Source of the DNA: Antricoccus suffuscus
GTDB taxonomy: Bacteria > Actinomycetota > Actinomycetes > Mycobacteriales > Antricoccaceae
Length of the DNA: 64,000 bases
Direction: 5' to 3'
Assembly: GCF_003003235.1 (NCBI RefSeq)
Contig: NZ_PVUE01000004.1
Coordinates: 62,001 to 126,000, forward strand
The translations under genes were made by a program, and so were the position numbers. How positions within the stretch are numbered: the stretch's first letter is position 1; the number at the start of each line of letters is the position of its first letter. Shown here one piece after another: positions 1 through 64,000 of the stretch. The notes under the pieces are model-generated. The model was not told the DNA's origin. It ran no database searches and saw only the letters and a list, made by a program, of their open reading frames with translations.

Positions 1-800
1 CGGCCGAGCTCGCGGATGTCGTTGCTCGAGAGTTGGAACTCGACGGTTCCGGGCACCTGCTCGACGTGGGATGTGGGCCGGGTGTCCTGGCGGTCCAGCT
101 GGCGCCGCTGTTCGAGCTGGTGACCGCGATCGATCCGGACCCGGACATGATCGCCGAAGCACGCCGGCACGCCACAGCCCATGCTGTGACACTCGAACTG
201 CGGCGGGCGAGAGCCGAGGACATCGGCATGCTCGATCTCCCGCCGATGCGCGTGGTCACCTTTGGTCAGTCTTTCCACCGCGTCTCTCGCACTCCCGTCG
301 CCGAGACTGTCTATGACCTCCTGGAGCCGGGCGGCGCGATCGTGCTTGTCAGCCACGACATCAACGCCAGTCCGGCACCCACGAGCACCGGTGATCCATC
401 GATCCCCGACCAGGAGGTGCAGGAACTGATCACACGGTACCTGGGTCCGGATCGCCGCTCTGGCCTGCGTCCCGTCAGCAGCTGTTCGTCGGAGCCCTGG
501 GAGGTCTCGCTGGCCAAGACACGATTCGGGGAGCCGGCGACTGTCCATGCACCCGGCCGTCGCGACGTCACTCGCGACGTCGACGGCATCATCTCCGGCT
601 ACCTATCGATGTCGTACGCGGCTCCCCACCTCTTCGGAGACCGGCTCGGACTCTTCGTCGACGATCTGCGGAGCCTGCTCATCGCCCGCACGGAAACGGG
701 ACGCTTTTGGGACTGGCCTGGCGAAACTGCTGCGCTCATCGCCCGCAAGCCCTCCCGCACGTGGGACCTTCCGATCGGCACCACCTACTCGCCCCGGTAG
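1..800 (+). CDS. Class I SAM-dependent methyltransferase, 5' end outside window
   Basis: The reading frame is open from base 3 and ends at a TAG at 798-800, so the gene starts upstream of the window; a TTG at 33 is only an internal codon. Motif I of the Rossmann methyltransferase fold is clear (LLDVGCGPGVLAV, just after the window edge), followed by an acidic residue ending strand 2 (AIDPDPDMI), which is where the SAM ribose is bound. The middle has the usual FGQSFHRV stretch in place of motif IV and a strand-5 motif EPGGAIVLV. This supports a small-molecule or unassigned SAM methyltransferase; the substrate cannot be told. The C-terminal part (about 130 residues) is not diagnostic. The downstream neighbour is a decayed recombinase, so the gene may lie at the edge of an accessory segment. 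Confidence 0.8.
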   Translation, partial: AELADVVARELELDGSGHLLDVGCGPGVLAVQLAPLFELVTAIDPDPDMIAEARRHATAHAVTLELRRARAEDIGMLDLPPMRVVTFGQSFHRVSRTPVAETVYDLLEPGGAIVLVSHDINASPAPTSTGDPSIPDQEVQELITRYLGPDRRSGLRPVSSCSSEPWEVSLAKTRFGEPATVHAPGRRDVTRDVDGIISGYLSMSYAAPHLFGDRLGLFVDDLRSLLIARTETGRFWDWPGETAALIARKPSRTWDLPIGTTYSPR

Positions 801-841
801 ATGATCGGCTTCTGGTGGCGCGATCCGCCTTCGCGGACGAG

Positions 842-949
842 TTGATCGCCCGGCAGATCAGCCTCTCGCTCGGTGGGTCCGTCTACGACCCGACCGATGC
901 CGTCGGTCGCTTGCTGTTCAACGTCCTGGCAATAGGGGCCGGCGGCTGA
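842..949 (+). pseudogene. Serine recombinase (resolvase/invertase family) remnant
   Basis: The frame reads ISLSLGGSVYDPTDAVGR followed by LLFNVLA, which matches the segment of small serine recombinases that links the catalytic domain to the long helix E. In the family this continues with a conserved M-V-A-E-F-E run. Here it breaks into IGAGG and a TGA at 947-949. In another frame, a few bases on (961-972), QPKL appears, resembling the GKQPKL of the same proteins, so a frameshift or deletion is likely. No catalytic serine domain is present upstream because the methyltransferase gene occupies that sequence. It is a fossil of a mobile element and not a working gene. Confidence 0.65.
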
Positions 950-1206
950 CCGAGCAAGTACAACCCAAACTCGGGAAGCGGGCCATCGAGCAGTGGTCGG
1001 CGCAGTCCACGTCCCCGGACGTGTCGACCGGACGGCCGGTGCAGCACCCCCGGTCATCGTCGCGTCCCACCTCAGCGCCATCGTCGGTCAGCCTATGGCG
1101 GTCGTCCGATCAGAAGTTCCGCGGACGATCAAGCGCGCGACGTCGCCGAACGCCGGCTATGGCTCGGATCTCATCGAGTGTCGGCGCCGTGCACTACGTT
1201 GCGGTG

Positions 1207-1635
1207 ATGACATCTCGACGGCATTGGGTGATAGTCGCCTCGCGTGATCACGCCAGGCGCGGCGTAAGTAGCGGTTTCGTGATGGCCAACCACGGCAAGC
1301 GGGCGCCGCTGGCCCGGATGAGGGCCGGCGACGGCATCCTCATTTACTCGCCGAGCACTACCTATCCCCACGGTGAGCCACTGCAAGCGGTCACCATCAT
1401 CGGCGAGGTCACCGGAGACGAGCCCGAGCCCAGCGAGGTGATCGCTGGCGGCTTCCGTCGCGCGGCGAGGCTGCGTGAGATTGAGCCGCTGCCACTTGGG
1501 CTGATCCGCGAGTATCTTCCCGTCGCGCGGATACGGTTCGGCTTCTTCGAGCTTGACGCGGTGGACGCCGAGGCTCTCTTGGATCTCGTGGCGCGCCGGG
1601 TCGCCGAGCAAGGTCCGACGACACCACCCGGGTAG
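1207..1635 (+). CDS. EVE (PUA-like) domain protein
   Basis: A 142-residue product. The start is set at the ATG 1207 because the sequence from MTSRRHWVIVASRDH onward matches the beginning of EVE-domain proteins, while the frame upstream is low-quality. Characteristic features are the N-terminal strand with VASRDHARRGV, FVMANHGKR, the RMRAGDGILIYSP strand, and YPHGEPLQAVTIIGEV. EVE domains have the PUA fold and bind modified bases; they occur in restriction or anti-phage contexts and as stand-alone proteins. This is a stand-alone copy, next to a recombinase fossil. What it binds here is unknown. No clear Shine-Dalgarno sequence is seen. Confidence 0.75.
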   Translation: MTSRRHWVIVASRDHARRGVSSGFVMANHGKRAPLARMRAGDGILIYSPSTTYPHGEPLQAVTIIGEVTGDEPEPSEVIAGGFRRAARLREIEPLPLGLIREYLPVARIRFGFFELDAVDAEALLDLVARRVAEQGPTTPPG

Positions 1636-2008
1636 CCGAAGTGGCAAGGGTTGACGTCGCACATATGGTATCGGTGCCCTCGTCCTGCGGCGATGGCGGA
1701 CGGCTATTTCGCGGTCGTCCGGCCACCGCGAGAACGGCCTTGCCACGCTCACCAGAGTCACCGGCGTCGCCACCCCCTTCGACCGGCTTGGTGCGTGTAT
1801 TGATCACGCTTATGCATTCGAGACCGGCTCGGCGGACTGAGGTCACGTGCACTCGTCATGACCTGCCATCACGCCGTCCGTTTGAGGACCGTGTTGTGGC
1901 ACACACCGCCTGAGCGTCCGTGACTGGACCCGTCGCGGCGAGGAATTCGGACGGGGCCGAAGATAGCCTGACCACAGGCCCAGTTCCCAGCAGATTGGTG
2001 AATCCATC
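1636..2008. other. Intergenic region, 373 bp, no gene seen
   Basis: No reading frame here resembles a protein family on either strand; the longer open frames are composition-driven. A possible sigma70-like -10 (TAGCCT, around 1975) lies shortly before the VOC gene at 2009, without a convincing -35. Confidence 0.5.
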
Positions 2009-2413
2009 ATGCACGCCACGCCATTCCTTACCTTCCAACCCGACCGCGGTCAGAGTGCCTCGGAAGCGATGAGCGCCTACGTCGAACTCTTCGAAGACGG
2101 CGAGGTGCTGTCGGATCAGCGTCGAGGTCCCGGAGATCCTGGCGGCGAGGGCACGATCGTGATTGCCGAGTTCAGAGTCGCTGGCCTGACGTTCCGCTGC
2201 AGCGACAGCCCAATCCGGCACGAATGGGACTTCACCCCAGCTATCTCAGTATGGATCGACTGCCCATCGACCGACGAGCAGCAGCGGCTGTTCAACGCCC
2301 TGGTCGAAGGCGGAAGGGCACACATGCCCATCGATGACTACGGATTCGGTCCATTCGGGTGGGTCCAGGACCGGTTCGGCATCAACTGGCAGCTCGCGGC
2401 CGCCGCCGAGTAA
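2009..2413 (+). CDS. VOC family (PhnB-like glyoxalase superfamily) protein
   Basis: A 134-residue protein with the layout of PhnB-like VOC proteins. It opens with PFLTFQPDRGQSASEAMSAYV, the usual first strand and helix, then LFEDGEV. A central IVIAEFRVAGLTFRCSDSP follows, and the typical end is FGPFGWVQDRFGINWQL. These proteins dimerise through beta-alpha-beta-beta-beta units and often bind a metal; many are annotated 3-demethylubiquinone methyltransferases although no methyltransferase activity is implied. The substrate is unknown. The gene stands alone and is convergent with the XRE regulator at 2499-2720. Confidence 0.75.
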   Translation: MHATPFLTFQPDRGQSASEAMSAYVELFEDGEVLSDQRRGPGDPGGEGTIVIAEFRVAGLTFRCSDSPIRHEWDFTPAISVWIDCPSTDEQQRLFNALVEGGRAHMPIDDYGFGPFGWVQDRFGINWQLAAAAE

Positions 2414-2498
2414 CCTGCCTCCCGCGCCGGAAGGGGACCCGCATTCGGTGAATGTTCAAGTGGCGATATGGCACGCGGCTTCGACGTTATCCGAGGGT

Positions 2499-2720
2499 TT
2501 ACCGTCCCTGAGGGACGTTCGGACGGGCGGGTTCGGGGTCGAAGATCGACTCGATCGGTTGCTCAAAGAGCCGAGACAACGCGAACGCCAGGGGAAGACT
2601 CGGATCGTATCGACCGGTCTCGAGCGCGTTGATCGTTTGTCGCGAGACGTCGAGTTCGTCGGCGAGGACCGCTTGCGTCCAGCCGCGCGCGACGCGCAGG
2701 GCGCGGAGGTGGTTTCTCAT
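2499..2720 (-). CDS. XRE-family HTH regulator (short, YozG/PBSX-like)
   Basis: A 73-residue protein that is almost entirely one helix-turn-helix. The motif is LRVARGWTQAVLADELDVSR then QTINALETGRYDPSLPLAFALS, followed by a short tail with FEQPIESIF. This is the classic minimal XRE regulator that is normally co-transcribed with a small membrane protein, which is exactly what lies upstream: its start ATG overlaps the stop of the membrane gene at 2717-2720, so translation is coupled. It probably represses its own two-gene operon in response to a signal linked to the membrane partner, by analogy with similar pairs. Confidence 0.85.
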   Translation of the reverse strand: MRNHLRALRVARGWTQAVLADELDVSRQTINALETGRYDPSLPLAFALSRLFEQPIESIFDPEPARPNVPQGR

Positions 2721-3139
2721 CCGTTGCGGCCGGCGAGGACTGCCTGACCGACCGCCCAGCCGAGCATGCCGACGACGAAGATGACCCAGCCGCCGAGCCG
2801 CATGTCGAGACCGGCGATGCCGAGGAAACCGGCCGTGACGGCGGCCAGCATGGCCGCACCAAATCCGATGCTCAGCCCCTGGTAGGTCTGCCTGCTCTGG
2901 AGTTCGTCGATTCGCCGCAGGTGGCGTGCCATCGCCCAGATCACCCAGGCGAGCGGGATGATCGGTAGCACTGCCCAGACGAACCGCGCCGGACTGTTGC
3001 CATCCAGGCCGCCGAACAAAACGACAACGACGAGGATGACGACGTACGCCGCCATCGCGGGCAAGAAGTCGGTCATGAACCGTTTGGCTCTGGTGCGATC
3101 GCCGTTGCTCGCTCGTGTTGTGTCAAGGTTGCTTGTCAT
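2717..3139 (-). CDS. Small four-TM membrane protein paired with XRE regulator
   Basis: A 140-residue protein. The start is set at ATG 3139 (MTSNLDTTRASNG), which leaves a short hydrophilic lead and then four hydrophobic segments: AAYVVILVVVVLFGG, FVWAVLPIIPLAWVIWAM, a stretch around GFGAAMLAAVTAGFLGIAG, and GGWVIFVVGMLGWAVG. The frame stays open upstream, but a good promoter ends just before 3139, so a longer protein is unlikely. It overlaps the XRE gene by four bases. No enzymatic motif is visible. The pairing of a short XRE protein with a small membrane protein is recurrent in bacteria; function is unknown. Confidence 0.75.
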   Translation of the reverse strand: MTSNLDTTRASNGDRTRAKRFMTDFLPAMAAYVVILVVVVLFGGLDGNSPARFVWAVLPIIPLAWVIWAMARHLRRIDELQSRQTYQGLSIGFGAAMLAAVTAGFLGIAGLDMRLGGWVIFVVGMLGWAVGQAVLAGRNG

Positions 3140-3145
3140 GGTTCT

Positions 3146-3174
3146 ACTGTGCACGCTCACCGAATTGATGTCAA
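3146..3174 (-). promoter_or_regulatory. Promoter for the membrane protein/XRE operon, near-leaderless
   Basis: Read on the minus strand there is a perfect -35 TTGACA (3174-3169), a 17-bp spacer and a CACAGT -10 (3151-3146) that fits YAnnnT. Transcription would begin about at the ATG at 3139, giving a leaderless mRNA, as is common in Actinobacteria. No Shine-Dalgarno sequence is visible upstream of 3139, which agrees. Confidence 0.55.
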
Positions 3175-3319
3175 GCGTCCTTGTCACGACGGGAGTCGAG
3201 CTGACGTGACGGAGCGGGCGTGCGGGTATGCCGAGCCGAGCCCGCACGTCGGCCGCGGGGTTCTACAAGACGGGAAGTTCGCCCTGGGAGAACGCGGGAA
3301 GAAAACCGACACCGGACGC

Positions 3320-3340
3320 CTTGAGTCATTCACACTCAAC
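3320..3340 (+). promoter_or_regulatory. HAIR-type inverted repeat (HspR operator) upstream of lon
   Basis: CTTGAGT (3320-3326), seven bases, then ACTCAAC (3334-3340). The HspR-associated inverted repeat is CTTGAGT-N7-ACTCAAG, so 13 of 14 arm positions match with exact spacing. It lies 20 bp before the lon ATG and overlaps the expected promoter. lon is a known HspR target in Streptomyces, so heat-shock control by HspR is the natural reading. The hspR gene itself is not in the window. Confidence 0.85.
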
Positions 3341-3360
3341 TTTGAAGGTTAGGTACAACG

Positions 3361-5691
3361 ATGGCTACTATAACGCCTTTGCCCGTACTCTTCGTGAACG
3401 ATCTCGTCGTACTGCCCGGTATGGTCGTCCCGATCGAGCTGGACGACGCCTCGCGGGCCGCGATCGACACCGCCGCGAACAGTTCGGACGGCAAGCTCCT
3501 CGTCGCGCCGCGACTCGAGGACCGCTACCCGTCGTACGGCGTGGTCGCGACAATCGTGCAACAGGGTCGCCTCGCCACTGGAGAACCGGCGGCCGTGGTC
3601 AAGGCCGAAAGCCGCGCCAAGATCGGATCCGGCGTCCCCGGTGCAGGTACGGCGCTCTGGGTAGAGACCGAAGAGATCGAGAACGCCGAGCCAGAGGAGA
3701 CCGTCAAGACGCTGGCCAGCGAATACAAGGCGCTGGTCGTCTCGACACTTCAACGGCGTGACGCATGGCAGGTGATCGACACCGTCAACAAGGTCACCGA
3801 CCCGTCCGCGCTGGCCGATCTCGCCGGCTACGCTCCGTACCTTGACTCGGCGCAGAAGCGCCAGTTGCTCGAAACCCCTGACGTGAGCGAACGGCTTACT
3901 CAACTGATCGCCTGGACCAAGGACCACATCGCCGAGGTCGAGGTCAACGACAAGATCGCCACCGACGTACGCGAAGGCATGGACAAGACGCAGCGGGAGT
4001 TCCTGCTCAAGCAGCAGCTCGCGGCGATCCGCAAGGAGCTCGGCGAAGACGAACCCGACGGCGCGGACGACTACCGCACGCGCGTAGAGGCCGCCGACCT
4101 GCCAGAAGACGTCCGGAAGGCGGCGCTGCGCGAGGTCGGCAAGCTCGAACGCGGCAGCGACCAGAGCCCCGAAGCGGGCTGGATTCGCACCTGGCTGGAC
4201 ACCGTCCTCGACCTGCCGTGGACGACGCGCACCGAGGACTCTTCGGACATCACCGCCGCACGCGGCGTACTCGACGCCGACCATCACGGCCTGGAGGACG
4301 TCAAGGACCGGATCGTGGAATACCTCGCGGTCCGTGCCCGTCGCGCTCAGCGCGGCATGGAAATCGTTGGCGGGCGTGGTTCGGGCGCCGTACTGGCTCT
4401 CGTAGGCCCGCCCGGTGTCGGAAAGACGTCGCTCGGTGAGAGCGTCGCCAGGTCGCTCGGCCGCAAGTTCGTGCGAGTAGCCCTCGGAGGCGTCCGCGAC
4501 GAGGCCGAGATCCGTGGGCACCGCCGGACGTACGTCGGCGCGCTGCCGGGTCGCATCGTGCGGGCCATCAGCGAGGCGGGCTCGATGAACCCCGTCGTAC
4601 TGCTCGACGAGATCGACAAGGTCGGCTCGGACTACCGCGGCGATCCCGCGGCGGCGCTGCTCGAGGTGCTGGACCCGGCGCAGAACCACACGTTCCGCGA
4701 CCACTACCTCGAGGTCGACCTCGACCTGTCCGACGTACTGTTCCTGGCCACCGCCAACGTCATCGACTCGATTCCGCAGGCGCTGCTGGATCGGATGGAG
4801 ATTGTTAGCCTCGACGGCTACACCGAGGACGACAAGATTGCGATCGCCCGCGACTTCCTGCTGCCGCGGCAGCTGGAGCGGGCCGCGCTGACCGCCGACG
4901 AGGTCGAGCTGACCGACGCGGCGCTGCGCGAGATCGCGGCGGACTACACCCGTGAACCCGGCGTACGCCAGCTCGAACGGCTGCTGGCCAAGGCGCTGCG
5001 CAAGGCGACAACGAAGCTCGCCGGAGACGAGTCCGAAGGCAAGCAGGTCATCGACCTGGACAACCTGCGCGACTACCTTGGACGCCCACGGTTCACACCC
5101 GAGGCGCATGAGCGTACGTCGGTGCCCGGTGTCGCGACCGGTCTCGCGGTGACGGGTCTCGGCGGTGACGTGCTGTTTATCGAGGCCAACGCGGTCCCTG
5201 GCAAAGCGGGGCTCACGATGACCGGCCAACTCGGCGACGTGATGAAGGAGTCGGCGCAGATCGCGCTGTCCTATGTGCGGGCCCACGCAGAGCAGTTGGG
5301 GATCACTGACCCATCCGTGCTCGACAGCAGCATTCACGTGCACGTCCCGGCGGGCGCCGTACCCAAGGACGGGCCGTCCGCGGGTGTCACCATGGTCACG
5401 GCTTTGACGTCGATGGCGACCGGTCGGCCGGTGCGTTCGGACGTCGGGATGACCGGCGAGGTGACCTTGAACGGCCGGGTACTGCCGATTGGCGGGCTCA
5501 AGCAGAAACTGCTTGCCGCCCAGCGTGCGGACCTGACCACCGTGTTCGTGCCGAAGCGCAACGAACCTGACCTCGACGACGTACCTGCCGAAGTACTCGA
5601 GGTGATCGACGTACGCCCGATGACTGACGTGGCCGAACTTGTCAATCTCGCATTGGAGCCTGCGGTGAAGCAGGAGTACGCCGTTGCCTAA
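3361..5691 (+). CDS. lon: ATP-dependent protease Lon
   Basis: 776 residues, normal for LonA of actinobacteria. The N-terminal substrate-recognition domain starts PLPVLFVNDLVVLPGMVVPI. The AAA+ module has Walker A GPPGVGKTS (349-357) and Walker B VVLLDEIDK (412-420). The C-terminal protease domain carries the catalytic serine in PKDGPSAG (S673) and lysine in GGLKQK (K716), 43 residues apart as in E. coli Lon. It degrades unfolded and specific regulatory proteins in the cytoplasm. The ATG at 3361 follows the HAIR element closely. It is a single-gene unit ended by the hairpin at 5750-5788. Confidence 0.97.
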   Translation: MATITPLPVLFVNDLVVLPGMVVPIELDDASRAAIDTAANSSDGKLLVAPRLEDRYPSYGVVATIVQQGRLATGEPAAVVKAESRAKIGSGVPGAGTALWVETEEIENAEPEETVKTLASEYKALVVSTLQRRDAWQVIDTVNKVTDPSALADLAGYAPYLDSAQKRQLLETPDVSERLTQLIAWTKDHIAEVEVNDKIATDVREGMDKTQREFLLKQQLAAIRKELGEDEPDGADDYRTRVEAADLPEDVRKAALREVGKLERGSDQSPEAGWIRTWLDTVLDLPWTTRTEDSSDITAARGVLDADHHGLEDVKDRIVEYLAVRARRAQRGMEIVGGRGSGAVLALVGPPGVGKTSLGESVARSLGRKFVRVALGGVRDEAEIRGHRRTYVGALPGRIVRAISEAGSMNPVVLLDEIDKVGSDYRGDPAAALLEVLDPAQNHTFRDHYLEVDLDLSDVLFLATANVIDSIPQALLDRMEIVSLDGYTEDDKIAIARDFLLPRQLERAALTADEVELTDAALREIAADYTREPGVRQLERLLAKALRKATTKLAGDESEGKQVIDLDNLRDYLGRPRFTPEAHERTSVPGVATGLAVTGLGGDVLFIEANAVPGKAGLTMTGQLGDVMKESAQIALSYVRAHAEQLGITDPSVLDSSIHVHVPAGAVPKDGPSAGVTMVTALTSMATGRPVRSDVGMTGEVTLNGRVLPIGGLKQKLLAAQRADLTTVFVPKRNEPDLDDVPAEVLEVIDVRPMTDVAELVNLALEPAVKQEYAVA

Positions 5692-5749
5692 GCGCTTCGT
5701 TCGCTGAGCACAGACCGCGCACCGGATATCGCCGAGACGCGGTCAACCG

Positions 5750-5788
5750 AAATGCCCGTAATCTAGGTCCCGTAGATTACGGGCATTT
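5750..5788 (+). terminator. Intrinsic-type terminator hairpin after lon
   Basis: A perfect 16-bp inverted repeat: left arm 5750-5765 beginning AAATGCCCGTAATCTA, 7-base loop, right arm 5773-5788 ending GGGCATTT. The right arm ends in three T residues, so it may terminate in both directions. Confidence 0.85.
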
Positions 5789-5841
5789 CGCGCCTCGCGG
5801 ACTCAAGCCGTCGCCGGAGGCGCTCTTGATAGGAGGTCTTG

Positions 5842-6321
5842 ATGGGATCGTTCGACGTGCTTCTCGAGGACGAGCGCACCCAGCTCGAGGCGTTTGTCGA
5901 GGAATACCGCGGTGCCTTCGAGCGCCGACTCGATGGCCTGTCGGACGAGCAACTCCGTCGCCGGCTAGTGCCGTCGGCGACGACGCTGCTCGGTTTGCTC
6001 AAGCACGTCACGTGGATGCAACGAGTCTGGTTCGAGGAGTGCATCGGGGGTATACCCCGGCTCGAACTAGGACTGGTGCGCAGCCCGGAGGAGTCCTTCC
6101 AGCTCGCTGACGACGACACCGTCGCGAGCGTGACGGCCGCATACAGGGCAGCGTGCGCGACAGCCCGGAGTACCGTAGCCGACCTCACGCTGGACGCTGT
6201 TGTGACGGGACATCGTGGCGGTGACCGCACGGTGCGCTGGGTGTACTTGCAGGTGTTGCGCGAACTGGCCCACCATTGCGGTCACGCCGACATCTTGCGC
6301 GAACAGATACTCGCTAACTGA
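5842..6321 (+). CDS. DinB-family protein (mycothiol-transferase-like)
   Basis: 159 residues. The ATG at 5842 has a strong Shine-Dalgarno (AGGAGG at 5831-5836, five-base gap); a TTG three bases earlier is less likely. The protein is a four-helix bundle type: LDGLSDEQLRRRLVPSATTL, then LLKHVTWMQRVWFEE with the first metal-ligand histidine, and the C-terminal LRELAHHCGHADILREQI with the other two. This histidine triad and spacing define DinB/DUF664 proteins, metal-dependent enzymes that in actinobacteria include mycothiol S-transferases. The substrate is not known. It sits alone between lon and gyrB. Confidence 0.85.
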   Translation: MGSFDVLLEDERTQLEAFVEEYRGAFERRLDGLSDEQLRRRLVPSATTLLGLLKHVTWMQRVWFEECIGGIPRLELGLVRSPEESFQLADDDTVASVTAAYRAACATARSTVADLTLDAVVTGHRGGDRTVRWVYLQVLRELAHHCGHADILREQILAN

Positions 6322-6692
6322 ATTCGAGGCGCGCGCACATGAAATCCGGCCGAAGTTCCGTGGCGTCCCATGCTGGCCCGCGACCGCCCCGCAGCACTCC
6401 CGAACCGGCGTCTAATCGGCACAGAATCGCCCAGGACGCGTCAATCACTTAGTTGCCTCTGTGCATATCCCGCGTCTGAGCCCTATCTAGGCGTAGTATT
6501 AGAGGGTCAACCAGACAGATTTCGCCCTGAGGTCGCCGCTGCGGGACTTTAAGAGCCCTGCCCTACCTCACTACTGGCCCCGTCAAGCAGATTCCGGCTG
6601 ACCGAGGATCAGGAGTGCGGAGAAGAGCAGGGACCGGCATTGCGCGATAACGCGAAACTGTGTCTGTCCGAACAGGAAGGCAGCATCCCCGA
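6322..6692 (+). other. 371-bp leader region upstream of gyrB
   Basis: No coding sequence is convincing here. A plausible -10 (TAGTAT, 6494-6499) sits about 200 bp before the gyrB start, without a clear -35, so gyrB may have a long leader. No dnaA-box cluster was noticed by eye. In most actinobacteria this place is taken by recF and a DUF721 gene; neither is here. Confidence 0.35.
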
Positions 6693-8660
6693 GTGGCTGA
6701 AAACCCGGCTGAGAAGCCCGCGAACGATAGCAAGGCCAAGAAGGCATACGGCGCAGACTCGATCACCGTCCTGGAAGGTCTCGAAGCGGTCCGCAAACGG
6801 CCGGGTATGTATATCGGATCGACCGGCGAGCGTGGCCTGCACCACTTGATCTGGGAGGTCGTCGACAACTCGGTCGATGAGGCCCTCGCCGGCTACTGCG
6901 ACCGGGTCGAGGTCACGCTGATGGCCGACGGCGGCGTGCGTTGCAAGGACAATGGTCGCGGCATCCCGGTCAATGTCGGCAAGGGTCAGACGATGCCGGC
7001 CGTCGAGCTGGTGCTCACCGTGTTGCACGCCGGCGGCAAGTTTGACTCCGACTCGTACGCCGTCTCTGGTGGCCTGCACGGTGTCGGCGTTTCGGTGGTC
7101 AATGCGCTATCGACGCGGCTCGATGTCGACATCCACCGCAACGGCTTCCAGTGGACGCAGACCTACGAGCACAGCAAGCCGGCGGCGCCGCTGAAGAAGG
7201 GTCCGGCGGTCAAGGACACCGGCACGACAATCACCTACTGGGCCGACCCGACGATCTTTGACGCGGTCGTCTACAGCCTCGAGACGATCACCCGTCGACT
7301 GCAGGAAATGGCCTTCCTCAACAAGGGCTTGACCATCGTCGTACGCGACGAGCGGCATGAGACGCCCGAAGAGGTCACATTCTGTTACCCCGGCGGGCTC
7401 GAAGACTTCGTCAAGCACATCAACTCGTCCAAAAACCCTATCCACAAGTCCATCATCAGCTTCGGCGCCGAAGAAAAGGGCATCTCCGGCGAGATCGCGA
7501 TGCAGTGGAACGAGTCGTACGGTGAGTCTGTGCGCACCTTCGCCAACACGATCAACACTCATGAGGGTGGCACCCACGAGGAAGGCTTCCGGTCGGCGTT
7601 GACCACCGTGGTCAACCGCTATGCCATCGACAAGCGAGTGCTCAAGGACAAAGACGAACGGCTCTCCGGCGACGACATCCGCGAGGGTCTTGCTGCCGTA
7701 GTGTCGGTCAAGCTGTCCGAACCACAGTTCGAGGGTCAGACGAAGACCAAGCTCGGCAACGCCGAGGCGAAGACTTTCGTGCAGAAACTATGCAACGACT
7801 GGCTGACCGACTGGTTTGAGCGCAACCCCAGCGAAGCAAAGACAATCATCAATAAATCGGCGGATGCGGCGCGTGCTCGCCGTGCCGCCCAGGAGGCCCG
7901 CAAGCTGGCCCGTCGCAAGACCGCGATGAACGGCATCAATATGCCGGGCAAGCTGATGGACTGCCGCTCCAACGACCCGTCGAAGTCGGAGTTGTTCATC
8001 GTGGAGGGCGACTCCGCCGGCGGCTCGGCCCGGTCCGGCCGTGACTCGCTCTACCAGGCGATCCTGCCCATTCGCGGCAAGATCATCAACGTAGAGAAGG
8101 CTCGCCTGGATCGCGCGATGAAAAACAACGAGGTCCAGTCGTTGATTACGGCCATGGGGGCCGGCATTCACGACGACTTTGATATTGAGAAAGCTCGATA
8201 TCACAAGCTGGTGTTGATGGCCGACGCCGACGTCGACGGCCAGCACATCCGCACCCTGCTGCTGACCTTCCTGTTCCGGTTTATGCGCCCGCTGATTGAG
8301 GCCGGCTACGTCTACCTCGCTCAGCCGCCGTTGTTCAAGATCAAGTGGGGCGGCAAGACCGGCGACCAATACGCCTATACCGACCGGGAGCGTGACGGCC
8401 TGCTGCAGGCCGGCATCGACGCCGGCCGGCGCCCGCCCAAGGAAGAGGGCATCCAGCGCTACAAGGGTCTTGGCGAGATGGACGCCAAGGAACTGTGGGA
8501 GACCACCATGGACCCGACCACCCGCATGTTGCTGCAAGTCAGCCTCGATGACGCGGCGACCGCAGATGACCTCTTCAGCGTGCTGATGGGCGATGACGTC
8601 GAGTCCCGGCGCAACTTCATCACCCGCAACGCCCGCGACGTCCGGTTCCTCGACATCTAA
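6693..8660 (+). CDS. gyrB: DNA gyrase subunit B
   Basis: 655 residues from GTG 6693 ([17 protein letters not shown]), chosen because AGGAAGG lies upstream at 6675-6681 while a GTG at 6660 has no ribosome site; the longer form would add 11 residues. It shows the GHKL ATPase ([36 protein letters not shown]), the transducer domain, the TOPRIM motifs EGDSAGGSA and DADVDGQHI, and the GyrB tail [20 protein letters not shown]. With GyrA it forms the A2B2 topoisomerase that introduces negative supercoils. It is followed 43 bp on by gyrA, likely one operon with DUF3566. Confidence 0.97.
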
Positions 8661-8703
8661 CGTCCCTCACACTGCAGCTATGCACTAACGGAGATAAACA
8701 CAA

Positions 8704-11211
8704 GTGACTGTCAAACCACCGGTGGCACCGGACGAGCCCAGCGACGGTTCGCGTATCGAGCTGATCGACATCCAGGCGGAGATGCAGCGCAGCTACATCG
8801 ACTACGCCATGTCTGTCATCGTCGGGCGGGCGCTGCCCGACGTACGCGACGGCCTCAAGCCGGTGCACCGCCGCGTCCTCTACGGCATGTACGACGCCGG
8901 CTTCCGCCCGGATCGCTCGCACGTGAAATGTTCCCGTGTCGTCGGTGAGGTGATGGGTAACTACCACCCACACGGTGACAGCGCGATCTACGACGCGTTG
9001 GTCCGCTTGGCCCAGCCGTGGTCGATGCGTGCACCACTGGTCGACGGTCAAGGCAACTTCGGCTCACCGGGTAACGATCCGGCCGCCGCCATGCGTTACA
9101 CCGAAAGCCGCCTGACGCCGCTCGCGCTGGAGATGCTTGCCGGCATCGACGAGGAGACCGTTGACTTCTCGCCTAACTACGACGGCAAGGTCCAGGAGCC
9201 CGACGTACTTCCGGCTCGGTTCCCCAACCTTCTGGTCAACGGTTCCACAGGGATCGCCGTCGGTATGGCCACCAATATGCCGCCGCAAAACCTGCGCGAG
9301 GTCGCTGACGCGGTGGTGTGGTCGCTGAAGAACCCCACCGCCACTGAGGAGGAACTCCTCGAGTCGGCGATGGGCTTCATCAAGGGTCCGGACTTCCCGA
9401 CCTACGGTCTCATCGCCGGTCGGGCCGGTATTGAGGACGCCTACCGCACCGGTCGCGGCTCGATCCGGATGCGTGCGGTCATCACCGTCGAGGAAGGTGA
9501 GAAGGGTGGGACCATCCTGGTCATCACCGAGCTGCCTTACCAGGTCAACCCGGACAACCTCTGCGAGTCCATCGCGATGCAGGTACGCGACGGAAAGCTT
9601 GCCGGGATCTCCGATATCGCGGACGAAACCTCCGACCGCATCGGCATGCGGATCGTCATCAAGCTCAAGCGTGACGCGGTCGCCAAGGTCGTCATCAACA
9701 ACCTCTTTAAGCACACCCAGCTGCAGACGACGTTCGGCGTCAACATGCTCGCGATCGTCGACGGCGTACCGCGCACGCTGCGCCTCGACCAGCTGATCTC
9801 GTACTACTGCGCGCACCAGATCGACGTTATCCAGCGTCGTACCCGCTATCGGTTGCGCAAGGCCGAAGAACGCGCGCACATCCTGCGTGGGCTGGTCAAG
9901 GCGCTCGACGCCCTCGACGAGGTCATCGCGCTCATCCGGCGCAGCCCCACCGTCGACGAGGCGCGCACGGGCTTGATGGAGTTGCTGGAGATCGACGAGA
10001 TTCAGTCGACTGCCATCCTGGACATGCAGCTGCGCCGGCTTGCCGCCCTCGAACGGCAGAAGATCATCGACGCCCTCGCCGAGATCGAGAAGGAGATCGC
10101 CGAGTTGGAGGCGATCTTGGCTTCTGAGGAGCGGCAGCGTCAGATCGTCGTCGACGAGCTCACCGAGATCGTCGACAAGTACGGCGACGACCGGCGTACC
10201 AAGATCATCGGGTACGACGGCGAGGTGTCGATGGAAGACCTCATCCCCGATGAGGAAGTAGTCGTCACCGTTACCCGCAGTGGCTACGCCAAGCGCACGC
10301 GCAGCGACCTCTATCGCTCGCAGCGTCGCGGTGGCAAGGGGGTCCAGGGAGCGTCGCTGCGCCAGGACGATCTCGTGGACCATTTCTGGATCGGCTCGAC
10401 GCACGAATGGATCCTCTTCTTCACTAACAAGGGGCGCGTCTACCGAGCGAAGACCTACGAGCTGCCGGAGTCGACGCGCAACGCCAAGGGCCAGCACGTC
10501 GCCAACATCCTCGCGTTCCAGCCGGACGAGACGATCGCCCAGGTCATCAAGATCCGCAACTACGACGCGGCGCCCTACCTCGTGCTGGCCACCCGCAACG
10601 GCCTGGTCAAGAAGACCCGCCTCGAGGACTTCGACTCCAACCGCACCGGCGGTGTCATTGCGATCAACCTGCGCGACGGCGATGAGCTCGTCGGCGCAAA
10701 GCTGATTAACGACGATGACAACCTGCTGCTGGTCAGCAAGAAGGCCCAGTCGATCTGCTTCTCGGCTTCCGACGAGTCATTGCGTCCTATGGGCCGGGCT
10801 ACCTCGGGCGTCATCGGTATGCGCTTCGGTGACGACGACGAGTTGCTGGCGATGATTGTCGTCACTGAAGGGGTCGACGTACTCGTCGCGACCGAGCACG
10901 GCTACGCCAAGCGGACCGGTATCGAGCACTATCCACTGCAGGGCCGTGGCGGCAAGGGCGTGCTGACGGCCGACTCCAAGTCGCGCAAGGGCAACCTGGT
11001 CGGGGCGCTCGCGGTCGATCTTGACGATGAGCTGTTCGCGATCACCTCGAGCGGCGGTGTGATCCGGACCCCAGTGAAGGGTGTTCGTCATAACAAAGAC
11101 CGAGCAACCATGGGCGTAAAGTTGATGAATCTGCCAGAAGACGTCACTATTGTTGCGATTGCCCGCAACACCGAAGACGCGGCAGCGTCAACCGAGGAGC
11201 AAGGCACCTGA
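8704..11211 (+). CDS. gyrA: DNA gyrase subunit A
   Basis: 835 residues from GTG 8704. The active-site tyrosine is Y132 in AMRYTESRL. The quinolone-resistance region reads [11 protein letters not shown] (91-101), with Ser at 93 and Asp at 97, the residues usual in quinolone-sensitive enzymes; mycobacteria have Ala at the Ser site. The C-terminal beta-pinwheel contains the GyrA box QRRGGKG, which distinguishes gyrase from topoisomerase IV. The stop overlaps the ATG of the DUF3566 gene (ATGA), indicating translational coupling. Confidence 0.97.
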
Positions 11212-11924
11212 TGAGCAGTAACAAAGCTGGATCCGACGACTGGCTGTCTGCGCCCGTAGGCGCGAAACAGTCAGCGGCGAAATCGCAGGGGTCCAGCGCG
11301 GGGAGCGACGATACAGTCGCAGCCCCGCCTGCCAGCTCGGCGTCGAAGTACAAGTCGTCGTTCACCAACAACATCTCCCAACCGGCGTCCGGTTCGGTCT
11401 ATCCGGCCGGTACCGAACGCAGCGACGGGCAGTCCCCGGCCACGTCCGCGGCGTTGGACCCTGGCCCGGCGACGTCGATCGGGCTCGGCTCGAGCGCGAC
11501 GGGCACGCAGACCGCGACGAGCACGCAGAGCGCGGTGAAGACCAAGTCCGGTCGACGCCCGTCGGCGCGTGGTCCGCGTCGCGCGAAGCTGCAGATCCGT
11601 CACATTGATCCGTGGTCGACATTGAAGTTGTCGCTGGTCCTCGCGATCGCATTCTTCTTCGTATGGATGGTCGCGGTCGGCATCTTGTACGGCGTACTTT
11701 CCGGCATGGGTGTCTTCGACTCGATCGACAGCCTCTTCAGTGAACTCGGCTCGAAGGGCTCTGGGTCGGTCGTCTCTCCCAAGATCATCTTTGGCGGCGC
11801 GGCGTTAATTGGCGCGGTCAACATCGTGCTGTTTACGGCGTTGTCCACGATCGGCGCCTACATCTACAATCTGTGCGCCGATCTCGCCGGCGGCCTGGAG
11901 ATCACCCTGGCTGAACGTCGCTAA
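11211..11924 (+). CDS. DUF3566 membrane protein
   Basis: 237 residues. About 110 residues of Ser/Ala/Thr-rich low-complexity sequence precede a basic stretch ([19 protein letters not shown]) and a conserved region with two membrane segments: [20 protein letters not shown] and a second around [23 protein letters not shown]3566 genes lie directly behind gyrA in most actinobacteria, which matches the one-base-shared ATGA junction here. The protein is predicted to sit in the cytoplasmic membrane; its role is not established. Confidence 0.9.
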
Positions 11925-11958
11925 ACTCAATCGGTGTAAGATTTGCCGGTTGCTGTTT

Positions 11959-11987
11959 CGCGGATCGAACGGTTCAAATGATCCGCG
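11959..11987 (+). terminator. Hairpin between the gyrase operon and tRNA-Ile
   Basis: Arms CGCGGATC (11959-11966) and GATCCGCG (11980-11987) are perfectly complementary, with a second small palindrome (GAAC-G-GTTC) inside. It lies between the DUF3566 stop and the tRNA. It has no T-run, so it could be a weak terminator or a processing signal for the tRNA 5' leader. Confidence 0.5.
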
Positions 11988-12003
11988 TGGCGACCGGCAG
12001 CCC

Positions 12004-12077
12004 GCGCCTGTAGCTCAGTCGGTTAGAGCGCATCCCTGATAAGGATGAGGTCGGAAGTTCGATTCTTCCCAGGCGCA
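12004..12077 (+). tRNA. tRNA-Ile (anticodon GAT)
   Basis: A complete cloverleaf: acceptor GCGCCTG pairs CAGGCGC with discriminator A; anticodon stem CATCC/GGATG with loop CTGATAA (12036-12042), anticodon GAT at 12038-12040; T-arm with GTTCGAT. No CCA is encoded. Its position after gyrA and DUF3566 is the standard actinobacterial one. Confidence 0.97.
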
Positions 12078-12137
12078 CGCGGAATCGGTGCATCTCGCCG
12101 TACGACGACGCCGTTAAGAACGACTGGAGTGGTAGCA

Positions 12138-12269
12138 ATGAAGAAGATTTTGTTCTTAATCGCTGCACTCGGTGGCGTCGTGTATGTCCGCAAGCAGCAG
12201 GCCGCGAAGGCCGAGGCCGACTTGTGGCACGAGGCTACGACGGCACCGGATCTACGGCCGAAGCAGTAA
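12138..12269 (+). CDS. DLW-39 family small protein
   Basis: A 43-residue protein beginning MKKILFLIAALGGVVYVRK, one short membrane-anchoring segment followed by a basic and polar tail that contains the diagnostic DLW motif (AEADLWHEAT). DLW-39 proteins are about 39 residues long and are encoded between the tRNA-Ile and tRNA-Ala genes next to gyrase in many actinobacteria, exactly as here. The ATG at 12138 has GGAGTGG upstream. The function is unknown; it is probably a membrane-associated peptide. Confidence 0.9.
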   Translation: MKKILFLIAALGGVVYVRKQQAAKAEADLWHEATTAPDLRPKQ

Positions 12270-12308
12270 CGCCGCACACCTCGCGGTACGTCGACAACTG
12301 AACAGCAC

Positions 12309-12381
12309 GGGGCCATAGCTCAATTGGTAGAGCGCCTGCTTTGCAAGCAGGAGGTCCGGGGTTCGATTCCCCGTGGCTCCA
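12309..12381 (+). tRNA. tRNA-Ala (anticodon TGC)
   Basis: Acceptor GGGGCCA pairs TGGCTCC and includes the G3-T70 wobble pair that is the identity mark of alanine tRNA. Anticodon stem CCTGC/GCAGG holds loop TTTGCAA (12340-12346), anticodon TGC at 12342-12344. The T-loop is TTCGATT. No CCA is encoded. Confidence 0.97.
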
Positions 12382-12385
12382 CAAA

Positions 12386-12420
12386 CACCCCGGTCCCTCG
12401 CAGGCCGGGGTGCTTTTATT
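12386..12420 (+). terminator. Rho-independent terminator after tRNA-Ala
   Basis: CACCCCGG (12386-12393), loop, CCGGGGTG (12405-12412), then CTTTTATTT. It has a GC-rich stem and a U-tract, placed five bases after the tRNA. Confidence 0.9.
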
Positions 12421-12498
12421 TCCCGGACCGTTGCGTCGTAGTGTGAGGACTCGGTCAGGTTCGGTGCCGAATGCACAGACTCCGCGTACCGTGGCTGA

Positions 12499-14850
12499 AT
12501 GTCGGGCTCTTCGTCGTTCAAGCTAGTAGCGCTGGTGAAATTGGTCGTCGCCGTCGCCTGTGGCGGCCTGGTCGTCGCCCTGATGCTCTTCCCGGTGATC
12601 GGCGGTGCCGGTATCGCAGCCAAGAGCGGGGCAAAAATGGTGGCCGACGTGGCCACGAATTTCAATGCCCAGACGCCGACGACCGTCAGCACGGTACTCG
12701 CGGTGGACGGCAGCGTGCTGACCAGCTACTACAACCAGTACCGCACGCCGATTCCGTTGGACCAGATGGGCACATGGATACCCAAGGCGATCGTGGCGAT
12801 CGAGGACAAGCGGTTTTACGAGCACAACGGCTTTGATACGACTGGGATGATCCGCGCACTGGCGCAGAACGTGCTGTCGGGTGGCGTATCGCAGGGTGGG
12901 TCGACACTCACTCAGCAGCTGGTGAAAAACACGCTCCTTTACCAAGCGTCGACCCAGGCGGAGCAGCAGGCCGCGGTCGAACAGACCATCGGCCGGAAAC
13001 TGCGCGAGGCGAAGATCGCTATCGAGCTGGAAAAGGAACTGTCCAAGGACCAGATCCTGGAGAAGTACCTCAACCTCATGAACATGGGACAGGGCGCTTA
13101 TGGCGTACGGGCAGCCGCGATCACCTACTTCGGTGTGGAGCCTTCAGATCTCGCCCTCGAACAGGCGGCGTTGCTGGCGGGCCTGGTCCAGACTCCAACC
13201 AAGTTCAACCCGTTCAACAACCCCAAGGACGCGAAGAAGCGCCGGGACATCGTGCTCTCCGCGATGATCAGCACTGGCGTGCTGTCTGCCGCGGAGGGCG
13301 AAGAGGCGATGAAGAAGCCGATCGTCCTCAACCCGGGCGCTAAGCCTGGCCGCTCGTGCTCGGAGGCGCCGAGTCAGGGCGGATTCTTCTGCGACTACCT
13401 GTGGACCTATCTCACTAAGACGCTCGGTATCCCGCCGGCGGTCCTGAAGGAAGACGGCCTGACGATCAAGACCACGTTCCAGCCTTCGTTTCAGGAGGCG
13501 GCGACCAACGGCATCCTCGGCGTGGGCGAAGCGCTGGCAAAGGACGCCGGCGTCTTCGGGCTTGCCGACGAGCGGTTGGCGATGATGGATGTGCTCGATG
13601 CCACCAACGGCAACATCCTCGCGTTGGCGATGAATAAGAGGTTCGGCAACGATCCCAACGACATAAGCCAGACCGTGGTGAACTATCCCAGCCTGCCGGG
13701 CAAGGGTGCTGGCTCGACGTACAAGATCTTCCCTGCGGTTACCGCCCTCGCTCAGGGTGTCGGAATCAACTTCGTGACCGGCGCCAACGCGCCATACACC
13801 TCGAAGAAGTTCAAGGATGGCCTCAAGCCGTACGTGGTCAGCAATGCCGGCAAGTATGCGGACAACCTGCCGCTCTGGAAGGCGCTCTACCAGTCCGCGA
13901 ACACCTACTTCGTCGGGCTCGAGGACCACATCGGCAGCATGGACCCGATCGTCGATGTGGCGACCGCGATGGGGCTGTGGGCACCCGGAGATACCGCGAT
14001 CGCCGACCAAGTGAAGGCACAGCAGCAGGCGTCGTTCACCCTGGGCCCGGGTTCGGCTAACCCGCTGCGGCTGGCGGTCGCCTATGCGACTCTCGCCAAC
14101 CGGGGCACGCGGTGCGAGCCGGTGCCGGTCCTGGATATCCTTGGTCCGGACGGCCAGCCACTGGTCGACCCGAAGACCAAGGCACCCTATTTCACGCCGG
14201 GCACTAACTGCACGCCGAACGCGATCCCGCCGGGCGTCGCGGACACGATCAACGACATCCTGCTGAAGGACGTCATGCCCGGCCACGCCGGCCAGACGGG
14301 TAGGCGCGCCTATACAGGTGATGGTCGGCAGATCGCCGGCAAGACCGGCACCGCGCAGGGCAATGAGTCGTACGCATTCATCGGCTACACACCGCAGGTC
14401 GTCGCGTCCGTCATGGCCTACGGACTCCACCGCGAGGCGATGCCCGGCCTGCCCGGCGCGGAGGAAGGGTTCGGCGGCGGCTACCCGGCGACGATGTGGC
14501 GGCTCGCGATGGAGAACATCTTGGGCAGCTACCCGATGGTCAACTTCCCGCCCGCGGACCCGAAGGTCGCTGCTGGCAATACCGCCAAGAATCCGGTCAA
14601 CTGTGTCGGCAAGACCCCGGCGCAGTGCAAGTCTGCCCTGGCCAAGGCTGGTCTCACCGCCGCCGACAGTGGCGTGCCGGTGGACAACAAGTCGGTCCCG
14701 GCCGGACGGGTCGGTGCCCAGTCGCCCGCGGTCGGGCAACCCGTCGCGCCCGGTGCGGTCGTCACCTACAGCATTTCAACGGGAAAGCCGTCGAATGGTC
14801 AACCCTGTGCCGAGGGTCAGGACCCGGCGACAACCGGCTGTACCCCATGA
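12499..14850 (+). CDS. Class A penicillin-binding protein (transglycosylase/transpeptidase) with PASTA-like tail
   Basis: 783 residues. A short cytoplasmic start and one membrane segment (VVAVACGGLVVALMLFPVIG) are followed by the GT51 glycosyltransferase, with the catalytic glutamate in EDKRFYEHNGFD (E102) and GGSTLTQQLVKN. The transpeptidase has SxxK at STYK (406-409), SAN in the second motif and KTGTAQG (from 615). The C-terminus after about residue 690 has a PASTA-like repeat (GKTPAQCKSALAKAGL to GAVVTYSIS). It polymerises and cross-links peptidoglycan at the outer face of the membrane, like PonA/PBP1 proteins of actinobacteria. A single-gene unit. Confidence 0.95.
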   Translation: MSGSSSFKLVALVKLVVAVACGGLVVALMLFPVIGGAGIAAKSGAKMVADVATNFNAQTPTTVSTVLAVDGSVLTSYYNQYRTPIPLDQMGTWIPKAIVAIEDKRFYEHNGFDTTGMIRALAQNVLSGGVSQGGSTLTQQLVKNTLLYQASTQAEQQAAVEQTIGRKLREAKIAIELEKELSKDQILEKYLNLMNMGQGAYGVRAAAITYFGVEPSDLALEQAALLAGLVQTPTKFNPFNNPKDAKKRRDIVLSAMISTGVLSAAEGEEAMKKPIVLNPGAKPGRSCSEAPSQGGFFCDYLWTYLTKTLGIPPAVLKEDGLTIKTTFQPSFQEAATNGILGVGEALAKDAGVFGLADERLAMMDVLDATNGNILALAMNKRFGNDPNDISQTVVNYPSLPGKGAGSTYKIFPAVTALAQGVGINFVTGANAPYTSKKFKDGLKPYVVSNAGKYADNLPLWKALYQSANTYFVGLEDHIGSMDPIVDVATAMGLWAPGDTAIADQVKAQQQASFTLGPGSANPLRLAVAYATLANRGTRCEPVPVLDILGPDGQPLVDPKTKAPYFTPGTNCTPNAIPPGVADTINDILLKDVMPGHAGQTGRRAYTGDGRQIAGKTGTAQGNESYAFIGYTPQVVASVMAYGLHREAMPGLPGAEEGFGGGYPATMWRLAMENILGSYPMVNFPPADPKVAAGNTAKNPVNCVGKTPAQCKSALAKAGLTAADSGVPVDNKSVPAGRVGAQSPAVGQPVAPGAVVTYSISTGKPSNGQPCAEGQDPATTGCTP

Positions 14851-15109
14851 GGACGCCCGGCAGATAGTGCATCGGCGCGGACCAGTGACGCGTCGTTCCG
14901 TGGGTTGGCCATCTGCCAAAAGGTGTACTTCATAAACCCGACTTTCGGCGTATTGACTGGCCATCGGGACTATTGGAGGATTTGACGAGGTCCTCAAACC
15001 CATGTACCACCTGTGTGCGAGGACAGAATTCTAACGGGGAAGCTACGTAAGACTCTCCTCGGACAACTGAAAAGTTTGTTGGAGAAGTCGTGATCACGGG
15101 GGTGCCACG

Positions 15110-17122
15110 GTGTTATCTGCACATGCTCAGATTGTTCATCACAAGCCTAGAAAACGAGTCGGGCTATTCGCCGTCTTCTTTGCCTTCGCCATAGCGATGG
15201 CATTTTCGATCGGGTACGCCGCGCCGGCATCGGCCGACGAGCCGTCCACAAGCCCGATAGCGGACAGTCCACCGGCTCCGGACGACGCCGGCGATACGGC
15301 GTCAGCGCCCGAACCGCCTGCAAGCCCGTCGACAGGCGCGGCCGTGCCGCTCGCCACGCCACCACCTGCCACGGAGGCACCTGCCACGGAGGCACCGGCC
15401 GCGGAGGCCTCGGACGCACCGGCCCAGGCGACAGCGACCACAACGCCCGAGTCATCCGCACCATCCGAGCCGTCCACACCATCCGAGCCGTCCACACCAG
15501 ACGCGACGGATGCACCAGACGCGACGGATACGACGGACGCACCGGACGCGGCCGCGACGCCCGGCAATACGTCCGAAGCCACCGGCCCGAGCGAAGACGT
15601 TGCGCCGGACGGGACTTCGATCGACACCCAGGCGGTCGACGAGCCGACCGTGCTCGCGGCTAACGACCTGATCGCACCGCTGGCCGTCGTACCCGGTCAG
15701 ATCACCTCGGGCGGACCGCTCACCAACATCGTGATCAGCCCGGATCTCAACTGCGCGGTCAACCACTCCTCGGATACGGCTGACGAATTTTACGGCGGTA
15801 CTGCCTGCGGAACGTTCGTCGCGAACGGTGAGGGCGCGCTGTACGGTCCGGCGTACGTGCCGGCGGGTGGCAACGCGACCGGGGCAACTGGCTACGTCGC
15901 ACTCACGCCGGTTGACCAAACCGGCACGGGCGCCGGGACCTCGGTCGATCCCTACAAGGTGACCACGGTCGCCGACGCCGGGACCCTGCGGATCACGCAG
16001 ACCGACAGCTACATAGTTGGACAGGAGTCATACCGCACCGACACGATGGTCACCAACAACGGTACGACGACGGTCACCATCGTCCTCTACAAGGCCGGCG
16101 ACTGCTACCTGCAGAACTCCGACTACGGCTACGGCGCTTATGACCCGGTCACCGGTGCGGTCACCTGCGTTGGCGCCGCCGACGATGGCAGTGGTCCGGG
16201 ACAACGTATCGAGCAGTTCTACCCGCTGTCGCCGGGAAGTTCTTATATCCAATCGTCCTATAGCGCTGTGTGGGCCGCCATCGGCACCCAGCAGCCGTTC
16301 CCCGATGAGTGCGCGTCTTGCGACATCAACATCGACAACGGCGCAGGTCTGAGCTGGACGATCGTGCTCGCACCGGGCGAGTCAGCGACGCGCGCACACC
16401 TGACGATCTTCTCGCCGCTCGGTGTCGCACCGATCTCGACCGCCAAGACGGCCGACTCGCCGACAACCGAGGCCGGTGGCTCGAACGGCTACACGGTCAC
16501 TTTCGGCAACCCCAACCAGACGGCGATCAACGTGACCAGCATCGTCGACACATTGCCGGCCGGGTTCACTTACGTGCCGGGCTCGTCGAGTGGCGCGACC
16601 ACCGCGGACCCGACGATCGTCGGCAACCAACTGGTCTGGACCGGCAACTTCACGGTACCGGCGGGCGGTTCGCTGTCGATGCACTTCGGCGTACAGGTCT
16701 CGGGCACACCGGGCACCTACTTCAACAGCGCGGGCGGTTCGGCCGATGACGTGGCCGTCGCCGGCGTGGACAACGCTGCCGAGGTGACGGTCACGGGTAC
16801 GACGCCGCCGGTGGACCCCTCCGTGGATCCGCCAGTTGAGGACCCATCGGTAGTCGATCCACCGGTAGTCGATCCGCCGGTCGAAACTCCGCCGACCGAA
16901 GACCCGATTGTCGAAGACCCGATTGTCATAGAGCCGGTCGCGGTCACCGAACCAGTCCAGGCGGCGTCGACCGACAAGGTCACGAAGGCCGGCCCGACGT
17001 ACCACGGGGCGAACCTTGCCTACACCGGCGCGGACGTGCTCCCGCTGGTCGAACTCGGCGGCCTGATGCTGGCCCTCGGTTTCGCATTGGTCGGAATCGG
17101 CCGGCGTCGCACCGGACGCTGA
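15110..17122 (+). CDS. Secreted cell-wall protein with LAYTG class E sorting signal
   Basis: 670 residues. A signal peptide with a basic start (HHKPRKR) and hydrophobic core ends near APASADEP. Then come about 130 residues rich in Ala, Pro, Thr and Asp with short repeats, a beta-rich middle, a DUF11-type repeat (PISTAKTADSPTTEAGGSNG onward), and a Pro/Val/Asp stalk of DPPV-type repeats. The C-terminus is a full sorting signal: LAYTG (636-640), a hydrophobic stretch and RRRTGR. LAxTG is the motif of class E sortases, one of which is at 56753. The GTG start lacks a strong ribosome site. Probably a surface adhesin or structural protein; the ligand is unknown. Confidence 0.85.
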   Translation: MLSAHAQIVHHKPRKRVGLFAVFFAFAIAMAFSIGYAAPASADEPSTSPIADSPPAPDDAGDTASAPEPPASPSTGAAVPLATPPPATEAPATEAPAAEASDAPAQATATTTPESSAPSEPSTPSEPSTPDATDAPDATDTTDAPDAAATPGNTSEATGPSEDVAPDGTSIDTQAVDEPTVLAANDLIAPLAVVPGQITSGGPLTNIVISPDLNCAVNHSSDTADEFYGGTACGTFVANGEGALYGPAYVPAGGNATGATGYVALTPVDQTGTGAGTSVDPYKVTTVADAGTLRITQTDSYIVGQESYRTDTMVTNNGTTTVTIVLYKAGDCYLQNSDYGYGAYDPVTGAVTCVGAADDGSGPGQRIEQFYPLSPGSSYIQSSYSAVWAAIGTQQPFPDECASCDINIDNGAGLSWTIVLAPGESATRAHLTIFSPLGVAPISTAKTADSPTTEAGGSNGYTVTFGNPNQTAINVTSIVDTLPAGFTYVPGSSSGATTADPTIVGNQLVWTGNFTVPAGGSLSMHFGVQVSGTPGTYFNSAGGSADDVAVAGVDNAAEVTVTGTTPPVDPSVDPPVEDPSVVDPPVVDPPVETPPTEDPIVEDPIVIEPVAVTEPVQAASTDKVTKAGPTYHGANLAYTGADVLPLVELGGLMLALGFALVGIGRRRTGR

Positions 17123-17164
17123 CCAACGGCAGGCGGGTCCGGCGTTCGATCTCCCTAGGGTGAT

Positions 17165-17183
17165 CGGGCGCCGGGCCCGTTTT
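17165..17183 (+). terminator. Terminator after the LAYTG protein gene
   Basis: Short hairpin CGGGC-(5)-GCCCG at 17165-17179 followed by TTTT, about 43 bp after the stop codon. Confidence 0.6.
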
Positions 17184-17336
17184 GCTGTGCACCCGCCAGC
17201 TCGTCGACACACCCGACACCACCCCCGCAGGACGGGCTCTATCGCTGGTTTTTGGTCCGCCGATGTGGTCACGGTGCCGAGCAATGCGCGCGGTAGTTTT
17301 GTCATGAAACCATCGAACTAGCAAGAGGAATTCACC

Positions 17337-18101
17337 ATGTACTCCACTCACGTCGGCACCTCATCGACCGACGCCATCACCATCTACGGGCACGATCTGT
17401 GTAATGAGTTGATCGGCAAAGCGTCGCTCACCGACCTCATATTTCTCGGTGCGCAGAACAGGCTTCCGCAGGAGAGCGAGTCGAAGATGCTCAACGCGCT
17501 GATGCTGGGAGTCGCCGAACATGGTTTCACGCCGAGTTCGTTGGCCGCCCGGCTGACCTGGCTCGGCGCCCCAGAGGCAACGCAGGCCGCGGTTGCCGCG
17601 GGTCTGCTCGGCGCCGGGTCGGTCTACCTCGGCGCGATGGAGTTGACGACGAAGATGCTCGCGGATGGTTTTGCCGCGCATCCCGAGGCGTCGCTAGAGG
17701 AAATTGCGACGGCGATCGCCGATAAGTACGAGGAAACCGGCGAGCGGCTCCCCGGGTTTGGACACCCAGTCCACCGGCCTGTCGACCCGCGGACCGTGCG
17801 CTGGTACGAACTCGCCGAGCAGTGGGGCGTCCTGGGCCAGTACGGCCGATTGCTGACCGCCGTTCACGCCGAGGTCGAGAAGCGGCGCGGCAAGCCGATC
17901 ACCCTGAACGGTGCGGGAACGTTCGGTGGCCTGCTCGGCGATCTCGGTTTCGGCTGGCAGACCGTCCGCACCATCGTCACTGCGGCGCGCGCGGTCGGCC
18001 TCGTGGGGCACATCGCGGAGGAGGCCTCACGCGGGACCCGCGACAGCACCGCGCAGCAACTGTATATGCACGTTCAGGACAACACCGACTATCAGGCTTG
18101 A
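17337..18101 (+). CDS. Citryl-CoA lyase / short citrate-synthase-like protein
   Basis: 254 residues, far shorter than true citrate synthase (about 430) and typical of the short citrate-synthase-fold proteins annotated citryl-CoA lyase. Family traits include ITIYGHDLCNELIGKASLTD at the start, ERLPGFGHPVHRPVDPR with the catalytic-site histidine, and the later GTFGGLLGDLGFGW. A strong ribosome site (AAGAGGAA) precedes the ATG. The next gene is an acyl-CoA synthetase 57 bp downstream on the same strand, so the pair may act on one acyl-CoA. Cleavage of citryl-CoA to acetyl-CoA and oxaloacetate is the family reaction; the true substrate here is inferred only. Confidence 0.75.
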   Translation: MYSTHVGTSSTDAITIYGHDLCNELIGKASLTDLIFLGAQNRLPQESESKMLNALMLGVAEHGFTPSSLAARLTWLGAPEATQAAVAAGLLGAGSVYLGAMELTTKMLADGFAAHPEASLEEIATAIADKYEETGERLPGFGHPVHRPVDPRTVRWYELAEQWGVLGQYGRLLTAVHAEVEKRRGKPITLNGAGTFGGLLGDLGFGWQTVRTIVTAARAVGLVGHIAEEASRGTRDSTAQQLYMHVQDNTDYQA

Positions 18102-18158
18102 CCGATACGGCCGTCGCCGGGCTGGGCAAATGCTGATGCAGGGTATATAACCGGGCAC

Positions 18159-19829
18159 ATGGGGGACTTGATAGCGGAACGCAGGCAGGCGCTCGAGACC
18201 CGGTGGGGCGCGTGGACATCGACGACATTGTCCGGCCGATTCGACATGGTCGCCGAGAGGTTCGGTGACCGGCCGTTCGTCATCACCGACGAGGCGACCC
18301 AGACGTACGCCGAGGTGGCGGCGCAGTCGCAGCGGATTGCCGGTGGGCTAGCGGACCTCGGCGTACGACGGGGCGACCGGGTCGCGATCTTGATCGACAA
18401 TCGGGCCGAGTTCGTGCCGGTCAAGATCGCGGTGGCACGGGCTGGCGCGGTCGCCGTACCGCTCAACTTCCAGTACAAAGCCGAGGAGCTGCAGGCCGCG
18501 CTCGCGCACTCCGAGGCCAAGGTGCTGGTCACGATCGGGCACTCGATGGCCACCGACTTCCTCGACGCGCTCGATGCCATAGCGCCCGGCTGGGAAACCG
18601 CCGGCGGCGGCGCGACACTTCCCACGCTGGAGTACGTCGTAGTCGTGGGCGGCGGCCGCGACGGCGCCTTGAGTCTCACCGACGTGGCGGCCCGCGGAAC
18701 CGACATCACGCCACCAGAAACCGACCCGGATTCGATCTGCGACATCGTGTTCACCTCGGGCACCAGTGGCCATCCGCTCGCGGCGATGCTCACTCACGAC
18801 ATGGTGCTGCGCAGCGCCTACGGTTCGGCCTACCATCGCGGGTTCGCGGACGGCTGGCGGATCTGCTTCGCGCTGCCGATGTACCACGTGTTCGGGTACG
18901 TCGAGGGCCTGCTCGCGGCCATGTTCGTCGGTGGCGCGGTCGTTCCACGCCAAGTGTTCAACCCACGCACGCTGCTCGAAGCGGTGGCGCGCGAGCACGT
19001 CAACGAGGTGCTGTTCGTGCCGACGATGACCGTCGGAGTCGTCGAGGAGGCTGCCCAGCGTGCCTACGATCTGTCCAGTCTGGAGTCGGTGTTCTCCGCA
19101 GCCGCGCCGGCACCGGTCTGGCTGTGGGAACGGGTCCAGCGCGAGCTCGCTCCGCGCACCGTCTACACCGGTTACGGGCAGACCGAGGTGTCTGCGGCGA
19201 CCGCGCTGACCATGCCCGGCGACGCGCTCGAGGTCGTATCCGAGACGGTCGGCGCCTGCAAGCTCGGCGGCGCCGCCGCAACCGAAGGGTACGACGGCCG
19301 GCTCGCGCAGTACCGCACGGTCGACCCGTTCACCGGCGAACCACTGCCCGACGGTGCCGAGGGTGAGCTGAGCGTGCGCGGCCCCATCGTGACGCGGGCG
19401 TATCACGCAGATCCCGAACGTACGGCGGGCATGATCGAGGACGGTTGGCTGCGTACCGGAGACCTCGGATCCGTCGGCGCGGACGGCTATTTGCGGCTGA
19501 CCGGCCGCGCCCGCGAGCTCTACAAGTGCGGCGGCGAGTTGGTGGCGCCGAAGGAGGTCGAGGATGTGATCAACCGCTTCCCCGGTGTCGGTCAGGCGTA
19601 CGTCGCTGGCGTCCCGGATGAGCGGATGGGCGAGGTTGGCGCCGCATGGGTGGTGCCTGACGGCGACGCCGTACTGGACCCGGAAGTTCTGCGCCGACAC
19701 TGTCGCACGCACCTGGCGGCGTTCAAGATCCCGCGCATGATCACCATCGTCGCGGCGGCGGATCTGCCGACGACCGCGACCGGAAAGGTACAGAAGTACC
19801 GCCTGGCCCAAAGTGCCGTGACGTCCTAG
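18159..19829 (+). CDS. Acyl-CoA synthetase (ANL superfamily) with unusual P-loop
   Basis: 556 residues, full-length AMP-forming ligase. It has an A5-type motif GYGQTEVSA, a hinge region LRTGDLGSVGADGYLRLTGR, and KCGGELVAPKEVEDVI. The C-terminal catalytic lysine is in PTTATGKVQKYRL. The P-loop is odd: the family motif TSG[ST]TGxPKG reads TSGTSGHPLAAML (199-211), so the conserved lysine is Leu 207 and the following glycine is alanine. Such changes can slow adenylation or mark a specialised member. It likely activates a carboxylic acid for the upstream citryl-CoA-lyase-like enzyme or for beta-oxidation; the substrate is unknown. Confidence 0.9.
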   Translation: MGDLIAERRQALETRWGAWTSTTLSGRFDMVAERFGDRPFVITDEATQTYAEVAAQSQRIAGGLADLGVRRGDRVAILIDNRAEFVPVKIAVARAGAVAVPLNFQYKAEELQAALAHSEAKVLVTIGHSMATDFLDALDAIAPGWETAGGGATLPTLEYVVVVGGGRDGALSLTDVAARGTDITPPETDPDSICDIVFTSGTSGHPLAAMLTHDMVLRSAYGSAYHRGFADGWRICFALPMYHVFGYVEGLLAAMFVGGAVVPRQVFNPRTLLEAVAREHVNEVLFVPTMTVGVVEEAAQRAYDLSSLESVFSAAAPAPVWLWERVQRELAPRTVYTGYGQTEVSAATALTMPGDALEVVSETVGACKLGGAAATEGYDGRLAQYRTVDPFTGEPLPDGAEGELSVRGPIVTRAYHADPERTAGMIEDGWLRTGDLGSVGADGYLRLTGRARELYKCGGELVAPKEVEDVINRFPGVGQAYVAGVPDERMGEVGAAWVVPDGDAVLDPEVLRRHCRTHLAAFKIPRMITIVAAADLPTTATGKVQKYRLAQSAVTS

Positions 19830-19846
19830 CCGGGTACCGTGCTCCG

Positions 19847-20233
19847 ATGAGTGTTTTCGGCGTGGTTCCGGTCTGTCCATGCGGCTCGGGTGCGCCGTAC
19901 GACGCATGTTGCGGCCAGCTTCACCGCGGGGAACGACAGGCCGAAACCGCCGCGGAACTGATGCGTTCACGGTTCAGCGCGTACGTCGTCGGCGACGGGG
20001 ACTACCTCATGCGCACGTGGCATCCGCGGGCCCGGCCGCCGCAGATCGATGTCGATCTCGACGCGGCGGCGTACCACCTCGAGATCGTGGCGACGTCGGG
20101 CGGCCGGCCGGGTGACGAGTCGGGGGTGGTCGAGTTCGTGGCGCAGATCGGAGCGGACGTCATCCGCGAGCGCAGCAGTTTCACCCGACGCGCGGGCCGG
20201 TGGATGTACGTCGACGGCGTACTCGACGGATAG
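19847..20233 (+). CDS. YchJ-family protein with SEC-C zinc motif (UPF0225)
   Basis: 128 residues. The N-terminus VCPCGSGAPYDACCGQLHRG is the SEC-C metal-binding motif, a zinc site of three cysteines and a fourth ligand. It is followed by the YchJ NTF2-like domain: AETAAELMRSRFSAYVVGDG, then DYLMRTWHP, and the ending SSFTRRAGRWMYVDG. Members are widespread, small and of unknown biochemical role. It follows the acyl-CoA synthetase by 17 bp and is probably transcribed with it. Confidence 0.9.
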   Translation: MSVFGVVPVCPCGSGAPYDACCGQLHRGERQAETAAELMRSRFSAYVVGDGDYLMRTWHPRARPPQIDVDLDAAAYHLEIVATSGGRPGDESGVVEFVAQIGADVIRERSSFTRRAGRWMYVDGVLDG

Positions 20234-20278
20234 CTGGGCGGGTAGCGTGAGCGATATGCGAGGCGAGCGGAGGCGCAC

Positions 20279-20734
20279 GTGAGACTTGTCGATATTGGCG
20301 CGAAAGCACTACGCACCAGGGGTTTCGTGCGCGCACCTATCTACCTCTACCGAACGGGACTCGGGTTCCTGCTCGGTCATCGCATGCTCATGCTCCAGCA
20401 CATCGGCCGCAAATCCGGGGCGCGCCGGTACGTCGTACTCGAGGTCGTCGAGCAGCCGTCACCGCTCAGTTATGTGGTCGCATCCGGATTTGGCACCCAA
20501 GCGCAGTGGTATCGCAACGTCCTCGCCCATCCCCGGGTCGGAGTGTCGGTCGGGTTTGGCATGAGCACCCCGGCGCGCGCCGTACCGCTCACTGACGACG
20601 AAGTAGCCGCCACATTGCAGCGCTACCAGCGGGATCGTCCGCGGACCTGGTCCGCACTGATGTCGACGATCGAGTCCGCCACCGGGCGACCGGTCACCAC
20701 GCTGCCGATGGTCCGGCTCGAGTTGCAGCCGTAA
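20279..20734 (+). CDS. Nitroreductase / deazaflavin (F420)-dependent oxidoreductase, DDN family
   Basis: 151 residues, the size of DDN-like split-barrel proteins. Typical sequence: RAPIYLYRTGLGFLLGHRML, then LQHIGRKSGARRYVVLEVV, and VVASGFGTQAQWYRNVLAHP for cofactor and substrate contacts. DDN proteins use reduced F420 to reduce quinones or activate nitroimidazoles in mycobacteria; this suggests that the organism makes F420. The GTG start at 20279 lies 45 bp after the YchJ gene. It could belong to that operon or be a quinone-protecting partner near the nitrate reductase, but no link is proven. Confidence 0.85.
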   Translation: MRLVDIGAKALRTRGFVRAPIYLYRTGLGFLLGHRMLMLQHIGRKSGARRYVVLEVVEQPSPLSYVVASGFGTQAQWYRNVLAHPRVGVSVGFGMSTPARAVPLTDDEVAATLQRYQRDRPRTWSALMSTIESATGRPVTTLPMVRLELQP

Positions 20735-20842
20735 CTGCGAACCTCCCCCTCGGTTGCGGGTAGTTGATTCCGTCGGGGCTATCGACCTACTGCTCGCGAT
20801 GTGCAACTATTACGACGGATTGTAGAACCACGAGCGAATCAC

Positions 20843-20862
20843 GGACTCAATTGTCCGAGTCC
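20843..20862 (+). promoter_or_regulatory. Inverted repeat upstream of narG
   Basis: GGACTC (20843-20848), eight bases, GAGTCC (20857-20862): a perfect 6+6 palindrome centred about 45 bp before the narG ATG. It does not fit the FNR consensus (TTGAT-N4-ATCAA). It could be the operator of an unidentified regulator of the nitrate reductase operon. Confidence 0.4.
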
Positions 20863-20897
20863 TGCTTGCGTGCGGTGCAAATCTGAAGGGGTAGCTC

Positions 20898-23800
20898 ATG
20901 AGCAGAACCATTAACAGTGGACTGACAGATGCCTTGATCAGGACCCGACGATTCTTCACCAAGAACCAGCCGGTGTCGCCGGACGGCCGTACCTTGCTCA
21001 AGGTCGGTGGGCGCTCCGGTGATGCCTTCTACCGGGATCGCTGGAGTCACGAAAAAGTTGTCCGATCGACCCATGGTGTCAACTGCACCGGCTCGTGCTC
21101 CTGGAACGTCTACGTCAAAGACGGCATCATCACCTGGGAGACGCAGGCCGTCGACTATCCCACCACCGGTCCCGACAAACCCGAATACGAACCCCGGGGC
21201 TGTCCGCGTGGAGCCTCCTTCTCCTGGTATACCTACTCACCCACTCGCACCCGGTATCCCTACATACGCGGCGTCTTGCTCGAGATGTATCGCGAAGCGA
21301 AGACCCGCTTGAAGGACCCCGTCCTCGCGTGGGCCGACGTGACCGAAGACCCCATACGCGCGGCGCGCTACAAACGCGCCCGCGGCAAGGGTGGCCTTGT
21401 GCGCGCGACCTGGGACGAGGCCATCGAGATCGTCGCGGCGGCGCACGTCCACACCATCCGCAAATGGGGACCCGACCGGGTGGCCGGATTCTCCCCTATC
21501 CCGGCGATGTCGATGATCTCGCACGCTTCCGGAGCGCGCTTCGTCAATCTCATCGGCGGGTCGATGTTGAGCTTCTACGACTGGTACGCCGACATGCCGG
21601 TCGCCTCCCCGCAGATGTTCGGTGACCAGACCGACGTACCCGAGTCCGGTGACTGGTGGGACGCGAGCTACCTGATGATGTGGGGGTCCAACGTCCCGGT
21701 GACTCGTACCCCGGATGCGCACTGGATGACCGAGGCCCGCTACCGCGGTCAAAAGGTCGTCGTCGTGTCACCGGACTTCGCCGACGCCACCAAGTTCGCC
21801 GACGAGTGGCTGCCGGCCGAGCCCGGCACGGACGGTGCCCTGGCGATGTCGATGGGTCACGTGATCCTCAAAGAGTTCTACGTCGATCGCCAGACGCCGT
21901 ACTTCACCGGCTACGTCAAAAAATACACCGACCTGCCGTTCTTGGTCACCCTTGACGAGACAACGGACACCGCCGGCGAGACGGTCTATACAGCGGGCAA
22001 GTTCCTGACCGCCGAGGACCTCACCGACGAGGTTGCCCCCGAACAGGAAAACGCGGCGTTCAAAACCGTGCTGATTGACTCGGTCACGAACCGGCTCGTC
22101 GTACCACCGGGCACGCTCGGTCACCGGTACGGCGAAACCGGGGAGGGCAAGTGGAACCTGGACCTGGGCGAGGTCGATCCTCGGCTGTCCCTGATCGACG
22201 ACGCAGACGACAACGTGCCGATCGACATGCCGCGGTTCGACATCGGGCAGGGCGAGGTCGGCGTCATTCGCCGCGGTGTCCCGGTGCGGCGGGTGGCCGG
22301 GCGGCTGGTGACCACCGTGTTCGACCTGATGCTGGCGCAGTACGGCGTTGGGAGGCCGGGCCTTCCGGGTGAGTGGCCGGCGGGGTACGACGACGCCGAG
22401 TCCCTATACACGCCGGCGTGGCAGGAGCGGATCACCGGTGTCTCCGCCGAAGCCGCCGAACGCATCGGTCGCGAATTCGCCCAGAACGCCGAAGACTCCA
22501 AGGGCCGTTCGATGATCCTGATGGGGGCGGGCACCAACCACTGGTTCCACTCCGACACGATCTACCGGACATTCCTGACGATGACGACGATCACCGGCTG
22601 CCAGGGTGTCAACGGTGGCGGCTGGGCGCACTACGTCGGGCAGGAAAAAGTCCGCCCGCTGACCGGCTACACCCAGCTGGCCAACGCCTTGGACTGGGTC
22701 CGGCCGCCGCGCAATATGGTGCAGACGGCGTACTGGTACCTGCACACGGACCAGTTTCGCTATGACCAGTTCGGCGCCGACACCTTGACCGCCCAGACCG
22801 GCAAGGGCCAGCTCGCCGGCAAGACCACGGCCGACGTGATCGCCCAGTCCGCGCGTTTGGGATGGATGCCGTCGTACCCGACCTTCGACCGCAACCCACT
22901 GGTGATTACCGCGCAGGCCCGTCAAGAAGGCAAGTCGACCAAGGACTACATAGTGGAGGAGTTGAAGGCCGGGCGATTGAAGTTCGCCGCCGAAGACCCC
23001 GACGCGCCCGAGAACTTCCCGCGCGTGCTGTCACTGTGGCGGTCCAACTTGTTCGGTTCCTCGGCAAAGGGTAACGAGTACTTCCTGAACCACCTACTCG
23101 GCGCATCGCACACAATCAGCGCGAAGGAAACCGCCGAACGATTCCGCCCGAACGAGGTGACATGGCACGACCACGCGCCGATCGGCAAACTTGACCTGCT
23201 GACAACCCTCGACTTTCGGATGACTAGCTCCACGCTCTTGTCGGATATCGTGCTGCCGGCCGCGACGTGGTACGAGAAGCACGACCTGTCCACGACCGAC
23301 ATGCACCCGTTCGTCAACTCGTTCAACCCGGCGATCTCGCCGCCCTGGCAGTCACGCACCGACTGGGATGCCTGGCAGCAGATCTCCCGCGTTTTCAGCA
23401 AACTTGCCGAGCGCCACCTCGGTAAACAGACAGATGTGGTCGCGGCGCCGCTGACCCATGACACGCCAGACGCGATGGCTTCACCACACGGCAGGGTGCG
23501 GGACTGGAAGTACGGCGACTGCGAGCCCGAGCCCGGCGTCACGATGCCGAAGCTCATCGAAGTCGAACGGGACTACACCGCCGTCGGCGACATGATGCGC
23601 GCCGTCGGTCCGCTCATGGACACGCTCGGCGCGACCACCAAGGGAGTCACGTTCGACCTGACCCGTGAGATCGGGGACCTCAAGGCGAAGAACGGCGTCG
23701 TACGCGGGGGTTTCGCGGACGGGCGGCCCGACATTCTGGACGCCGTTCAGGCCTGCGAGATGGTCTTGACCTTGTCCGGCACGACGAACGGGCATCTGGC

Positions 23801-24602
23801 GACCCAGGGCTTCAAGACCTTGGAGAAGCGAACCGGAACGCTCTTGCACGATCTTGCCTCCGAACACGAGGGCAAACGGGTCACGTTTGCCGAGACCCAA
23901 CGCGGGCCGGTGCCGGTGATCACCTCGCCTGAATGGTCCGGATCCGAGAGCGGGGGGCGGCGCTACTCGCCGTTCACGATCAACGTGGAGCGGCTCAAGC
24001 CGTGGCACACGCTCACCGGGCGCCAACATTTTTACCTGGATCACGACTGGATCACTGAGCTTGGCGAAGGGTTACCGACCTTCCGCCCGCCATTGGACAT
24101 GACCGCGCTCTTCGACGAGCCCGAGATCGGTGCTACCCCCAGCAAGGGTGTGTCGGTCCGTTACCTCACGCCGCACCACAAATGGTCGATTCATTCGGAG
24201 TACCAAGACAACTTGCTGATGTTGTCGCTGTTTCGCGGCGGGCCGGGGATCTGGATAAGCCCTCAGGACGCGCAGAAGATCGGCGTGAAGGACAACGAGT
24301 GGATCGAGGCGGTCAACCGCAACGGTGTAGTCAACGCCCGGGCCATCGTCTCCCATCGGATGCCCGAAGGCACGGTTTACATGTACCACTCTCAGGACCG
24401 GCTCATCGACATGCCGCTGTCCGAGACGTCCGGCGAGCGAGGGGGTAACCACAACTCGCTCACCCGGTTGATGATCAAACCCACCCACATGATCGGTGGC
24501 TACGCCCAGTTGACCTACGCGTTCAACTACATGGGCCCCACCGGCAACCAACGCGACGAGGTCACCGTGATCCGTCGCCGCAGCCAAGAGGTGACGTACT
24601 AA
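20898..24602 (+). CDS. narG: Respiratory nitrate reductase alpha subunit
   Basis: 1234 residues, full-length NarG. The N-terminal FS0 iron-sulfur site is HGVNCTGSCSWNVYV with His and Cys ligands, followed by YEPRGCPRGASFSWY. The Mo-bis-MGD domain includes ISHASGARFVNLIGG and, later, LDFRMTSSTLLSDIVLPAATW. The C-terminal cofactor domain has WISPQDAQKIGVKDNEWIE. NarG sits in the cytoplasm and reduces nitrate to nitrite with electrons from NarH and NarI. No Tat signal is present, as expected for the cytoplasm-facing enzyme. Its TAA shares one base with the narH ATG. No narK is in the window: the downstream transporters are of another family. Confidence 0.97.
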   Translation: MSRTINSGLTDALIRTRRFFTKNQPVSPDGRTLLKVGGRSGDAFYRDRWSHEKVVRSTHGVNCTGSCSWNVYVKDGIITWETQAVDYPTTGPDKPEYEPRGCPRGASFSWYTYSPTRTRYPYIRGVLLEMYREAKTRLKDPVLAWADVTEDPIRAARYKRARGKGGLVRATWDEAIEIVAAAHVHTIRKWGPDRVAGFSPIPAMSMISHASGARFVNLIGGSMLSFYDWYADMPVASPQMFGDQTDVPESGDWWDASYLMMWGSNVPVTRTPDAHWMTEARYRGQKVVVVSPDFADATKFADEWLPAEPGTDGALAMSMGHVILKEFYVDRQTPYFTGYVKKYTDLPFLVTLDETTDTAGETVYTAGKFLTAEDLTDEVAPEQENAAFKTVLIDSVTNRLVVPPGTLGHRYGETGEGKWNLDLGEVDPRLSLIDDADDNVPIDMPRFDIGQGEVGVIRRGVPVRRVAGRLVTTVFDLMLAQYGVGRPGLPGEWPAGYDDAESLYTPAWQERITGVSAEAAERIGREFAQNAEDSKGRSMILMGAGTNHWFHSDTIYRTFLTMTTITGCQGVNGGGWAHYVGQEKVRPLTGYTQLANALDWVRPPRNMVQTAYWYLHTDQFRYDQFGADTLTAQTGKGQLAGKTTADVIAQSARLGWMPSYPTFDRNPLVITAQARQEGKSTKDYIVEELKAGRLKFAAEDPDAPENFPRVLSLWRSNLFGSSAKGNEYFLNHLLGASHTISAKETAERFRPNEVTWHDHAPIGKLDLLTTLDFRMTSSTLLSDIVLPAATWYEKHDLSTTDMHPFVNSFNPAISPPWQSRTDWDAWQQISRVFSKLAERHLGKQTDVVAAPLTHDTPDAMASPHGRVRDWKYGDCEPEPGVTMPKLIEVERDYTAVGDMMRAVGPLMDTLGATTKGVTFDLTREIGDLKAKNGVVRGGFADGRPDILDAVQACEMVLTLSGTTNGHLATQGFKTLEKRTGTLLHDLASEHEGKRVTFAETQRGPVPVITSPEWSGSESGGRRYSPFTINVERLKPWHTLTGRQHFYLDHDWITELGEGLPTFRPPLDMTALFDEPEIGATPSKGVSVRYLTPHHKWSIHSEYQDNLLMLSLFRGGPGIWISPQDAQKIGVKDNEWIEAVNRNGVVNARAIVSHRMPEGTVYMYHSQDRLIDMPLSETSGERGGNHNSLTRLMIKPTHMIGGYAQLTYAFNYMGPTGNQRDEVTVIRRRSQEVTY

Positions 24603-26251
24603 TGCGGGTCATGGCGCAGATGGCGATGGTGATGAACCTCGACAAGTGCATCGGGTGCCACACGTGCTCGGTCACCTGCAAACAGGTCTGGACCAACCGG
24701 TCCGGCGCCGAACACGTCTGGTTCAACAACGTGGAGACCCGGCCAGGTCAGGGATACCCACGCACCTACGAAGACCAGGAGAAGTGGAAGGGCGGCTGGA
24801 CGCTTAACAAGCGTGGCCGGCTGAAGCTGAAGGCCGGAGGGCGGCTGAAGAACCTGGCGACGATCTTCGCCAACCCCAACCTGCCCGGCATCAACGACTA
24901 CTACGAGCCGTGGACCTACGACTACGAGAATCTCACCACGGCGCCGGCTCAGGACCACATGCCGGTAGCCCGGCCGAAATCGCTGCTCACCGGCGAGGAC
25001 ACAAAAGTCACCTGGTCGTCCAACTGGGACGACGATCTCGCCGGCTCCGTCGAGCACGGACACAACGACCCGATCCTCCAAAAGGTCGGCGACAAGGTCA
25101 AGTTCGAGTACGAGCAGGCCTTCATGTTCTACCTGCCGCGGATCTGCGAGCACTGTCTCAACCCGTCGTGTGTGTCGTCCTGCCCGACCGGCGCGATATA
25201 TAAGCGCGAAGAGGACGGAATCGTGCTGGTCGACCAGGACCGCTGCCGCGGTTGGCGTCAGTGCGTGAGCGGATGCCCCTACAAGAAGATGTACTTCAAC
25301 CACAAGACCGGCAAGGTCGAAAAGTGCACCTTCTGCTATCCGCGTATCGAGGTCGGTCAGCCCACGATCTGCTCCGAGACGTGCGTCGGGCGATTGCGTT
25401 ACCTCGGCCTGATGTTGTACGACGCCGATAAGGTGCTGGAGGCGGCGTCGACCAAGGACGAACATGGACTGTACGAAGCGCAGCGCGGCGTCTTCTTGGA
25501 CCCGAAAGATCCGGAGGTAATCCGAGAGGCGCAGCTCGCAGGCATCCCGGACGACTGGATCGAGGCCGCCGTGCACTCGCCGATCTGGGCGCTGATCAAC
25601 GAGTACAAGGTTGCGCTGCCGCTGCATCCGGAATACCGCACGATGCCGATGGTCTGGTACATACCGCCACTGTCGCCCGTGGTGGACGCCGTAAGCGAGA
25701 CCGGTGAGGACGCGGAGCGACGGGATAACCTTTTCGCGGCCATTGACAAACTGCGGATCCCGATTGACTACCTGGCCGGATTGTTTACCGCGGGAGACAC
25801 CGCGCCGGTCGATCGGGTGCTGCGCAAACTCGCCGCAATGCGCTCCTACATGCGTGACATCAACATGGGGTGGGAGACCGACGAGTCGATCGCCGAGTCG
25901 GTGGGCATGACCGGCCAAGAAATCCGGGATATGTACCGGCTCCTTGCGATCGCCAAGTACGAGGAGCGGTACGTGATTCCGCCTGCTCACTACGAGGACG
26001 CGCACAAGCTGGAAAACATCGCCACCGAGTGTTCCCTCAACGTCGACGGAGGGCCCGGCATGGGTGGCTTCGACGCGTCCTTCGGCGCGGATCCCAACAT
26101 GGGTGCCGACCCGGGCATCGGCTCGTTTGACGGCCCAGGGCGTCCCGAAGGGGTACGGATCAACCTGCTGAACTGGGACGGCCAGGGCACGCCCGATGGA
26201 CTGTTTCCTCACCCGCACGACTCGTCGGCCGCTACTGAGGACCAGCCATGA
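24602..26251 (+). CDS. narH: Respiratory nitrate reductase beta subunit
   Basis: 549 residues. Four ferredoxin-like cysteine clusters are visible: CIGCHTCSVTCKQVW, CEHCLNPSCVSSCPTGA, CRGWRQCVSGCPYKK and CTFCYPRIEVG. In the third, a Trp replaces one Cys, as in all NarH proteins, giving the 3Fe-4S centre. The protein passes electrons from the hemes of NarI to NarG. The C-terminus has an extra Gly/Asp-rich tail (GGPGMGGFDASFGADPNMGA), which is not part of the conserved core. It overlaps narJ by four bases (ATGA). Confidence 0.97.
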   Translation: MRVMAQMAMVMNLDKCIGCHTCSVTCKQVWTNRSGAEHVWFNNVETRPGQGYPRTYEDQEKWKGGWTLNKRGRLKLKAGGRLKNLATIFANPNLPGINDYYEPWTYDYENLTTAPAQDHMPVARPKSLLTGEDTKVTWSSNWDDDLAGSVEHGHNDPILQKVGDKVKFEYEQAFMFYLPRICEHCLNPSCVSSCPTGAIYKREEDGIVLVDQDRCRGWRQCVSGCPYKKMYFNHKTGKVEKCTFCYPRIEVGQPTICSETCVGRLRYLGLMLYDADKVLEAASTKDEHGLYEAQRGVFLDPKDPEVIREAQLAGIPDDWIEAAVHSPIWALINEYKVALPLHPEYRTMPMVWYIPPLSPVVDAVSETGEDAERRDNLFAAIDKLRIPIDYLAGLFTAGDTAPVDRVLRKLAAMRSYMRDINMGWETDESIAESVGMTGQEIRDMYRLLAIAKYEERYVIPPAHYEDAHKLENIATECSLNVDGGPGMGGFDASFGADPNMGADPGIGSFDGPGRPEGVRINLLNWDGQGTPDGLFPHPHDSSAATEDQP

Positions 26252-26904
26252 TCCCGAAGGTCTCGTCCCTGAAATTCTCGGCGGACGAGTTGATCCGCGC
26301 GTGGCAGTCCGCGTCGATTCTGATGGACTACCCGGACGAGCAGCTGCTGGCCCGGCTGGAGTTTCTCACCGAGGTCACGGCCAGCTTGCCGGCTAAAATC
26401 GGCGCGGGTCTGCAGACGACGATCGGTCACCTTCGTCGTCAGTCGCTGTACGACTTGCAAAGTGATTACGTCGACACATTCGACACGCGGCGACGAGGGT
26501 GCCTATTTCTGACGTACTTCTCGAACGGCGAGACCAGAAAACGTGGCTTGGCGCTGCTGCGCATCAAGCAGGTCTACACGAAGGCCGGCTTGATTCTCAC
26601 CGATGATCAGCTGCCCGATCACTTGTGCGTCGTACTCGAGTTTGCAGCTACCACCGATCTTCAGGCCGGACTCAAGATCATCTTGGACAACCGCGCCGGC
26701 CTCGAACTACTCCGTCTTCACCTGATAGAGATCGAATCACCGTGGCGCGGAGCGCTTGAGGCGGTGTGTGCCACGCTGCCCGCGCTGAAGGGCACGGACT
26801 ACGAAGCGATTCAACGGCTCGCCGCCGACGGGCCCGAAGACGAGCAAGTGGGCCTCAATCCGTACGGCACTCCTGATTTGCTACCCATGCCCGGAGGCGT
26901 GTGA
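26248..26904 (+). CDS. narJ: Nitrate reductase molybdenum cofactor assembly chaperone
   Basis: 218 residues of the all-helical NarJ/TorD fold. Family marks are ASILMDYPDEQLLARLEFLT, the central YVDTFDTRRRGCLFLTYFSN and the motif LPDHLCVVLEFAA. NarJ binds apo-NarG and is needed for cofactor insertion and membrane attachment; it is not part of the final enzyme. It overlaps its neighbours on both sides, as in a tightly coupled operon. Confidence 0.95.
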   Translation: MIPKVSSLKFSADELIRAWQSASILMDYPDEQLLARLEFLTEVTASLPAKIGAGLQTTIGHLRRQSLYDLQSDYVDTFDTRRRGCLFLTYFSNGETRKRGLALLRIKQVYTKAGLILTDDQLPDHLCVVLEFAATTDLQAGLKIILDNRAGLELLRLHLIEIESPWRGALEAVCATLPALKGTDYEAIQRLAADGPEDEQVGLNPYGTPDLLPMPGGV

Positions 26905-27647
26905 TGGACAACTTCCGCGATGTGTTCCTGTGGCTGATCTTCCCCTACATCTGTCTCACCATCTTTGTTCTCGGTCATGTCTGGCGCTACAGGTACGACA
27001 AGTTCGGCTGGACATCCAGGTCCAGCCAGATGTATGAGAGCCGGATCCTGCGCTGGGCGAATCCGATGTTCCACTTTGGAATCCTGGCGGTGTTCTTGGG
27101 CCATGTGATGGGGTTGGGCATCCCTCAGAGTTGGACCGACGCGGTCGGAATCTCCGAGGGTATCTACCACTTCATGGCTATCTCGGTCGGCATCATCGCG
27201 GGCGTGTTCACCATCGTCGGCCTCATCGGACTGCTCTACCGGCGTCGCTTCACCAAAGCCGTGCTGGGCGCGACGACCAAGATGGACAAGCTCATGTATC
27301 TCATGCTTGCCGCAGTGATCTTGACCGGGCTGGTCAACACGGGCACCGGCGTGGGCGGGACCTACAACTACCGCGAAGGCGTTTCGGTCTGGTTCCGAAG
27401 CATCTTCTACTTCAACCCGCAACCGGAACTGATGGTCCATGCTCCGCTGAGCTTCCAGATCCACGGCGTACTCGCCATTGCGCTGTTTGCGCTATGGCCC
27501 TTCACCCGTCTCGTGCACGTATTTACCGCCCCGCTGGGCTACGTTTTCCGTCCATACGTGCTGTATCGCAGCCGCGACGAGCATGAGGGCTCACGAGCGC
27601 GACGGCGCGGCTGGGACAAGGTCGACACCATCCCGCGTCGTCGATAG
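26904..27647 (+). CDS. narI: Respiratory nitrate reductase gamma subunit
   Basis: 247 residues from ATG 26904, whose A is the last base of the narJ TGA; a GTG at 26901 is possible but less likely. Five membrane segments are seen, the first DVFLWLIFPYICLTIFVLG. Conserved histidines suited to the two b-type hemes are in MFHFGILAVFLGHVMG and again in the fifth helix region (IHGVLAIALFALWPFTRLVH). NarI oxidises menaquinol at the outer face and delivers electrons to NarH. The C-terminal arm is basic. No terminator hairpin was found in the 159 bp after the gene. Confidence 0.96.
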   Translation: MDNFRDVFLWLIFPYICLTIFVLGHVWRYRYDKFGWTSRSSQMYESRILRWANPMFHFGILAVFLGHVMGLGIPQSWTDAVGISEGIYHFMAISVGIIAGVFTIVGLIGLLYRRRFTKAVLGATTKMDKLMYLMLAAVILTGLVNTGTGVGGTYNYREGVSVWFRSIFYFNPQPELMVHAPLSFQIHGVLAIALFALWPFTRLVHVFTAPLGYVFRPYVLYRSRDEHEGSRARRRGWDKVDTIPRRR

Positions 27648-27749
27648 TGCCCTCAACGAGGACCCATCCGGACGGCCGTACGGGGTCTGTCTCCGGGCCG
27701 GGAGGCCAAATTAGAACGCGGTTGCAAAACTGGACCGCCGGGCCATAAC

Positions 27750-27768
27750 GTTGTTGACTACAAGTAAC
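27750..27768 (+). promoter_or_regulatory. Conserved upstream element, copy 1 (exporter 1)
   Basis: A 19-base stretch (GTTG at 27750, CAAGTAAC at the end) that recurs at 29470-29488 before the second exporter. Both have the frame GTTG-N7/8-CAAGTAAC. Its arms TTGT/ACAA are partly palindromic. The element lies 39 bp before the ATG, suggesting an operator or promoter shared by the two paralogs. Confidence 0.45.
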
Positions 27769-27806
27769 AGTCCAATGGGGATGTGATCCTGCCAGAAGGG
27801 ACGTCC

Positions 27807-29393
27807 ATGGCGACTCCGAGAACCGCCGAGTCGAGTTCGACCTCGGCCTCGACCGACGAGCCGGAGTACACGCGGACCCACCGCGAGATCCTCGAGGTCA
27901 TGGTCGGCCTTCTGGCGGCCCTTTTTACTTGCATCTCAAGCTCGACGATCGTCGCTAACGCGCTACCCACCATCGTCGGCGAACTCAAGGGAAGTCAGAC
28001 CCAGTACACCTGGGTGGTCACCGCGTCCTTGCTGGCGATGACGGTCTCGACGGCGATTTGGGGCAAGCTCTCCGATCTGTTCAACAAGAAGGTCCTCGTC
28101 CAGATCGCGATCGTCATCTTCGTGGCCGGCTCGATCCTCGCGGGCATGTCGCAGAGCATGGGTCAGTTGCTCTCATGTCGCGCAATCCAAGGCATCGGGA
28201 TGGGCGGGCTGACGGCGCTGTCTCAGTCGATCATCGGATCAATCGTCTCGCCGCGCGACCGCGGCCGTTACAGCGGCTACATGGGCGCGACCGGTGCGCT
28301 GGCAATGGTGAGTGGACCGCTGATCGGTGGCGTCATTGTCGATGCCGACGCGCTCGGCTGGCGGTGGTGCTTCTACGTTTGCGTACCGCTCGCGCTCATC
28401 AGCCTGGTCATCCTGCAGCGTCATCTGCGCATTGAGACCATCAAGCGGCCGATCAAGATCGACTATCTCGGCGGCATTCTGGTTGCCGTGGCCTCGACCT
28501 TGCCGCTGATCTGGGTATCGCTGGCCGGCGATGACTTCGGCTGGGTGTCCTGGCCGTCCGCGGCGTTCCTTGCAGCTACGGCGATCGCCGTCGTACTCGC
28601 CGTGTGGGTCGAGCACTGGCATCCGGAGCCGCTCGTGCCGCCGAAGGTAATGCGCGAGCGTACGACGTTGCTCGCCACGATTGCCGGGCTCGCCGTGGGC
28701 TGCGCAATGTTTGGCATGTCGGTCTTTCTGACCCAGTTCTTCCAGACCGCGCAGGGCCACTCGCCCACCCAGGCCGGGATCATGCTGATACCGATGATGG
28801 CAGGGTCGCTTCTCGGCTCGATCGGCGCGGGCAACTTGATTACCAGGTTCGGTCGGTGGAAGCGATATCTGGTCATCGGTGCGGTACTGCTGACCGCGGG
28901 GCTCGCCGTGCTCGGATTCTCCGGCCGTACGACGCCGTACTGGCACGTCGCCGTCGGCATGATGATGATGGGCCTCGGAATGGGCATGATGCAGCAGAAC
29001 CTCGTGCTGGCGGTCCAAAACACCGTGGACGTCACACAGGTGGGCGCGGCCAGTGGAGCGGTCGCGTTCTTCCGGACGCTCGGCGGCGCGATCGGCGTGT
29101 CGGTACTGGGCGCGATCCTGGCCAGCCAGGTGAGCAGCCACATTGCGGCCGGTCTTCCCGCGCTCGGGATCGACCCGGGCAGCGGTTCCAGCGACAGCCT
29201 TCGTGATGCTGCCAATCTGCCGGCGCCGGTGCTCAATCTCGTGCAGACGGCGTACGCCGATGCCACCGCGCATATCTTCCTGGTCGCGGCCGGGATCGCG
29301 GCGGTCAGCCTGATCGCGGTCTCGTGCATCAAAGAGGTGGCGCTACGCCTGACGGTTCGCAAGTACGACGAACCGCCCGCCCCGACCGTTTAA
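27807..29393 (+). CDS. MFS multidrug exporter, 14-TM (EmrB/QacA, DHA2-type), copy 1
   Basis: 528 residues from ATG 27807, preceded by AGAAGGG. It has fourteen predicted membrane segments. Family motifs are SSTIVANALPTIVGEL (motif D1-like) in helix 1, the motif A sequence GKLSDLFNKKVL, CRAIQGIGMGGLTALSQSII and the motif C region YMGATGALAMVSGPLIGGVI. DHA2 proteins export drugs or dyes by proton antiport. It is closely related to the next gene, from which it is separated by 119 bp; the two arose by tandem duplication. Substrates are unknown. The gene has its own upstream element at 27750. Confidence 0.93.
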   Translation: MATPRTAESSSTSASTDEPEYTRTHREILEVMVGLLAALFTCISSSTIVANALPTIVGELKGSQTQYTWVVTASLLAMTVSTAIWGKLSDLFNKKVLVQIAIVIFVAGSILAGMSQSMGQLLSCRAIQGIGMGGLTALSQSIIGSIVSPRDRGRYSGYMGATGALAMVSGPLIGGVIVDADALGWRWCFYVCVPLALISLVILQRHLRIETIKRPIKIDYLGGILVAVASTLPLIWVSLAGDDFGWVSWPSAAFLAATAIAVVLAVWVEHWHPEPLVPPKVMRERTTLLATIAGLAVGCAMFGMSVFLTQFFQTAQGHSPTQAGIMLIPMMAGSLLGSIGAGNLITRFGRWKRYLVIGAVLLTAGLAVLGFSGRTTPYWHVAVGMMMMGLGMGMMQQNLVLAVQNTVDVTQVGAASGAVAFFRTLGGAIGVSVLGAILASQVSSHIAAGLPALGIDPGSGSSDSLRDAANLPAPVLNLVQTAYADATAHIFLVAAGIAAVSLIAVSCIKEVALRLTVRKYDEPPAPTV

Positions 29394-29400
29394 GGAGCGC

Positions 29401-29419
29401 ACACCCACGTCACGGGTGT
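29401..29419 (+). terminator. Small hairpin after exporter 1
   Basis: ACACCC (29401-29406) and GGGTGT (29414-29419) form a 6-bp stem with a 7-base loop, eight bases after the stop codon. There is no T-run, so termination is uncertain. Confidence 0.35.
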
Positions 29420-29430
29420 AAATGACGTAT

Positions 29431-29450
29431 CACACAACTAGTTGCGTGTG
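29431..29450 (+). promoter_or_regulatory. Palindrome upstream of exporter 2
   Basis: Centre CAACTAGTTG (29435-29444) is a perfect 10-bp palindrome, extended by CAC/GTG arms beyond one mismatch (29431-29448). Its size and placement, 63 bp before the second exporter gene, suit a TetR- or MarR-type operator. No such regulator is encoded next to it. Confidence 0.5.
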
Positions 29451-29469
29451 CCAAGCAATCGGTTGTAAA

Positions 29470-29488
29470 GTTGCGTACCGCAAGTAAC
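29470..29488 (+). promoter_or_regulatory. Conserved upstream element, copy 2 (exporter 2)
   Basis: Counterpart of 27750-27768. Here the palindromic arms are stronger: TTGCG-TAC-CGCAA (29471-29483), then GTAAC. A GGTTGTAAA just before it (29461-29469) resembles GGTTGCAAA at 27720-27728 ahead of exporter 1, so two parts of the promoter region were kept after the duplication. Confidence 0.45.
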
Positions 29489-29512
29489 GAGTCTTCAAAT
29501 CGAAAGGCGTCC

Positions 29513-31123
29513 ATGCCTAGCTCCACGACTGGAACCCGTCCACAGGCGGCCTCCGACGGACTCACGCATCGTCAGATCCTCGAGGTGCTCTTCGGGCTTC
29601 TTGCGGCCTTGTTTACCGCCATCATTAGCTCGACCATCGTCTCGAACGCGCTGCCGACGATCATTGGTGATCTCGACGGAAGCCAGACCGAGTACACCTG
29701 GGTCGTCACGATCTCCCTGCTGACCATGACCGTCTCGACCCCGATCTGGGCGAAGCTGTCGGATCTGGTCAACAAGAAGACGCTCGTACAGATCGCCATT
29801 CTCGTCTTCGTCGCAGGTTCCGTGCTCGCCGGATTCTCCCAAGACGTCGGCCAGTTGCTGGCCTGCCGCGGCCTGCAGGGCCTGGGTATGGGCGGGTTGA
29901 CCGCGTTGGCCCAGTCGATCATCGGCTCGATCATTCCGCCGCGCGACCGCGGCCGCTACAGCGGCTACATGGGCGCAACGATGGCCGTCGCCACCATCAG
30001 TGGACCGTTGCTCGGCGGCGTCATCGTCGACGCGCCGGCACTCGGCTGGCGTTGGACGTTCTTCGTCTGCGTGCCACTTGCACTGATCAGCCTCGGCGTA
30101 CTGCAGCGTTTCCTCAAGATCGAGACCATTAAGCGCGACGTCAAGATCGACTACTGGGGTGCATTGTTCATCGCGATCGCCGCGAGCCTGCCGCTCATGT
30201 GGGTATCGTTCGCCGGATCGAGCTTTGACTGGGTCTCTTGGCCGAGCGCCATGTTTGTCGGCGGCACGATTGTCGCAACGATAATCGCGGTCATGATCGA
30301 GCGTCGTCACTCCGAACCACTAGTTCCGCCGTTCGTCCTGCGCGACCGTACGACGATGCTCGCGATCATCGCGAGCGTCTCGGTCGGCATCGCGATGTTC
30401 GGCAGTTCGGTGTTCATCGGCCAGTACTTCCAGGTCGCGCAGGGCTACACGCCGACCGCGGCCGGTCTGCTGATGATTCCGATGATGCTCGGTTCCCTCG
30501 TAGGATCGGCCGGCTCGGGCGCCCTCATCAGCCGGATCGGCAAATGGAAGCGCTACATCGTCGCCGGCAGCATCATGCTCATCGCGAGCCTCGGCCTGCT
30601 CTCCACGATCAGCCACACCACGCCGGTGTGGCACGTATGCCTCTTCTTGCTGATCCTCGGCCTCGGCATGGGCATGCTGATGCAGAACCTCGTGCTCGCC
30701 GTACAAAACACCGTCGACGTCACCAACGTTGGTGCGGCCAGCGGCGCGGTCGCCTTCTTCCGGTCGCTGGGCGGCGCGATCGGCGTATCGGTCCTCGGCG
30801 CCATCTTGGCCAACCAGGTCGGCAGCAAGATCGCCTCCGGGCTCGGCGCGCTCGGGATTGACATGAGTCAGTCGGGCGGTGCGGGCGTCAGCGTGCTCGA
30901 CCTCAAGCACCTGCCCGCTCCGGTCGTCGAGGTAGTGCGGGCGTCGTACGGCGATGCCACCGGGCGGATCTTCCTCGTTGCCGGGATCGTCGCTTTGGTC
31001 AGCCTCGTCGCGGTCATCATGATCAAGGAAGTCCCGCTGCGGCTCACCGTGCGCAAGTACGACGACGTTGCCGACGACGCTGAGGCGGCCGTACTGGGCG
31101 AGCCGACGCTGTCCAACCACTAA
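29513..31123 (+). CDS. MFS multidrug exporter, 14-TM (EmrB/QacA, DHA2-type), copy 2
   Basis: 536 residues from ATG 29513 (GAAAGG ribosome site). It is near-colinear with copy 1: SSTIVSNALPTIIGDL, AKLSDLVNKKTLVQIA, CRGLQGLGMGGLTALAQSII, and the same FFRSLGGAIGVSVLGAILA late in the protein. The main differences are in the loops, the region before the last helix pair and the C-terminal tail, which ends in an acidic stretch (DDVADDAEAAVLGEP). The likely role is drug or metabolite export. The array of 21-bp repeats begins eight bases after its stop codon. Confidence 0.93.
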   Translation: MPSSTTGTRPQAASDGLTHRQILEVLFGLLAALFTAIISSTIVSNALPTIIGDLDGSQTEYTWVVTISLLTMTVSTPIWAKLSDLVNKKTLVQIAILVFVAGSVLAGFSQDVGQLLACRGLQGLGMGGLTALAQSIIGSIIPPRDRGRYSGYMGATMAVATISGPLLGGVIVDAPALGWRWTFFVCVPLALISLGVLQRFLKIETIKRDVKIDYWGALFIAIAASLPLMWVSFAGSSFDWVSWPSAMFVGGTIVATIIAVMIERRHSEPLVPPFVLRDRTTMLAIIASVSVGIAMFGSSVFIGQYFQVAQGYTPTAAGLLMIPMMLGSLVGSAGSGALISRIGKWKRYIVAGSIMLIASLGLLSTISHTTPVWHVCLFLLILGLGMGMLMQNLVLAVQNTVDVTNVGAASGAVAFFRSLGGAIGVSVLGAILANQVGSKIASGLGALGIDMSQSGGAGVSVLDLKHLPAPVVEVVRASYGDATGRIFLVAGIVALVSLVAVIMIKEVPLRLTVRKYDDVADDAEAAVLGEPTLSNH

Positions 31124-31130
31124 CCCACGA

Positions 31131-31277
31131 TCCGTCACGAATGTCCGGCCGTCCGTCACGAATGTCGGGCCGTCCGTCACGAATGCCGGGCGGTCCGTCA
31201 CGAATGTCCGGCGGTCCGTCACGAATGTCGGGCCGTCCGTCACGAATGTCCGGCGGTCCGTCACGAATGTCGGGCGG
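31131..31277 (+). repeat. Tandem 21-bp repeat array 1 (7 copies)
   Basis: Seven head-to-tail copies of exactly 21 bp, starting at 31131, 31152, 31173, 31194, 31215, 31236 and 31257. Each begins TCCGTCACGAATG, then [T/C]C[C/G]GGC and ends CG or GG. Only the tail varies (C/G choices) plus one T-to-C in copy 3. The same unit makes arrays at 37921 and 55247. It is intergenic, between exporter 2 and the HlyC-type gene. Because 21 is divisible by three, all six frames stay open and give seven-residue peptide repeats; this is not evidence of a protein. The following 31278-31552 holds no gene that I can support. Confidence 0.95.
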
Positions 31278-31555
31278 GCCGACGACGGATTGTCGTGGCG
31301 GGTGGCGCGTCGAAGGTGACGGATCGATCGTTTGTGACGTGATCTTTATGCTGGCCCTCCCCAACGCCGTGCTGGAACGGTTTAATGGGTCTCAACGTTT
31401 CCACAGGGAGCGGTTACGCAGTTCTCATGCTGCGATACCAGTATTTGCCACCGACCGTGGCCAACCAGGATGGAGATCATGCCCAGCGGTTCCGACCCAG
31501 GCGGCGATAGTTGTAGACCTAGAGCGGGTCGTCGGCGTACCGAAACCGTGCAGTG

Positions 31556-32983
31556 ATGATCGAACTCGTCCTGCTGTTTATCGCGATGGTCCTGGTCGCC
31601 GTCTGTGGCGCGTTCGTGGCGGCGGAGTTCGCGTTCGTCACGGTCAACCGTGCCAGTGTCGAGCATGAGGCAGCATCCGGTGATAAGCGGGCTAAGGGCG
31701 TCCAAAAAGCGCTGAAGTCGCTGTCCACGCAACTTTCCGGTGCGCAGTTGGGCATTACGATCACCAACCTCGCGATCGGCTTCCTGGCCGAGCCGTCGCT
31801 GTCCGAACTGCTCCGCGGGCCGCTGAGATCATTCGGCATGACCGACTCCGTGGTCACTTCGGTCAGCGTAACCATCGCGATGGTCGTGGCCACCGCTGTG
31901 ACGATGATCTTTGGGGAGTTGATCCCCAAGAACCTCGCGCTGGCGAAGCCACGGGAGGTGGCCCGCGCCGTACAAGGGTTCCAGCGCCGATTCACCAAGT
32001 CCACCGCGCACGTGATCAGGCTGTTCAACGGTACGGCGAACAAGATCCTGCGGCTGGTCGGCATCGAGCCTCAGGAAGAGCTTGCCTCGGCCCGCTCCCC
32101 CGAAGAGCTTGGCGCGCTCGTGCGGCACTCCGCGAACCAGGGCACGCTGGCCGAAGAGACCGCCGACCTGCTCGAGCGTTCACTGGTCCTCGGCGAGCAC
32201 CGCGCCCATGACGTGATGACCGCGCGGCCCCAGATGACGGTGCTCGACCCCGATGACACCGTCCACAACCTGATCGAGCTGGCCCACGAGACCGGCTTCT
32301 CAAGGTTCCCGGTGATCGCCGAGCTCGACGAAACAACCGACCGGGTGGTCGGCGTCGGTCACCTGCGACGCGCCCTCGGCGTGCCCTATGACCAGCGGCG
32401 TACGACGCTCGTCGGGTCGATTCTCAGCGAACCGGTCGTCGTACCGGACACCCTCGAGCTCGACGATCTGATGGATCAGCTGCGCGAAGGCGGCCTGCAG
32501 ATGGCGGTGCTGATCGACGAGTTCGGCAGCATCGCGGGCCTGGTCACGCTCGAGGACCTCATCGAGGAACTGGTCGGTGAAGTGCGCGACGAGCACGATG
32601 ACGAGGAAGACGCCGCGACGCTCGACATCGACGGACGATGGATCGCGCCGGGCCTGCTGCGACCGGACGAGGCGTCCGAGCTGATCGGCCTGGAGATCCC
32701 TGAGGACGACGACTACGAAACCCTCGGCGGGCTCATCACGGTCGAGCTCGGTCGGTTCCCGGAGGTCGGCGACGTCGTGACCATCGAGGCACCGAGTAGA
32801 GAAGACGGCCACCCGATGCTCGCGAACTTCGAGGTCCTGGAGATCGACGATCATCGGGTCGACTCGGTCCGCATCAGCATGGAAGAGCTGCCCGAAGAGG
32901 ATGACGCGGACGACCACTCGGACTCGGCCTCGGCCAAGGACAGGGACTCGGACTCGGACGACGAGGGCGGTGACCGGTCGTGA
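31556..32983 (+). CDS. CNNM/HlyC-type membrane protein with CBS pair and CorC domain (1)
   Basis: 475 residues (ATG 31556; a GTG at 31553 is equally close). The N-terminal CNNM domain begins LVLLFIAMVLVAVCGAFVAAEFAFVTVNRASVE and includes LSGAQLGITITNLAIGFLAEP and FGELIPKNLALAKP. A CBS pair follows (HDVMTARPQMTVLDPDDTV; GGLQMAVLIDEFGSIAGLVT with LEDLIEELVGEVRDE). The CorC/HlyC domain comes next (IDGRWIAPGLLRPDEAS), then an acidic Ser/Asp tail. Such proteins are linked to magnesium or cobalt export in bacteria; the old name hemolysin C is misleading. It overlaps the next gene by four bases (GTGA). Confidence 0.92.
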   Translation: MIELVLLFIAMVLVAVCGAFVAAEFAFVTVNRASVEHEAASGDKRAKGVQKALKSLSTQLSGAQLGITITNLAIGFLAEPSLSELLRGPLRSFGMTDSVVTSVSVTIAMVVATAVTMIFGELIPKNLALAKPREVARAVQGFQRRFTKSTAHVIRLFNGTANKILRLVGIEPQEELASARSPEELGALVRHSANQGTLAEETADLLERSLVLGEHRAHDVMTARPQMTVLDPDDTVHNLIELAHETGFSRFPVIAELDETTDRVVGVGHLRRALGVPYDQRRTTLVGSILSEPVVVPDTLELDDLMDQLREGGLQMAVLIDEFGSIAGLVTLEDLIEELVGEVRDEHDDEEDAATLDIDGRWIAPGLLRPDEASELIGLEIPEDDDYETLGGLITVELGRFPEVGDVVTIEAPSREDGHPMLANFEVLEIDDHRVDSVRISMEELPEEDDADDHSDSASAKDRDSDSDDEGGDRS

Positions 32984-34050
32984 GCTGGTACGCCGGAATC
33001 ATCCTCACCATCGTCCTGCTGCTCACCAACGCCTTTTTCGTGGCGGCCGAGTTTGCGCTGATCTCGGCGCGCCGTACCCGCGTCGAACCGAAGGCACAGG
33101 GCGGTTCACGGATCGCCAAGATCACGCTCTACGCGATCGAGCACGTCTCCATCGCCATGGCCGGGGCGCAGCTAGGCATCACCATCTGCTCGCTCGCACT
33201 CGGTTCGATCAGCGAACCGGTCATCGCCAGCCTCCTCGAGGGACCGTTCCGCGCGCTCGGCGTACCGGACAGTGCGCAGCATCCGATCGCATTCGTCATC
33301 GCGATCGCGATCGTCACCTACCTGCACGTCGTCATCGGCGAGATGGTGCCGAAGAATATTGCGCTCGCCGGGCCGGAGCGGTCGGCGTACGTCCTCGCCC
33401 CGGTTTTGATGGTCATCGTCGCGATCTTGTATCCGATCATCTGGCTGCTCAACAAGATCGCCAACCTTGGCTTGCGTACGCTGCGGGTGCAGCCGAAGGA
33501 CGAGGTGACCAGCACCTTCACTCGAAATGAGGTCGCGTCGCTCGTCGGCGAGTCCCGCACCGGAGGGATGCTCGAGTCCAACGACGAACGGCTGCTGCTT
33601 GGTGCTTTGCAGTTCGAGGACTACGACGTCAGCAAGGTGCTGATTCCGATGTCGAAGATGCGGATGCTGCCGCAGACCGTGACTCCGGCGCAGGCCGAAG
33701 ACGCGTGTGCGCACGGATTCTCGCGTTTCCCGATCACCGGTCCGAACCTCAAGCCGATCGGGTATATCCACATCAAGGACGTGCTGACGATGGATCCGGC
33801 AGAGCGGATGCAGCCGATTCGGCCGGACGTCGTACGCCCGCTCCCTGAGGTCCTGCTGACCAACTCGCTGCGCACGGTGCTCACCGAGATGCAGCGCGCG
33901 CGTGCGCACCTGGCGCTTGTGCGCGGCGCCCACGGTGAGGCGCTGGGTATCGTCGCGCTTGAGGACGTGCTCGAAGAGCTGGTCGGTGAGGTGCGTGATG
34001 ACAGCCGCCGGATCCGTCCGATCGTTCGTACGCCGGCCGATCCGCGCTAG
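32980..34050 (+). CDS. CNNM/HlyC-type membrane protein (2), short form without CorC domain
   Basis: 356 residues. Same CNNM core as its neighbour (NAFFVAAEFALISARRTRVE, AGAQLGITICSLALGSISEP, IGEMVPKNIALAGPE) and a CBS pair ending LEDVLEELVGEVRDDSRR. It stops directly after the second CBS domain, so it lacks the C-terminal CorC domain and acidic tail of copy 1. It is translationally coupled to copy 1, and the two probably form a heteromeric unit, a frequent arrangement in actinobacteria. Confidence 0.92.
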   Translation: MSWYAGIILTIVLLLTNAFFVAAEFALISARRTRVEPKAQGGSRIAKITLYAIEHVSIAMAGAQLGITICSLALGSISEPVIASLLEGPFRALGVPDSAQHPIAFVIAIAIVTYLHVVIGEMVPKNIALAGPERSAYVLAPVLMVIVAILYPIIWLLNKIANLGLRTLRVQPKDEVTSTFTRNEVASLVGESRTGGMLESNDERLLLGALQFEDYDVSKVLIPMSKMRMLPQTVTPAQAEDACAHGFSRFPITGPNLKPIGYIHIKDVLTMDPAERMQPIRPDVVRPLPEVLLTNSLRTVLTEMQRARAHLALVRGAHGEALGIVALEDVLEELVGEVRDDSRRIRPIVRTPADPR

Positions 34051-34063
34051 CGACTCGCCGGTC

Positions 34064-34687
34064 CTAGATCCAGCCGTGGCGGCGGGCGATCTGCACCGCT
34101 TCATGTCGGTTGGTCGCGTCGAGCTTGCCCATGGCCGAGGACAGGTAGTTGCGCACGGTGCCGGGCGACAGGTGTGCGCGTTGAGCGACCTCCTCGATCG
34201 GCGCACCGGCTCCGGACAGCTCGAGTACGTCGGCCTCGCGGGGCGTCAACGGACTGTCACCAGCGCTGATCGCCTCCGCGGCGAGCTCCGGATCGACGTA
34301 CCGCCCGCCCTCGTGGACGGTACGTACGACGGAGGCCAGCACCGTCGCCGACACAGTCTTGGGCAGGAACCCTCGCACCCCGGCGGCCAGCGCTCGGCGT
34401 AGATAGCCCGGGCGGCCGTGCCCCGTGACGATCATCGTGGCGATATCCGGGTACGTCGACTGCAGCCGCTCGGCCGTCTCGATCCCGTCGATGCCGGGCA
34501 TCTGCAGATCCAATACGACGACATCAACCGCCAGATCGGTCATCTCGAGGACTTCTTCACCACTGCCGGCGACCGCAACGACGTCGATATCGCCCTCGAG
34601 GTTGAGTAGCGCACGCAGTGCGTCGCGGATGAGGGTTTCGTCGTCGGCGAGGAGGACCCGAATCGCGTCGGCTGAATTGTCGCTCAC
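34064..34687 (-). CDS. NarL/DesR-family response regulator
   Basis: 207 residues. The receiver domain has LLADDETLIRDAL, phosphate acceptor D60 in VVVLDLQMPGIDG and the conserved Lys in RGFLPKTVSATVL. The C-terminal LuxR helix-turn-helix reads LTPREADVLELSGAGAPIEE, then VAQRAHLSPGTVRNYLSSAM. Its GTG start overlaps the kinase stop by four bases (GTGA), so the two are coupled. It most likely controls the ABC exporter genes transcribed ahead of it. Confidence 0.93.
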   Translation of the reverse strand: MSDNSADAIRVLLADDETLIRDALRALLNLEGDIDVVAVAGSGEEVLEMTDLAVDVVVLDLQMPGIDGIETAERLQSTYPDIATMIVTGHGRPGYLRRALAAGVRGFLPKTVSATVLASVVRTVHEGGRYVDPELAAEAISAGDSPLTPREADVLELSGAGAPIEEVAQRAHLSPGTVRNYLSSAMGKLDATNRHEAVQIARRHGWI

Positions 34688-35922
34688 GACTTCACATCCG
34701 TATTGACACGCGGCAGCCAGGCCTTGGCCGGAATCGTCGCGGTGAGCCTGAACTCGCCAGGAGCAGGCTGCGCAGACTCTAGTGTGCCGCCCACAGATCC
34801 GAGCCTCTCGGACAATCCGGCCAGTCCACTACCGGACACGGCCGGGCCCGACTGCCGCGCGCCGTCGTTCCACACGACAAGCGCAATCTCGTCCGGCTCG
34901 GACCGTCGAATCAGTGTGATCGCGCATGTGCCGGCGGCACTGTGTCGGATCACGTTGGTGACCGCTTCGCGGACAACCCAGCCGAGCGCATCGTGCGCCT
35001 GTACGGGCAGGTCGCCGGCCGAACCGTCCACCGTGCAGTCGATCCCGGCCGCACGCAAGATCGCCTGCGCCCCGGTGAGTTCGGTGTCGAGATGACTCTT
35101 TCGGTAGCCGCGGACCACCTCGCGGACCTCGCGCAGCGAGTCGTCGGCGATCCGGCGTACTTCCTGCATCTCGTCGCTCGCCTCCGGACGGCCCCGGCTC
35201 GCAAACTCCGCGGCGAGCTGACTTTTCACCGAGATGACCGACAGGTTGCGCCCCAGCACGTCGTGTAAATCGCGGGAGAAGCGCAGTCGTTCTTCGGCAA
35301 CAGCCAGCGCAGCGCCAGCATGTTTGGATCGGTCGATTTCCCACACGAGGCCGACCATCGCAATCGACATCCGGACGGTGAAGATGGCGCCCAGGATGAC
35401 CGCGCCGGACGAGATCACGACGGCGACGACGCCGAGCCGCTCGGGCCCGCCGATCACGGCCGCCGCCGCGAAGACGACGGGTACGGCGAGCGCGCCGAAC
35501 CACAGCTGGCGACGCGCGAGCAGAGGGCACGCGGCTCCCAGCGCGAATGCGACGGGAATGAGCGACCCCCACATCCGGCCACCTATATCGTCCGCGACGA
35601 ACCAGTCGAAGGTAAACCACGCGAGCACGACCATAGCGAGGGTTATCGCCGCCAGTCCGACTAGCAGGTATCGGTTGACTGGTCGTTTCGACTTGACGTG
35701 CTCAAAGCTCGCGCGCAATACGAGGATGCACAGGAATGCGTGTACGAGGGTGCCCACGCCGTACACGCCGTACGCGTTCATCCGGCCGGGAGCCACGCGC
35801 CCGACCAGGCCGAGGCAGAGGAACGGTTCGATCAGCAGGATGAAATAGAGGCTCCACACGGTGTAGATCTCGAACCGTTCGGGGTTGCTGTGTCCCAGCC
35901 ACCACTGTCTGACGCCCGCCAC
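34684..35922 (-). CDS. Sensor histidine kinase, DesK/HisKA_3 type
   Basis: 412 residues from a GTG with a good AAGGAG upstream. The N-terminal half has about five to six membrane segments (YTVWSLYFILLIEPFLCLGL; RYLLVGLAAITLAMVVLAWF; a run around GAVILGAIFTVRMSIAMVGL). The dimerisation motif is FSRDLHDVLGRNLSVISVKS with the phosphorylated histidine, and the ATP domain ends with GSGLAGLSERLGSVGGTLE. The family senses membrane or envelope state. It lies 132 bp downstream of the ABC permease, with a large palindrome in between (35996-36035). Confidence 0.93.
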   Translation of the reverse strand: MAGVRQWWLGHSNPERFEIYTVWSLYFILLIEPFLCLGLVGRVAPGRMNAYGVYGVGTLVHAFLCILVLRASFEHVKSKRPVNRYLLVGLAAITLAMVVLAWFTFDWFVADDIGGRMWGSLIPVAFALGAACPLLARRQLWFGALAVPVVFAAAAVIGGPERLGVVAVVISSGAVILGAIFTVRMSIAMVGLVWEIDRSKHAGAALAVAEERLRFSRDLHDVLGRNLSVISVKSQLAAEFASRGRPEASDEMQEVRRIADDSLREVREVVRGYRKSHLDTELTGAQAILRAAGIDCTVDGSAGDLPVQAHDALGWVVREAVTNVIRHSAAGTCAITLIRRSEPDEIALVVWNDGARQSGPAVSGSGLAGLSERLGSVGGTLESAQPAPGEFRLTATIPAKAWLPRVNTDVKS

Positions 35923-35995
35923 AGATCTCCTTCGTATTGAGGCTCTCTTGGTCCGCTGTTACATCGTGCCTGATGGTCGTGGTCGACCGCCTAAC

Positions 35996-36035
35996 GTCCG
36001 GCAAAGTGGTCGCGATAACGACCACTTTGCCGGAC
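35996..36035. repeat. Dispersed palindromic repeat, family A, copy 1
   Basis: Perfect 17-bp arms: GTCCGGCAAAGTGGTCG (35996-36012), a six-base loop, and its complement 36019-36035. CTAAC stands on both outer sides as a direct repeat (35991-35995 and 36036-36040). An almost identical element lies at 44011-44060. Here it separates the ABC permease from the kinase gene within one transcriptional direction and could attenuate read-through. Confidence 0.9.
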
Positions 36036-36053
36036 CTAACCGATTGTGCGCGA

Positions 36054-36869
36054 TTAGCTGCGAGGCTCCCAGCGAAACCGTGCACTGCACGTCACTACCC
36101 CGATGATGGTCCACGCCACCAGTACGGCGACCGGCACCAGAGCCTGAGTCATGCCCGCACCCACACCGATCACGTTGCCGGAGCGGTCCACGCCGGCTAC
36201 GCCGAGATTGAACAGCTCGACGACCGCGCTTGCCGGTAGGAGGCGAGCGATCTCTGCCAGTACGTCGGGCAGCACGCTGAGCGGGAAGAACATCCCGGAC
36301 AGCGCCATGCTGATCATGATCATCGGCATCGTGGTGATCTGCGCGGTCTCGGCGGTCTTGGTGAACGTCGTACTGGCCGCGGCGAGTACGACGAACGCGA
36401 CCGTGCCGAGCAGAAGTCCGATCAGCGGCAGCAGCGGGTTCGACATCGATAGGTCCTGGCCGATAGCCAGCAAGGCCGCCGTCCCCACGAGCACCTGGAC
36501 CAGCGTGACCACGATGCTGGGTGCCGCTACGGCGGTCAGGATGCCGACGTCACCGACCTGGCCGGTCCGCAACCGTTTCAACACGAGGTCCTCGCGGCGG
36601 GCGACGTACGTCGTCACGAGGTTGTAGTAGGTGACGAAACACAGCGCCATCACCGCCAACGCCGACACCGCAGCCGTGGCGGTGCTCGTCGCGGACTTGA
36701 ACGCGCCGACGGCAAACAGCGCGCCGACCATAAGCAATGGCAGGGCGATCGAGTTGGCGACCGCGGTTCGATTACGCATCAGCAGCAGGGTTTCGGCCTT
36801 GGCCAGCGCCATCGTGCGGGTCAGCGAGCTTCGGTCTTGCTGCCGTCGGGTCGTCGTCATGGTGGTCAC
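36054..36869 (-). CDS. ABC-2 type exporter permease
   Basis: 271 residues from GTG 36869, whose GTGA overlaps the ATPase stop and which has GGAAGGAG seven bases upstream. The protein has six membrane segments, including TAVANSIALPLLMVGALFAV and the ABC-2 signature zone MIMISMALSGMFFPLSVLPD. With the upstream ATPase it forms a drug-, lipid- or antibiotic-type exporter of the daunorubicin-resistance class. The gene pair followed by a DesK/DesR system is a usual arrangement in Gram-positive bacteria for stress-induced export. Confidence 0.9.
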   Translation of the reverse strand: MTTMTTTRRQQDRSSLTRTMALAKAETLLLMRNRTAVANSIALPLLMVGALFAVGAFKSATSTATAAVSALAVMALCFVTYYNLVTTYVARREDLVLKRLRTGQVGDVGILTAVAAPSIVVTLVQVLVGTAALLAIGQDLSMSNPLLPLIGLLLGTVAFVVLAAASTTFTKTAETAQITTMPMIMISMALSGMFFPLSVLPDVLAEIARLLPASAVVELFNLGVAGVDRSGNVIGVGAGMTQALVPVAVLVAWTIIGVVTCSARFRWEPRS

Positions 36870-37819
36870 GCTGCGACTCCTTCCGGGAGGGTTTGCGAGG
36901 CAGCGGGGCCGGTGGATCCGGCGATCGCGAGGAACGCCTCCTCCAACGACGCAGACCGCGCCTGCAGATCGGTGAGAGTGAGGGACCGTTCTTCGGCCCA
37001 CTTCATGAGAATCGTGAGGTCACGCTGCAGTGTGCCGGTGCGCAGGGTCAGTCGGGAGCCATCGACGGTGCGCTCCCCGTTTACGGCGGGCAGGTCGGTC
37101 GAGCGCAGACCCTGCGGCAACTCGAACGCGATGGTCGAGGGGTACGCCGCGGCGATCTGTTCCGGCGTACCGGCCGCGACGATCCGACCTTCGTGCATGA
37201 TCGCGAGGTGGTCGGCCAGGCTCTGCGCCTCCTCGAGGTAGTGCGTGGTCAGCACGATGGCGCAGCCCTCTTTGACGAGGTTGTCGATCAGCGCCCACGT
37301 CGCGTGGCGACTCTGCGGGTCTAACCCCGTGGTCGGCTCGTCTAGGAAGAGCACCTTCGGCCACCCGGTGAGCGAGAGCGCGAGATCGAGCCGGCGACGT
37401 TCACCGCCGGACAGCGCCTTGACGGCCACGGAGGCGCGATGCGCCAGCCCGACCATCTCGAGCGCCTCCTGCGGCGGCCGGGCCCGGACCAGGCTGTCGG
37501 CCCACATGCGAGCGGTCTCCAGCGCGGTCAGGTCGCCCGGAAGTCCGCCTGATTGCAGCATGATGCCGATATCGGGCCGTACGGCGGAGCGGTCGGCGTA
37601 CGGGTCCTTGCCGAGTACCCGCACGGTGCCGCCGGTCGGGCGTGACAGTCCCTCGACGACCTCGAGAGTCGAGGTTTTGCCCGCGCCGTTCGTGCCCAGC
37701 AGCGCGAACAACTCGCCGCGGCGTACCTCGAACGACACGCCTCGGACGGCCTCATAACCGCCGTCGCCGCCGTAGCTTCGACGCAGTTCGTTGACTTCGA
37801 CGCTTGGTGTTGTTGTCAT
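36866..37819 (-). CDS. ABC exporter ATPase (DrrA-like)
   Basis: 317 residues. Walker A is GTNGAGKTS (42-50), the signature LSGGERRRLDLALSL, Walker B VLFLDEPTTGLDP and the switch histidine in VLTTHYLEEA. The extra C-terminal 90 residues are typical of drug-export ATPases in this family. It is the first gene of the ATPase-permease-kinase-regulator unit. No clear Shine-Dalgarno sequence is present, so the message may have a very short leader. Its 5' side faces 21-bp array 2 (37921-38030) and the ribokinase gene. Confidence 0.93.
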   Translation of the reverse strand: MTTTPSVEVNELRRSYGGDGGYEAVRGVSFEVRRGELFALLGTNGAGKTSTLEVVEGLSRPTGGTVRVLGKDPYADRSAVRPDIGIMLQSGGLPGDLTALETARMWADSLVRARPPQEALEMVGLAHRASVAVKALSGGERRRLDLALSLTGWPKVLFLDEPTTGLDPQSRHATWALIDNLVKEGCAIVLTTHYLEEAQSLADHLAIMHEGRIVAAGTPEQIAAAYPSTIAFELPQGLRSTDLPAVNGERTVDGSRLTLRTGTLQRDLTILMKWAEERSLTLTDLQARSASLEEAFLAIAGSTGPAASQTLPEGVAA

Positions 37820-37920
37820 GACTCAAGCCTGCTGGGCGCGGGCCGTTGCAGGTAGTGCGGTCCGTCAGGGATTTCCGGTACGCCGACACGGGTCGCTAGT
37901 GACATTTGTCAGCCCGCCCG

Positions 37921-38030
37921 TCCGCTACGAATGTCCGCCCGTCCGTCACGAATGTCCGCCCGTCCGTCACGAATGTCCGCCCGTCCGTCACGAATGTCCG
38001 CCCGTCCGTCACGAATGTCCGCCCGTCCGT
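37921..38030. repeat. Tandem 21-bp repeat array 2 (5 copies plus partial)
   Basis: Copies start at 37921, 37942, 37963, 37984 and 38005; a sixth breaks off after TCCGT at 38030. Copies 2-5 are identical (TCCGTCACGAATGTC, then CGCCCG); copy 1 has a GC-TA shuffle (TCCGCTACG). Degenerate relatives precede the array (around 37859 and 37893). The array lies in the 290-bp space between two divergent genes, the ABC ATPase (minus) and ribokinase (plus), so it is within or next to both promoters. The frame through it joins the ribokinase frame but the kinase begins at 38110. Confidence 0.93.
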
Positions 38031-38109
38031 GCCGAGGTCTCCGGGTGCGGTGGCGCGGGGGCGTTTCGGTAGCGTCACCGCCAACAGCAGCCGACCCTGG
38101 GAGTATGTC

Positions 38110-39015
38110 GTGAGCGTCGTCGTACTAGGCAGTGCCAATCTCGACGTCGTGATCGCTTTACAGCGGATCCCGTCACCCGGCGAAACGGTATTGACCGACA
38201 CGATCAGCCGCGGCTGCGGTGGCAAAGGCGCTAACCAGGCGGTCGCGGTGGCTAGGTCCGGGGCGCCGACGACCTTCCTCGGCGCGGTCGGCAACGACGA
38301 CGCGGGCCGGATGCTCCTCGACGGACTGGCCGGCGCCGGGGCCGATGTGTCAGCGGTACGCCGCACCGACGGGTCGAGCGGTACGGCGTACGTCATGGTC
38401 GATGCGCAGGGCGAAAACGCGATCGTCGTCATCGGGGGCGCCAACGCCGGCTACACCGACTTGACCGAGGCCGAGGCCGACATCATCCGGCGGGCCGACG
38501 TGCTTCTCATGCAGTTCGAGGTGCCAATCGAAACGGTGACCGCGGCGGCCTCGATCGCCCGTGCAGCAGGCGTGCAGGTCATGCTCAACGCCGCGCCGTA
38601 CGCCGAACTGCCCGCCGACCTGCTCGAAAACCTCGACCTGCTGATCGTCAACGAGCACGAGGCCGCGCTGAGCGCCGGCACGCAGGGTACGCCCGAAGAG
38701 GTCGCGACGGTGATCCTCGGGTCGGTGCCAGGCGTTCTGATCACGCTCGGTGCGGCCGGCTCGCTGCTCGCTACCCGCGGCACAGAGCCAGTGCGGATCA
38801 ACGCACCGCACGTCACCGCGGTCGACACGACCGGTGCCGGCGACACGTTTTCCGGTGCGTATGCCGCGGCCACCGTCGAGGGTCTGCCCGCGGTGGAACG
38901 GTTGCGGTTTGCCAGCGCGGCGGCCGCGCTGGCCGTACAAGAGCGCGGTGCGGTCGACGCGATTCCCGACCGTGCTCGTATCGACGAGGCACTGCGCCAC
39001 TACTACCCTGGGTAA
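38110..39015 (+). CDS. rbsK: Ribokinase
   Basis: 301 residues from GTG 38110 (VVLGSANLDVVIALQRIPSP follows at once). The open frame extends upstream through the 21-bp repeats, but the added sequence is repeat-derived and should not be annotated as protein. Family motifs: GGKGANQAVAVARSGA, the NAAPYAEL loop, and the anion-hole and catalytic base DTTGAGDTFSGAYAA. It phosphorylates ribose (or a related sugar) at O5 with ATP. No ribose transporter is in the window. Confidence 0.93.
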   Translation: MSVVVLGSANLDVVIALQRIPSPGETVLTDTISRGCGGKGANQAVAVARSGAPTTFLGAVGNDDAGRMLLDGLAGAGADVSAVRRTDGSSGTAYVMVDAQGENAIVVIGGANAGYTDLTEAEADIIRRADVLLMQFEVPIETVTAAASIARAAGVQVMLNAAPYAELPADLLENLDLLIVNEHEAALSAGTQGTPEEVATVILGSVPGVLITLGAAGSLLATRGTEPVRINAPHVTAVDTTGAGDTFSGAYAAATVEGLPAVERLRFASAAAALAVQERGAVDAIPDRARIDEALRHYYPG

Positions 39016-39140
39016 CAATTCCGCGGCCGGTCGTGATGTGTCTTACGTCGGCGTCAGACGGGCATGTTTCGGTCGTCAGAACCGTTGGGATAAACGTTAG
39101 CCAATTGTGATCAAAGCTAGAAGTCTGCCCAAACGGAGAT

Positions 39141-40169
39141 ATGAACTCAGACCACGCCCGTCCGTCCTCTTCCGACCCGGATGAATCCGTTCCGGAGTCG
39201 AAAGAGCCAAAACCCGCCAAGAAGTTCGACCTTTCGCTCACCCAGGTCATTGGCGGTTCGCTCGCAGCGGCTACCGCGGCGGCGTTAGGCTCCCAGCTCG
39301 GCGTTGCGGGCACGATCATTGGCGCTGCGGTCATCAGCGTGATCTCGGCGGTCGCCGCGTCGCTCTATACGACTTCATTGCGACATACCCGCGCCGCGGC
39401 GAAGGCGGCGGTGGAAGTGGTGCGCGTCAAACGGCTCGACGGTCAGCGGCCCACGGACATTGCGTTGGATTCCCTACCTACCGCGATCGTCGGCAAAGTA
39501 CGCCGCCGTGGAGCCGACGGTCGGGTTATCGAGCGCCAAGCCGGCGCCGCGTCCAGTACGGCGGAACTGGCGACACAGATCCCGGATTCTCGGGGTACAA
39601 GCAACCGTCAACCTCACCGGGACGACGTGACCGCACACGATTCCGGCGTCTCGCCCAACGAGCCTGACCAGATCGAAGAGTTGCTGGTCGACGTACCCGA
39701 AGACAAATTGCGTCGGCTACGCCTACGCCCGATCCTCATCGGCGCTGGTGCGATCTTTGTGGTTGCGCTGGTCGGAATTACCGGCTACGAGCTCGCGTCC
39801 GGCGAGTCGATCTCGGGCGGCAATCGGACATCGTTGCAGCAGGTCGTCGAGGGCAAGACGACTCCGCCGTCGACTCCCGCCCAACCGTCGGACACCCACA
39901 ACCAGACTCCATCAACCTCGACCACCGCTCCGCAGGACGGCACCTCGACGTCGCCGTCTGTGGGCCAGTCGGCGAGCCCGAGCGACAGTACGACGCCGAG
40001 CACGCCATCGACCTCGACGCCGCCGACGAGCACCGAATCGACGCCGCCGACGACCACAACGACGCCAAACCAGCCAGCCGCGCCGACCGGCAACTCGAAG
40101 CCGGAAGCCGGCGCGACTACGCCGGCCAGCCCGACCGACGCAGCACCTCCGGCCACCTCAACGAAGTAG
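39141..40169 (+). CDS. Membrane protein of unknown function with Thr/Ser/Pro-rich C-terminus
   Basis: 342 residues. A hydrophilic N-terminus is followed by a glycine- and alanine-rich hairpin of two membrane segments (VIGGSLAAATAAALGSQLGV; GTIIGAAVISVISAVAASLY), a charged middle, another segment (PILIGAGAIFVVALVGITGY) and about 110 residues of Thr/Ser/Pro repeats. The N-terminal hairpin resembles glycine-zipper segments. The Pro/Thr tail is presumably outside the cell and glycosylation-prone. No known domain is recognised. The ATG at 39141 has GGAGA upstream. The last gene before a bidirectional terminator. Confidence 0.7.
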   Translation: MNSDHARPSSSDPDESVPESKEPKPAKKFDLSLTQVIGGSLAAATAAALGSQLGVAGTIIGAAVISVISAVAASLYTTSLRHTRAAAKAAVEVVRVKRLDGQRPTDIALDSLPTAIVGKVRRRGADGRVIERQAGAASSTAELATQIPDSRGTSNRQPHRDDVTAHDSGVSPNEPDQIEELLVDVPEDKLRRLRLRPILIGAGAIFVVALVGITGYELASGESISGGNRTSLQQVVEGKTTPPSTPAQPSDTHNQTPSTSTTAPQDGTSTSPSVGQSASPSDSTTPSTPSTSTPPTSTESTPPTTTTTPNQPAAPTGNSKPEAGATTPASPTDAAPPATSTK

Positions 40170-40177
40170 CCTCTAGA

Positions 40178-40217
40178 GAATTCCGGTCGTCGAGCGAACG
40201 CCCGACGACCGGAATTC
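40178..40217. terminator. Bidirectional terminator between convergent genes
   Basis: Perfect 15-bp arms: GAATTCCGGTCGTCG (40178-40192) and the complement at 40203-40217, 10-base loop. The right arm covers the first bases of the SRPBCC stop codon at 40216. Confidence 0.85.
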
Positions 40218-40680
40218 ACTCGGCGAGTGCGGCTAGCCCAGCCAACGATTTCCCGAGGTAGTCCTCATTGACGGCGGGGAACGGGACGACCGCCCGAACT
40301 TCCTTGCTGGCGCCGGACCAGTCGTAATTCAGGGTTACGTCGGTGCCTTCATCCGTCGGCTTGAGGTCGTAACGCCACTCCCACCCGCCGTAGTTGACGG
40401 TGCCGGACTTGCTCGCCTGGCCGGGCTCCCAGGCAATCGCGGAATCACGGTCGAAGACGGTGACCTTGTTGTGCATGCGATAGTCGCCGCCTTGTCCCAC
40501 GTGGAACATGTTCATCGCGAAGACGTCGCCGACTGCAGTGAGCGGCTGAGAGTCGACGGCATCGCGGACCCAGTCGGTCGGCTCGATGTCCTGATGCCTT
40601 GCCGGGTCGGCCAAGATCGCGAAGATCCGGTCGGCAGGGGCGTTGACAGTACGACGTGCGCTAATCGATTCAGTAGTCAT
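40216..40680 (-). CDS. SRPBCC family protein (START-like ligand-binding fold)
   Basis: 154 residues from ATG 40680; an upstream in-frame start would add 17 residues that overlap the opposite gene. It begins SISARRTVNAPADRIFAILA, then DPARHQDIEP, the typical start of polyketide-cyclase/START-like proteins, and has WEWRYDLKPTDEGTDVTLNY and a C-terminal helix. Such proteins bind hydrophobic ligands. Function unknown. It is convergent with 39141-40169 and divergent from the DUF952 gene. Confidence 0.85.
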   Translation of the reverse strand: MTTESISARRTVNAPADRIFAILADPARHQDIEPTDWVRDAVDSQPLTAVGDVFAMNMFHVGQGGDYRMHNKVTVFDRDSAIAWEPGQASKSGTVNYGGWEWRYDLKPTDEGTDVTLNYDWSGASKEVRAVVPFPAVNEDYLGKSLAGLAALAE

Positions 40681-40753
40681 GTCGTCAACGTAGCCCCTCG
40701 ACGGCGTACGGTCTTCTTCTATCTTGCGCATCGTTCTCAGGAGGTCATTCGAA

Positions 40754-41149
40754 GTGGCGCCAATACCGACCGGGGCGTGTGACGTCCCGCAAGTGCCCGT
40801 CGAGCGGAAGATCTTTCACCTGGCGCATCGGTCTGAGTGGGAAGCCGGCCATTACGAGACCTCGACGCGCGGGGTGACGCTGCAGGAAGAGGGGTTCACC
40901 CACTGCGCTTTCGTAGATCAGCTCGCCGGTGTCGCGGAGCGGTTTTATGCCGATGACCCCGAGGAACTCGTCGTACTCGAGATCGACCTCGACAAGCTTG
41001 CCGCCGCGCAAGCGGAGCTACGCATAGAAGAAGCGCCCGGCACCGCCGAGCGCTTCCCGCATATTTATGGTCCGATCCCGCCGGCCGCCGTCGTACGCGT
41101 GCGGCCGGCGCGATTTGACGAATCAGGCACCTTCCACGTCGACCTTTAG
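40754..41149 (+). CDS. DUF952 family protein
   Basis: 131 residues from GTG 40754, with AGGAGG nine bases upstream (40739-40744). The conserved core is KIFHLAHRSEWEAG, GFTHCAFVDQLAGVAERFY, LVVLEIDLDKL and RFPHIYGPIPPAAVV. DUF952 proteins are about 110 residues and have an ADP-ribosyltransferase-like fold; activity is unproven. The longer frame to 40724 has no ribosome site. The TAG stop is the first part of a strong terminator stem. Confidence 0.85.
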   Translation: MAPIPTGACDVPQVPVERKIFHLAHRSEWEAGHYETSTRGVTLQEEGFTHCAFVDQLAGVAERFYADDPEELVVLEIDLDKLAAAQAELRIEEAPGTAERFPHIYGPIPPAAVVRVRPARFDESGTFHVDL

Positions 41150-41191
41150 CTGGAAGGTTCGATGCGCTAGACGCACCAAACCTTCCAGCTA
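41147..41191. terminator. Bidirectional hairpin terminator that includes the DUF952 stop codon
   Basis: Outer arms TAGCTGGAAGGTT (41147-41159) and AACCTTCCAGCTA (41179-41191) are perfect, and an inner TGCG/CGCA pair continues the stem. The TAG of the left arm is the DUF952 stop. It lies between convergent genes (DUF952 and HtrA). Confidence 0.85.
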
Positions 41192-41202
41192 AGGCACCAC
41201 CG

Positions 41203-42786
41203 TCAAGAAGTCGGTTGGCCGCCGTCGGAATCAAGCGTCGCCTTGAGCTGCATCGCGTTGCCGCTGCGTTGCACGGTAATGCTGACCGTCTGGCCGGGGC
41301 TGAAGGAGCGGATCTCCGCGACCAGCCCCTGGGCGTTGTTGATCGTGATGCCGTTGACCGAGGTGACGACGTCCCCGCTTCGAAGGCCCGCCTTCGCAGC
41401 AGCGCTACCCGCGGTGACCGCCTTGATCTGGGCGCCTTCAGCGGTGATGCCGTCGGCTCCGACCGAGTCCGCGACGCTGGCGCCGAGCTTGGCGTGTACG
41501 ACGGTGTTGCCGTCCATGATCTGGCTGGCGATGTTGGAGGCCAGATCCATCGGGATCGCGAACCCGAGACCGACCGAACCGGACTGCTGCGAGCTCGACG
41601 TATTCGTGCTGGCAATGGATGCGTCGACGCCAATGATGTTGCCGTTCATGTCGGCGAGTGGACCGCCGGAGTTACCGGGGTTGATCGGCGCGTCGGTCTG
41701 AATCGCCGGGTAGACGTCGGTGTTGCTCGCGCCGCTCTCGCTGCTGCCGGCGCTGACCGGGCGATTGAGGGCGCTGACGATTCCACTGGTGACGGTGCCC
41801 TGCAGGCCCAACGGCGAACCGACCGCGACGACGTCCTGACCGACCTTGACGTTGGCGGACTTGCCGAGCGTCGCGGGCGTGAGCCCGGACTTACCCTGCA
41901 CCTTGATCACGGCGATATCGGTGAGCGGGTCGCGTCCGACGATGGTGGCGTTGGCGCTGGTGCCGTCGCTGAAGAGCACTGTGATGGAGCCGCCGGAGGC
42001 CGCGGACTCGACGACGTGGTTGTTCGTCATGATCATCCCGTCCGTGGTCAGAATGATCCCGGAGCCGGTGCCGGCCGTCTGGCCGTTGGCGACGTTGATC
42101 TGTACGACGGACGGCATGACCTTCTTGGCGACCGCTTCGACCGAACCGTTGAGCACCTGGTCCTTGGCCTGCACGTTACTGGTGGTCAGCGCGTTGGCGG
42201 TGTTCGCCGAGCCACCCGCAATCGCGTTGACCGCGACCGCACCTCCGGAACCGCCGACTAGTCCGGCGATCAGCGCGGCCGTGACGAGCAGACCGCCGCG
42301 GCGCCGCGGGTTCTTCTGGGGAGGCTTCATGTACGGCGGCAGCGTCTGGGTGCCGCCCGCGGGGTAACCGCCGGTCGGCTGATGCGGACCGGCGGCCTGG
42401 TGCGTTCCGGTCGGCTGGCGCGGCCCCGTCACGCCAAATGGCGGCGGCACGGTCGGCCACGAGCCAGTCGGCTGTACGCCGTAGCGCTGCCCGGCCGGCG
42501 CTTGCGGGCTGGCGGCCTGCGGAGGTCCGGGATGGTAAGGCTGGTTGACGTAGCCGGGCTGCGATGGCGCCTGCTGCGCGGCGGATGAACCGGAATCGGA
42601 CGAGCGCACACTCGGTGTCTGAGCATCGGATGCGTCATCGAACGAGGCGGGAACTGAGTACTGTCCTGCGGCGGTCGGCTCAGCCGGTGCGTCGCTCCGC
42701 TGGCCGGAAACCGGCTGCGAACCATTGTTGTCGGGCTGCCCAGGAAGGGGCGGTTGGCCTTGAGTGCCGAAGGTGTCTTCATTCAT
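41203..42786 (-). CDS. HtrA/DegP-type serine protease with PDZ domain
   Basis: 527 residues. About 150 residues of Pro/Gln/Gly-rich cytoplasmic sequence, one membrane anchor (GLLVTAALIAGLVGGSGGAV), then a trypsin-like domain with catalytic triad H257 (TNNHVV), D290 (DPLTDIAV) and S373 (NPGNSGGPL), then a C-terminal PDZ (AAAKAGLRSGDVVTSVNGI). It acts outside the membrane as an envelope-stress protease. The closest functional equivalents are actinobacterial PepD/HtrB proteins. The gene is divergent from the L,D-transpeptidase, and both act on the envelope. Confidence 0.94.
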   Translation of the reverse strand: MNEDTFGTQGQPPLPGQPDNNGSQPVSGQRSDAPAEPTAAGQYSVPASFDDASDAQTPSVRSSDSGSSAAQQAPSQPGYVNQPYHPGPPQAASPQAPAGQRYGVQPTGSWPTVPPPFGVTGPRQPTGTHQAAGPHQPTGGYPAGGTQTLPPYMKPPQKNPRRRGGLLVTAALIAGLVGGSGGAVAVNAIAGGSANTANALTTSNVQAKDQVLNGSVEAVAKKVMPSVVQINVANGQTAGTGSGIILTTDGMIMTNNHVVESAASGGSITVLFSDGTSANATIVGRDPLTDIAVIKVQGKSGLTPATLGKSANVKVGQDVVAVGSPLGLQGTVTSGIVSALNRPVSAGSSESGASNTDVYPAIQTDAPINPGNSGGPLADMNGNIIGVDASIASTNTSSSQQSGSVGLGFAIPMDLASNIASQIMDGNTVVHAKLGASVADSVGADGITAEGAQIKAVTAGSAAAKAGLRSGDVVTSVNGITINNAQGLVAEIRSFSPGQTVSITVQRSGNAMQLKATLDSDGGQPTS

Positions 42787-43029
42787 GTCTCCACCTTGGC
42801 GCGGCGGTCTGTGTCTTACCTGTGTGATTGATTTGGATGCGCCACGAGTACCGCTTTCGTCGCGTCAACCTTTTCAGCGGGCCCCGCGTCTACTCGAGTG
42901 ATACAGACGGTTAGGTCACAAAACGGCGCATATCCGTTACACATTGGTGAACATCTAGGTGTTTCCCTTGCCGCGTGAGCCTCGGCGGCGTTGGATAAAG
43001 GACCTATGCAATGAAGGAGTACGACGCCC

Positions 43030-43983
43030 ATGAACGCGCTTCGCACAACGCGTCGCCACAAGGCGACCCTGCTAGCGGCTTCAATCGCCGCGGCGCTCAT
43101 CGGCTTGTCCGGCTGTGTGGCCGCATCACCCAACACGCAAAATGTCGGCGCCACTAAGTCGGGGACACAGTCCACTCGGGCCGAGTCGAGCGCTCCGTCG
43201 TCGTCCGCGTCGCCCTCCGAATCCGCTCCAGCGGACCCGACGACTCCCGCGCCGCCGCCCGGACCCGACCCGGCCACGCTCAACCAGCCGACCGTTGTCT
43301 ACCTCGGCGCCAACTGGAAGATCAAACCCAGCACGACCGCCAAGGTCACGATCACGGTCGAGACGCCCAACCCCGGCGTACCGCACGGCGACGTGTCCCT
43401 GCTCAAGGATGGTCAGGCGTACGCGTCCGCAACGCTCAATGAGGCCGGTAAGGCGACGTTTGAGATCCCGGGCCTGACGCCGGGCGACTACAAGATCTCG
43501 GCATCGTTCGCCGGCAACGAAAACTATGTCGCGGGCACCGCGGCCACTAAGACGTTGCACATGATGACCGAAAAGGAAGCCAACCCGCCCCCGCCTGTGC
43601 AGGGCAATGGCGTCCCGGCCAATAACCAGTGCCCGTCGACGGCCACCGCGTGCGTCGACCTGACCGACAACCTGACCTGGATCCAGTCCGACGGCCAGGT
43701 GACCTATGGTCCGGTCAAGATGATCGCCGGCAAGGCCGGGGCCCGTACCCCGACTGGCACGTTCCACGTTTATCTGAAGCAGAAGATGCACTACTCCAAG
43801 GAGTTCGACAACGCGCCGATGCCGTACTCGGTGTTCTTCGTCGGTGGCGTGGCATTCCATCAGGGCAGCCTCAGCAACCCCTCGGCCGGCTGCGTACACC
43901 TCTCGCAGACCTCAGCCGTGCAGTTCTACCAGATGCTGAGCAATGGCGACACCGTGTACGTGTACGGCGCCGCCCAGTACTAA
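43030..43983 (+). CDS. L,D-transpeptidase lipoprotein with Ig-like domain
   Basis: 317 residues. A lipobox (LIGLSGC, cysteine about residue 29) is followed by a Ser/Pro linker, a bacterial Ig-like domain (STTAKVTITVETPNPG to SASFAGNENYV) and a YkuD catalytic domain with H277 (FHQGS) and C288 in SAGCVHL. It makes 3-3 cross-links in peptidoglycan or attaches proteins, and is usually carbapenem-sensitive. AAGGAG precedes the ATG. The 243 bp to htrA hold both promoters but no clear operator. Confidence 0.93.
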   Translation: MNALRTTRRHKATLLAASIAAALIGLSGCVAASPNTQNVGATKSGTQSTRAESSAPSSSASPSESAPADPTTPAPPPGPDPATLNQPTVVYLGANWKIKPSTTAKVTITVETPNPGVPHGDVSLLKDGQAYASATLNEAGKATFEIPGLTPGDYKISASFAGNENYVAGTAATKTLHMMTEKEANPPPPVQGNGVPANNQCPSTATACVDLTDNLTWIQSDGQVTYGPVKMIAGKAGARTPTGTFHVYLKQKMHYSKEFDNAPMPYSVFFVGGVAFHQGSLSNPSAGCVHLSQTSAVQFYQMLSNGDTVYVYGAAQY

Positions 43984-44010
43984 CTGCCAGCCCAACCCGC
44001 GGACCTCAAC

Positions 44011-44060
44011 CTAACGTCCGGCAAAGCGGTCGCCAGGACGACCACTTTGCCGGACGTTAG
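44011..44060. repeat. Dispersed palindromic repeat, family A, copy 2
   Basis: Arms of 22 bp (44011-44032 and 44039-44060) with one mismatch; the inner 17 bases match copy 1 at 35996-36035 except for one base. Here the outer CTAAC/GTTAG is part of the palindrome. It lies between convergent genes and would be able to terminate both. Confidence 0.9.
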
Positions 44061-44081
44061 CGCGTCGTACGGCGAGGCGAG

Positions 44082-45716
44082 CTAGCCCATCATGCGCTGC
44101 TTCCCGCCGTACATCAGCTCGCCGAGGTTGGTCATGTCGATCTCGATGACCGTCGGACCGTCACTTTGGCACGACTCGGCGAATACCTTCGCGAAGTCCG
44201 CGGCGTTATCGACCGAGACGCCCTTGATCCCACAGGACTCGGCGAGCGCGGCGAAGTCCGGGGTCGCAAGGTCGACGTCGTGCAGCGCGCCGTCAAACGT
44301 GGAGCCCTGGATCTTGCGCAGGATGCCGTAACCCTTGTCGTTGAACACGCACACGGTCAGCGGCAGCTGGTATTGCGCGATCGTGGCCAGCTCCCCGATC
44401 GACAGCATGATGCCGCCGTCGCCGTGGATGACGACGGTGCGTACGCCGGCGCCGACACACGCGCCGACCGACAGTGGCAGGCCGGGGCCGATCGCGTTGG
44501 AGACCGGCATGATCGACGTACGGCTACGCACGATCGGCAGCAGCCGGTTGCCCCACACGTACGCCGGGACCGTCGCGTCGCGCACGACCGGACCGTCGGC
44601 GGGCAGGTTGTCACGGATCGCGTCCATGATGGCGGCGTACTCGGTGCCGATCTGCTTGCGTACGCCGTCCCGCGCCGCGCTCCCAGCCTCCTGAGAGCGG
44701 GTGAGCCATTCGGCCTCCGCGGAGGTCGAGGCCACCGCGGAGTCGAGCGCCTCGATCGACAGCAACGCGTCGCCGATCACCCGCGCGGCGGTCGGGTAGT
44801 TACGGTCGAACACCCGCGAGTCCGCGTCGATGTGCGCCAGCTGCCCGTTGATCTGGATGGCCCAGTTGCCGGTGTTGGTCATGTGGAAGTGAGTACCGAT
44901 CGCCACCACGACGTCGGCATCGGCGATCAGCTCGCGCACCGGCTTCTCAGTGATCAGCGGGCCGACGCTCAGCGGGTGGTCCTCGGGCACCGCGCCGCGA
45001 CCGGCCATCGAGGTCACGACCGGGATCTGCAGCCGCTCGACCAGCGCCCGCAATGCATCCGCCGCGCCGGCGTGGTTGACGCCCCCGCCGGCCCAGATCA
45101 GCGGTCGCTTCGCTGTGCCGAGCAGCTCGGCGACCTGGGCGATCCGTTTGCTGTCGGGTGTCGTACGCCGGATCTGCACCGCCGGTGCCTCGTCGTACTC
45201 GTGCTCGGCGTACTGGAAGTCGATAGGTATTTCGACGGCCGTCGGCGCGGGGCGGCCGGACATCGCCGCCGTACCCGCCGCGACGACGTCGGCCACGATG
45301 TCCTCGGTACGCCGTACCGACCACGACTGCCGGGTCAGCGAGGTCAGCATCGGCATCTGGCTCTCGGCCTCGTGCAGAAATGCCTTGCCCTGCATGTAGA
45401 ACTGCGACTCGACCTGACCGGTCAGCATCAGGACCCGGGACGAGGCGAATCGCGCCTCGAAGAGTCCGCCGGCGGCATTGGCCGCACCTGGACCGGTCGA
45501 GGTGATGGCGACGCCGAGCTTGCCGGTCACTCGCGAATAGCCGTCGGCCGCGTGTACGGCGTTCTGCTCGTGCCGGCAGTCGAAGATCTTGATCTGGCCG
45601 TCCCGCACGATCGCGTCGAGAATCGGCAGGTTGTGAATCGACGCGATCCCGAACACGGCCTCCACCCCGAGTGCGTGTAGCGCGTGTACGACGGCGTCTC
45701 CACCGGTCCCCATCAT
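44082..45716 (-). CDS. Thiamine pyrophosphate-dependent enzyme (acetolactate synthase-like)
   Basis: 544 residues from ATG 45716, with AAGGAG before it. The frame is open further upstream but that would run into the divergent gene. N-terminal pyrimidine domain: the glutamate and motif in CRHEQNAVHAADGYSR, GPGAANAAGGLFEA. C-terminal cofactor domain GDGGIMLSIGELATIAQYQL and VCVFNDKGYGILR. Relatives include acetolactate synthase, benzoylformate decarboxylase and IolD-like hydrolases. It has no ilvN-type small subunit nearby, so acetolactate synthesis for amino acids is unlikely. Substrate unknown. Confidence 0.9.
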   Translation of the reverse strand: MMGTGGDAVVHALHALGVEAVFGIASIHNLPILDAIVRDGQIKIFDCRHEQNAVHAADGYSRVTGKLGVAITSTGPGAANAAGGLFEARFASSRVLMLTGQVESQFYMQGKAFLHEAESQMPMLTSLTRQSWSVRRTEDIVADVVAAGTAAMSGRPAPTAVEIPIDFQYAEHEYDEAPAVQIRRTTPDSKRIAQVAELLGTAKRPLIWAGGGVNHAGAADALRALVERLQIPVVTSMAGRGAVPEDHPLSVGPLITEKPVRELIADADVVVAIGTHFHMTNTGNWAIQINGQLAHIDADSRVFDRNYPTAARVIGDALLSIEALDSAVASTSAEAEWLTRSQEAGSAARDGVRKQIGTEYAAIMDAIRDNLPADGPVVRDATVPAYVWGNRLLPIVRSRTSIMPVSNAIGPGLPLSVGACVGAGVRTVVIHGDGGIMLSIGELATIAQYQLPLTVCVFNDKGYGILRKIQGSTFDGALHDVDLATPDFAALAESCGIKGVSVDNAADFAKVFAESCQSDGPTVIEIDMTNLGELMYGGKQRMMG

Positions 45717-45744
45717 TGGCTGGCTCCTTACTATTCTTGACCGC

Positions 45745-46320
45745 ATGATCTCGCGAAACCGCCCGTCATCGATGTCAGGCTTATTCGCAATTGGCGCGTT
45801 GGCCACGCTGTTGGTCGCCGGATGCAGTGGTACGCCGGCCAAGTCGGACTCGTCTTCAGCCTCGCCGAGTACGTCGTCCACGGCATCTGCGTCTGACTCA
45901 AGCACAGCGGCGCCCGCGCCGACAACCCAGGCCGTCGAAGCGGCGTGCCCTTACCTCGACACCGAGTTCGTGAAGGGGACGATCGGGCAGCATCTCAGCA
46001 AGGTCACCGTCACCACCGTTACGCCACCGACCGGGCCGTTGCCACAGTGCGCCTTCGCGCGGCCCAATGGCGAGGTCGCCGTAACGGTGTCGAGTACGAC
46101 GGTCACGGACGCGGCCCAGGCAATGAGTCTCGCACTTCAGTTCGCGCCGGACGGCAACCCGGTCAGCGCCGGTGAGGGCGGGTCGGTGCTGGTCAAGAAG
46201 GGTGGCAACGAGACCGTGCTCGCGGCGTACAAAGGTACGGCGCTGCTCTACGTGACGATCAACCAGGAAAGCTCGCTCGAGGCGACCGAGATCGCGACCC
46301 AGGCCCTCAGCACCCTGTAA
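45745..46320 (+). CDS. DUF2020-type lipoprotein
   Basis: 191 residues. Lipobox TLLVAGC, then a Ser/Thr/Ala/Pro linker, then the conserved part ACPYLDTEFVKGTIGQHLSK and later YVTINQESSLEATEIATQAL. The CPYLDT start and the closing helix match actinobacterial DUF2020 proteins, which are lipid-anchored outside the membrane and of unknown role. It is divergent from the TPP-enzyme gene by 28 bp, so the two share a promoter area. Confidence 0.75.
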   Translation: MISRNRPSSMSGLFAIGALATLLVAGCSGTPAKSDSSSASPSTSSTASASDSSTAAPAPTTQAVEAACPYLDTEFVKGTIGQHLSKVTVTTVTPPTGPLPQCAFARPNGEVAVTVSSTTVTDAAQAMSLALQFAPDGNPVSAGEGGSVLVKKGGNETVLAAYKGTALLYVTINQESSLEATEIATQALSTL

Positions 46321-46373
46321 GCGCGTCCAACACTAGGGCCGCCGTTTAGCCAGTTTGTTACTTTGCTGCACCC

Positions 46374-46419
46374 GCAGCTCCTTGCGCGTTCCGTGCGCAG
46401 CTCGTTGCGCGTTCTGTGC
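46374..46419. repeat. 23-bp direct duplication
   Basis: Two adjacent 23-bp units, 46374-46396 and 46397-46419, differing at two positions (GCAGCTC[C/G]TTGCGCGTTC then [C/T]GTGC). They lie just before the family B hairpin that starts at 46426. Confidence 0.85.
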
Positions 46420-46425
46420 ACCTTC

Positions 46426-46551
46426 GTACATTTGTGCCGTTTTGCAGCACCGCGTGGCTGTGACTGCTGCTGATCGGTACAAATGTGGGGATGTGCAGAA
46501 GGAGTGCCTGTAAAGACGGTTGGACGATGCTGCACAACACCACCTTTGTGC
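46426..46551. repeat. Dispersed hairpin element, family B, copy 1
   Basis: Left arm 46426-46449 contains ACATTTGTGCCGTTTTGCAG. Imperfect complements follow twice: 46465-46487 (TGCTGC ... ACAAATGTG) and 46529-46551 (TGCTGC ... CACCTTTGTG). The left arm shares TGTGCCGTTT-Y-GCAGCACCGC with 49827-49887. Convergent gene ends (DUF2020, nadE) lie on each side. No gene is present in 46321-46582. Confidence 0.75.
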
Positions 46552-46582
46552 CGGAATGATGTCGGTGGGCGTCGGCTTGCCC

Positions 46583-47422
46583 TCAGCGCCACCAGGAGTC
46601 GAGGGGGCTCGCCGGCATCGCCCGCTTATGCCGGGTGTTGAGGTACATCCGCTCGATCTTCTCCGCGACCTCGTCGGTGACCTGTGCGCCCTCGAGATAG
46701 TCGTCGATCTCGCGGTAGGTCACGCCGAGCGCCTCTTCGTCCGGCAGCGCCGGGCGGTCGTCTTCGAGGTCCGCGGTCGGCACCTTGCGCCACGTGCTCT
46801 CCGGCGCGCCGAGCTCGCGCAGCAGCGCCGCGCCCTGCCGTTTCGTCAGGCCGGTGAGCGGGGTCAGGTCGACCGCGCCGTCGCCGTACTTCGTGTAGAA
46901 GCCGGTCACCGCCTCGGCGGCATGATCGGTGCCAACGACCAGCAGGCCGAGCTGCCCGGCGATTGTGTACTGGACCATCATCCGCTCGCGGGCCTTGACG
47001 TTGCCCCGCACGAAGTCGCGGATCTCGCCGCCGGCCAGCTCGCCCATCCCCGAGACGGTGGCCTGGACCGTGGCGTCCGCGCCGGGTTTGGCGTTGACCG
47101 TCAGCGACTCGTCGGGCGTGATGAACTTCAGCGCCACCTGGGCGTCGTCCTCATCGGCCTGGGTGCCATATGGAAGTCGTACGGCGACAAACTGCGCCGT
47201 ACCCCCCTCTGCGCGCACTTGCTCGGCCGCGAGCTGTGCCAGCCGACCGGCGAGGGTGCTGTCCTGACCGCCGCTGATGCCCAGCACGAACCCCGTCGCG
47301 GGCGTGGAGCGGAGATAGTTCTTGAGAAACTGCACGCGGTCGTTGATCTCGCTCGCCGCGTCGATGGTCGGCCGTACGCCGAGGTCGTCGATGATCTGGG
47401 CGCGTAAGCCTGAGTTCGCCAT
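46583..47422 (-). CDS. nadE: NAD(+) synthetase, ammonia-dependent type
   Basis: 279 residues, no glutamine-amidase domain, so it uses ammonia. The PP-loop is [20 protein letters not shown]. Further family motifs are IQFLKNYL-like ([10 protein letters not shown]) and [20 protein letters not shown], then VDLTPLTGL, and [15 protein letters not shown]. The enzyme amidates nicotinic acid adenine dinucleotide through an adenylate, the last step of NAD synthesis. A single-gene unit. Confidence 0.95.
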
Positions 47423-47565
47423 GATCCAGACTCTAGTACGCCGCCGGTGTGTGATCGTGGTCGTTCACGCGGCGCGACCGGACGTGACGTGGAACTATGT
47501 CACTGGACGGTGCTGATGGGGCACCGCGCCATCACATTGATTACTCAACTTGAGGGAGAAACCTC

Positions 47566-48087
47566 GTGCGCGCGACTCTGCACACCAACAAGGGCGACAT
47601 CGTCCTGGACCTGTTCCCCAACCACGCGCCCAAGACGGTCGCCAACTTCGTCGATCTTGCCGAGGGCAACCGCGAATGGACGCACCCTCAGACCGGTGCG
47701 AAGAGCAAGGACCCGCTGTACGACGGCGTCATCTTTCACCGGATCATTTCTGGTTTCATGATCCAGGGCGGCGACCCGGCCGGCAACGGTATGGGCGGCC
47801 CGGGTTACGAGTTCGACGACGAGATCCACCCAGAGTTGTCCTTCACCAAGCCCTACATCTTGGCGATGGCCAACGCCGGCAAGCGCGGCGGCCGTGGCAC
47901 CAATGGTTCGCAGTTCTTCATCACCACGACCGAGCCGACCTGGCTGCAGGGCAAGCACACCATCTTCGGTGAGGTTGCCGACCAGGCGAGCCGCGACGTC
48001 GTCGACGCTATCGAGTCGGTAGCGACCGATGGCTCGGATCGTCCGCTCGACGACGTGGTCATCAACTCGGTCTCGATCGAGAAGTAA
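47566..48087 (+). CDS. Peptidyl-prolyl cis-trans isomerase (cyclophilin)
   Basis: 173 residues from GTG 47566. Cyclophilin motifs: FHRIISGFMIQGGDP, the loop GPGYEFDDEIHPEL, NGSQFFITTTEPTWLQGKHT and IFGEVA. The family catalyses proline isomerisation in folding. This is the cytoplasmic PpiA/PpiB class (no signal peptide). It lies 29 bp before the rhomboid gene and is likely co-transcribed, a common actinobacterial arrangement. Confidence 0.95.
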   Translation: MRATLHTNKGDIVLDLFPNHAPKTVANFVDLAEGNREWTHPQTGAKSKDPLYDGVIFHRIISGFMIQGGDPAGNGMGGPGYEFDDEIHPELSFTKPYILAMANAGKRGGRGTNGSQFFITTTEPTWLQGKHTIFGEVADQASRDVVDAIESVATDGSDRPLDDVVINSVSIEK

Positions 48088-48116
48088 CTGGCGACCTGTA
48101 CCAACCGGCGGTTTTC

Positions 48117-48866
48117 GTGACGACCTGTTATCGGCACCCGGACCGACCAACCGCGATCACCTGCACTCGTTGCGGCAAGCCGATTTGCCCCGACTGCATG
48201 ACCGCGGCGTCGGTAGGGTTCCAGTGCCCCGAGTGCGTGCGTGAAGGCGCGCGCTCGGTGCGCAGGCCGTCGGTGGCCCGTACGACGGCATACCGGGCCC
48301 GCAACTTCGGCGTCGTCACCGTCGGCTTGATCGCGATCAACGTCGTGATGTACGTCGTCACCGCGGCCACCGCGCACAGTCTGACCAACCCCAGCGGAAG
48401 TCCGGTTTTCTTCGACCTCGCTTTGTACGGGCCGTTCGTAGATGCCGGGCAGTACTGGCGCTTGTTGACCACGGCGTTCCTGCACTTCGGGCTGACCCAC
48501 CTTGCGGTCAATATGTTCTCGCTCTACATCATCGGCAACAGCATCGAGCAGGCGCTGGGCAAGGTGCGGTACGGCGCGCTCTATCTACTTTCTGGGCTCG
48601 GTGCGTCAGGTGCGGCGTACCTCTTCACGCCGAACAGTCTGGTTGCCGGCGCGTCTGGCGCGGTGTTCGGGCTGCTCGGCGGCGCGGCCGTACTCATGGT
48701 GCGCAATAAGGCCAACCTCCGGCCCTTGATCTCGATCCTCGCGCTCAACATCGTGATCAGTTTGCTTCCCGGGATCTCACTGAGCGCGCATGTCGGGGGC
48801 TTCATCACCGGTGCTGTCGTGACCTACCTCCTACTGCTAACTCGCAAGCCCAGCCGCAGGTCCTAG
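48117..48866 (+). CDS. Rhomboid serine protease with N-terminal zinc ribbon
   Basis: 249 residues. An N-terminal B-box-like zinc segment (CYRHPDRPTAITCTRCGKPI, then CPDCMTAASVGFQCPECVRE) is followed by about six to seven membrane helices. The catalytic serine is S180 in GASGAVFGLLGG (helix 4) and the histidine is H225 in HVGGFITGAV (helix 6). The L1 loop and helix HFGLTHLAVNMFSLYIIG are normal. It cleaves membrane proteins within the bilayer. The next gene encodes a related protein without these catalytic residues. Confidence 0.95.
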   Translation: MTTCYRHPDRPTAITCTRCGKPICPDCMTAASVGFQCPECVREGARSVRRPSVARTTAYRARNFGVVTVGLIAINVVMYVVTAATAHSLTNPSGSPVFFDLALYGPFVDAGQYWRLLTTAFLHFGLTHLAVNMFSLYIIGNSIEQALGKVRYGALYLLSGLGASGAAYLFTPNSLVAGASGAVFGLLGGAAVLMVRNKANLRPLISILALNIVISLLPGISLSAHVGGFITGAVVTYLLLLTRKPSRRS

Positions 48867-48975
48867 GCCTCCTCGGGCTACGCTGGACAGAATGACCTCC
48901 GCGCATCCTGTGCTTCCCGGCGGCCCGAATCAGGGTGATGACCGGTCGCGTGAGGTACGCAGCAGCGGAGGAACG

Positions 48976-49683
48976 ATGACTTCCCACGAGCGGGTCGTAC
49001 GCGATACCACCAATCACGCGCTACGCAAGCCCTGGATTCTGTCGGTCGGGCTGGCCGCGGTCGTGGTCATCGTTTTCATCTTCAACGCCGCATCCGCGCC
49101 GGCAGATGTCGCCGACCAGACTCCCGCGCCGTCGTTCGAACACCTGGCTATGATTCCGGGGTTTGTCGACACCGGCCAGGTCTATCGGTTATGGACCGCG
49201 GCGCTGCTGCACTCCAACTTGTGGTCATTGATCGCCACCGTCCTGACACTGCTCGTCGTCGGCACGGAGGTCGAGAAGCGCTGGGGTGCGCGCCGTTACC
49301 TCGTCACGCTTGGCACCCTCGCGCTCGCCGCCGGTGTAGCGGTGCTCTACTTCGAGCCCGCGATCTCGCGTTTCGCCACCGGTGGCGGTGCCGCGATGGG
49401 GATCATGGGCGCCGCGTTCGTCGTCGCTCGACGGGCCCGGTTCCGCATCTGGGCGCTGCTGCTCGTCGCGGCGTTCGACATCATCATCTACCTGACCGTC
49501 GCAGACGAGTCCTCCGCGTGGGCGGCTGTGGGCGGATTCGTCGGCGGCGCGATCATCGCACTCCTACTGATCACGGCACCGCGAGACGAGCGTCGTAACC
49601 GTTGGCAGTTCATCGCTCTCGGCTCGTTCTTCGTCGTGCTCTGCCTACTTGTCGTGCTGCACATGGCGCTCTTCGCCGGCTAA
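48976..49683 (+). CDS. Rhomboid-fold protein lacking catalytic Ser and His (pseudoprotease)
   Basis: 235 residues from ATG 48976 with GGAGG four bases before it; a start at 48892 would add 28 weakly conserved residues. Its membrane layout follows the preceding rhomboid: FVDTGQVYRLWTAALLHSNL matches the PFVDAGQYWRLLTTAFLHF region. But the GASGAVFG site reads TGGGAAMG, with Gly 137 in place of serine, and the HVGG of helix 6 reads AVGG, with Ala 184 in place of histidine. It cannot be an active protease by the known mechanism. It could bind or regulate substrates of its neighbour, as inactive rhomboids do in other systems. Confidence 0.75.
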   Translation: MTSHERVVRDTTNHALRKPWILSVGLAAVVVIVFIFNAASAPADVADQTPAPSFEHLAMIPGFVDTGQVYRLWTAALLHSNLWSLIATVLTLLVVGTEVEKRWGARRYLVTLGTLALAAGVAVLYFEPAISRFATGGGAAMGIMGAAFVVARRARFRIWALLLVAAFDIIIYLTVADESSAWAAVGGFVGGAIIALLLITAPRDERRNRWQFIALGSFFVVLCLLVVLHMALFAG

Positions 49684-49684
49684 G

Positions 49685-49728
49685 CACGGTCCGTGAGTTC
49701 GTATCCCACGGTCCGTGTCTTCGTACCC
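49685..49728. repeat. 22-bp direct duplication with weak likeness to the 21-bp unit
   Basis: Two 22-bp units (49685-49706 and 49707-49728), both CACGGTCCGTG...TTCGTA[T/C]CC. The TCCGT and CGTA parts resemble the start and middle of the 21-bp units of the large arrays. The rest of 49684-50055 holds family B copy 2, a possible operator and no gene. Confidence 0.6.
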
Positions 49729-49826
49729 GTCGCGCCGGCGGCTTGCGTGTTTGTGGTCCGGTTTCACCCAGGCTAGACGCGGCAGCAGCGCTCCTGGTCG
49801 TTCCTCGCTTTCTTGAATCACCTGCC

Positions 49827-49887
49827 CACACATGTGCCGTTTCGCAGCACCGCCGATGAAGTCTTGCTGCCAAACAGCACACCTGTG
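49827..49887. repeat. Dispersed hairpin element, family B, copy 2
   Basis: Left arm 49827-49849 (CACACATGTGCCGTTTCGCA), spacer, right arm 49865-49887 (TGCTGCCAAACAGCACACCT). The arms match at 18 of 23 positions. The segment TGTGCCGTTTCGCAGCACCG differs by one base from copy 1. It lies after the pseudo-rhomboid gene and before the thiolase operon. Confidence 0.8.
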
Positions 49888-49930
49888 CGCGAACGGCCGC
49901 AACGGAAAACCGAACTAGGCTGGCGAAATA

Positions 49931-49945
49931 GTTAGCGACACTAAC
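49931..49945 (+). promoter_or_regulatory. Possible operator upstream of the beta-oxidation operon
   Basis: GTTAG (49931-49935), five bases, CTAAC (49941-49945), about 110 bp before the thiolase ATG. This spaced palindrome is of a kind used by TetR-type regulators of fatty-acid breakdown, but the family cannot be named and no regulator gene is adjacent. Confidence 0.35.
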
Positions 49946-50055
49946 AGGCCGTGGCTGAACTCACGGATAATTGGACGACCTAGCAGTACCACCCATCCAT
50001 GTGGTGTCGTACTGTCGGCATAGGAGACCCAAACCACATTTCACGGAGGAATCTC

Positions 50056-51201
50056 ATGCGCGATGCAGTTATCTGTGCGGCCATTCGCACCCCAGTTGGC
50101 AAGCGAAACGGCGGCTTGTCCGGCGTGCACGCGGTCGACCTGTCGGCCCAGACACTGCAGGCGCTTGCCGAGCGTTCCGGTATCGACATAACTCAGATTG
50201 AAGACGTTATTTGGGGCTGCGTAAGCCAGGTCGGCGAGCAGACCAACGACATCGCCCGCCAGTCCGTGCTCGCGGCCGGCTGGCCCGAGTCCATCACCGG
50301 CGTCACAGTTGATCGTCAGTGCGGATCGTCCCAACAAGCGCTCGTGTTCGCCGCGTCGTCGGTCATCGCCGGCTACAACGATGTCGTCGTCGCCGGTGGT
50401 GTCGAGTCGATGAGCCGTGTCCCCATGGGTTCGTCCAAGGGCGTCGACGTCGGTACGCCGAATAGCCCGTTGTTCATGGACCGCTACAAGGTCGCTCCCA
50501 ACCAGGGCATCGGCGCGGAGATGATCGCCGAGCAACAGGGCTTCTCGCGCACTCAGCTCGATGAGTTCGCGATTCGCTCGCATGAGAAGGCCGCCAAGGC
50601 GCAGGACTCCGGTGCGTTCGAGTCGCAGCTGTTCCCGGTTGAGACCCCGGATGGCATCGTCAAGGCCGACGAAGGCGTACGCCGCGGCTCGACCGTCGAG
50701 AAGCTCGGCACGCTTCCCACGCCTTTCAAGGCGGACGGTGTCATCTCCGCCGGCAACGCCTCGCAGATCTCCGACGGCTCGTCGGCGATGCTCGTCACCA
50801 CCAGCGAGAAGGCCAAGGAACTCGGCCTCACCCCGCTCGTGCGCGTGCACTCGACCGCGCTCGCCGGTTCCAACCCGATCATCATGCTCGACGCGCCGGT
50901 CCCGGCGACCGAGAAGGTCATCGCTCGCTCCGGCCTGAAGATCGAGGACATTGACATCTTCGAGGTCAACGAGGCGTTCGCGAGCGTGCCGCTGCTGTGG
51001 CTCAAGAAGCTCGGCGTGAGCGAGGACAAGATGAACGTCAATGGCGGGGCGATCGCGCTTGGGCACCCCCTGGGTGGCTCGGGTGGGCGCCTGATGGCGA
51101 CCCTGATCCACGCCATGATCGATGGCGGCGCGAAGTATGGCCTGCAGACCATGTGCGAAGGTGGCGGGCAGGCCAACGCCACAATTCTCGAGCGTCTCTA
51201 G
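50056..51201 (+). CDS. Thiolase (acetyl-CoA C-acyltransferase)
   Basis: 381 residues from ATG 50056, GGAGGA five bases upstream. The nucleophile is C89 in TVDRQCGSSQQAL. The later motifs are NVNGGAIALGHPLGGSGGR, with the catalytic histidine, and the second cysteine MCEGGGQANATI. It cleaves 3-ketoacyl-CoA with CoA in beta-oxidation or condenses acetyl-CoA. It is the first gene of a five-gene same-strand unit that includes an SDR, an enoyl-CoA hydratase and two acyl-CoA dehydrogenases, so degradation of a fatty acid, sterol or aromatic side chain is probable. Confidence 0.95.
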   Translation: MRDAVICAAIRTPVGKRNGGLSGVHAVDLSAQTLQALAERSGIDITQIEDVIWGCVSQVGEQTNDIARQSVLAAGWPESITGVTVDRQCGSSQQALVFAASSVIAGYNDVVVAGGVESMSRVPMGSSKGVDVGTPNSPLFMDRYKVAPNQGIGAEMIAEQQGFSRTQLDEFAIRSHEKAAKAQDSGAFESQLFPVETPDGIVKADEGVRRGSTVEKLGTLPTPFKADGVISAGNASQISDGSSAMLVTTSEKAKELGLTPLVRVHSTALAGSNPIIMLDAPVPATEKVIARSGLKIEDIDIFEVNEAFASVPLLWLKKLGVSEDKMNVNGGAIALGHPLGGSGGRLMATLIHAMIDGGAKYGLQTMCEGGGQANATILERL

Positions 51202-51319
51202 AGGCTCGTTGTTCACCGGCACCGTGCCTTCCTGGCCCGGTGCCGGTGGCATACCGTGGCCCGCTTGCAGGCGGGCGGCACCAAAATAAACACCAACTAG
51301 TTAAAGGATTCCCGATCGT

Positions 51320-52081
51320 ATGGAGATCAAAGACAAAGTCGCCGTAATCACCGGCGGCGCGTCCGGCCTCGGGCTGGCAACGACCAAGAAGCTCCTGGAG
51401 AAGGGCGCGAAGGTCGTTATCATCGACCTCCCGACCTCTAAGGGTGAAGACGTCGCGAAGGAACTCGGCGACGCCGTACGTTTCTCGCCCACCAATGTCA
51501 CCAGCGAAGAAGAGGTCGGCAAGGCTCTCGATATCGCCGAAGGGCTGGGCGAGATCCGGGTCGCGATCAACTGCGCGGGAATCGGCGGCTCGATCCGCAC
51601 GGTCGGCAAGAAAGGCGCCTACCCGCTCGATCACTTCAAGAAGATCGTCGAAGTCAACCTGATCGGCACGTTTAACGTGATCCGCCTCGCCGCCGAGCGC
51701 ATGCTCAAGAACGATCCCGTCGGCGAGGAGCGCGGCGTCATCATCAACACCGCCTCGGTCGCGGCGTACGAAGGTCAGATCGGGCAGGCGGCGTACTCCG
51801 CGTCGAAGGGCGGCATCGTCGGCATGACCCTGCCGATCGCTCGCGACCTGTCCTCGATGCAGATCCGGGTGTGCACGATTGCTCCGGGACTGTTCTTGAC
51901 GCCGCTGCTGCAGGGCCTACCCGAGGAAAACCTCAAGTCGCTGGGCGCGCAGGTGCCCCACCCGCGGCGGTTGGGCGATCCGAAGGAGTACGGCGCACTC
52001 GCCTCGCACATCATCGAGAACCCGATGCTCAATGGCGAGGTCATCCGCCTCGACGGCGCGATCCGGATGGCACCGCGCTAA
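51320..52081 (+). CDS. Short-chain dehydrogenase (3-hydroxyacyl-CoA type)
   Basis: 253 residues. Nucleotide-binding motif [11 protein letters not shown] motif INCAGIG, catalytic Y159 and K163 in AYSASKGG. The overall sequence ([37 protein letters not shown]) is of the 17-beta-HSD10-like group that oxidises 3-hydroxyacyl-CoA. This is the likely dehydrogenase for the thiolase in the same operon. It begins 118 bp after the thiolase stop, with a poor ribosome site. Confidence 0.92.
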
Positions 52082-52181
52082 ACACGGCGCTAACCCGCCC
52101 CGCACTAAACCGCACCGCGAAAACCCGCACTGAACGAAGTCCAATGGCGCCGCCTTCGGCGCTCGACCTAAAGAGGAAACG

Positions 52182-52970
52182 ATGTCTGAGACAGCCACCG
52201 AAGTAAGAGTCGAGCGCGAGGGCGGCGTTATGCGTCTCGTGCTCAACCGTCCTGAGAGCCTCAACTCGGTCAATGGTCCGATGACCGTCCAGCTCGAAAA
52301 CGCGCTCGACGAGGCCGCCAAAGATCCGCAGGTACGGGTCGTCGTACTCACCGGCGAAGGGCGCGGCTTCTGCTCCGGCGCGGACCTGCAACGCGATCGC
52401 TCCGCCGACACCTCCGGCAACAAGGAATCCGTGCTGACCGTGATCAACCGGATCATCCCCAAGATCACCGCGCTGGGCAAGCCGGTCGTCGGTGCCATCA
52501 ATGGTGCAGCGGCAGGCGTAGGTGCGTCCTTCGCCCTCGCCTGCGATCTGGTCATCGCAAAAGAGTCGGCGTACTTCCTGCTCGCGTTCGCCCGGATCGG
52601 CCTCATGCCCGACGGCGGGGCGACCCTCCTGGTGCCGGCCCTTGTCGGCCGCAGCCGCGCGATGGAGATGGCCTTACTGGCGGACAAGATCCCGGCCGCG
52701 AAGGCCGAGGAATGGGGCCTGATCTACCGCTCGGTGCCAGACGCCGAGTTCGACGGCACGGTCAACGCGCTCGTCGAGAAGCTGGTAGCCGGGCCGACGC
52801 AGTCGTACGCCGCCTCCAAGCGAGCGATCAACACCAACACGATCGCGCTGCTTGAAGCCGCACTCGAGGCGGAGGAGGAAGGCCAGACCAAGCTGCTGTC
52901 GACCAAGGACAACGCCGAGGGTGTACTGGCGTTCGTCGAAAAGCGCGCGGCTAAGTTCACCGGCGAATAA
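52182..52970 (+). CDS. Enoyl-CoA hydratase/isomerase
   Basis: 262 residues of the crotonase fold: VEREGGVMRLVLNRPESLNS, GEGRGFCSGADLQRD as the first oxyanion half, then KPVVGAINGAAAGVGASFAL as the second, and LMPDGGATLLVPALVGRSRA. It resembles PaaG/EchA-type members. It hydrates or isomerises enoyl-CoA in the pathway of this operon. A clear AGAGGAAA precedes the ATG. Confidence 0.93.
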   Translation: MSETATEVRVEREGGVMRLVLNRPESLNSVNGPMTVQLENALDEAAKDPQVRVVVLTGEGRGFCSGADLQRDRSADTSGNKESVLTVINRIIPKITALGKPVVGAINGAAAGVGASFALACDLVIAKESAYFLLAFARIGLMPDGGATLLVPALVGRSRAMEMALLADKIPAAKAEEWGLIYRSVPDAEFDGTVNALVEKLVAGPTQSYAASKRAINTNTIALLEAALEAEEEGQTKLLSTKDNAEGVLAFVEKRAAKFTGE

Positions 52971-53006
52971 TCGCCTTCCAGGGACCATCTTTCTAAGGAC
53001 TTCACA

Positions 53007-54218
53007 ATGGATTTCGAGGACACCCCAGAGGAGGCAGCGTACCGCGAGAGGGTGCGCGCCTACATCAAGGAACATAAATCTAAGCTCGCCCCCGGCGGGC
53101 GGTACGCCGACGCCAGCAAGGAAGATCAGCAACTCAGCCAGGCAACCTTGTACGACGGTGGCTTCATGGGAATTGGCCAGCCGAAGGAGTTCGGTGGTCA
53201 AGGCGGTACGCCCATCCAGCAGGCGATCGTCAACCAGGAGCTCGCCGAGGCGGGTGTCGCCGGACCGATCAACGGCATCGGTATGGGCATGTGTGCCCCG
53301 ACCGTGATTGCGCACGGCAGCAAAGAACAGCAGGACCGCTATCTTCACCGGCTGTTTCGTGCCGACGATGTTTGGTGCCAGCTGTTCAGCGAGCCCGCCT
53401 CGGGCTCGGACCTCGCGGCTTTGCGTACGACGGCCGTTCGCGAGGCCGACGGCAACTGGCGGATCAACGGCCAGAAGGTCTGGACGACCGGCGCCCAGTT
53501 CAGCGACTACGGCATCCTGCTCACCCGCACCGACCCGACGCTCCCGAAACATCGTGGTTTGACGATGTTTGTCGTGGATATGCACCACCCGGGTGTCACG
53601 GTGCGCCCGTTGCGCCAGATGAGTGGCCGCTCGCAGTTCAATGAGGTCTACTTCGACGATGTGATCATTGCCGACGAAGAGCGCCTCGGCGACGTCAATG
53701 ACGGGTGGCGCGTCGCGCTGACCACGCTCATGAACGAGCGGGTCAACGTCGGTGGCGGCGGCAGCGAGCTCGGCGTGCCGGCCGAGGAACTGCTCAAACA
53801 CGCGCGCGCTCGGCTGCCCGAGCTCACGGAGGAGAACCGCGCGCTCGCGAAGCGCGACCTAGGCGCAATCCTCGTCGACTCACTCGGCTCGCGTTACACA
53901 GGACATCGAGTGCTTTCGAAGCTTAGTAAGGGTGAGGCTCCCGGCCCCGAAGCGAGCGCCGGCAAACTGTCCGGTACTCGTGTCGCGCGACACGGTGCCG
54001 ATCTCGGCGTACGACTGCTCGGTGACGATGCGGTCTACGCCGCGACTTCGGACGGCAACAACCTGTGGCAATCGACCGAGGCCGGGCTGCCCGGACTCGC
54101 CATCGCCGGCGGCACCAACGAAGTACTGCGCAACATCATCGGCGAGCGGGTCCTCGGGCTGCCGGCCGAACCGCGTCTCGACAAGACCTCGCCGTTCGAA
54201 GGAGCGAAAAAGTCATGA
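53007..54218 (+). CDS. Acyl-CoA dehydrogenase (FadE-type, large subunit-like)
   Basis: 403 residues. The N-terminal helical domain starts MDFEDTPEEAAYRERVRAYI, the FAD-binding segment has CQLFSEPASGSDLAALRT then INGQKVWTTGAQFSDYGIL, and the C-terminal part has GLAIAGGTNEVLRNIIGERV. It is co-translated with a second, shorter acyl-CoA dehydrogenase (stop and start overlap as ATGA). In actinobacteria such pairs form alpha2beta2 heterotetramers that act on sterol side-chain or similar CoA esters. Confidence 0.94.
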   Translation: MDFEDTPEEAAYRERVRAYIKEHKSKLAPGGRYADASKEDQQLSQATLYDGGFMGIGQPKEFGGQGGTPIQQAIVNQELAEAGVAGPINGIGMGMCAPTVIAHGSKEQQDRYLHRLFRADDVWCQLFSEPASGSDLAALRTTAVREADGNWRINGQKVWTTGAQFSDYGILLTRTDPTLPKHRGLTMFVVDMHHPGVTVRPLRQMSGRSQFNEVYFDDVIIADEERLGDVNDGWRVALTTLMNERVNVGGGGSELGVPAEELLKHARARLPELTEENRALAKRDLGAILVDSLGSRYTGHRVLSKLSKGEAPGPEASAGKLSGTRVARHGADLGVRLLGDDAVYAATSDGNNLWQSTEAGLPGLAIAGGTNEVLRNIIGERVLGLPAEPRLDKTSPFEGAKKS

Positions 54219-55189
54219 ATTTCGATTTAGACGAAGGTCAGCGGGAGTTCGCCGGCATGGCCGAGAAGTTCTTTAGTAAGAACGCTTCGCCTGCACACGC
54301 GCGTGATCAGCTCGATAGCGGCGCCGCTCCGGCGCCGGGTCTCAAGGCGATTGCCGAGCTCGGTTTCCTCGGCATCACCGTGCCGGAGTCGGAGGGCGGC
54401 ATCGGTCAGTCCATGCTCGACCTCGCGGTTGTCGCCGAGCAGGCTGGGCGGGCGCTCGCCTCGCCGTCGATGATCACCTCGGCGCGCGCCGCCGTACTCC
54501 TCGCCGGACACAGCGAACACCTCGCCGCACTTGCCGATGGCAGTGTCGCGTACGCCGTCGTCGACGGCAACGGGCCCGCGATTGACGCGGCGACCGCGAC
54601 GAAGTTCCTGGCGCTGGACGGCAAGTCGCTCGTGCTCGCCTCGGGAACGGTTGCTTCTGGTGAGCCGATCGATCCGACCCGCGGTCTGGCTACGGTCACG
54701 CTGACGGACAAAGAGGTCCTCGTCGAGGATGCGACCGAGCTGTGGGCGCGGGCCCGCCTCGCCGGCTTCATCGCGATCGCGGCCGAGGACCTCGGCACCG
54801 CGCAGAAGGCGCTCGATGTGGGCGTCGAATACGGCAATATGCGTGAGGCGTTCGGCCGCAAGATCGGGTCGTACCAGGCCATCAAGCATGCACTCGTCGA
54901 CGTGTACGTCGATGTCGAGCAGCTCCGGTCGCTCGTGTGGTGGGCAGCCTGGGCATTCGACCACTCGCCCGACGAGGCTCCGCTGGCCGCGCATGCGGCG
55001 AAGGCGCGTGCCGCGGAGATCCTCGAACATGCCTCCGAGACGCTGATCCAGGTGCACGGTGGTATCGGCTTCACGTGGGAGCACGACGCGCACCTCTACT
55101 GGCGTCGCGCGAAGGTCGACCGGCTGTTGCTGGGCGACGCGAACAGTCATTTCACCGCTGTCGCGGAGCTCTCGCTCGCAACCGCTTAA
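54215..55189 (+). CDS. Acyl-CoA dehydrogenase (FadE-type, second subunit)
   Basis: 324 residues from ATG 54215, which overlaps the preceding stop; the open frame extends further upstream but has no support. It begins MNFDLDEGQREFAGMAEKFF, and the N-terminal helical domain GFLGITVPESEGGIG is clear. The FAD-binding middle is shortened relative to the first subunit and lacks the SEPASGSD-like loop. The end is LIQVHGGIGFTWEHDAHLYW. This shorter, degenerate partner fits the heteromeric FadE pattern. Last gene of the operon, before a terminator. Confidence 0.93.
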   Translation: MNFDLDEGQREFAGMAEKFFSKNASPAHARDQLDSGAAPAPGLKAIAELGFLGITVPESEGGIGQSMLDLAVVAEQAGRALASPSMITSARAAVLLAGHSEHLAALADGSVAYAVVDGNGPAIDAATATKFLALDGKSLVLASGTVASGEPIDPTRGLATVTLTDKEVLVEDATELWARARLAGFIAIAAEDLGTAQKALDVGVEYGNMREAFGRKIGSYQAIKHALVDVYVDVEQLRSLVWWAAWAFDHSPDEAPLAAHAAKARAAEILEHASETLIQVHGGIGFTWEHDAHLYWRRAKVDRLLLGDANSHFTAVAELSLATA

Positions 55190-55204
55190 CTCACGACGTA
55201 CGAA

Positions 55205-55237
55205 GTCGCCGTCCGGGATTTCCGGGCGGCGACTTTT
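55205..55237 (+). terminator. Rho-independent terminator of the beta-oxidation operon
   Basis: GTCGCCGTCCGG (55205-55216) pairs CCGGGCGGCGAC (55222-55233) with one mismatch, five-base loop, followed by TTTT. Confidence 0.9.
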
Positions 55238-55246
55238 GTCTGCCCG

Positions 55247-55373
55247 TCCGTCGCGTATGTCCGCCGATCCGTCACGTATGTTCCGCCGATCCGTCACGTA
55301 TGTCCGCCGATCCGTCACGTATGTCCGCCGATCCGTCACGTATGTCTGCCCGTCCGCCACGAACATCCCCCGA
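55247..55373. repeat. Tandem 21-bp repeat array 3 (5 copies plus one degenerate)
   Basis: Copies start at 55247, 55268, 55290, 55311, 55332 and 55353; copy 2 has one extra T (22 bp), copy 6 is degenerate. The unit is TCCGTCACGTATGTC plus CGCCGA. Compared with arrays 1 and 2, the A of CGAATG is T in copies 1-5 (CGTATG), so this array has been homogenised on its own. It lies between the terminator above and family B copy 3, in a convergent gap. Confidence 0.94.
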
Positions 55374-55379
55374 CGAGCC

Positions 55380-55442
55380 GTACATATGTGCTATTTGGCA
55401 GCGAGACCCCGCCACCGGCGCTGCAGAACGCCACATTTGTGA
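55380..55442. repeat. Dispersed hairpin element, family B, copy 3
   Basis: Left arm 55381-55403 (TACATATGTGCTATTTGGCA then GCG) and right arm 55419-55442 (CGCTGCAGAACGCCACATTT then GTGA). It is the most diverged of the three copies but keeps the same design. It follows array 3 by seven bases. The remaining 55443-55543 has no gene. Confidence 0.7.
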
Positions 55443-55543
55443 GCTACTGCCAGATTCACGGCCGGTAGTTATCCACAGGTGTGGACAACGCGGTGGATAA
55501 CTACATGGATGTAACTATGGCGTGACCTGCGGAAATTGCGCCG

Positions 55544-55816
55544 CTAGCGCCACTTCATCGACATGACGAGCCCGACAATGATCGGCGCAAAGCCGACGAC
55601 GTAGTTCCAAGCACCCAGGGAGATCATGAAGGGGATCTTGTCGCCACGGACGTAGAAGACGACGATGTACGCAAGGCCCGCCACCATCAGCAGAACCATC
55701 ACCGGCGCCCACCACGGCGGGCTCGGCTCCTTCGCCGCCGCCCGCGTGCGGGCGCTTGGAAGTGTGTCGGCTGGCGGCGTGTATGCCGCCTTCTTGCGGA
55801 CCTTGGACTTTGGCAC
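55544..55816 (-). CDS. crgA: Cell division protein CrgA
   Basis: 90 residues from GTG 55816 (MPKSKVRKKAAYTPP), with AGGAG upstream; longer readings overlap the divergent gene. Two membrane segments: WWAPVMVLLMVAGLAYIVVFY and LGAWNYVVGFAPIIVGLVMSM, ending MKWR as in the family. CrgA recruits peptidoglycan synthases to the actinobacterial septum and affects FtsZ-ring timing. It sits beside DUF881, sortase and trpG as in Streptomyces and mycobacteria. Confidence 0.95.
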   Translation of the reverse strand: MPKSKVRKKAAYTPPADTLPSARTRAAAKEPSPPWWAPVMVLLMVAGLAYIVVFYVRGDKIPFMISLGAWNYVVGFAPIIVGLVMSMKWR

Positions 55817-55947
55817 CTGGGAAACTCCTTGGTGAATTCTCGTGGCCATCTGCAGGGCAGCGCCGACGTGGCGGAGCAACGACGTATAGGTTGCGAGTGG
55901 ATGACCAACGTTCAGGATACCCGCAACCGACAGGCACACTGAGGCAC

Positions 55948-56691
55948 ATGGCGCGACATCGACGTAACCGCCCGACGAGATGGACCATCATGGTCCCGGT
56001 AGTCATGCTTATCGCGGGCTGCGTTTTTGGTATCAGTGCCTCCACGTCGAGGGGCAGCGACCTGCGCAGCGACGAATCCCAACTGCGCGAACTCGTCCTG
56101 GCTCGCGAGAGTGCGGTCAATAGGTACGCCGCGGAACGCAACCAACTCGATAAGTCCGTTGCGGATCTCCAGCAGGGGATCGCGGGGTACGACGTGAGCG
56201 TGGCCGCCGCCCAAAAGCAGGCCCAGGCGCTCGAACAGTCCGCCGGACTGACCGCGTTGACCGGCTCCGGAGTCGAGGTGTCACTGAATGACGCGCCGCT
56301 CGGCCCCAATGGCGAGCTGCCGCCCGGCGCGCGCCCCGACGACGTGGTGATCCATCAAAGCGATGTGCAAGGAGTGGTCAACGCGATGTGGGCCGCCGGA
56401 GTGGATGCCGTGACGATCATGGGCAAGCGGCTGATCAATACCAGCGCCGTACTCTGCGTCGGCAATACCTTGCTGCTCGATGGCAAGACCTACTCGCCGC
56501 CGTTTGTCATCGCCGGAATCGGCGACCAGAACGCGATCGAGCAGCACTTGAAAGACGAACCCGGCCTCGACCTGTTCTTCGAGGCCGTGGACGCGTTCGG
56601 TCTGGGGTACAAGGTGGTGCGTAAGAGCCAGATCAGCGCGCCGGCGTACGAAGGCGCGTTGGGTGTGTCGGTCGCCACGCCTATCGGTTAG
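55948..56691 (+). CDS. DUF881 family protein
   Basis: 247 residues from ATG 55948. One membrane segment (IMVPVVMLIAGCVFGISAST) is followed by a coiled-coil-prone stretch (LRSDESQLRELVLARESAVN and onward) and the conserved domain LTALTGSGVEVSLNDAPLG, IHQSDVQGVVNAMWAAGVDA and the NTLLLDGKTYSPPFVIAGIG block. DUF881 proteins occur next to crgA and in division loci; role unknown. Divergent from crgA. Confidence 0.93.
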   Translation: MARHRRNRPTRWTIMVPVVMLIAGCVFGISASTSRGSDLRSDESQLRELVLARESAVNRYAAERNQLDKSVADLQQGIAGYDVSVAAAQKQAQALEQSAGLTALTGSGVEVSLNDAPLGPNGELPPGARPDDVVIHQSDVQGVVNAMWAAGVDAVTIMGKRLINTSAVLCVGNTLLLDGKTYSPPFVIAGIGDQNAIEQHLKDEPGLDLFFEAVDAFGLGYKVVRKSQISAPAYEGALGVSVATPIG

Positions 56692-56752
56692 CGTCGTACG
56701 GCGGTGATACACCAAACTAGAGGTCACGAGCAGAATCGTCGATAGGGGATCT

Positions 56753-57730
56753 ATGTCCGACAACCCGTCGGAGCCGAAACACGCATCGTCCGCCGAGCCT
56801 GTCGATGGCGAGTCCGCGGCGCAAGACGAGCGCGTCGAAGGAGGGCACGAGTCGGAGCGCGCCGAGCTGGACGACCGAGGCACTGACGACCCGCACGCTC
56901 AAGATCCGGACGCTCAAGACCCACACGCTCAAGACCCACACGCTCAAGACCCAAAGGCTCAGGATGACGAAAGGCCGGTGCAGCGCAAGGGCGACGTGGT
57001 CCGCACGGTATTGCGCGGCGTCGGCCAGACGCTCATCACGCTTGGTGTCGTCGTCCTGCTTTTCATCGTCTACGAAGCGTTCATCACCAACATTTTCAAC
57101 GCGCAGAAGCAGAACAAGCTGCACGCACAGTTGGAGCAGCAGTGGGACGACCCGACGGTCGGTGTACCGCAGCAAGAGACCAAGATCAGCGAGGTGCCGA
57201 TCGGTGACGCGTTCGCGATCCTGCGGATCCCGGCGTTCGGCGCCGACTTCAACGAGGCGATCGTGGAGGGTACGACGGAGGCCGCGCTGCTCAAGGGCCC
57301 CGGCCACTACACCGACACGGTCGGGCCGGGAGAGGTCGGCAACTTCGCCGTCGCCGGACACCGCGTCGGCAAGGGCTCACCGTTTCTCAACCTGGACAAG
57401 CTCAAACCCGGCGACGCGATCGTGTTTGAGACGAAGGCGAACTGGTATGTCTATCGCGTGATCGGCAAGCCCGGCACCGACGACTACGTGGATCCGGCGT
57501 ACCCGGCGAAGGGCATGTCGGTCGTTAAGCCGAGCGACTACGACGTGATCGCGCCGGTGCCGGGGGACCCTAAGGCGGAGCCGACGCAGAAGCTACTCAC
57601 GTTGACGACGTGCCATCCGAAGTTCTCGGCCGCAGAGAGGCTCATCGTGCATGCCTACCTGGAGGGGGAACCCTTGTCGAAAGCGCAGTACCCCGCGGCG
57701 AGCGACGTGCCCGCGCTGAAGGAGGGCTGA
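56753..57730 (+). CDS. Class E sortase
   Basis: 325 residues. A strongly acidic and repetitive cytoplasmic N-terminus includes five copies of a DP[H/D/K]AQ pentapeptide (46-70; nucleotides 56888-56962, 15-bp tandem repeat). A membrane anchor (LITLGVVVLLFIVYEAF) precedes the sortase domain with H203 (FAVAGHRVGKG), C287 in TLTTCHP and R296. Class E enzymes join LAxTG proteins to peptidoglycan; the LAYTG protein at 15110-17122 is the obvious substrate. The context crgA-DUF881-sortase-trpG is the usual actinobacterial one. Confidence 0.93.
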   Translation: MSDNPSEPKHASSAEPVDGESAAQDERVEGGHESERAELDDRGTDDPHAQDPDAQDPHAQDPHAQDPKAQDDERPVQRKGDVVRTVLRGVGQTLITLGVVVLLFIVYEAFITNIFNAQKQNKLHAQLEQQWDDPTVGVPQQETKISEVPIGDAFAILRIPAFGADFNEAIVEGTTEAALLKGPGHYTDTVGPGEVGNFAVAGHRVGKGSPFLNLDKLKPGDAIVFETKANWYVYRVIGKPGTDDYVDPAYPAKGMSVVKPSDYDVIAPVPGDPKAEPTQKLLTLTTCHPKFSAAERLIVHAYLEGEPLSKAQYPAASDVPALKEG

Positions 57731-57734
57731 TCGG

Positions 57735-57890
57735 ATGTATACGTGGCTGTGGCGCAAGCTCCCTGGAGGCCTGCCCCTCAAGTTGCTGCAGGTGCTTATC
57801 CTGTTCTTAGCGGTAACGGCGCTGCTCTTCTTCGTGATCTTCCCGTGGATCGAGCCGTTGATGCCATACAACAACGTGACCGTCAACTGA
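57735..57890 (+). CDS. Small conserved membrane protein (51 aa)
   Basis: A 51-residue product starting four bases after the sortase stop. It begins MYTWLWRKLPGGLPLKLLQV, has one hydrophobic segment (LILFLAVTALLFFVIFP) and ends WIEPLMPYNNVTVN. Small proteins of this form lie between sortase and trpG in many actinobacteria. It is likely translationally coupled to the sortase and sits in the membrane; the function is unknown. Confidence 0.8.
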   Translation: MYTWLWRKLPGGLPLKLLQVLILFLAVTALLFFVIFPWIEPLMPYNNVTVN

Positions 57891-57926
57891 CCCGTCGGTT
57901 GACCGCGCGACAGCGAGGAGCCTGCA

Positions 57927-58607
57927 GTGAGCATGAAAGTCCTGGTCGTGGACAACTACGACAGTTTCGTGTTCAACCTCGTGCAATACATCGCAGAGCT
58001 CGGCGCCCAGACGGCCGTCGTACGCAATGACGACGTCACCTCAGATCTGCTGGGGGCTCAGCAACTGATCGCGCAACACGCACCGGACGGCGTACTGATT
58101 TCGCCGGGTCCGGGTACGCCGTCCGAGGCCGGCGTCTCCAAAGCAATGGTGACGGCGTGCTCGATGGCGGGACTTCCGTTGTTCGGGGTGTGCCTGGGGC
58201 ATCAGGCGATCGGAGAGGTGTTCGGCGGGGACGTCGTAAACGCCGCCGAGCTTCTTCACGGCAAGACTTCTCAGGTCGAGCACGACGGACAAGGGGTGCT
58301 ACGAGGTCTGCCGTCGCCCTTCACCGCGACCCGCTACCACTCGCTGGTCGTCGACGCCGCGACGATGCCGGACAACCTGGAAGTCACCGGTACGACGGGC
58401 TCTGGTGCCGTGATGGCGTTGCGGCACAAGAACCTGCCGATCGACGGGGTGCAGTTTCACCCTGAGTCGGTGCTCACCGAGCACGGCTACCAGATCGTCG
58501 CCAACTGGCTCGAATCGATCGGCCAACCCGGCGCGGTCGAGGCATCCGATGCGCTCGATGTCGCATTGGGTGAAGTCCGCGACGAGGCGAAGTTCTCCCT
58601 CGCCTAG
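57927..58607 (+). CDS. pabA: Glutamine amidotransferase, anthranilate/aminodeoxychorismate synthase component II
   Basis: 226 residues from GTG 57927. DNYDSFVFNLVQYI at the start, the nucleophile C89 in GVCLGHQAIGE, and HPESVLTEHG with catalytic His-Glu at the end are the class I amidotransferase marks of TrpG/PabA. It supplies ammonia for anthranilate or 4-amino-4-deoxychorismate synthesis. The position next to crgA/sortase is typical for the pabA/trpG copy of actinobacteria. In relatives, pknB and pknA follow; here a minus-strand gene ends four bases downstream instead. Confidence 0.92.
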   Translation: MSMKVLVVDNYDSFVFNLVQYIAELGAQTAVVRNDDVTSDLLGAQQLIAQHAPDGVLISPGPGTPSEAGVSKAMVTACSMAGLPLFGVCLGHQAIGEVFGGDVVNAAELLHGKTSQVEHDGQGVLRGLPSPFTATRYHSLVVDAATMPDNLEVTGTTGSGAVMALRHKNLPIDGVQFHPESVLTEHGYQIVANWLESIGQPGAVEASDALDVALGEVRDEAKFSLA

Positions 58608-58610
58608 CGG

Positions 58611-60305
58611 TCAACCAGGAGTTTGGTTCGCATCGGACAGACGGTCGGCTACGGTTATCCGCAGTGACGCGCCTTTTGCGAAGATCGGAAGCGCCCGGGC
58701 CGAATCCGGCAATTGCACCGTTCCCACGTGGACTCCGTCCGTAGTGGGGCGCAAATCGAGCTTTTTCGGCATCTTAGGCACCGAACTGATGGCGCCGATG
58801 ACTTGCGAGTTCCACTCGTACCAAGCCTCCGCAGCAAGCTCGGATCCACCGACGTCCACGATCAGCGAGTCCTGCCAGTCCCCGACTTGTTCGAGGTGAT
58901 TGGAGAAGTCGAAAGCACCGCGATCCGTGACCACCGAGTGCACGTTAAGGGTTACCACGTACCGGCTCAAATTTCCGCTCACGATCGCGGGATCTGTGGT
59001 GTCGGTCGCGGTCGGGGGAATGAGGAAGGTCGACACAATGGGGATCGGTGCGTCGGCTCGGTCGTGCTTGACGTCGGCATCGGGCGCCGGATTAGTCGCA
59101 GCGGCCGCAACCTTGTTCAGGATAATCGGGCACCAACGTGCGGCTGCCTGCTCGCTAATCACAATCGCGAGGCCCCTGATGGATAGCCGCATATCGGCCT
59201 GCCAGGTTGTGCCGTCGTCTGGCAGGTCCCGAGTCAGGTCCGCGAACGAGAGAGATACTGCCCAGCGCCCGAATAGGAATCGTCGAAGGTTCTGGTAACC
59301 CTCTTCCGAGTTGACTTCACCGTACGGTCCTGAATGGGACTTATAGATGTAGGCGCGATGGGCACCCTTGACGTAGGCGTTCTTGATTCGCACCAGTCCG
59401 TCACTTTGCGGACCGATCGCGAGTCGGGCTGGCCCATAGTCCTTCGGATCCGTGCCGACAATGCAAAAGATCTTATTGAGGTCGAAGACGTCGTCGGGAA
59501 CGCGCCGTGGGTCCCAGGGCTCATCCCTGGGTGGGTCGTCCCCGAAGCTGGCCCCCGGGGTGAGATAGCCATACATCTTGGGCGGGGAGAACATGTCCGA
59601 TCCCGCGGGACCGAAGATTTCCATGGCCGCGTTGACGCCGAGCAGCGCGGTCTCGATGCCTCCATGCGGAGTTCCGTAGGTAAAGAGCTTGTCGACGATC
59701 TCGCGGGCCGGTCGTCGCGGGGTCTTGCCATCAGCGGTCTGGCAGATCTTCTGCATCATGCACCGGGCCACCAGGCCACCCATTGAGTGCGCAACCAGAA
59801 TCACCTTGGGCTGTCCAGTACGGTCCAGAATCTCGAGGATCATGTTGTACAGGTCGGTTGCAGCTGCTTCGATGTGGAACCCGTCGGCGCTGACCATGTG
59901 GTGGAGCTTGTCTTCGATGCGCTGGAAGAGGCTCTCCTTCGGCGCGGGTGCGAACGTCGTTGCGGCGACGTCATAAAAGCGATCGATCCAGACGGATCCC
60001 CCGTCAAGTAGGCCCTTCCGTTGATCGAGCAGTTGCCGCTGCCCTCCGTTGACGAGCAGTTTGTATCCTTCCTCGACCAGCAGCCGGATCAGTGGCCCCT
60101 CGAACTGGTAGTACGCCGGATCGCCGTCTCCATCGATTCGGACATGGGTCGTGCCGGTGTTGAACCCGTAAAAAGGATCGTTAGTCGTGGTGTCGATACC
60201 ATCAGTCGTGCCGGCAAAGCCTCGCAAATAGACGATGGGTAGTTTGGTCCGACCGGCATCAATAGGCGCAGTATCTCGACTTGACGAGTTCGATGTAATG
60301 GACAT
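58611..60305 (-). CDS. Alpha/beta-hydrolase (lipase/esterase-like), large, cytoplasmic
   Basis: 564 residues from ATG 60305 (GTG 60308 possible). The lipase nucleophile elbow is VAHSMGGLVARCMM, preceded by VYLRGFAGTTDGIDTTTND, which resembles the oxyanion-hole region of PGAP1/LCAT-type lipases, and followed by YGTPHGGIETAL. A likely histidine is in the KSHSGPYGEVN segment. The C-terminal 250 residues (from about 330) form a separate part with no recognised domain. No signal peptide, so it acts inside the cell or on a partner. Substrate unknown. It lies in the place where pknB is found in relatives, and looks accessory. Confidence 0.75.
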   Translation of the reverse strand: MSITSNSSSRDTAPIDAGRTKLPIVYLRGFAGTTDGIDTTTNDPFYGFNTGTTHVRIDGDGDPAYYQFEGPLIRLLVEEGYKLLVNGGQRQLLDQRKGLLDGGSVWIDRFYDVAATTFAPAPKESLFQRIEDKLHHMVSADGFHIEAAATDLYNMILEILDRTGQPKVILVAHSMGGLVARCMMQKICQTADGKTPRRPAREIVDKLFTYGTPHGGIETALLGVNAAMEIFGPAGSDMFSPPKMYGYLTPGASFGDDPPRDEPWDPRRVPDDVFDLNKIFCIVGTDPKDYGPARLAIGPQSDGLVRIKNAYVKGAHRAYIYKSHSGPYGEVNSEEGYQNLRRFLFGRWAVSLSFADLTRDLPDDGTTWQADMRLSIRGLAIVISEQAAARWCPIILNKVAAAATNPAPDADVKHDRADAPIPIVSTFLIPPTATDTTDPAIVSGNLSRYVVTLNVHSVVTDRGAFDFSNHLEQVGDWQDSLIVDVGGSELAAEAWYEWNSQVIGAISSVPKMPKKLDLRPTTDGVHVGTVQLPDSARALPIFAKGASLRITVADRLSDANQTPG

Positions 60306-60633
60306 CACACAAGTGTGCGACCACGGCGCAGGTCATGTCCAGGGGTGGACGAGACTAGACGAGGCGCCGGGGGACTGCTCGTCGCTGTTTAAATTCGCGT
60401 CGATGAGGTTGTCTCAAAGCTGGTCTTCAACCCGATCGGCTCCCTCCCATCGATGACACTGTCTAGCGTTTCCTCGACCTCCCGGTAGGGCGCGAGCACT
60501 CGGGCCGAGCGCCGCCCAAGTCGCGGACAGTGCCTTTACGTACAAGTACGCAGACGAGGCAGGACAGATTCGGTGTTCTCCACGATGCGCACACGGCCCC
60601 CGAACCGTCATAGTGCCTGTAGGAGGAGCAACT
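60306..60633. other. Divergent promoter region, 328 bp, no gene seen
   Basis: Between two divergent genes. It holds the hydrolase start palindrome CACAC-AA-GTGTG (60306-60317) that overlaps the start codon, and AGGAGGAG (60620-60627) for the Spo0M-like gene. No frame gives a known protein. Confidence 0.4.
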
Positions 60634-61482
60634 ATGAAACTGTTCGGCAACCACGACAAGCAGACCATCGAAGTCAGGGTCGATCCCGCACACGTCCAGG
60701 CCGGCGGCACAGTCACCGCGACCGTCCGCGTGACCGGGCCGCCCGATGACAAGGCCCGCGGCGTGGCAGCCCGGCTAGTGTCCAAGCACCGCTGGAGCTC
60801 CAAGTCGACAGATGAAGACGGCGACACGACGATAAACGTCCACAACGACATCGGTGTGGTCGCCGAGTCCACGTTGATACCTGCCGGCCAACCGGTTGTG
60901 GAAGGCGACTACAGCACTGTCTTTGTCGTCCCTCCCGACGCCTGCCGCACCGTCAACGGGGCCCTGGGTTGGGCCGTCCAGGGCGTCATCTCCCACCGGC
61001 TACGCTCCACGACCGCCGAATGCGCTTTGCAGGTGAACTCGAACGCCAAGGGCCATCCGGAGATCACTGCTCGGGCGCCCGAGCTCGTCGGCGGCCCGGC
61101 CTTCCACGTCGAGGTGTCGGCCCGAGACATGCTTGCCGGCGCGAAGATCTGCGGCACGGTAATTGTCGAAGCGTCGAAGGCGGTGACCTACAAGTCGCTC
61201 GATGTGGATCTGCGCCTGGTTCGAGGGGACGGACAGAACGTCATCGCCAAGGGCGCCCAATACTCGGTCTTCGTGCGCCACGGTTCCGTGCACTTCGCCG
61301 AGCAGCTGAGTATGCCGGCCGGAACCGCCAAGGCGTTCCCCTTCGAACTCGGTGTGCCCGCAGACGCGGTGGCAACCCTCAGGTCGCTGCACACCGTGCT
61401 CACCTGGTACGTGGTCGCGACGGGAACCACTGGTGCGCTACACGCAGACCACCAGGTGCATCTCGCTCTCGACGTGCACTGA
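60634..61482 (+). CDS. Arrestin-like / Spo0M-type protein
   Basis: 282 residues from ATG 60634, AGGAGGAG upstream. The sequence is all-beta: VRVDPAHVQAGGTVTATVRV, ARLVSKHRW, VEGDYSTVFVVPPDACRTVN and GVISHRLRSTTAECALQV, then the second domain FHVEVSARDMLAGAKICGTV. Two tandem beta-sandwich domains with this pattern are those of arrestin-like proteins, including the sporulation-control protein Spo0M family. No signal peptide. Its role here is unknown; the assignment rests on the strand pattern. Confidence 0.55.
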   Translation: MKLFGNHDKQTIEVRVDPAHVQAGGTVTATVRVTGPPDDKARGVAARLVSKHRWSSKSTDEDGDTTINVHNDIGVVAESTLIPAGQPVVEGDYSTVFVVPPDACRTVNGALGWAVQGVISHRLRSTTAECALQVNSNAKGHPEITARAPELVGGPAFHVEVSARDMLAGAKICGTVIVEASKAVTYKSLDVDLRLVRGDGQNVIAKGAQYSVFVRHGSVHFAEQLSMPAGTAKAFPFELGVPADAVATLRSLHTVLTWYVVATGTTGALHADHQVHLALDVH

Positions 61483-61517
61483 AACGCAGACACCGCAACC
61501 AAACGGAGGAACACGGA

Positions 61518-61635
61518 ATGACAATGATCGATACCGTACGGCCCGTGCTCGGACCTCCGCTCAGCGCTCCGTCGTGCCGCTAAGAAGACAGTCAGGCAGG
61601 CGGGGAAAAGGACCGAGAAGGGCAAATTCATAATC
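61518..61635 (+). other. Short reading frame and run-in to truncated SRPBCC gene
   Basis: ATG 61518 with AACGGAGGA upstream gives a 21-residue peptide that stops at 61583. A +1 frame then reads RRAAKKTVRQAGKRTEKGKF without break into the SRPBCC sequence at 61636. This looks like a gene with a frameshift or deletion. No product can be named. Confidence 0.4.
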
Positions 61636-61902
61636 GTGGTTCGAGTCCAGCGCACCTTTTCCGTCCCCGTCGACAGCGCGAAGGTCGCGGCATACCTTCG
61701 CGACTTCGCCAACGCCGTCCATTGGGATCCAGGCACGATTTCCTGTACGCAATCAACGTCGGGGCCTGTGGCGGTGGGCACCAAGTGGACCAACGTGTCC
61801 AAGGTGCTAAGAAGCGAAACAGAGCTAACCTACGAGCTTACGAAGGACTCCGCCGACCAGATCAAACGCGAAATGCCCGGTATTGTTGGGAAGTACGCGT
61901 AG
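61636..61902 (+). pseudogene. Truncated SRPBCC-family gene
   Basis: The 88-residue frame begins VRVQRTFSVPVDSAKVAAYL with NAVHWDPGTISCTQSTSGPV and GTKWTNVSKVL, the opening of START-like SRPBCC proteins (usual size about 140-150 residues). After TELTYEL the sequence jumps to KDSADQIKREMPGIV and stops, so the second half of the domain is missing and the ligand cavity cannot form. Probably an inactivated gene or one with an internal deletion. Confidence 0.65.
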
Positions 61903-61974
61903 ACGGGGCAGAGCGCGCATTTCGTTGAGCACGGCAGCCAGAACCGATTCAGCCCGCGGCGACGAGGCGATCAG

Positions 61975-62121
61975 TTAGCGGATTTGGGTACGGCGTTCCT
62001 GCTCGCGGATGCGGCCCGAGCTGCGGTCCCATGTGGAGTAATCCGGCGCAAGGAGCCGGTTCATGGCCTTGCCCGCCTTGGCTATATAGCGGGTGATTCC
62101 GGTGTTCCGTCGCGTTTTCAT
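61975..62121 (-). CDS. Hypothetical 48-aa basic protein
   Basis: ATG 62121 to TAA 61977-61975 on the minus strand gives a 48-residue, Arg/Lys-rich peptide starting MKTRRNTGITRYIAKAGKAM and containing DYSTWDRSSGRIREQERRT. It has no recognised domain or membrane segment, and no good ribosome site was seen. It lies divergent to the GlxA-type regulator. Possibly real, as its codons are GC-rich in third positions, but unproven. Confidence 0.3.
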   Translation of the reverse strand: MKTRRNTGITRYIAKAGKAMNRLLAPDYSTWDRSSGRIREQERRTQIR

Positions 62122-62153
62122 GGTTCAAGCATCGGCGTAGTTAGACCCCGTTT

Positions 62154-62196
62154 CCATTGGCAGAAATGACAACTATCATTGGATTACTGCCAATGG
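62154..62196. promoter_or_regulatory. Nested palindrome upstream of the GlxA-type regulator
   Basis: Outer arms CCATTGGCAG (62154-62163) and CTGCCAATGG (62187-62196) are a perfect 10-bp inverted repeat with 23 bases between. Inside, AATGA (62165-62169) and TCATT (62176-62180) form a second palindrome. It lies 19 bp before the ATG at 62215, so it can act as an operator, probably autoregulatory. Confidence 0.65.
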
Positions 62197-62214
62197 TGTG
62201 CGACTATCGACCCC

Positions 62215-63180
62215 ATGCCAGCGAGACAGCGCATCCGTAATGTCGTAGCAATCATTTCCGAGCCGCAGTCGCCATTTGAGCTGAGCGTCGCGGTTGAGGT
62301 GTTCGGCGTGGATCGAGTCGCGGACGGCGTACCGAAATACGACTTCGCGGTCTGCGCGCTCGAGCCAGGGCCGGTCGAGGCGGTCGGTGGTTTTACGATC
62401 ACCACGCCGTACGGGCTCGAACGTACCTCCAGGGCAGATCTGGTTATCGTGCCCACGTGGGCACGGCCGGACACACCGCCGCCGCTGGAGATGGTCGAGG
62501 CGCTTAGAGCGGCTTTGGATAGGGGAGCGATCGTCGCGTCGTTTTGCACCGGCGCCTTCGCGCTGGCGCACGCCGGGCTGCTCGACGCACGCCGATGTAC
62601 GACGCACCACCACCACATCGACGCCTTCCGCGCCGCCTTTCCCGACATCATCGTCGACCCCGATGTGCTGTACGTCAGCGATGGCAGGGTAGTGACCAGT
62701 GCCGGTACGGCGGCCGCGATCGATCTGTGCCTGCACCTGGTTCGCGAGAGCGACGGTGCGGAGGTCGCGACCAAGATCGCCCGCCGGATGGTGGTGCCGC
62801 CGCAGCGCGACGGCGGTCAGGCACAGTTCATCCACAAGCCGGTCGTCGAGTGCCGCGACTCGGCGCTGTCGGAACTGCTCGACCGATTGCTCGCCGATGT
62901 CGCGGCCGAGCACACGGTCGAGGACATGGCAGCGTCGATGTCCATGTCACCTCGCAGCTTCGCGCGCCGATTCGTCGAACAGACCGGCACGACGCCGTAC
63001 AAATGGCTGGTGCAGCAGCGAATCCAATATGCCCAGCACCTTCTCGAGCAGACCGACGATCCGATGGACAAGGTCGCCGTACGGTCCGGTTTCAAGGATG
63101 CCGCGACCATGCGGGTGCATTTCGGTCGGATCGTGAAGACCACGCCGACCGCCTACCGTCGCGCGTTTGCCGGTGTCTAG
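62215..63180 (+). CDS. GlxA-family AraC-type transcriptional regulator (DJ-1/PfpI domain)
   Basis: 321 residues from ATG 62215. The N-terminal DJ-1/PfpI domain (VVAIISEPQSPFELSVAVEV; DLVIVPTW; VASFCTGAFALAHAGLLDAR, with a cysteine in the elbow) is joined to an AraC helix-turn-helix pair (VEDMAASMSMSPRSFARRFV and DPMDKVAVRSGFKDAATMRV). The layout matches GlxA/FtrA proteins, which sense small metabolites or stress. The outer palindrome just upstream is a good candidate for its binding site. Targets are unknown. Confidence 0.93.
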   Translation: MPARQRIRNVVAIISEPQSPFELSVAVEVFGVDRVADGVPKYDFAVCALEPGPVEAVGGFTITTPYGLERTSRADLVIVPTWARPDTPPPLEMVEALRAALDRGAIVASFCTGAFALAHAGLLDARRCTTHHHHIDAFRAAFPDIIVDPDVLYVSDGRVVTSAGTAAAIDLCLHLVRESDGAEVATKIARRMVVPPQRDGGQAQFIHKPVVECRDSALSELLDRLLADVAAEHTVEDMAASMSMSPRSFARRFVEQTGTTPYKWLVQQRIQYAQHLLEQTDDPMDKVAVRSGFKDAATMRVHFGRIVKTTPTAYRRAFAGV

Positions 63181-63291
63181 ATGCGCTCAGCCGCTTCCTT
63201 GTCCCGCCTCCAGTGCCGCGACAAGGGGGAGTTTCGCGTGACAGGGGGTGACGATGCGCCCCTGCCGCGGGTACGTAACGCCGGGTGTGGC

Positions 63292-64000
63292 TTAGGGACG
63301 GACCGCGGGCACGGACGATCGCACCTTCTGCACATACGCGTCGATCTCGGTGCGCAGGTCGTCGAGCTGGGTCGGATCGCCGGCGGCCACTCGGTCCATT
63401 AGCGCGGAGTGCTCGGCGCCGAGCCGTGCCAACAGCGCTTGGTCTACTGCGGGACCGGCATCGAGCAGGACGGGCGCGACTGCGCCGAGCCGTAAAGACA
63501 GTGCTTCGCGGGTCGCGCGTTCCTCGTCGCGTTCGCGTTCGCGTAGCGAGGTACGCCGGGTCGCCGCACTGACCAAGAAGGCAGTCGCCGCGAGCGCGAT
63601 CACCAGCCCGGCAGCGATCCAGCCCCACGGCGGGGTCGGCGGGTCGTAACTGTTGCGGTTGACTTGTGCGATCGAGTGTTCCGCGGCGAGCTGGTCGTAG
63701 AGAAGCGCGAGTTGTCGCACTAAGGGTTCGTTGCCTCCCGAAGGATTCTCGAGGCCGGAGTAGTCGTCAATCAGCGAGTATTTGTTGTATTTCCCGATCC
63801 GCGCGTCGGAGCCGATCTGTGCCGCCTTGACGTCCCCATCCTGGACGACGAAGACGACGGCATCGGGATACTCGGCCGCCATCGCGTTCGCCAGATTGTA
63901 GGGATTAGTGGTCTGGGACGAGTCGGCGACGGCGACCAGCATGGCCCGATTGCCGATGTCCTGGGAGATCGCGGCTATCTCCTTGCGTGGTAGGTCACCG
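63292..64000 (-). CDS. Membrane protein of unknown function, 5' end outside window (Rv1476/TPM-like)
   Basis: The frame on the minus strand is open from the window edge to a stop at 63292. Visible: GDLPRKEIAAISQDIGNRAM then LVAVADSSQ, AAEYPDAVVFVVQDGD and DARIGKYNKYSLIDDYSGLE, then a membrane segment (WGWIAAGLVIALAATAFLVS) and a charged C-terminal helix (RERERDEERATREALSLRLG). The pattern of an outer domain followed by one membrane helix resembles Rv1476-like and TPM proteins, but the family assignment is weak. An ATG at 63942 is probably internal. Confidence 0.5.
   Translation of the reverse strand, partial: GDLPRKEIAAISQDIGNRAMLVAVADSSQTTNPYNLANAMAAEYPDAVVFVVQDGDVKAAQIGSDARIGKYNKYSLIDDYSGLENPSGGNEPLVRQLALLYDQLAAEHSIAQVNRNSYDPPTPPWGWIAAGLVIALAATAFLVSAATRRTSLRERERDEERATREALSLRLGAVAPVLLDAGPAVDQALLARLGAEHSALMDRVAAGDPTQLDDLRTEIDAYVQKVRSSVPAVRP

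Follow-up and report, generated by a model that had tools for sequence, protein, structure and literature searches.

The window, the whole 64-kb stretch of DNA analysed here (C4:62001-126000), carries three tandem arrays of one short repeat unit and, ahead of the third, a hairpin.

31131-31277, + strand: array 1, seven 21-bp units with alternating G/C-rich tails
37914-38030, + strand: array 2, five units plus partial edges, the units running from 37921
55206-55232, + strand: hairpin (stem of 11 bp, loop of 5 nt) with TTTTGTCT behind it, lying past the stop codon at 55189 and ahead of array 3
55247-55367, + strand: array 3, six units, one step being 22 bp

An earlier note on this DNA had described three arrays of a single 21-bp unit, with copy numbers of 7, 5 and about 6, and this is borne out. 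TRF calls all three arrays with period 21, at 31131-31281 (7.2 copies), 37914-38030 (5.6) and 55247-55361 (5.4). The TCCGTCACGWATGTC core, with up to three mismatches allowed, matches at 22 places in the window against 4.86 expected, a number that none of 100 shuffles reached, and 18 of these 22 matches are array units (7, 5 and 6 in the arrays starting at 31131, 37921 and 55247). The 21-bp period holds in all three arrays except for the one longer step in array 3. The bases between the repeats are variants of the family and not unique sequences. The arrays thus lack unique spacers, in agreement with the note, and on this ground a CRISPR array is rejected.

By our own gene calls all three arrays of the window are intergenic. 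Array 1 has its first unit 7 nt past the TAA of an MFS transporter gene (+ strand, 29585-31123). Array 2 is flanked by a divergent pair, an ABC transporter ATPase gene (- strand, 36866-37819) and a PfkB-family kinase gene (+ strand, from 38110), and array 3 by convergent genes, an acyl-CoA dehydrogenase gene (+ strand, ending at 55189) and crgA (- strand, 55544-55816). The fold at 55206-55232 looks like an intrinsic terminator, and a consensus terminator scan of 55100-55600 found none and did not list this hairpin. The RNA of array 1 is strongly folded (-70.8 kcal/mol) and has no C bias (C 0.35, G 0.33), unlike the family average. With array 1 strongly folded, array 2 between divergent genes and array 3 past a hairpin, the relation of the arrays to gene ends is visible only genome-wide. 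Elsewhere in the window, at 6693-12382, gyrB and gyrA (Pfam) are followed by tRNA-Ile and tRNA-Ala, an arrangement which we take to suggest a replication origin nearby.

A dispersed repeat family

The genome searched is a draft of 4,683,100 bases in 43 contigs and looks actinobacterial, the 80 best relatives of its nadC being mostly Actinomycetota by their titles. A search of it with the core, as the note had proposed, confirmed that the arrays are not restricted to the window: the TCCGTCACGWATGTC core occurs at 142 places with at most one mismatch (reversed control 0) and the motif pair TCCGTCAC-N(12-15)-TCCGTCAC at 180 places (controls 0). Two subfamilies can be distinguished, one of 21 bp (TCCGTCACGAATGTC plus six bases) and one of 22 bp (TCCGTCACAAAATCC plus seven), which have TCCGTCAC in common and differ in their spacers.

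A broad finder, in which TCCGTC[AG]C was chained at 20-23 bp, returned 72 arrays in 1,107,140 bases of sequence made up of stretches around matches (GC 0.65). The reversed motif returned none, and of eight permuted motifs seven returned none and one returned two. The final set, after merging, trimming and one addition by hand (the array at L172), comprises 72 loci. A false first unit was cut from the arrays at L050 and L055, and a second chain at L039 was left out because it represents the same locus. The stretches examined include 167 of the 180 motif pairs and 140 of the 142 cores; about 13 pairs lie outside, among them C3:181941 and C5:24228. No family array was present in eighteen more stretches of 20 kb, taken at round coordinates. 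In the examined stretches TRF also reported 27 intergenic rows that lack the motif (23 after merging), among which no second dispersed family was seen by eye, and 13 coding rows with motif letters, five of which represent four loci already in the set while eight are unrelated. Contigs C7, C11, C19, C21 and C36 have arrays or single units within about 2 kb of an end, which suggests that the assembly may break at the repeats and that the draft may lack some copies.

Unit anatomy and array edges

With a finder using all 15 core positions, seven of the eight positions of TCCGTCAC are conserved at 0.96-1.00 and the seventh is A (0.87) or G (0.12), core positions 10 and 12 stand at 0.78 and 0.77, and the last six positions at 0.50-0.80. 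TCCGTCAC is also present in the 22-bp form, where its invariance is partly built in because that finder itself searches for it. The earlier note had argued from the 21-bp length that every copy faces the same side of the helix. This holds for the 21-bp subfamily, which stays in phase, but the argument is weakened by the 22-bp sister subfamily, which has the same TCCGTCAC and goes out of phase by about 1 bp with each copy.

The arrays have preferred edges. CGA forms the three bases preceding the first unit in 46 of 72 loci, and a C-rich tail is discernible over about seven bases ahead of that unit. In 28 of 72 loci the last unit breaks off when 8 or 9 of its bases have matched, and in 11 of 72 the match continues for at least 16; a random break point would be expected to yield far more long runs. 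These edges are best captured by the notation R(SR)n, in which R includes CGA-TCCGTCAC and S stands for an A/T-rich spacer of 6-7 nt, with a number of R copies that differs between loci from 2 to 7. Copies within arrays are nearly identical, which the note had read as a sign of recent amplification or gene conversion. Recent amplification finds support in L035, L026, L031 and L039, where two units alternate as tandem duplication gives. No target-site duplication was found at the array edges (mean score 0.486 observed, 0.637 shuffled).

Position and orientation relative to genes

Gene positions were taken from our own simple codon-usage caller rather than from a curated annotation, and 63 loci with called genes on both sides were analysed for position, the other nine (five in genes, four at contig edges) being left out. 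In 34 of the 63 the stop codon of a gene in the same direction precedes the start of the array by at most 15 nt. Placing every array at a uniformly random position in its own intergenic gap, with random orientation, gives an expectation of 10.6. None of 100000 simulations reached 34, the maximum being 22. The 34 include L021 (- strand, TAA 12 nt before the array), a gene end that the caller missed and that was added by hand. In the set before trimming, a sense stop lies within 30 nt upstream in 17 of 24 arrays of the 22-bp subfamily (mostly at 5-12 nt) and in 22 of 47 of the 21-bp subfamily, and the stop of an opposite gene lies at the other edge in 4 and 8 arrays, respectively, six such stops falling inside the last R.

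The 63 loci comprise 30 between convergent genes, 17 between genes in the same direction, 10 antisense to both neighbours and 6 between divergent genes. TAA is over-represented at array-bearing stops (17/33 vs 197/796, P 0.0017). Arrays avoid the interiors of operons: only 2 of 33 array-bearing gene ends would be operon-internal, defined by a gap under 45 nt once the array is taken out, compared with 362 of 1158 others (Fisher P 0.0009), and the avoidance is weak within same-strand gaps alone (P 0.045). Replication-strand polarity, judged by the GC skew of the stretch, has no clear link with array strand (27 positive and 14 negative for + arrays, 23 and 7 for - arrays).

Several loci have further peculiarities. 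At the convergent loci L015, L022, L028, L056 and L062 the opposite gene stops at a TGA from the last TCCGTCA read in reverse, so that the array supplies that gene's stop codon. Two arrays on opposite strands face each other at L054 and L037, with about 0.1-0.2 kb between them and each lying behind its own gene, and also at L065 and L021, with about 1 kb between them. The 22-bp array at L017 starts 29 nt behind a tRNA-Arg gene and not behind a protein gene. At L055 and L037 one array lies directly behind smc and another overlaps the start of scpA (Pfam); these are two cases and may be chance.

Hairpins and the composition of array RNA

When convergent regions are counted once, a hairpin of -20 kcal/mol or below is present in 2 of 25 regions with an array and in 24 of 73 without (P 0.017), and at -22 kcal/mol or below the counts are 1 of 25 and 22 of 73 (P 0.006). 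Over all contexts, hairpins of -20 or below occur at 4 of 41 array ends and 93 of 376 array-less ends (P 0.03). Four thresholds were looked at, and at -18 there is no difference over all contexts (12/41 vs 132/376); nor does the whole distribution differ (P 0.35). The scarcity is thus restricted to the strongest hairpins. At array-less ends with a hairpin of -22 kcal/mol or below (n=73), the hairpin starts at a median of 22 nt behind the stop.

Array RNA in the sense orientation is rich in C and poor in G (C 0.39 and G 0.24 in the 21-bp subfamily, C 0.42 and G 0.18 in the 22-bp subfamily). The median YC count in the best 78 nt is 22 in 47 arrays of the 21-bp and 23 in 24 arrays of the 22-bp subfamily, whereas array-less ends (n=376) have a median of 12, coding stretches (n=300) one of 13 and the antisense strand one of 7. 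C residues spaced in a rut-like manner are found in 0.72 (21-bp) and 0.96 (22-bp) of arrays, against 0.46 of array-less ends, 0.56 of coding stretches and 0.10 of antisense strands. The minimum free energy per nt is -0.24 for 44 arrays of the 21-bp and -0.14 for 20 of the 22-bp subfamily, compared with -0.37 at 60 array-less gene ends. Array RNA therefore has the traits of a rut site, being C-rich, G-poor and YC-rich with little structure, and window array 1 is the exception.

The genome encodes Rho (C2:72690-74612; TIGR00767, 649.9 bits, above the cut-off). In passages of one report, Rho is described as preferring C-rich, unstructured RNA and actinobacteria as having fewer intrinsic terminators (PMC4167861). 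Arrays behind sense stops are no more C-rich than the others (21-bp P 0.42, 22-bp P 0.28), which gives no sign of selection for rut quality. Since all arrays are of one origin, their C-richness counts as one or two observations rather than 70, and is not independent evidence.

A second dispersed repeat, with the palindromic form CCGGCAAAGTGGTC-N8-GACCACTTTGCCGG, lies at array-less gene ends in the window (35998-36033 and 44018-44053), and similar copies are present in other stretches. It forms very stable hairpins and looks like a REP-like or bidirectional terminator family.

Arrays inside genes

The claim that the arrays lie outside genes holds in the window and for most of the family, and fails at 5 of the 72 loci, where the array overlaps a called gene. 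A LytR_cpsA_psr protein has one array in frame within its N-terminal part, and another lies in a loop of a CitMHS/ArsB-type transporter, the loop being shorter in two distant relatives (33 and 36% identity). The others are at the C-terminus of NadC, where the Pfam domain extends to residue 264 and the array runs from codon 271, at the C-terminus of a DUF998 protein, and at the N-terminus of ScpA, whose domain starts from residue 73 and whose start codon could have been assigned wrongly. In the window arrays, all the copies shown are open in two of the three forward frames. The distance from the upstream stop to the array varies modulo 3 from one locus to the next, which makes read-through unlikely as the general role, and translation was rejected as such; a few arrays are in frame within genes.

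Distribution and mobile elements

The motif pair is absent from four members of the same taxonomic family. Three one-mismatch core matches occur in two of these four genomes, none of them with tandem units around it. Among 394 genomes of the class, 180 pairs are in the genome studied here, and 21 of the 393 others have 1-4 pairs, all with other spacers. Two exact 21-bp units had no match in GTDB r220 contigs, a collection from which records near this genome may be absent, and the patterns and stretch used had no match in phages, plasmids and viral contigs, where near records may likewise be absent.

The Y1 (REP-type) transposase PF01797 has no match in the genome, compared with matches in 5 of 14 control genomes. 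The unit is also non-palindromic by inspection, and a REP element was rejected. The sole reverse transcriptase found (PF00078; L171:8713-10023, - strand, at about 118.7-120.0 kb of C3) is retron-like, its best PADLOC models being RT_other and RT_outgroup (retron), and the 17.8-kb stretch around it contains no array.

A possible gene-end element

We tentatively read the family as a dispersed tandem repeat, specific to one lineage, that works at gene ends in a strand-specific way, most likely as a loading site for Rho. Judged from sequence, the arrays may be portable ends for gene transcripts. One R(SR)n element would have been copied to more than 70 places, the arrays differing by whole repeats, and selection for termination would have kept it preferentially as the 3' end of transcription units, in the sense orientation and directly behind the stop codon. 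The transcript of an array would be ribosome-free, mostly weakly folded, C-rich and YC-rich RNA, which would load Rho and so end transcription in place of a hairpin terminator. Against the Rho-loading reading, TCCGTCAC is conserved more strictly than Rho needs, ten loci are antisense to both neighbours, six are divergent and five overlap genes, and of the window arrays the first folds strongly and the third follows a terminator-like hairpin.

The main rival, which comes close behind and is a serious possibility, is a dispersed satellite without function in the cell. A strand-aware copying process would insert R(SR)n at transcribed gene ends, or the element would survive there as little harmful, and arrays would then grow and shrink by slippage or unequal exchange. 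The confinement to one lineage is what a satellite would show (the motif pair in none of four family members, and the 1-4 pairs of 21 of 393 class genomes having other spacers), as are the preferred edges, the two-unit alternation inside arrays, and the arrays within the LytR-type protein (in frame) and in the transporter loop that is shorter in two relatives. Looking 150 nt downstream of each of 296 array-less gene ends yields a single TCCGTCAC, which also fits a satellite, since there is then no common pre-existing seed from which arrays could have grown. An inert DNA array does not readily account for the strand bias and the anchoring behind stops, however: inert insertions should favour neither the sense orientation nor positions 5-12 nt behind stops unless insertion is itself strand-aware. 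Neither a target-site duplication nor a Y1 transposase was found.

It is unlikely that the arrays act as double-stranded DNA bound by a putative sequence-specific protein, in the iteron-like manner that the earlier note had in mind, whether as a polar roadblock to RNA polymerase or as nucleoid anchors. Such binding would account for the stronger conservation of TCCGTCAC than of the rest of the unit, for its presence in both subfamilies despite their different spacers, and for the polarity of arrays relative to genes, but the 22-bp subfamily breaks the helical phasing and single sites are nearly absent behind array-less genes (1 in 296 ends). More than 70 dispersed loci do not resemble one origin of replication with its iterons, but most of the neighbouring genes are without annotation and a linked gene may lie among them. 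Slightly less probable still is an element of the 3'-UTR that is not a terminator, with repeated sites at which a putative RNA-binding protein or a base-pairing RNA would set mRNA stability. The sense orientation directly behind stops, the conservation of TCCGTCAC in the RNA strand and the low average secondary structure are compatible with it, whereas the avoidance of operon interiors together with the few strong hairpins at convergent ends points to the ending of transcripts rather than to their stability.

The Rho-loading reading has a more far-reaching form, in which a mobile minisatellite serves as a portable strand-specific Rho terminator, has spread in one lineage, has replaced hairpin terminators at convergent ends and is occasionally used as an in-frame protein linker. 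We regard this as doubtful. Dispersed tandem repeats of bacteria are often treated as neutral typing markers. A family with preferred edges, anchored behind stop codons and present where strong hairpin terminators are lacking, would illustrate how transcript ends across a genome can be rewired through the spread of a single repeat. With over 70 loci, the family also provides natural sites at which Rho loading could be tested in a high-GC bacterium. The same DNA seems able to act both as an untranslated gene end and as an in-frame segment of a protein.

Comparison with known repeats

Among the matches listed in the open-access literature there is no description of this repeat family, and we found no report in the literature searched that combines Rho-dependent termination or rut sites with tandem repeats. 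Ordinary rut sites are not known to have a sequence in common between loci. The MIRU elements of mycobacteria are, like the arrays, actinobacterial, dispersed, sometimes tandem and located beside stop codons. They are longer and lie inside operons with overlapping stop and start codons. The arrays avoid operon interiors and differ in this from MIRUs.

Rho prefers unstructured, C-rich RNA (PMC4167861). The arrays resemble rut sites as C-rich, YC-rich and mostly weakly folded sense RNA, often right after the coding region, at what may be the ends of transcription units. REP and BIME elements, as portions of PMC3733652 and PMC2817692 present them, are likewise short extragenic repeats found dispersed in genomes, for which roles in termination have been proposed, but they are palindromic and linked to REP-associated tyrosine transposases. 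The combination of one sequence family, R(SR)n edges and anchoring at stops does not appear in the portions seen of these two reports or of PMC9879509 and PMC4679880.

The tandem repeats of Borgs, in the sections of PMC9879509 that describe them, are similar in having head-to-tail units of about 20 nt that end in partial repeats on the outside and occur between genes as well as in frame within ORFs. They differ in having independent origins and different sequences, and in being A-rich and perfect, whereas the arrays form one sequence family over a bacterial chromosome, with a C-rich sense strand, and are often anchored behind stops. The TAACTGA repeats of Beggiatoaceae, from extracts of PMC4679880, share with the arrays one short unit, many intergenic sets of direct repeats and a strand preference relative to genes. 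Those repeats are heptamers that mostly face start codons in a Beggiatoaceae genome and are also found in Cyanobacteria and Bacteroidetes, whereas the arrays described here are made of 21- and 22-mers, lie behind stop codons and belong to one lineage.
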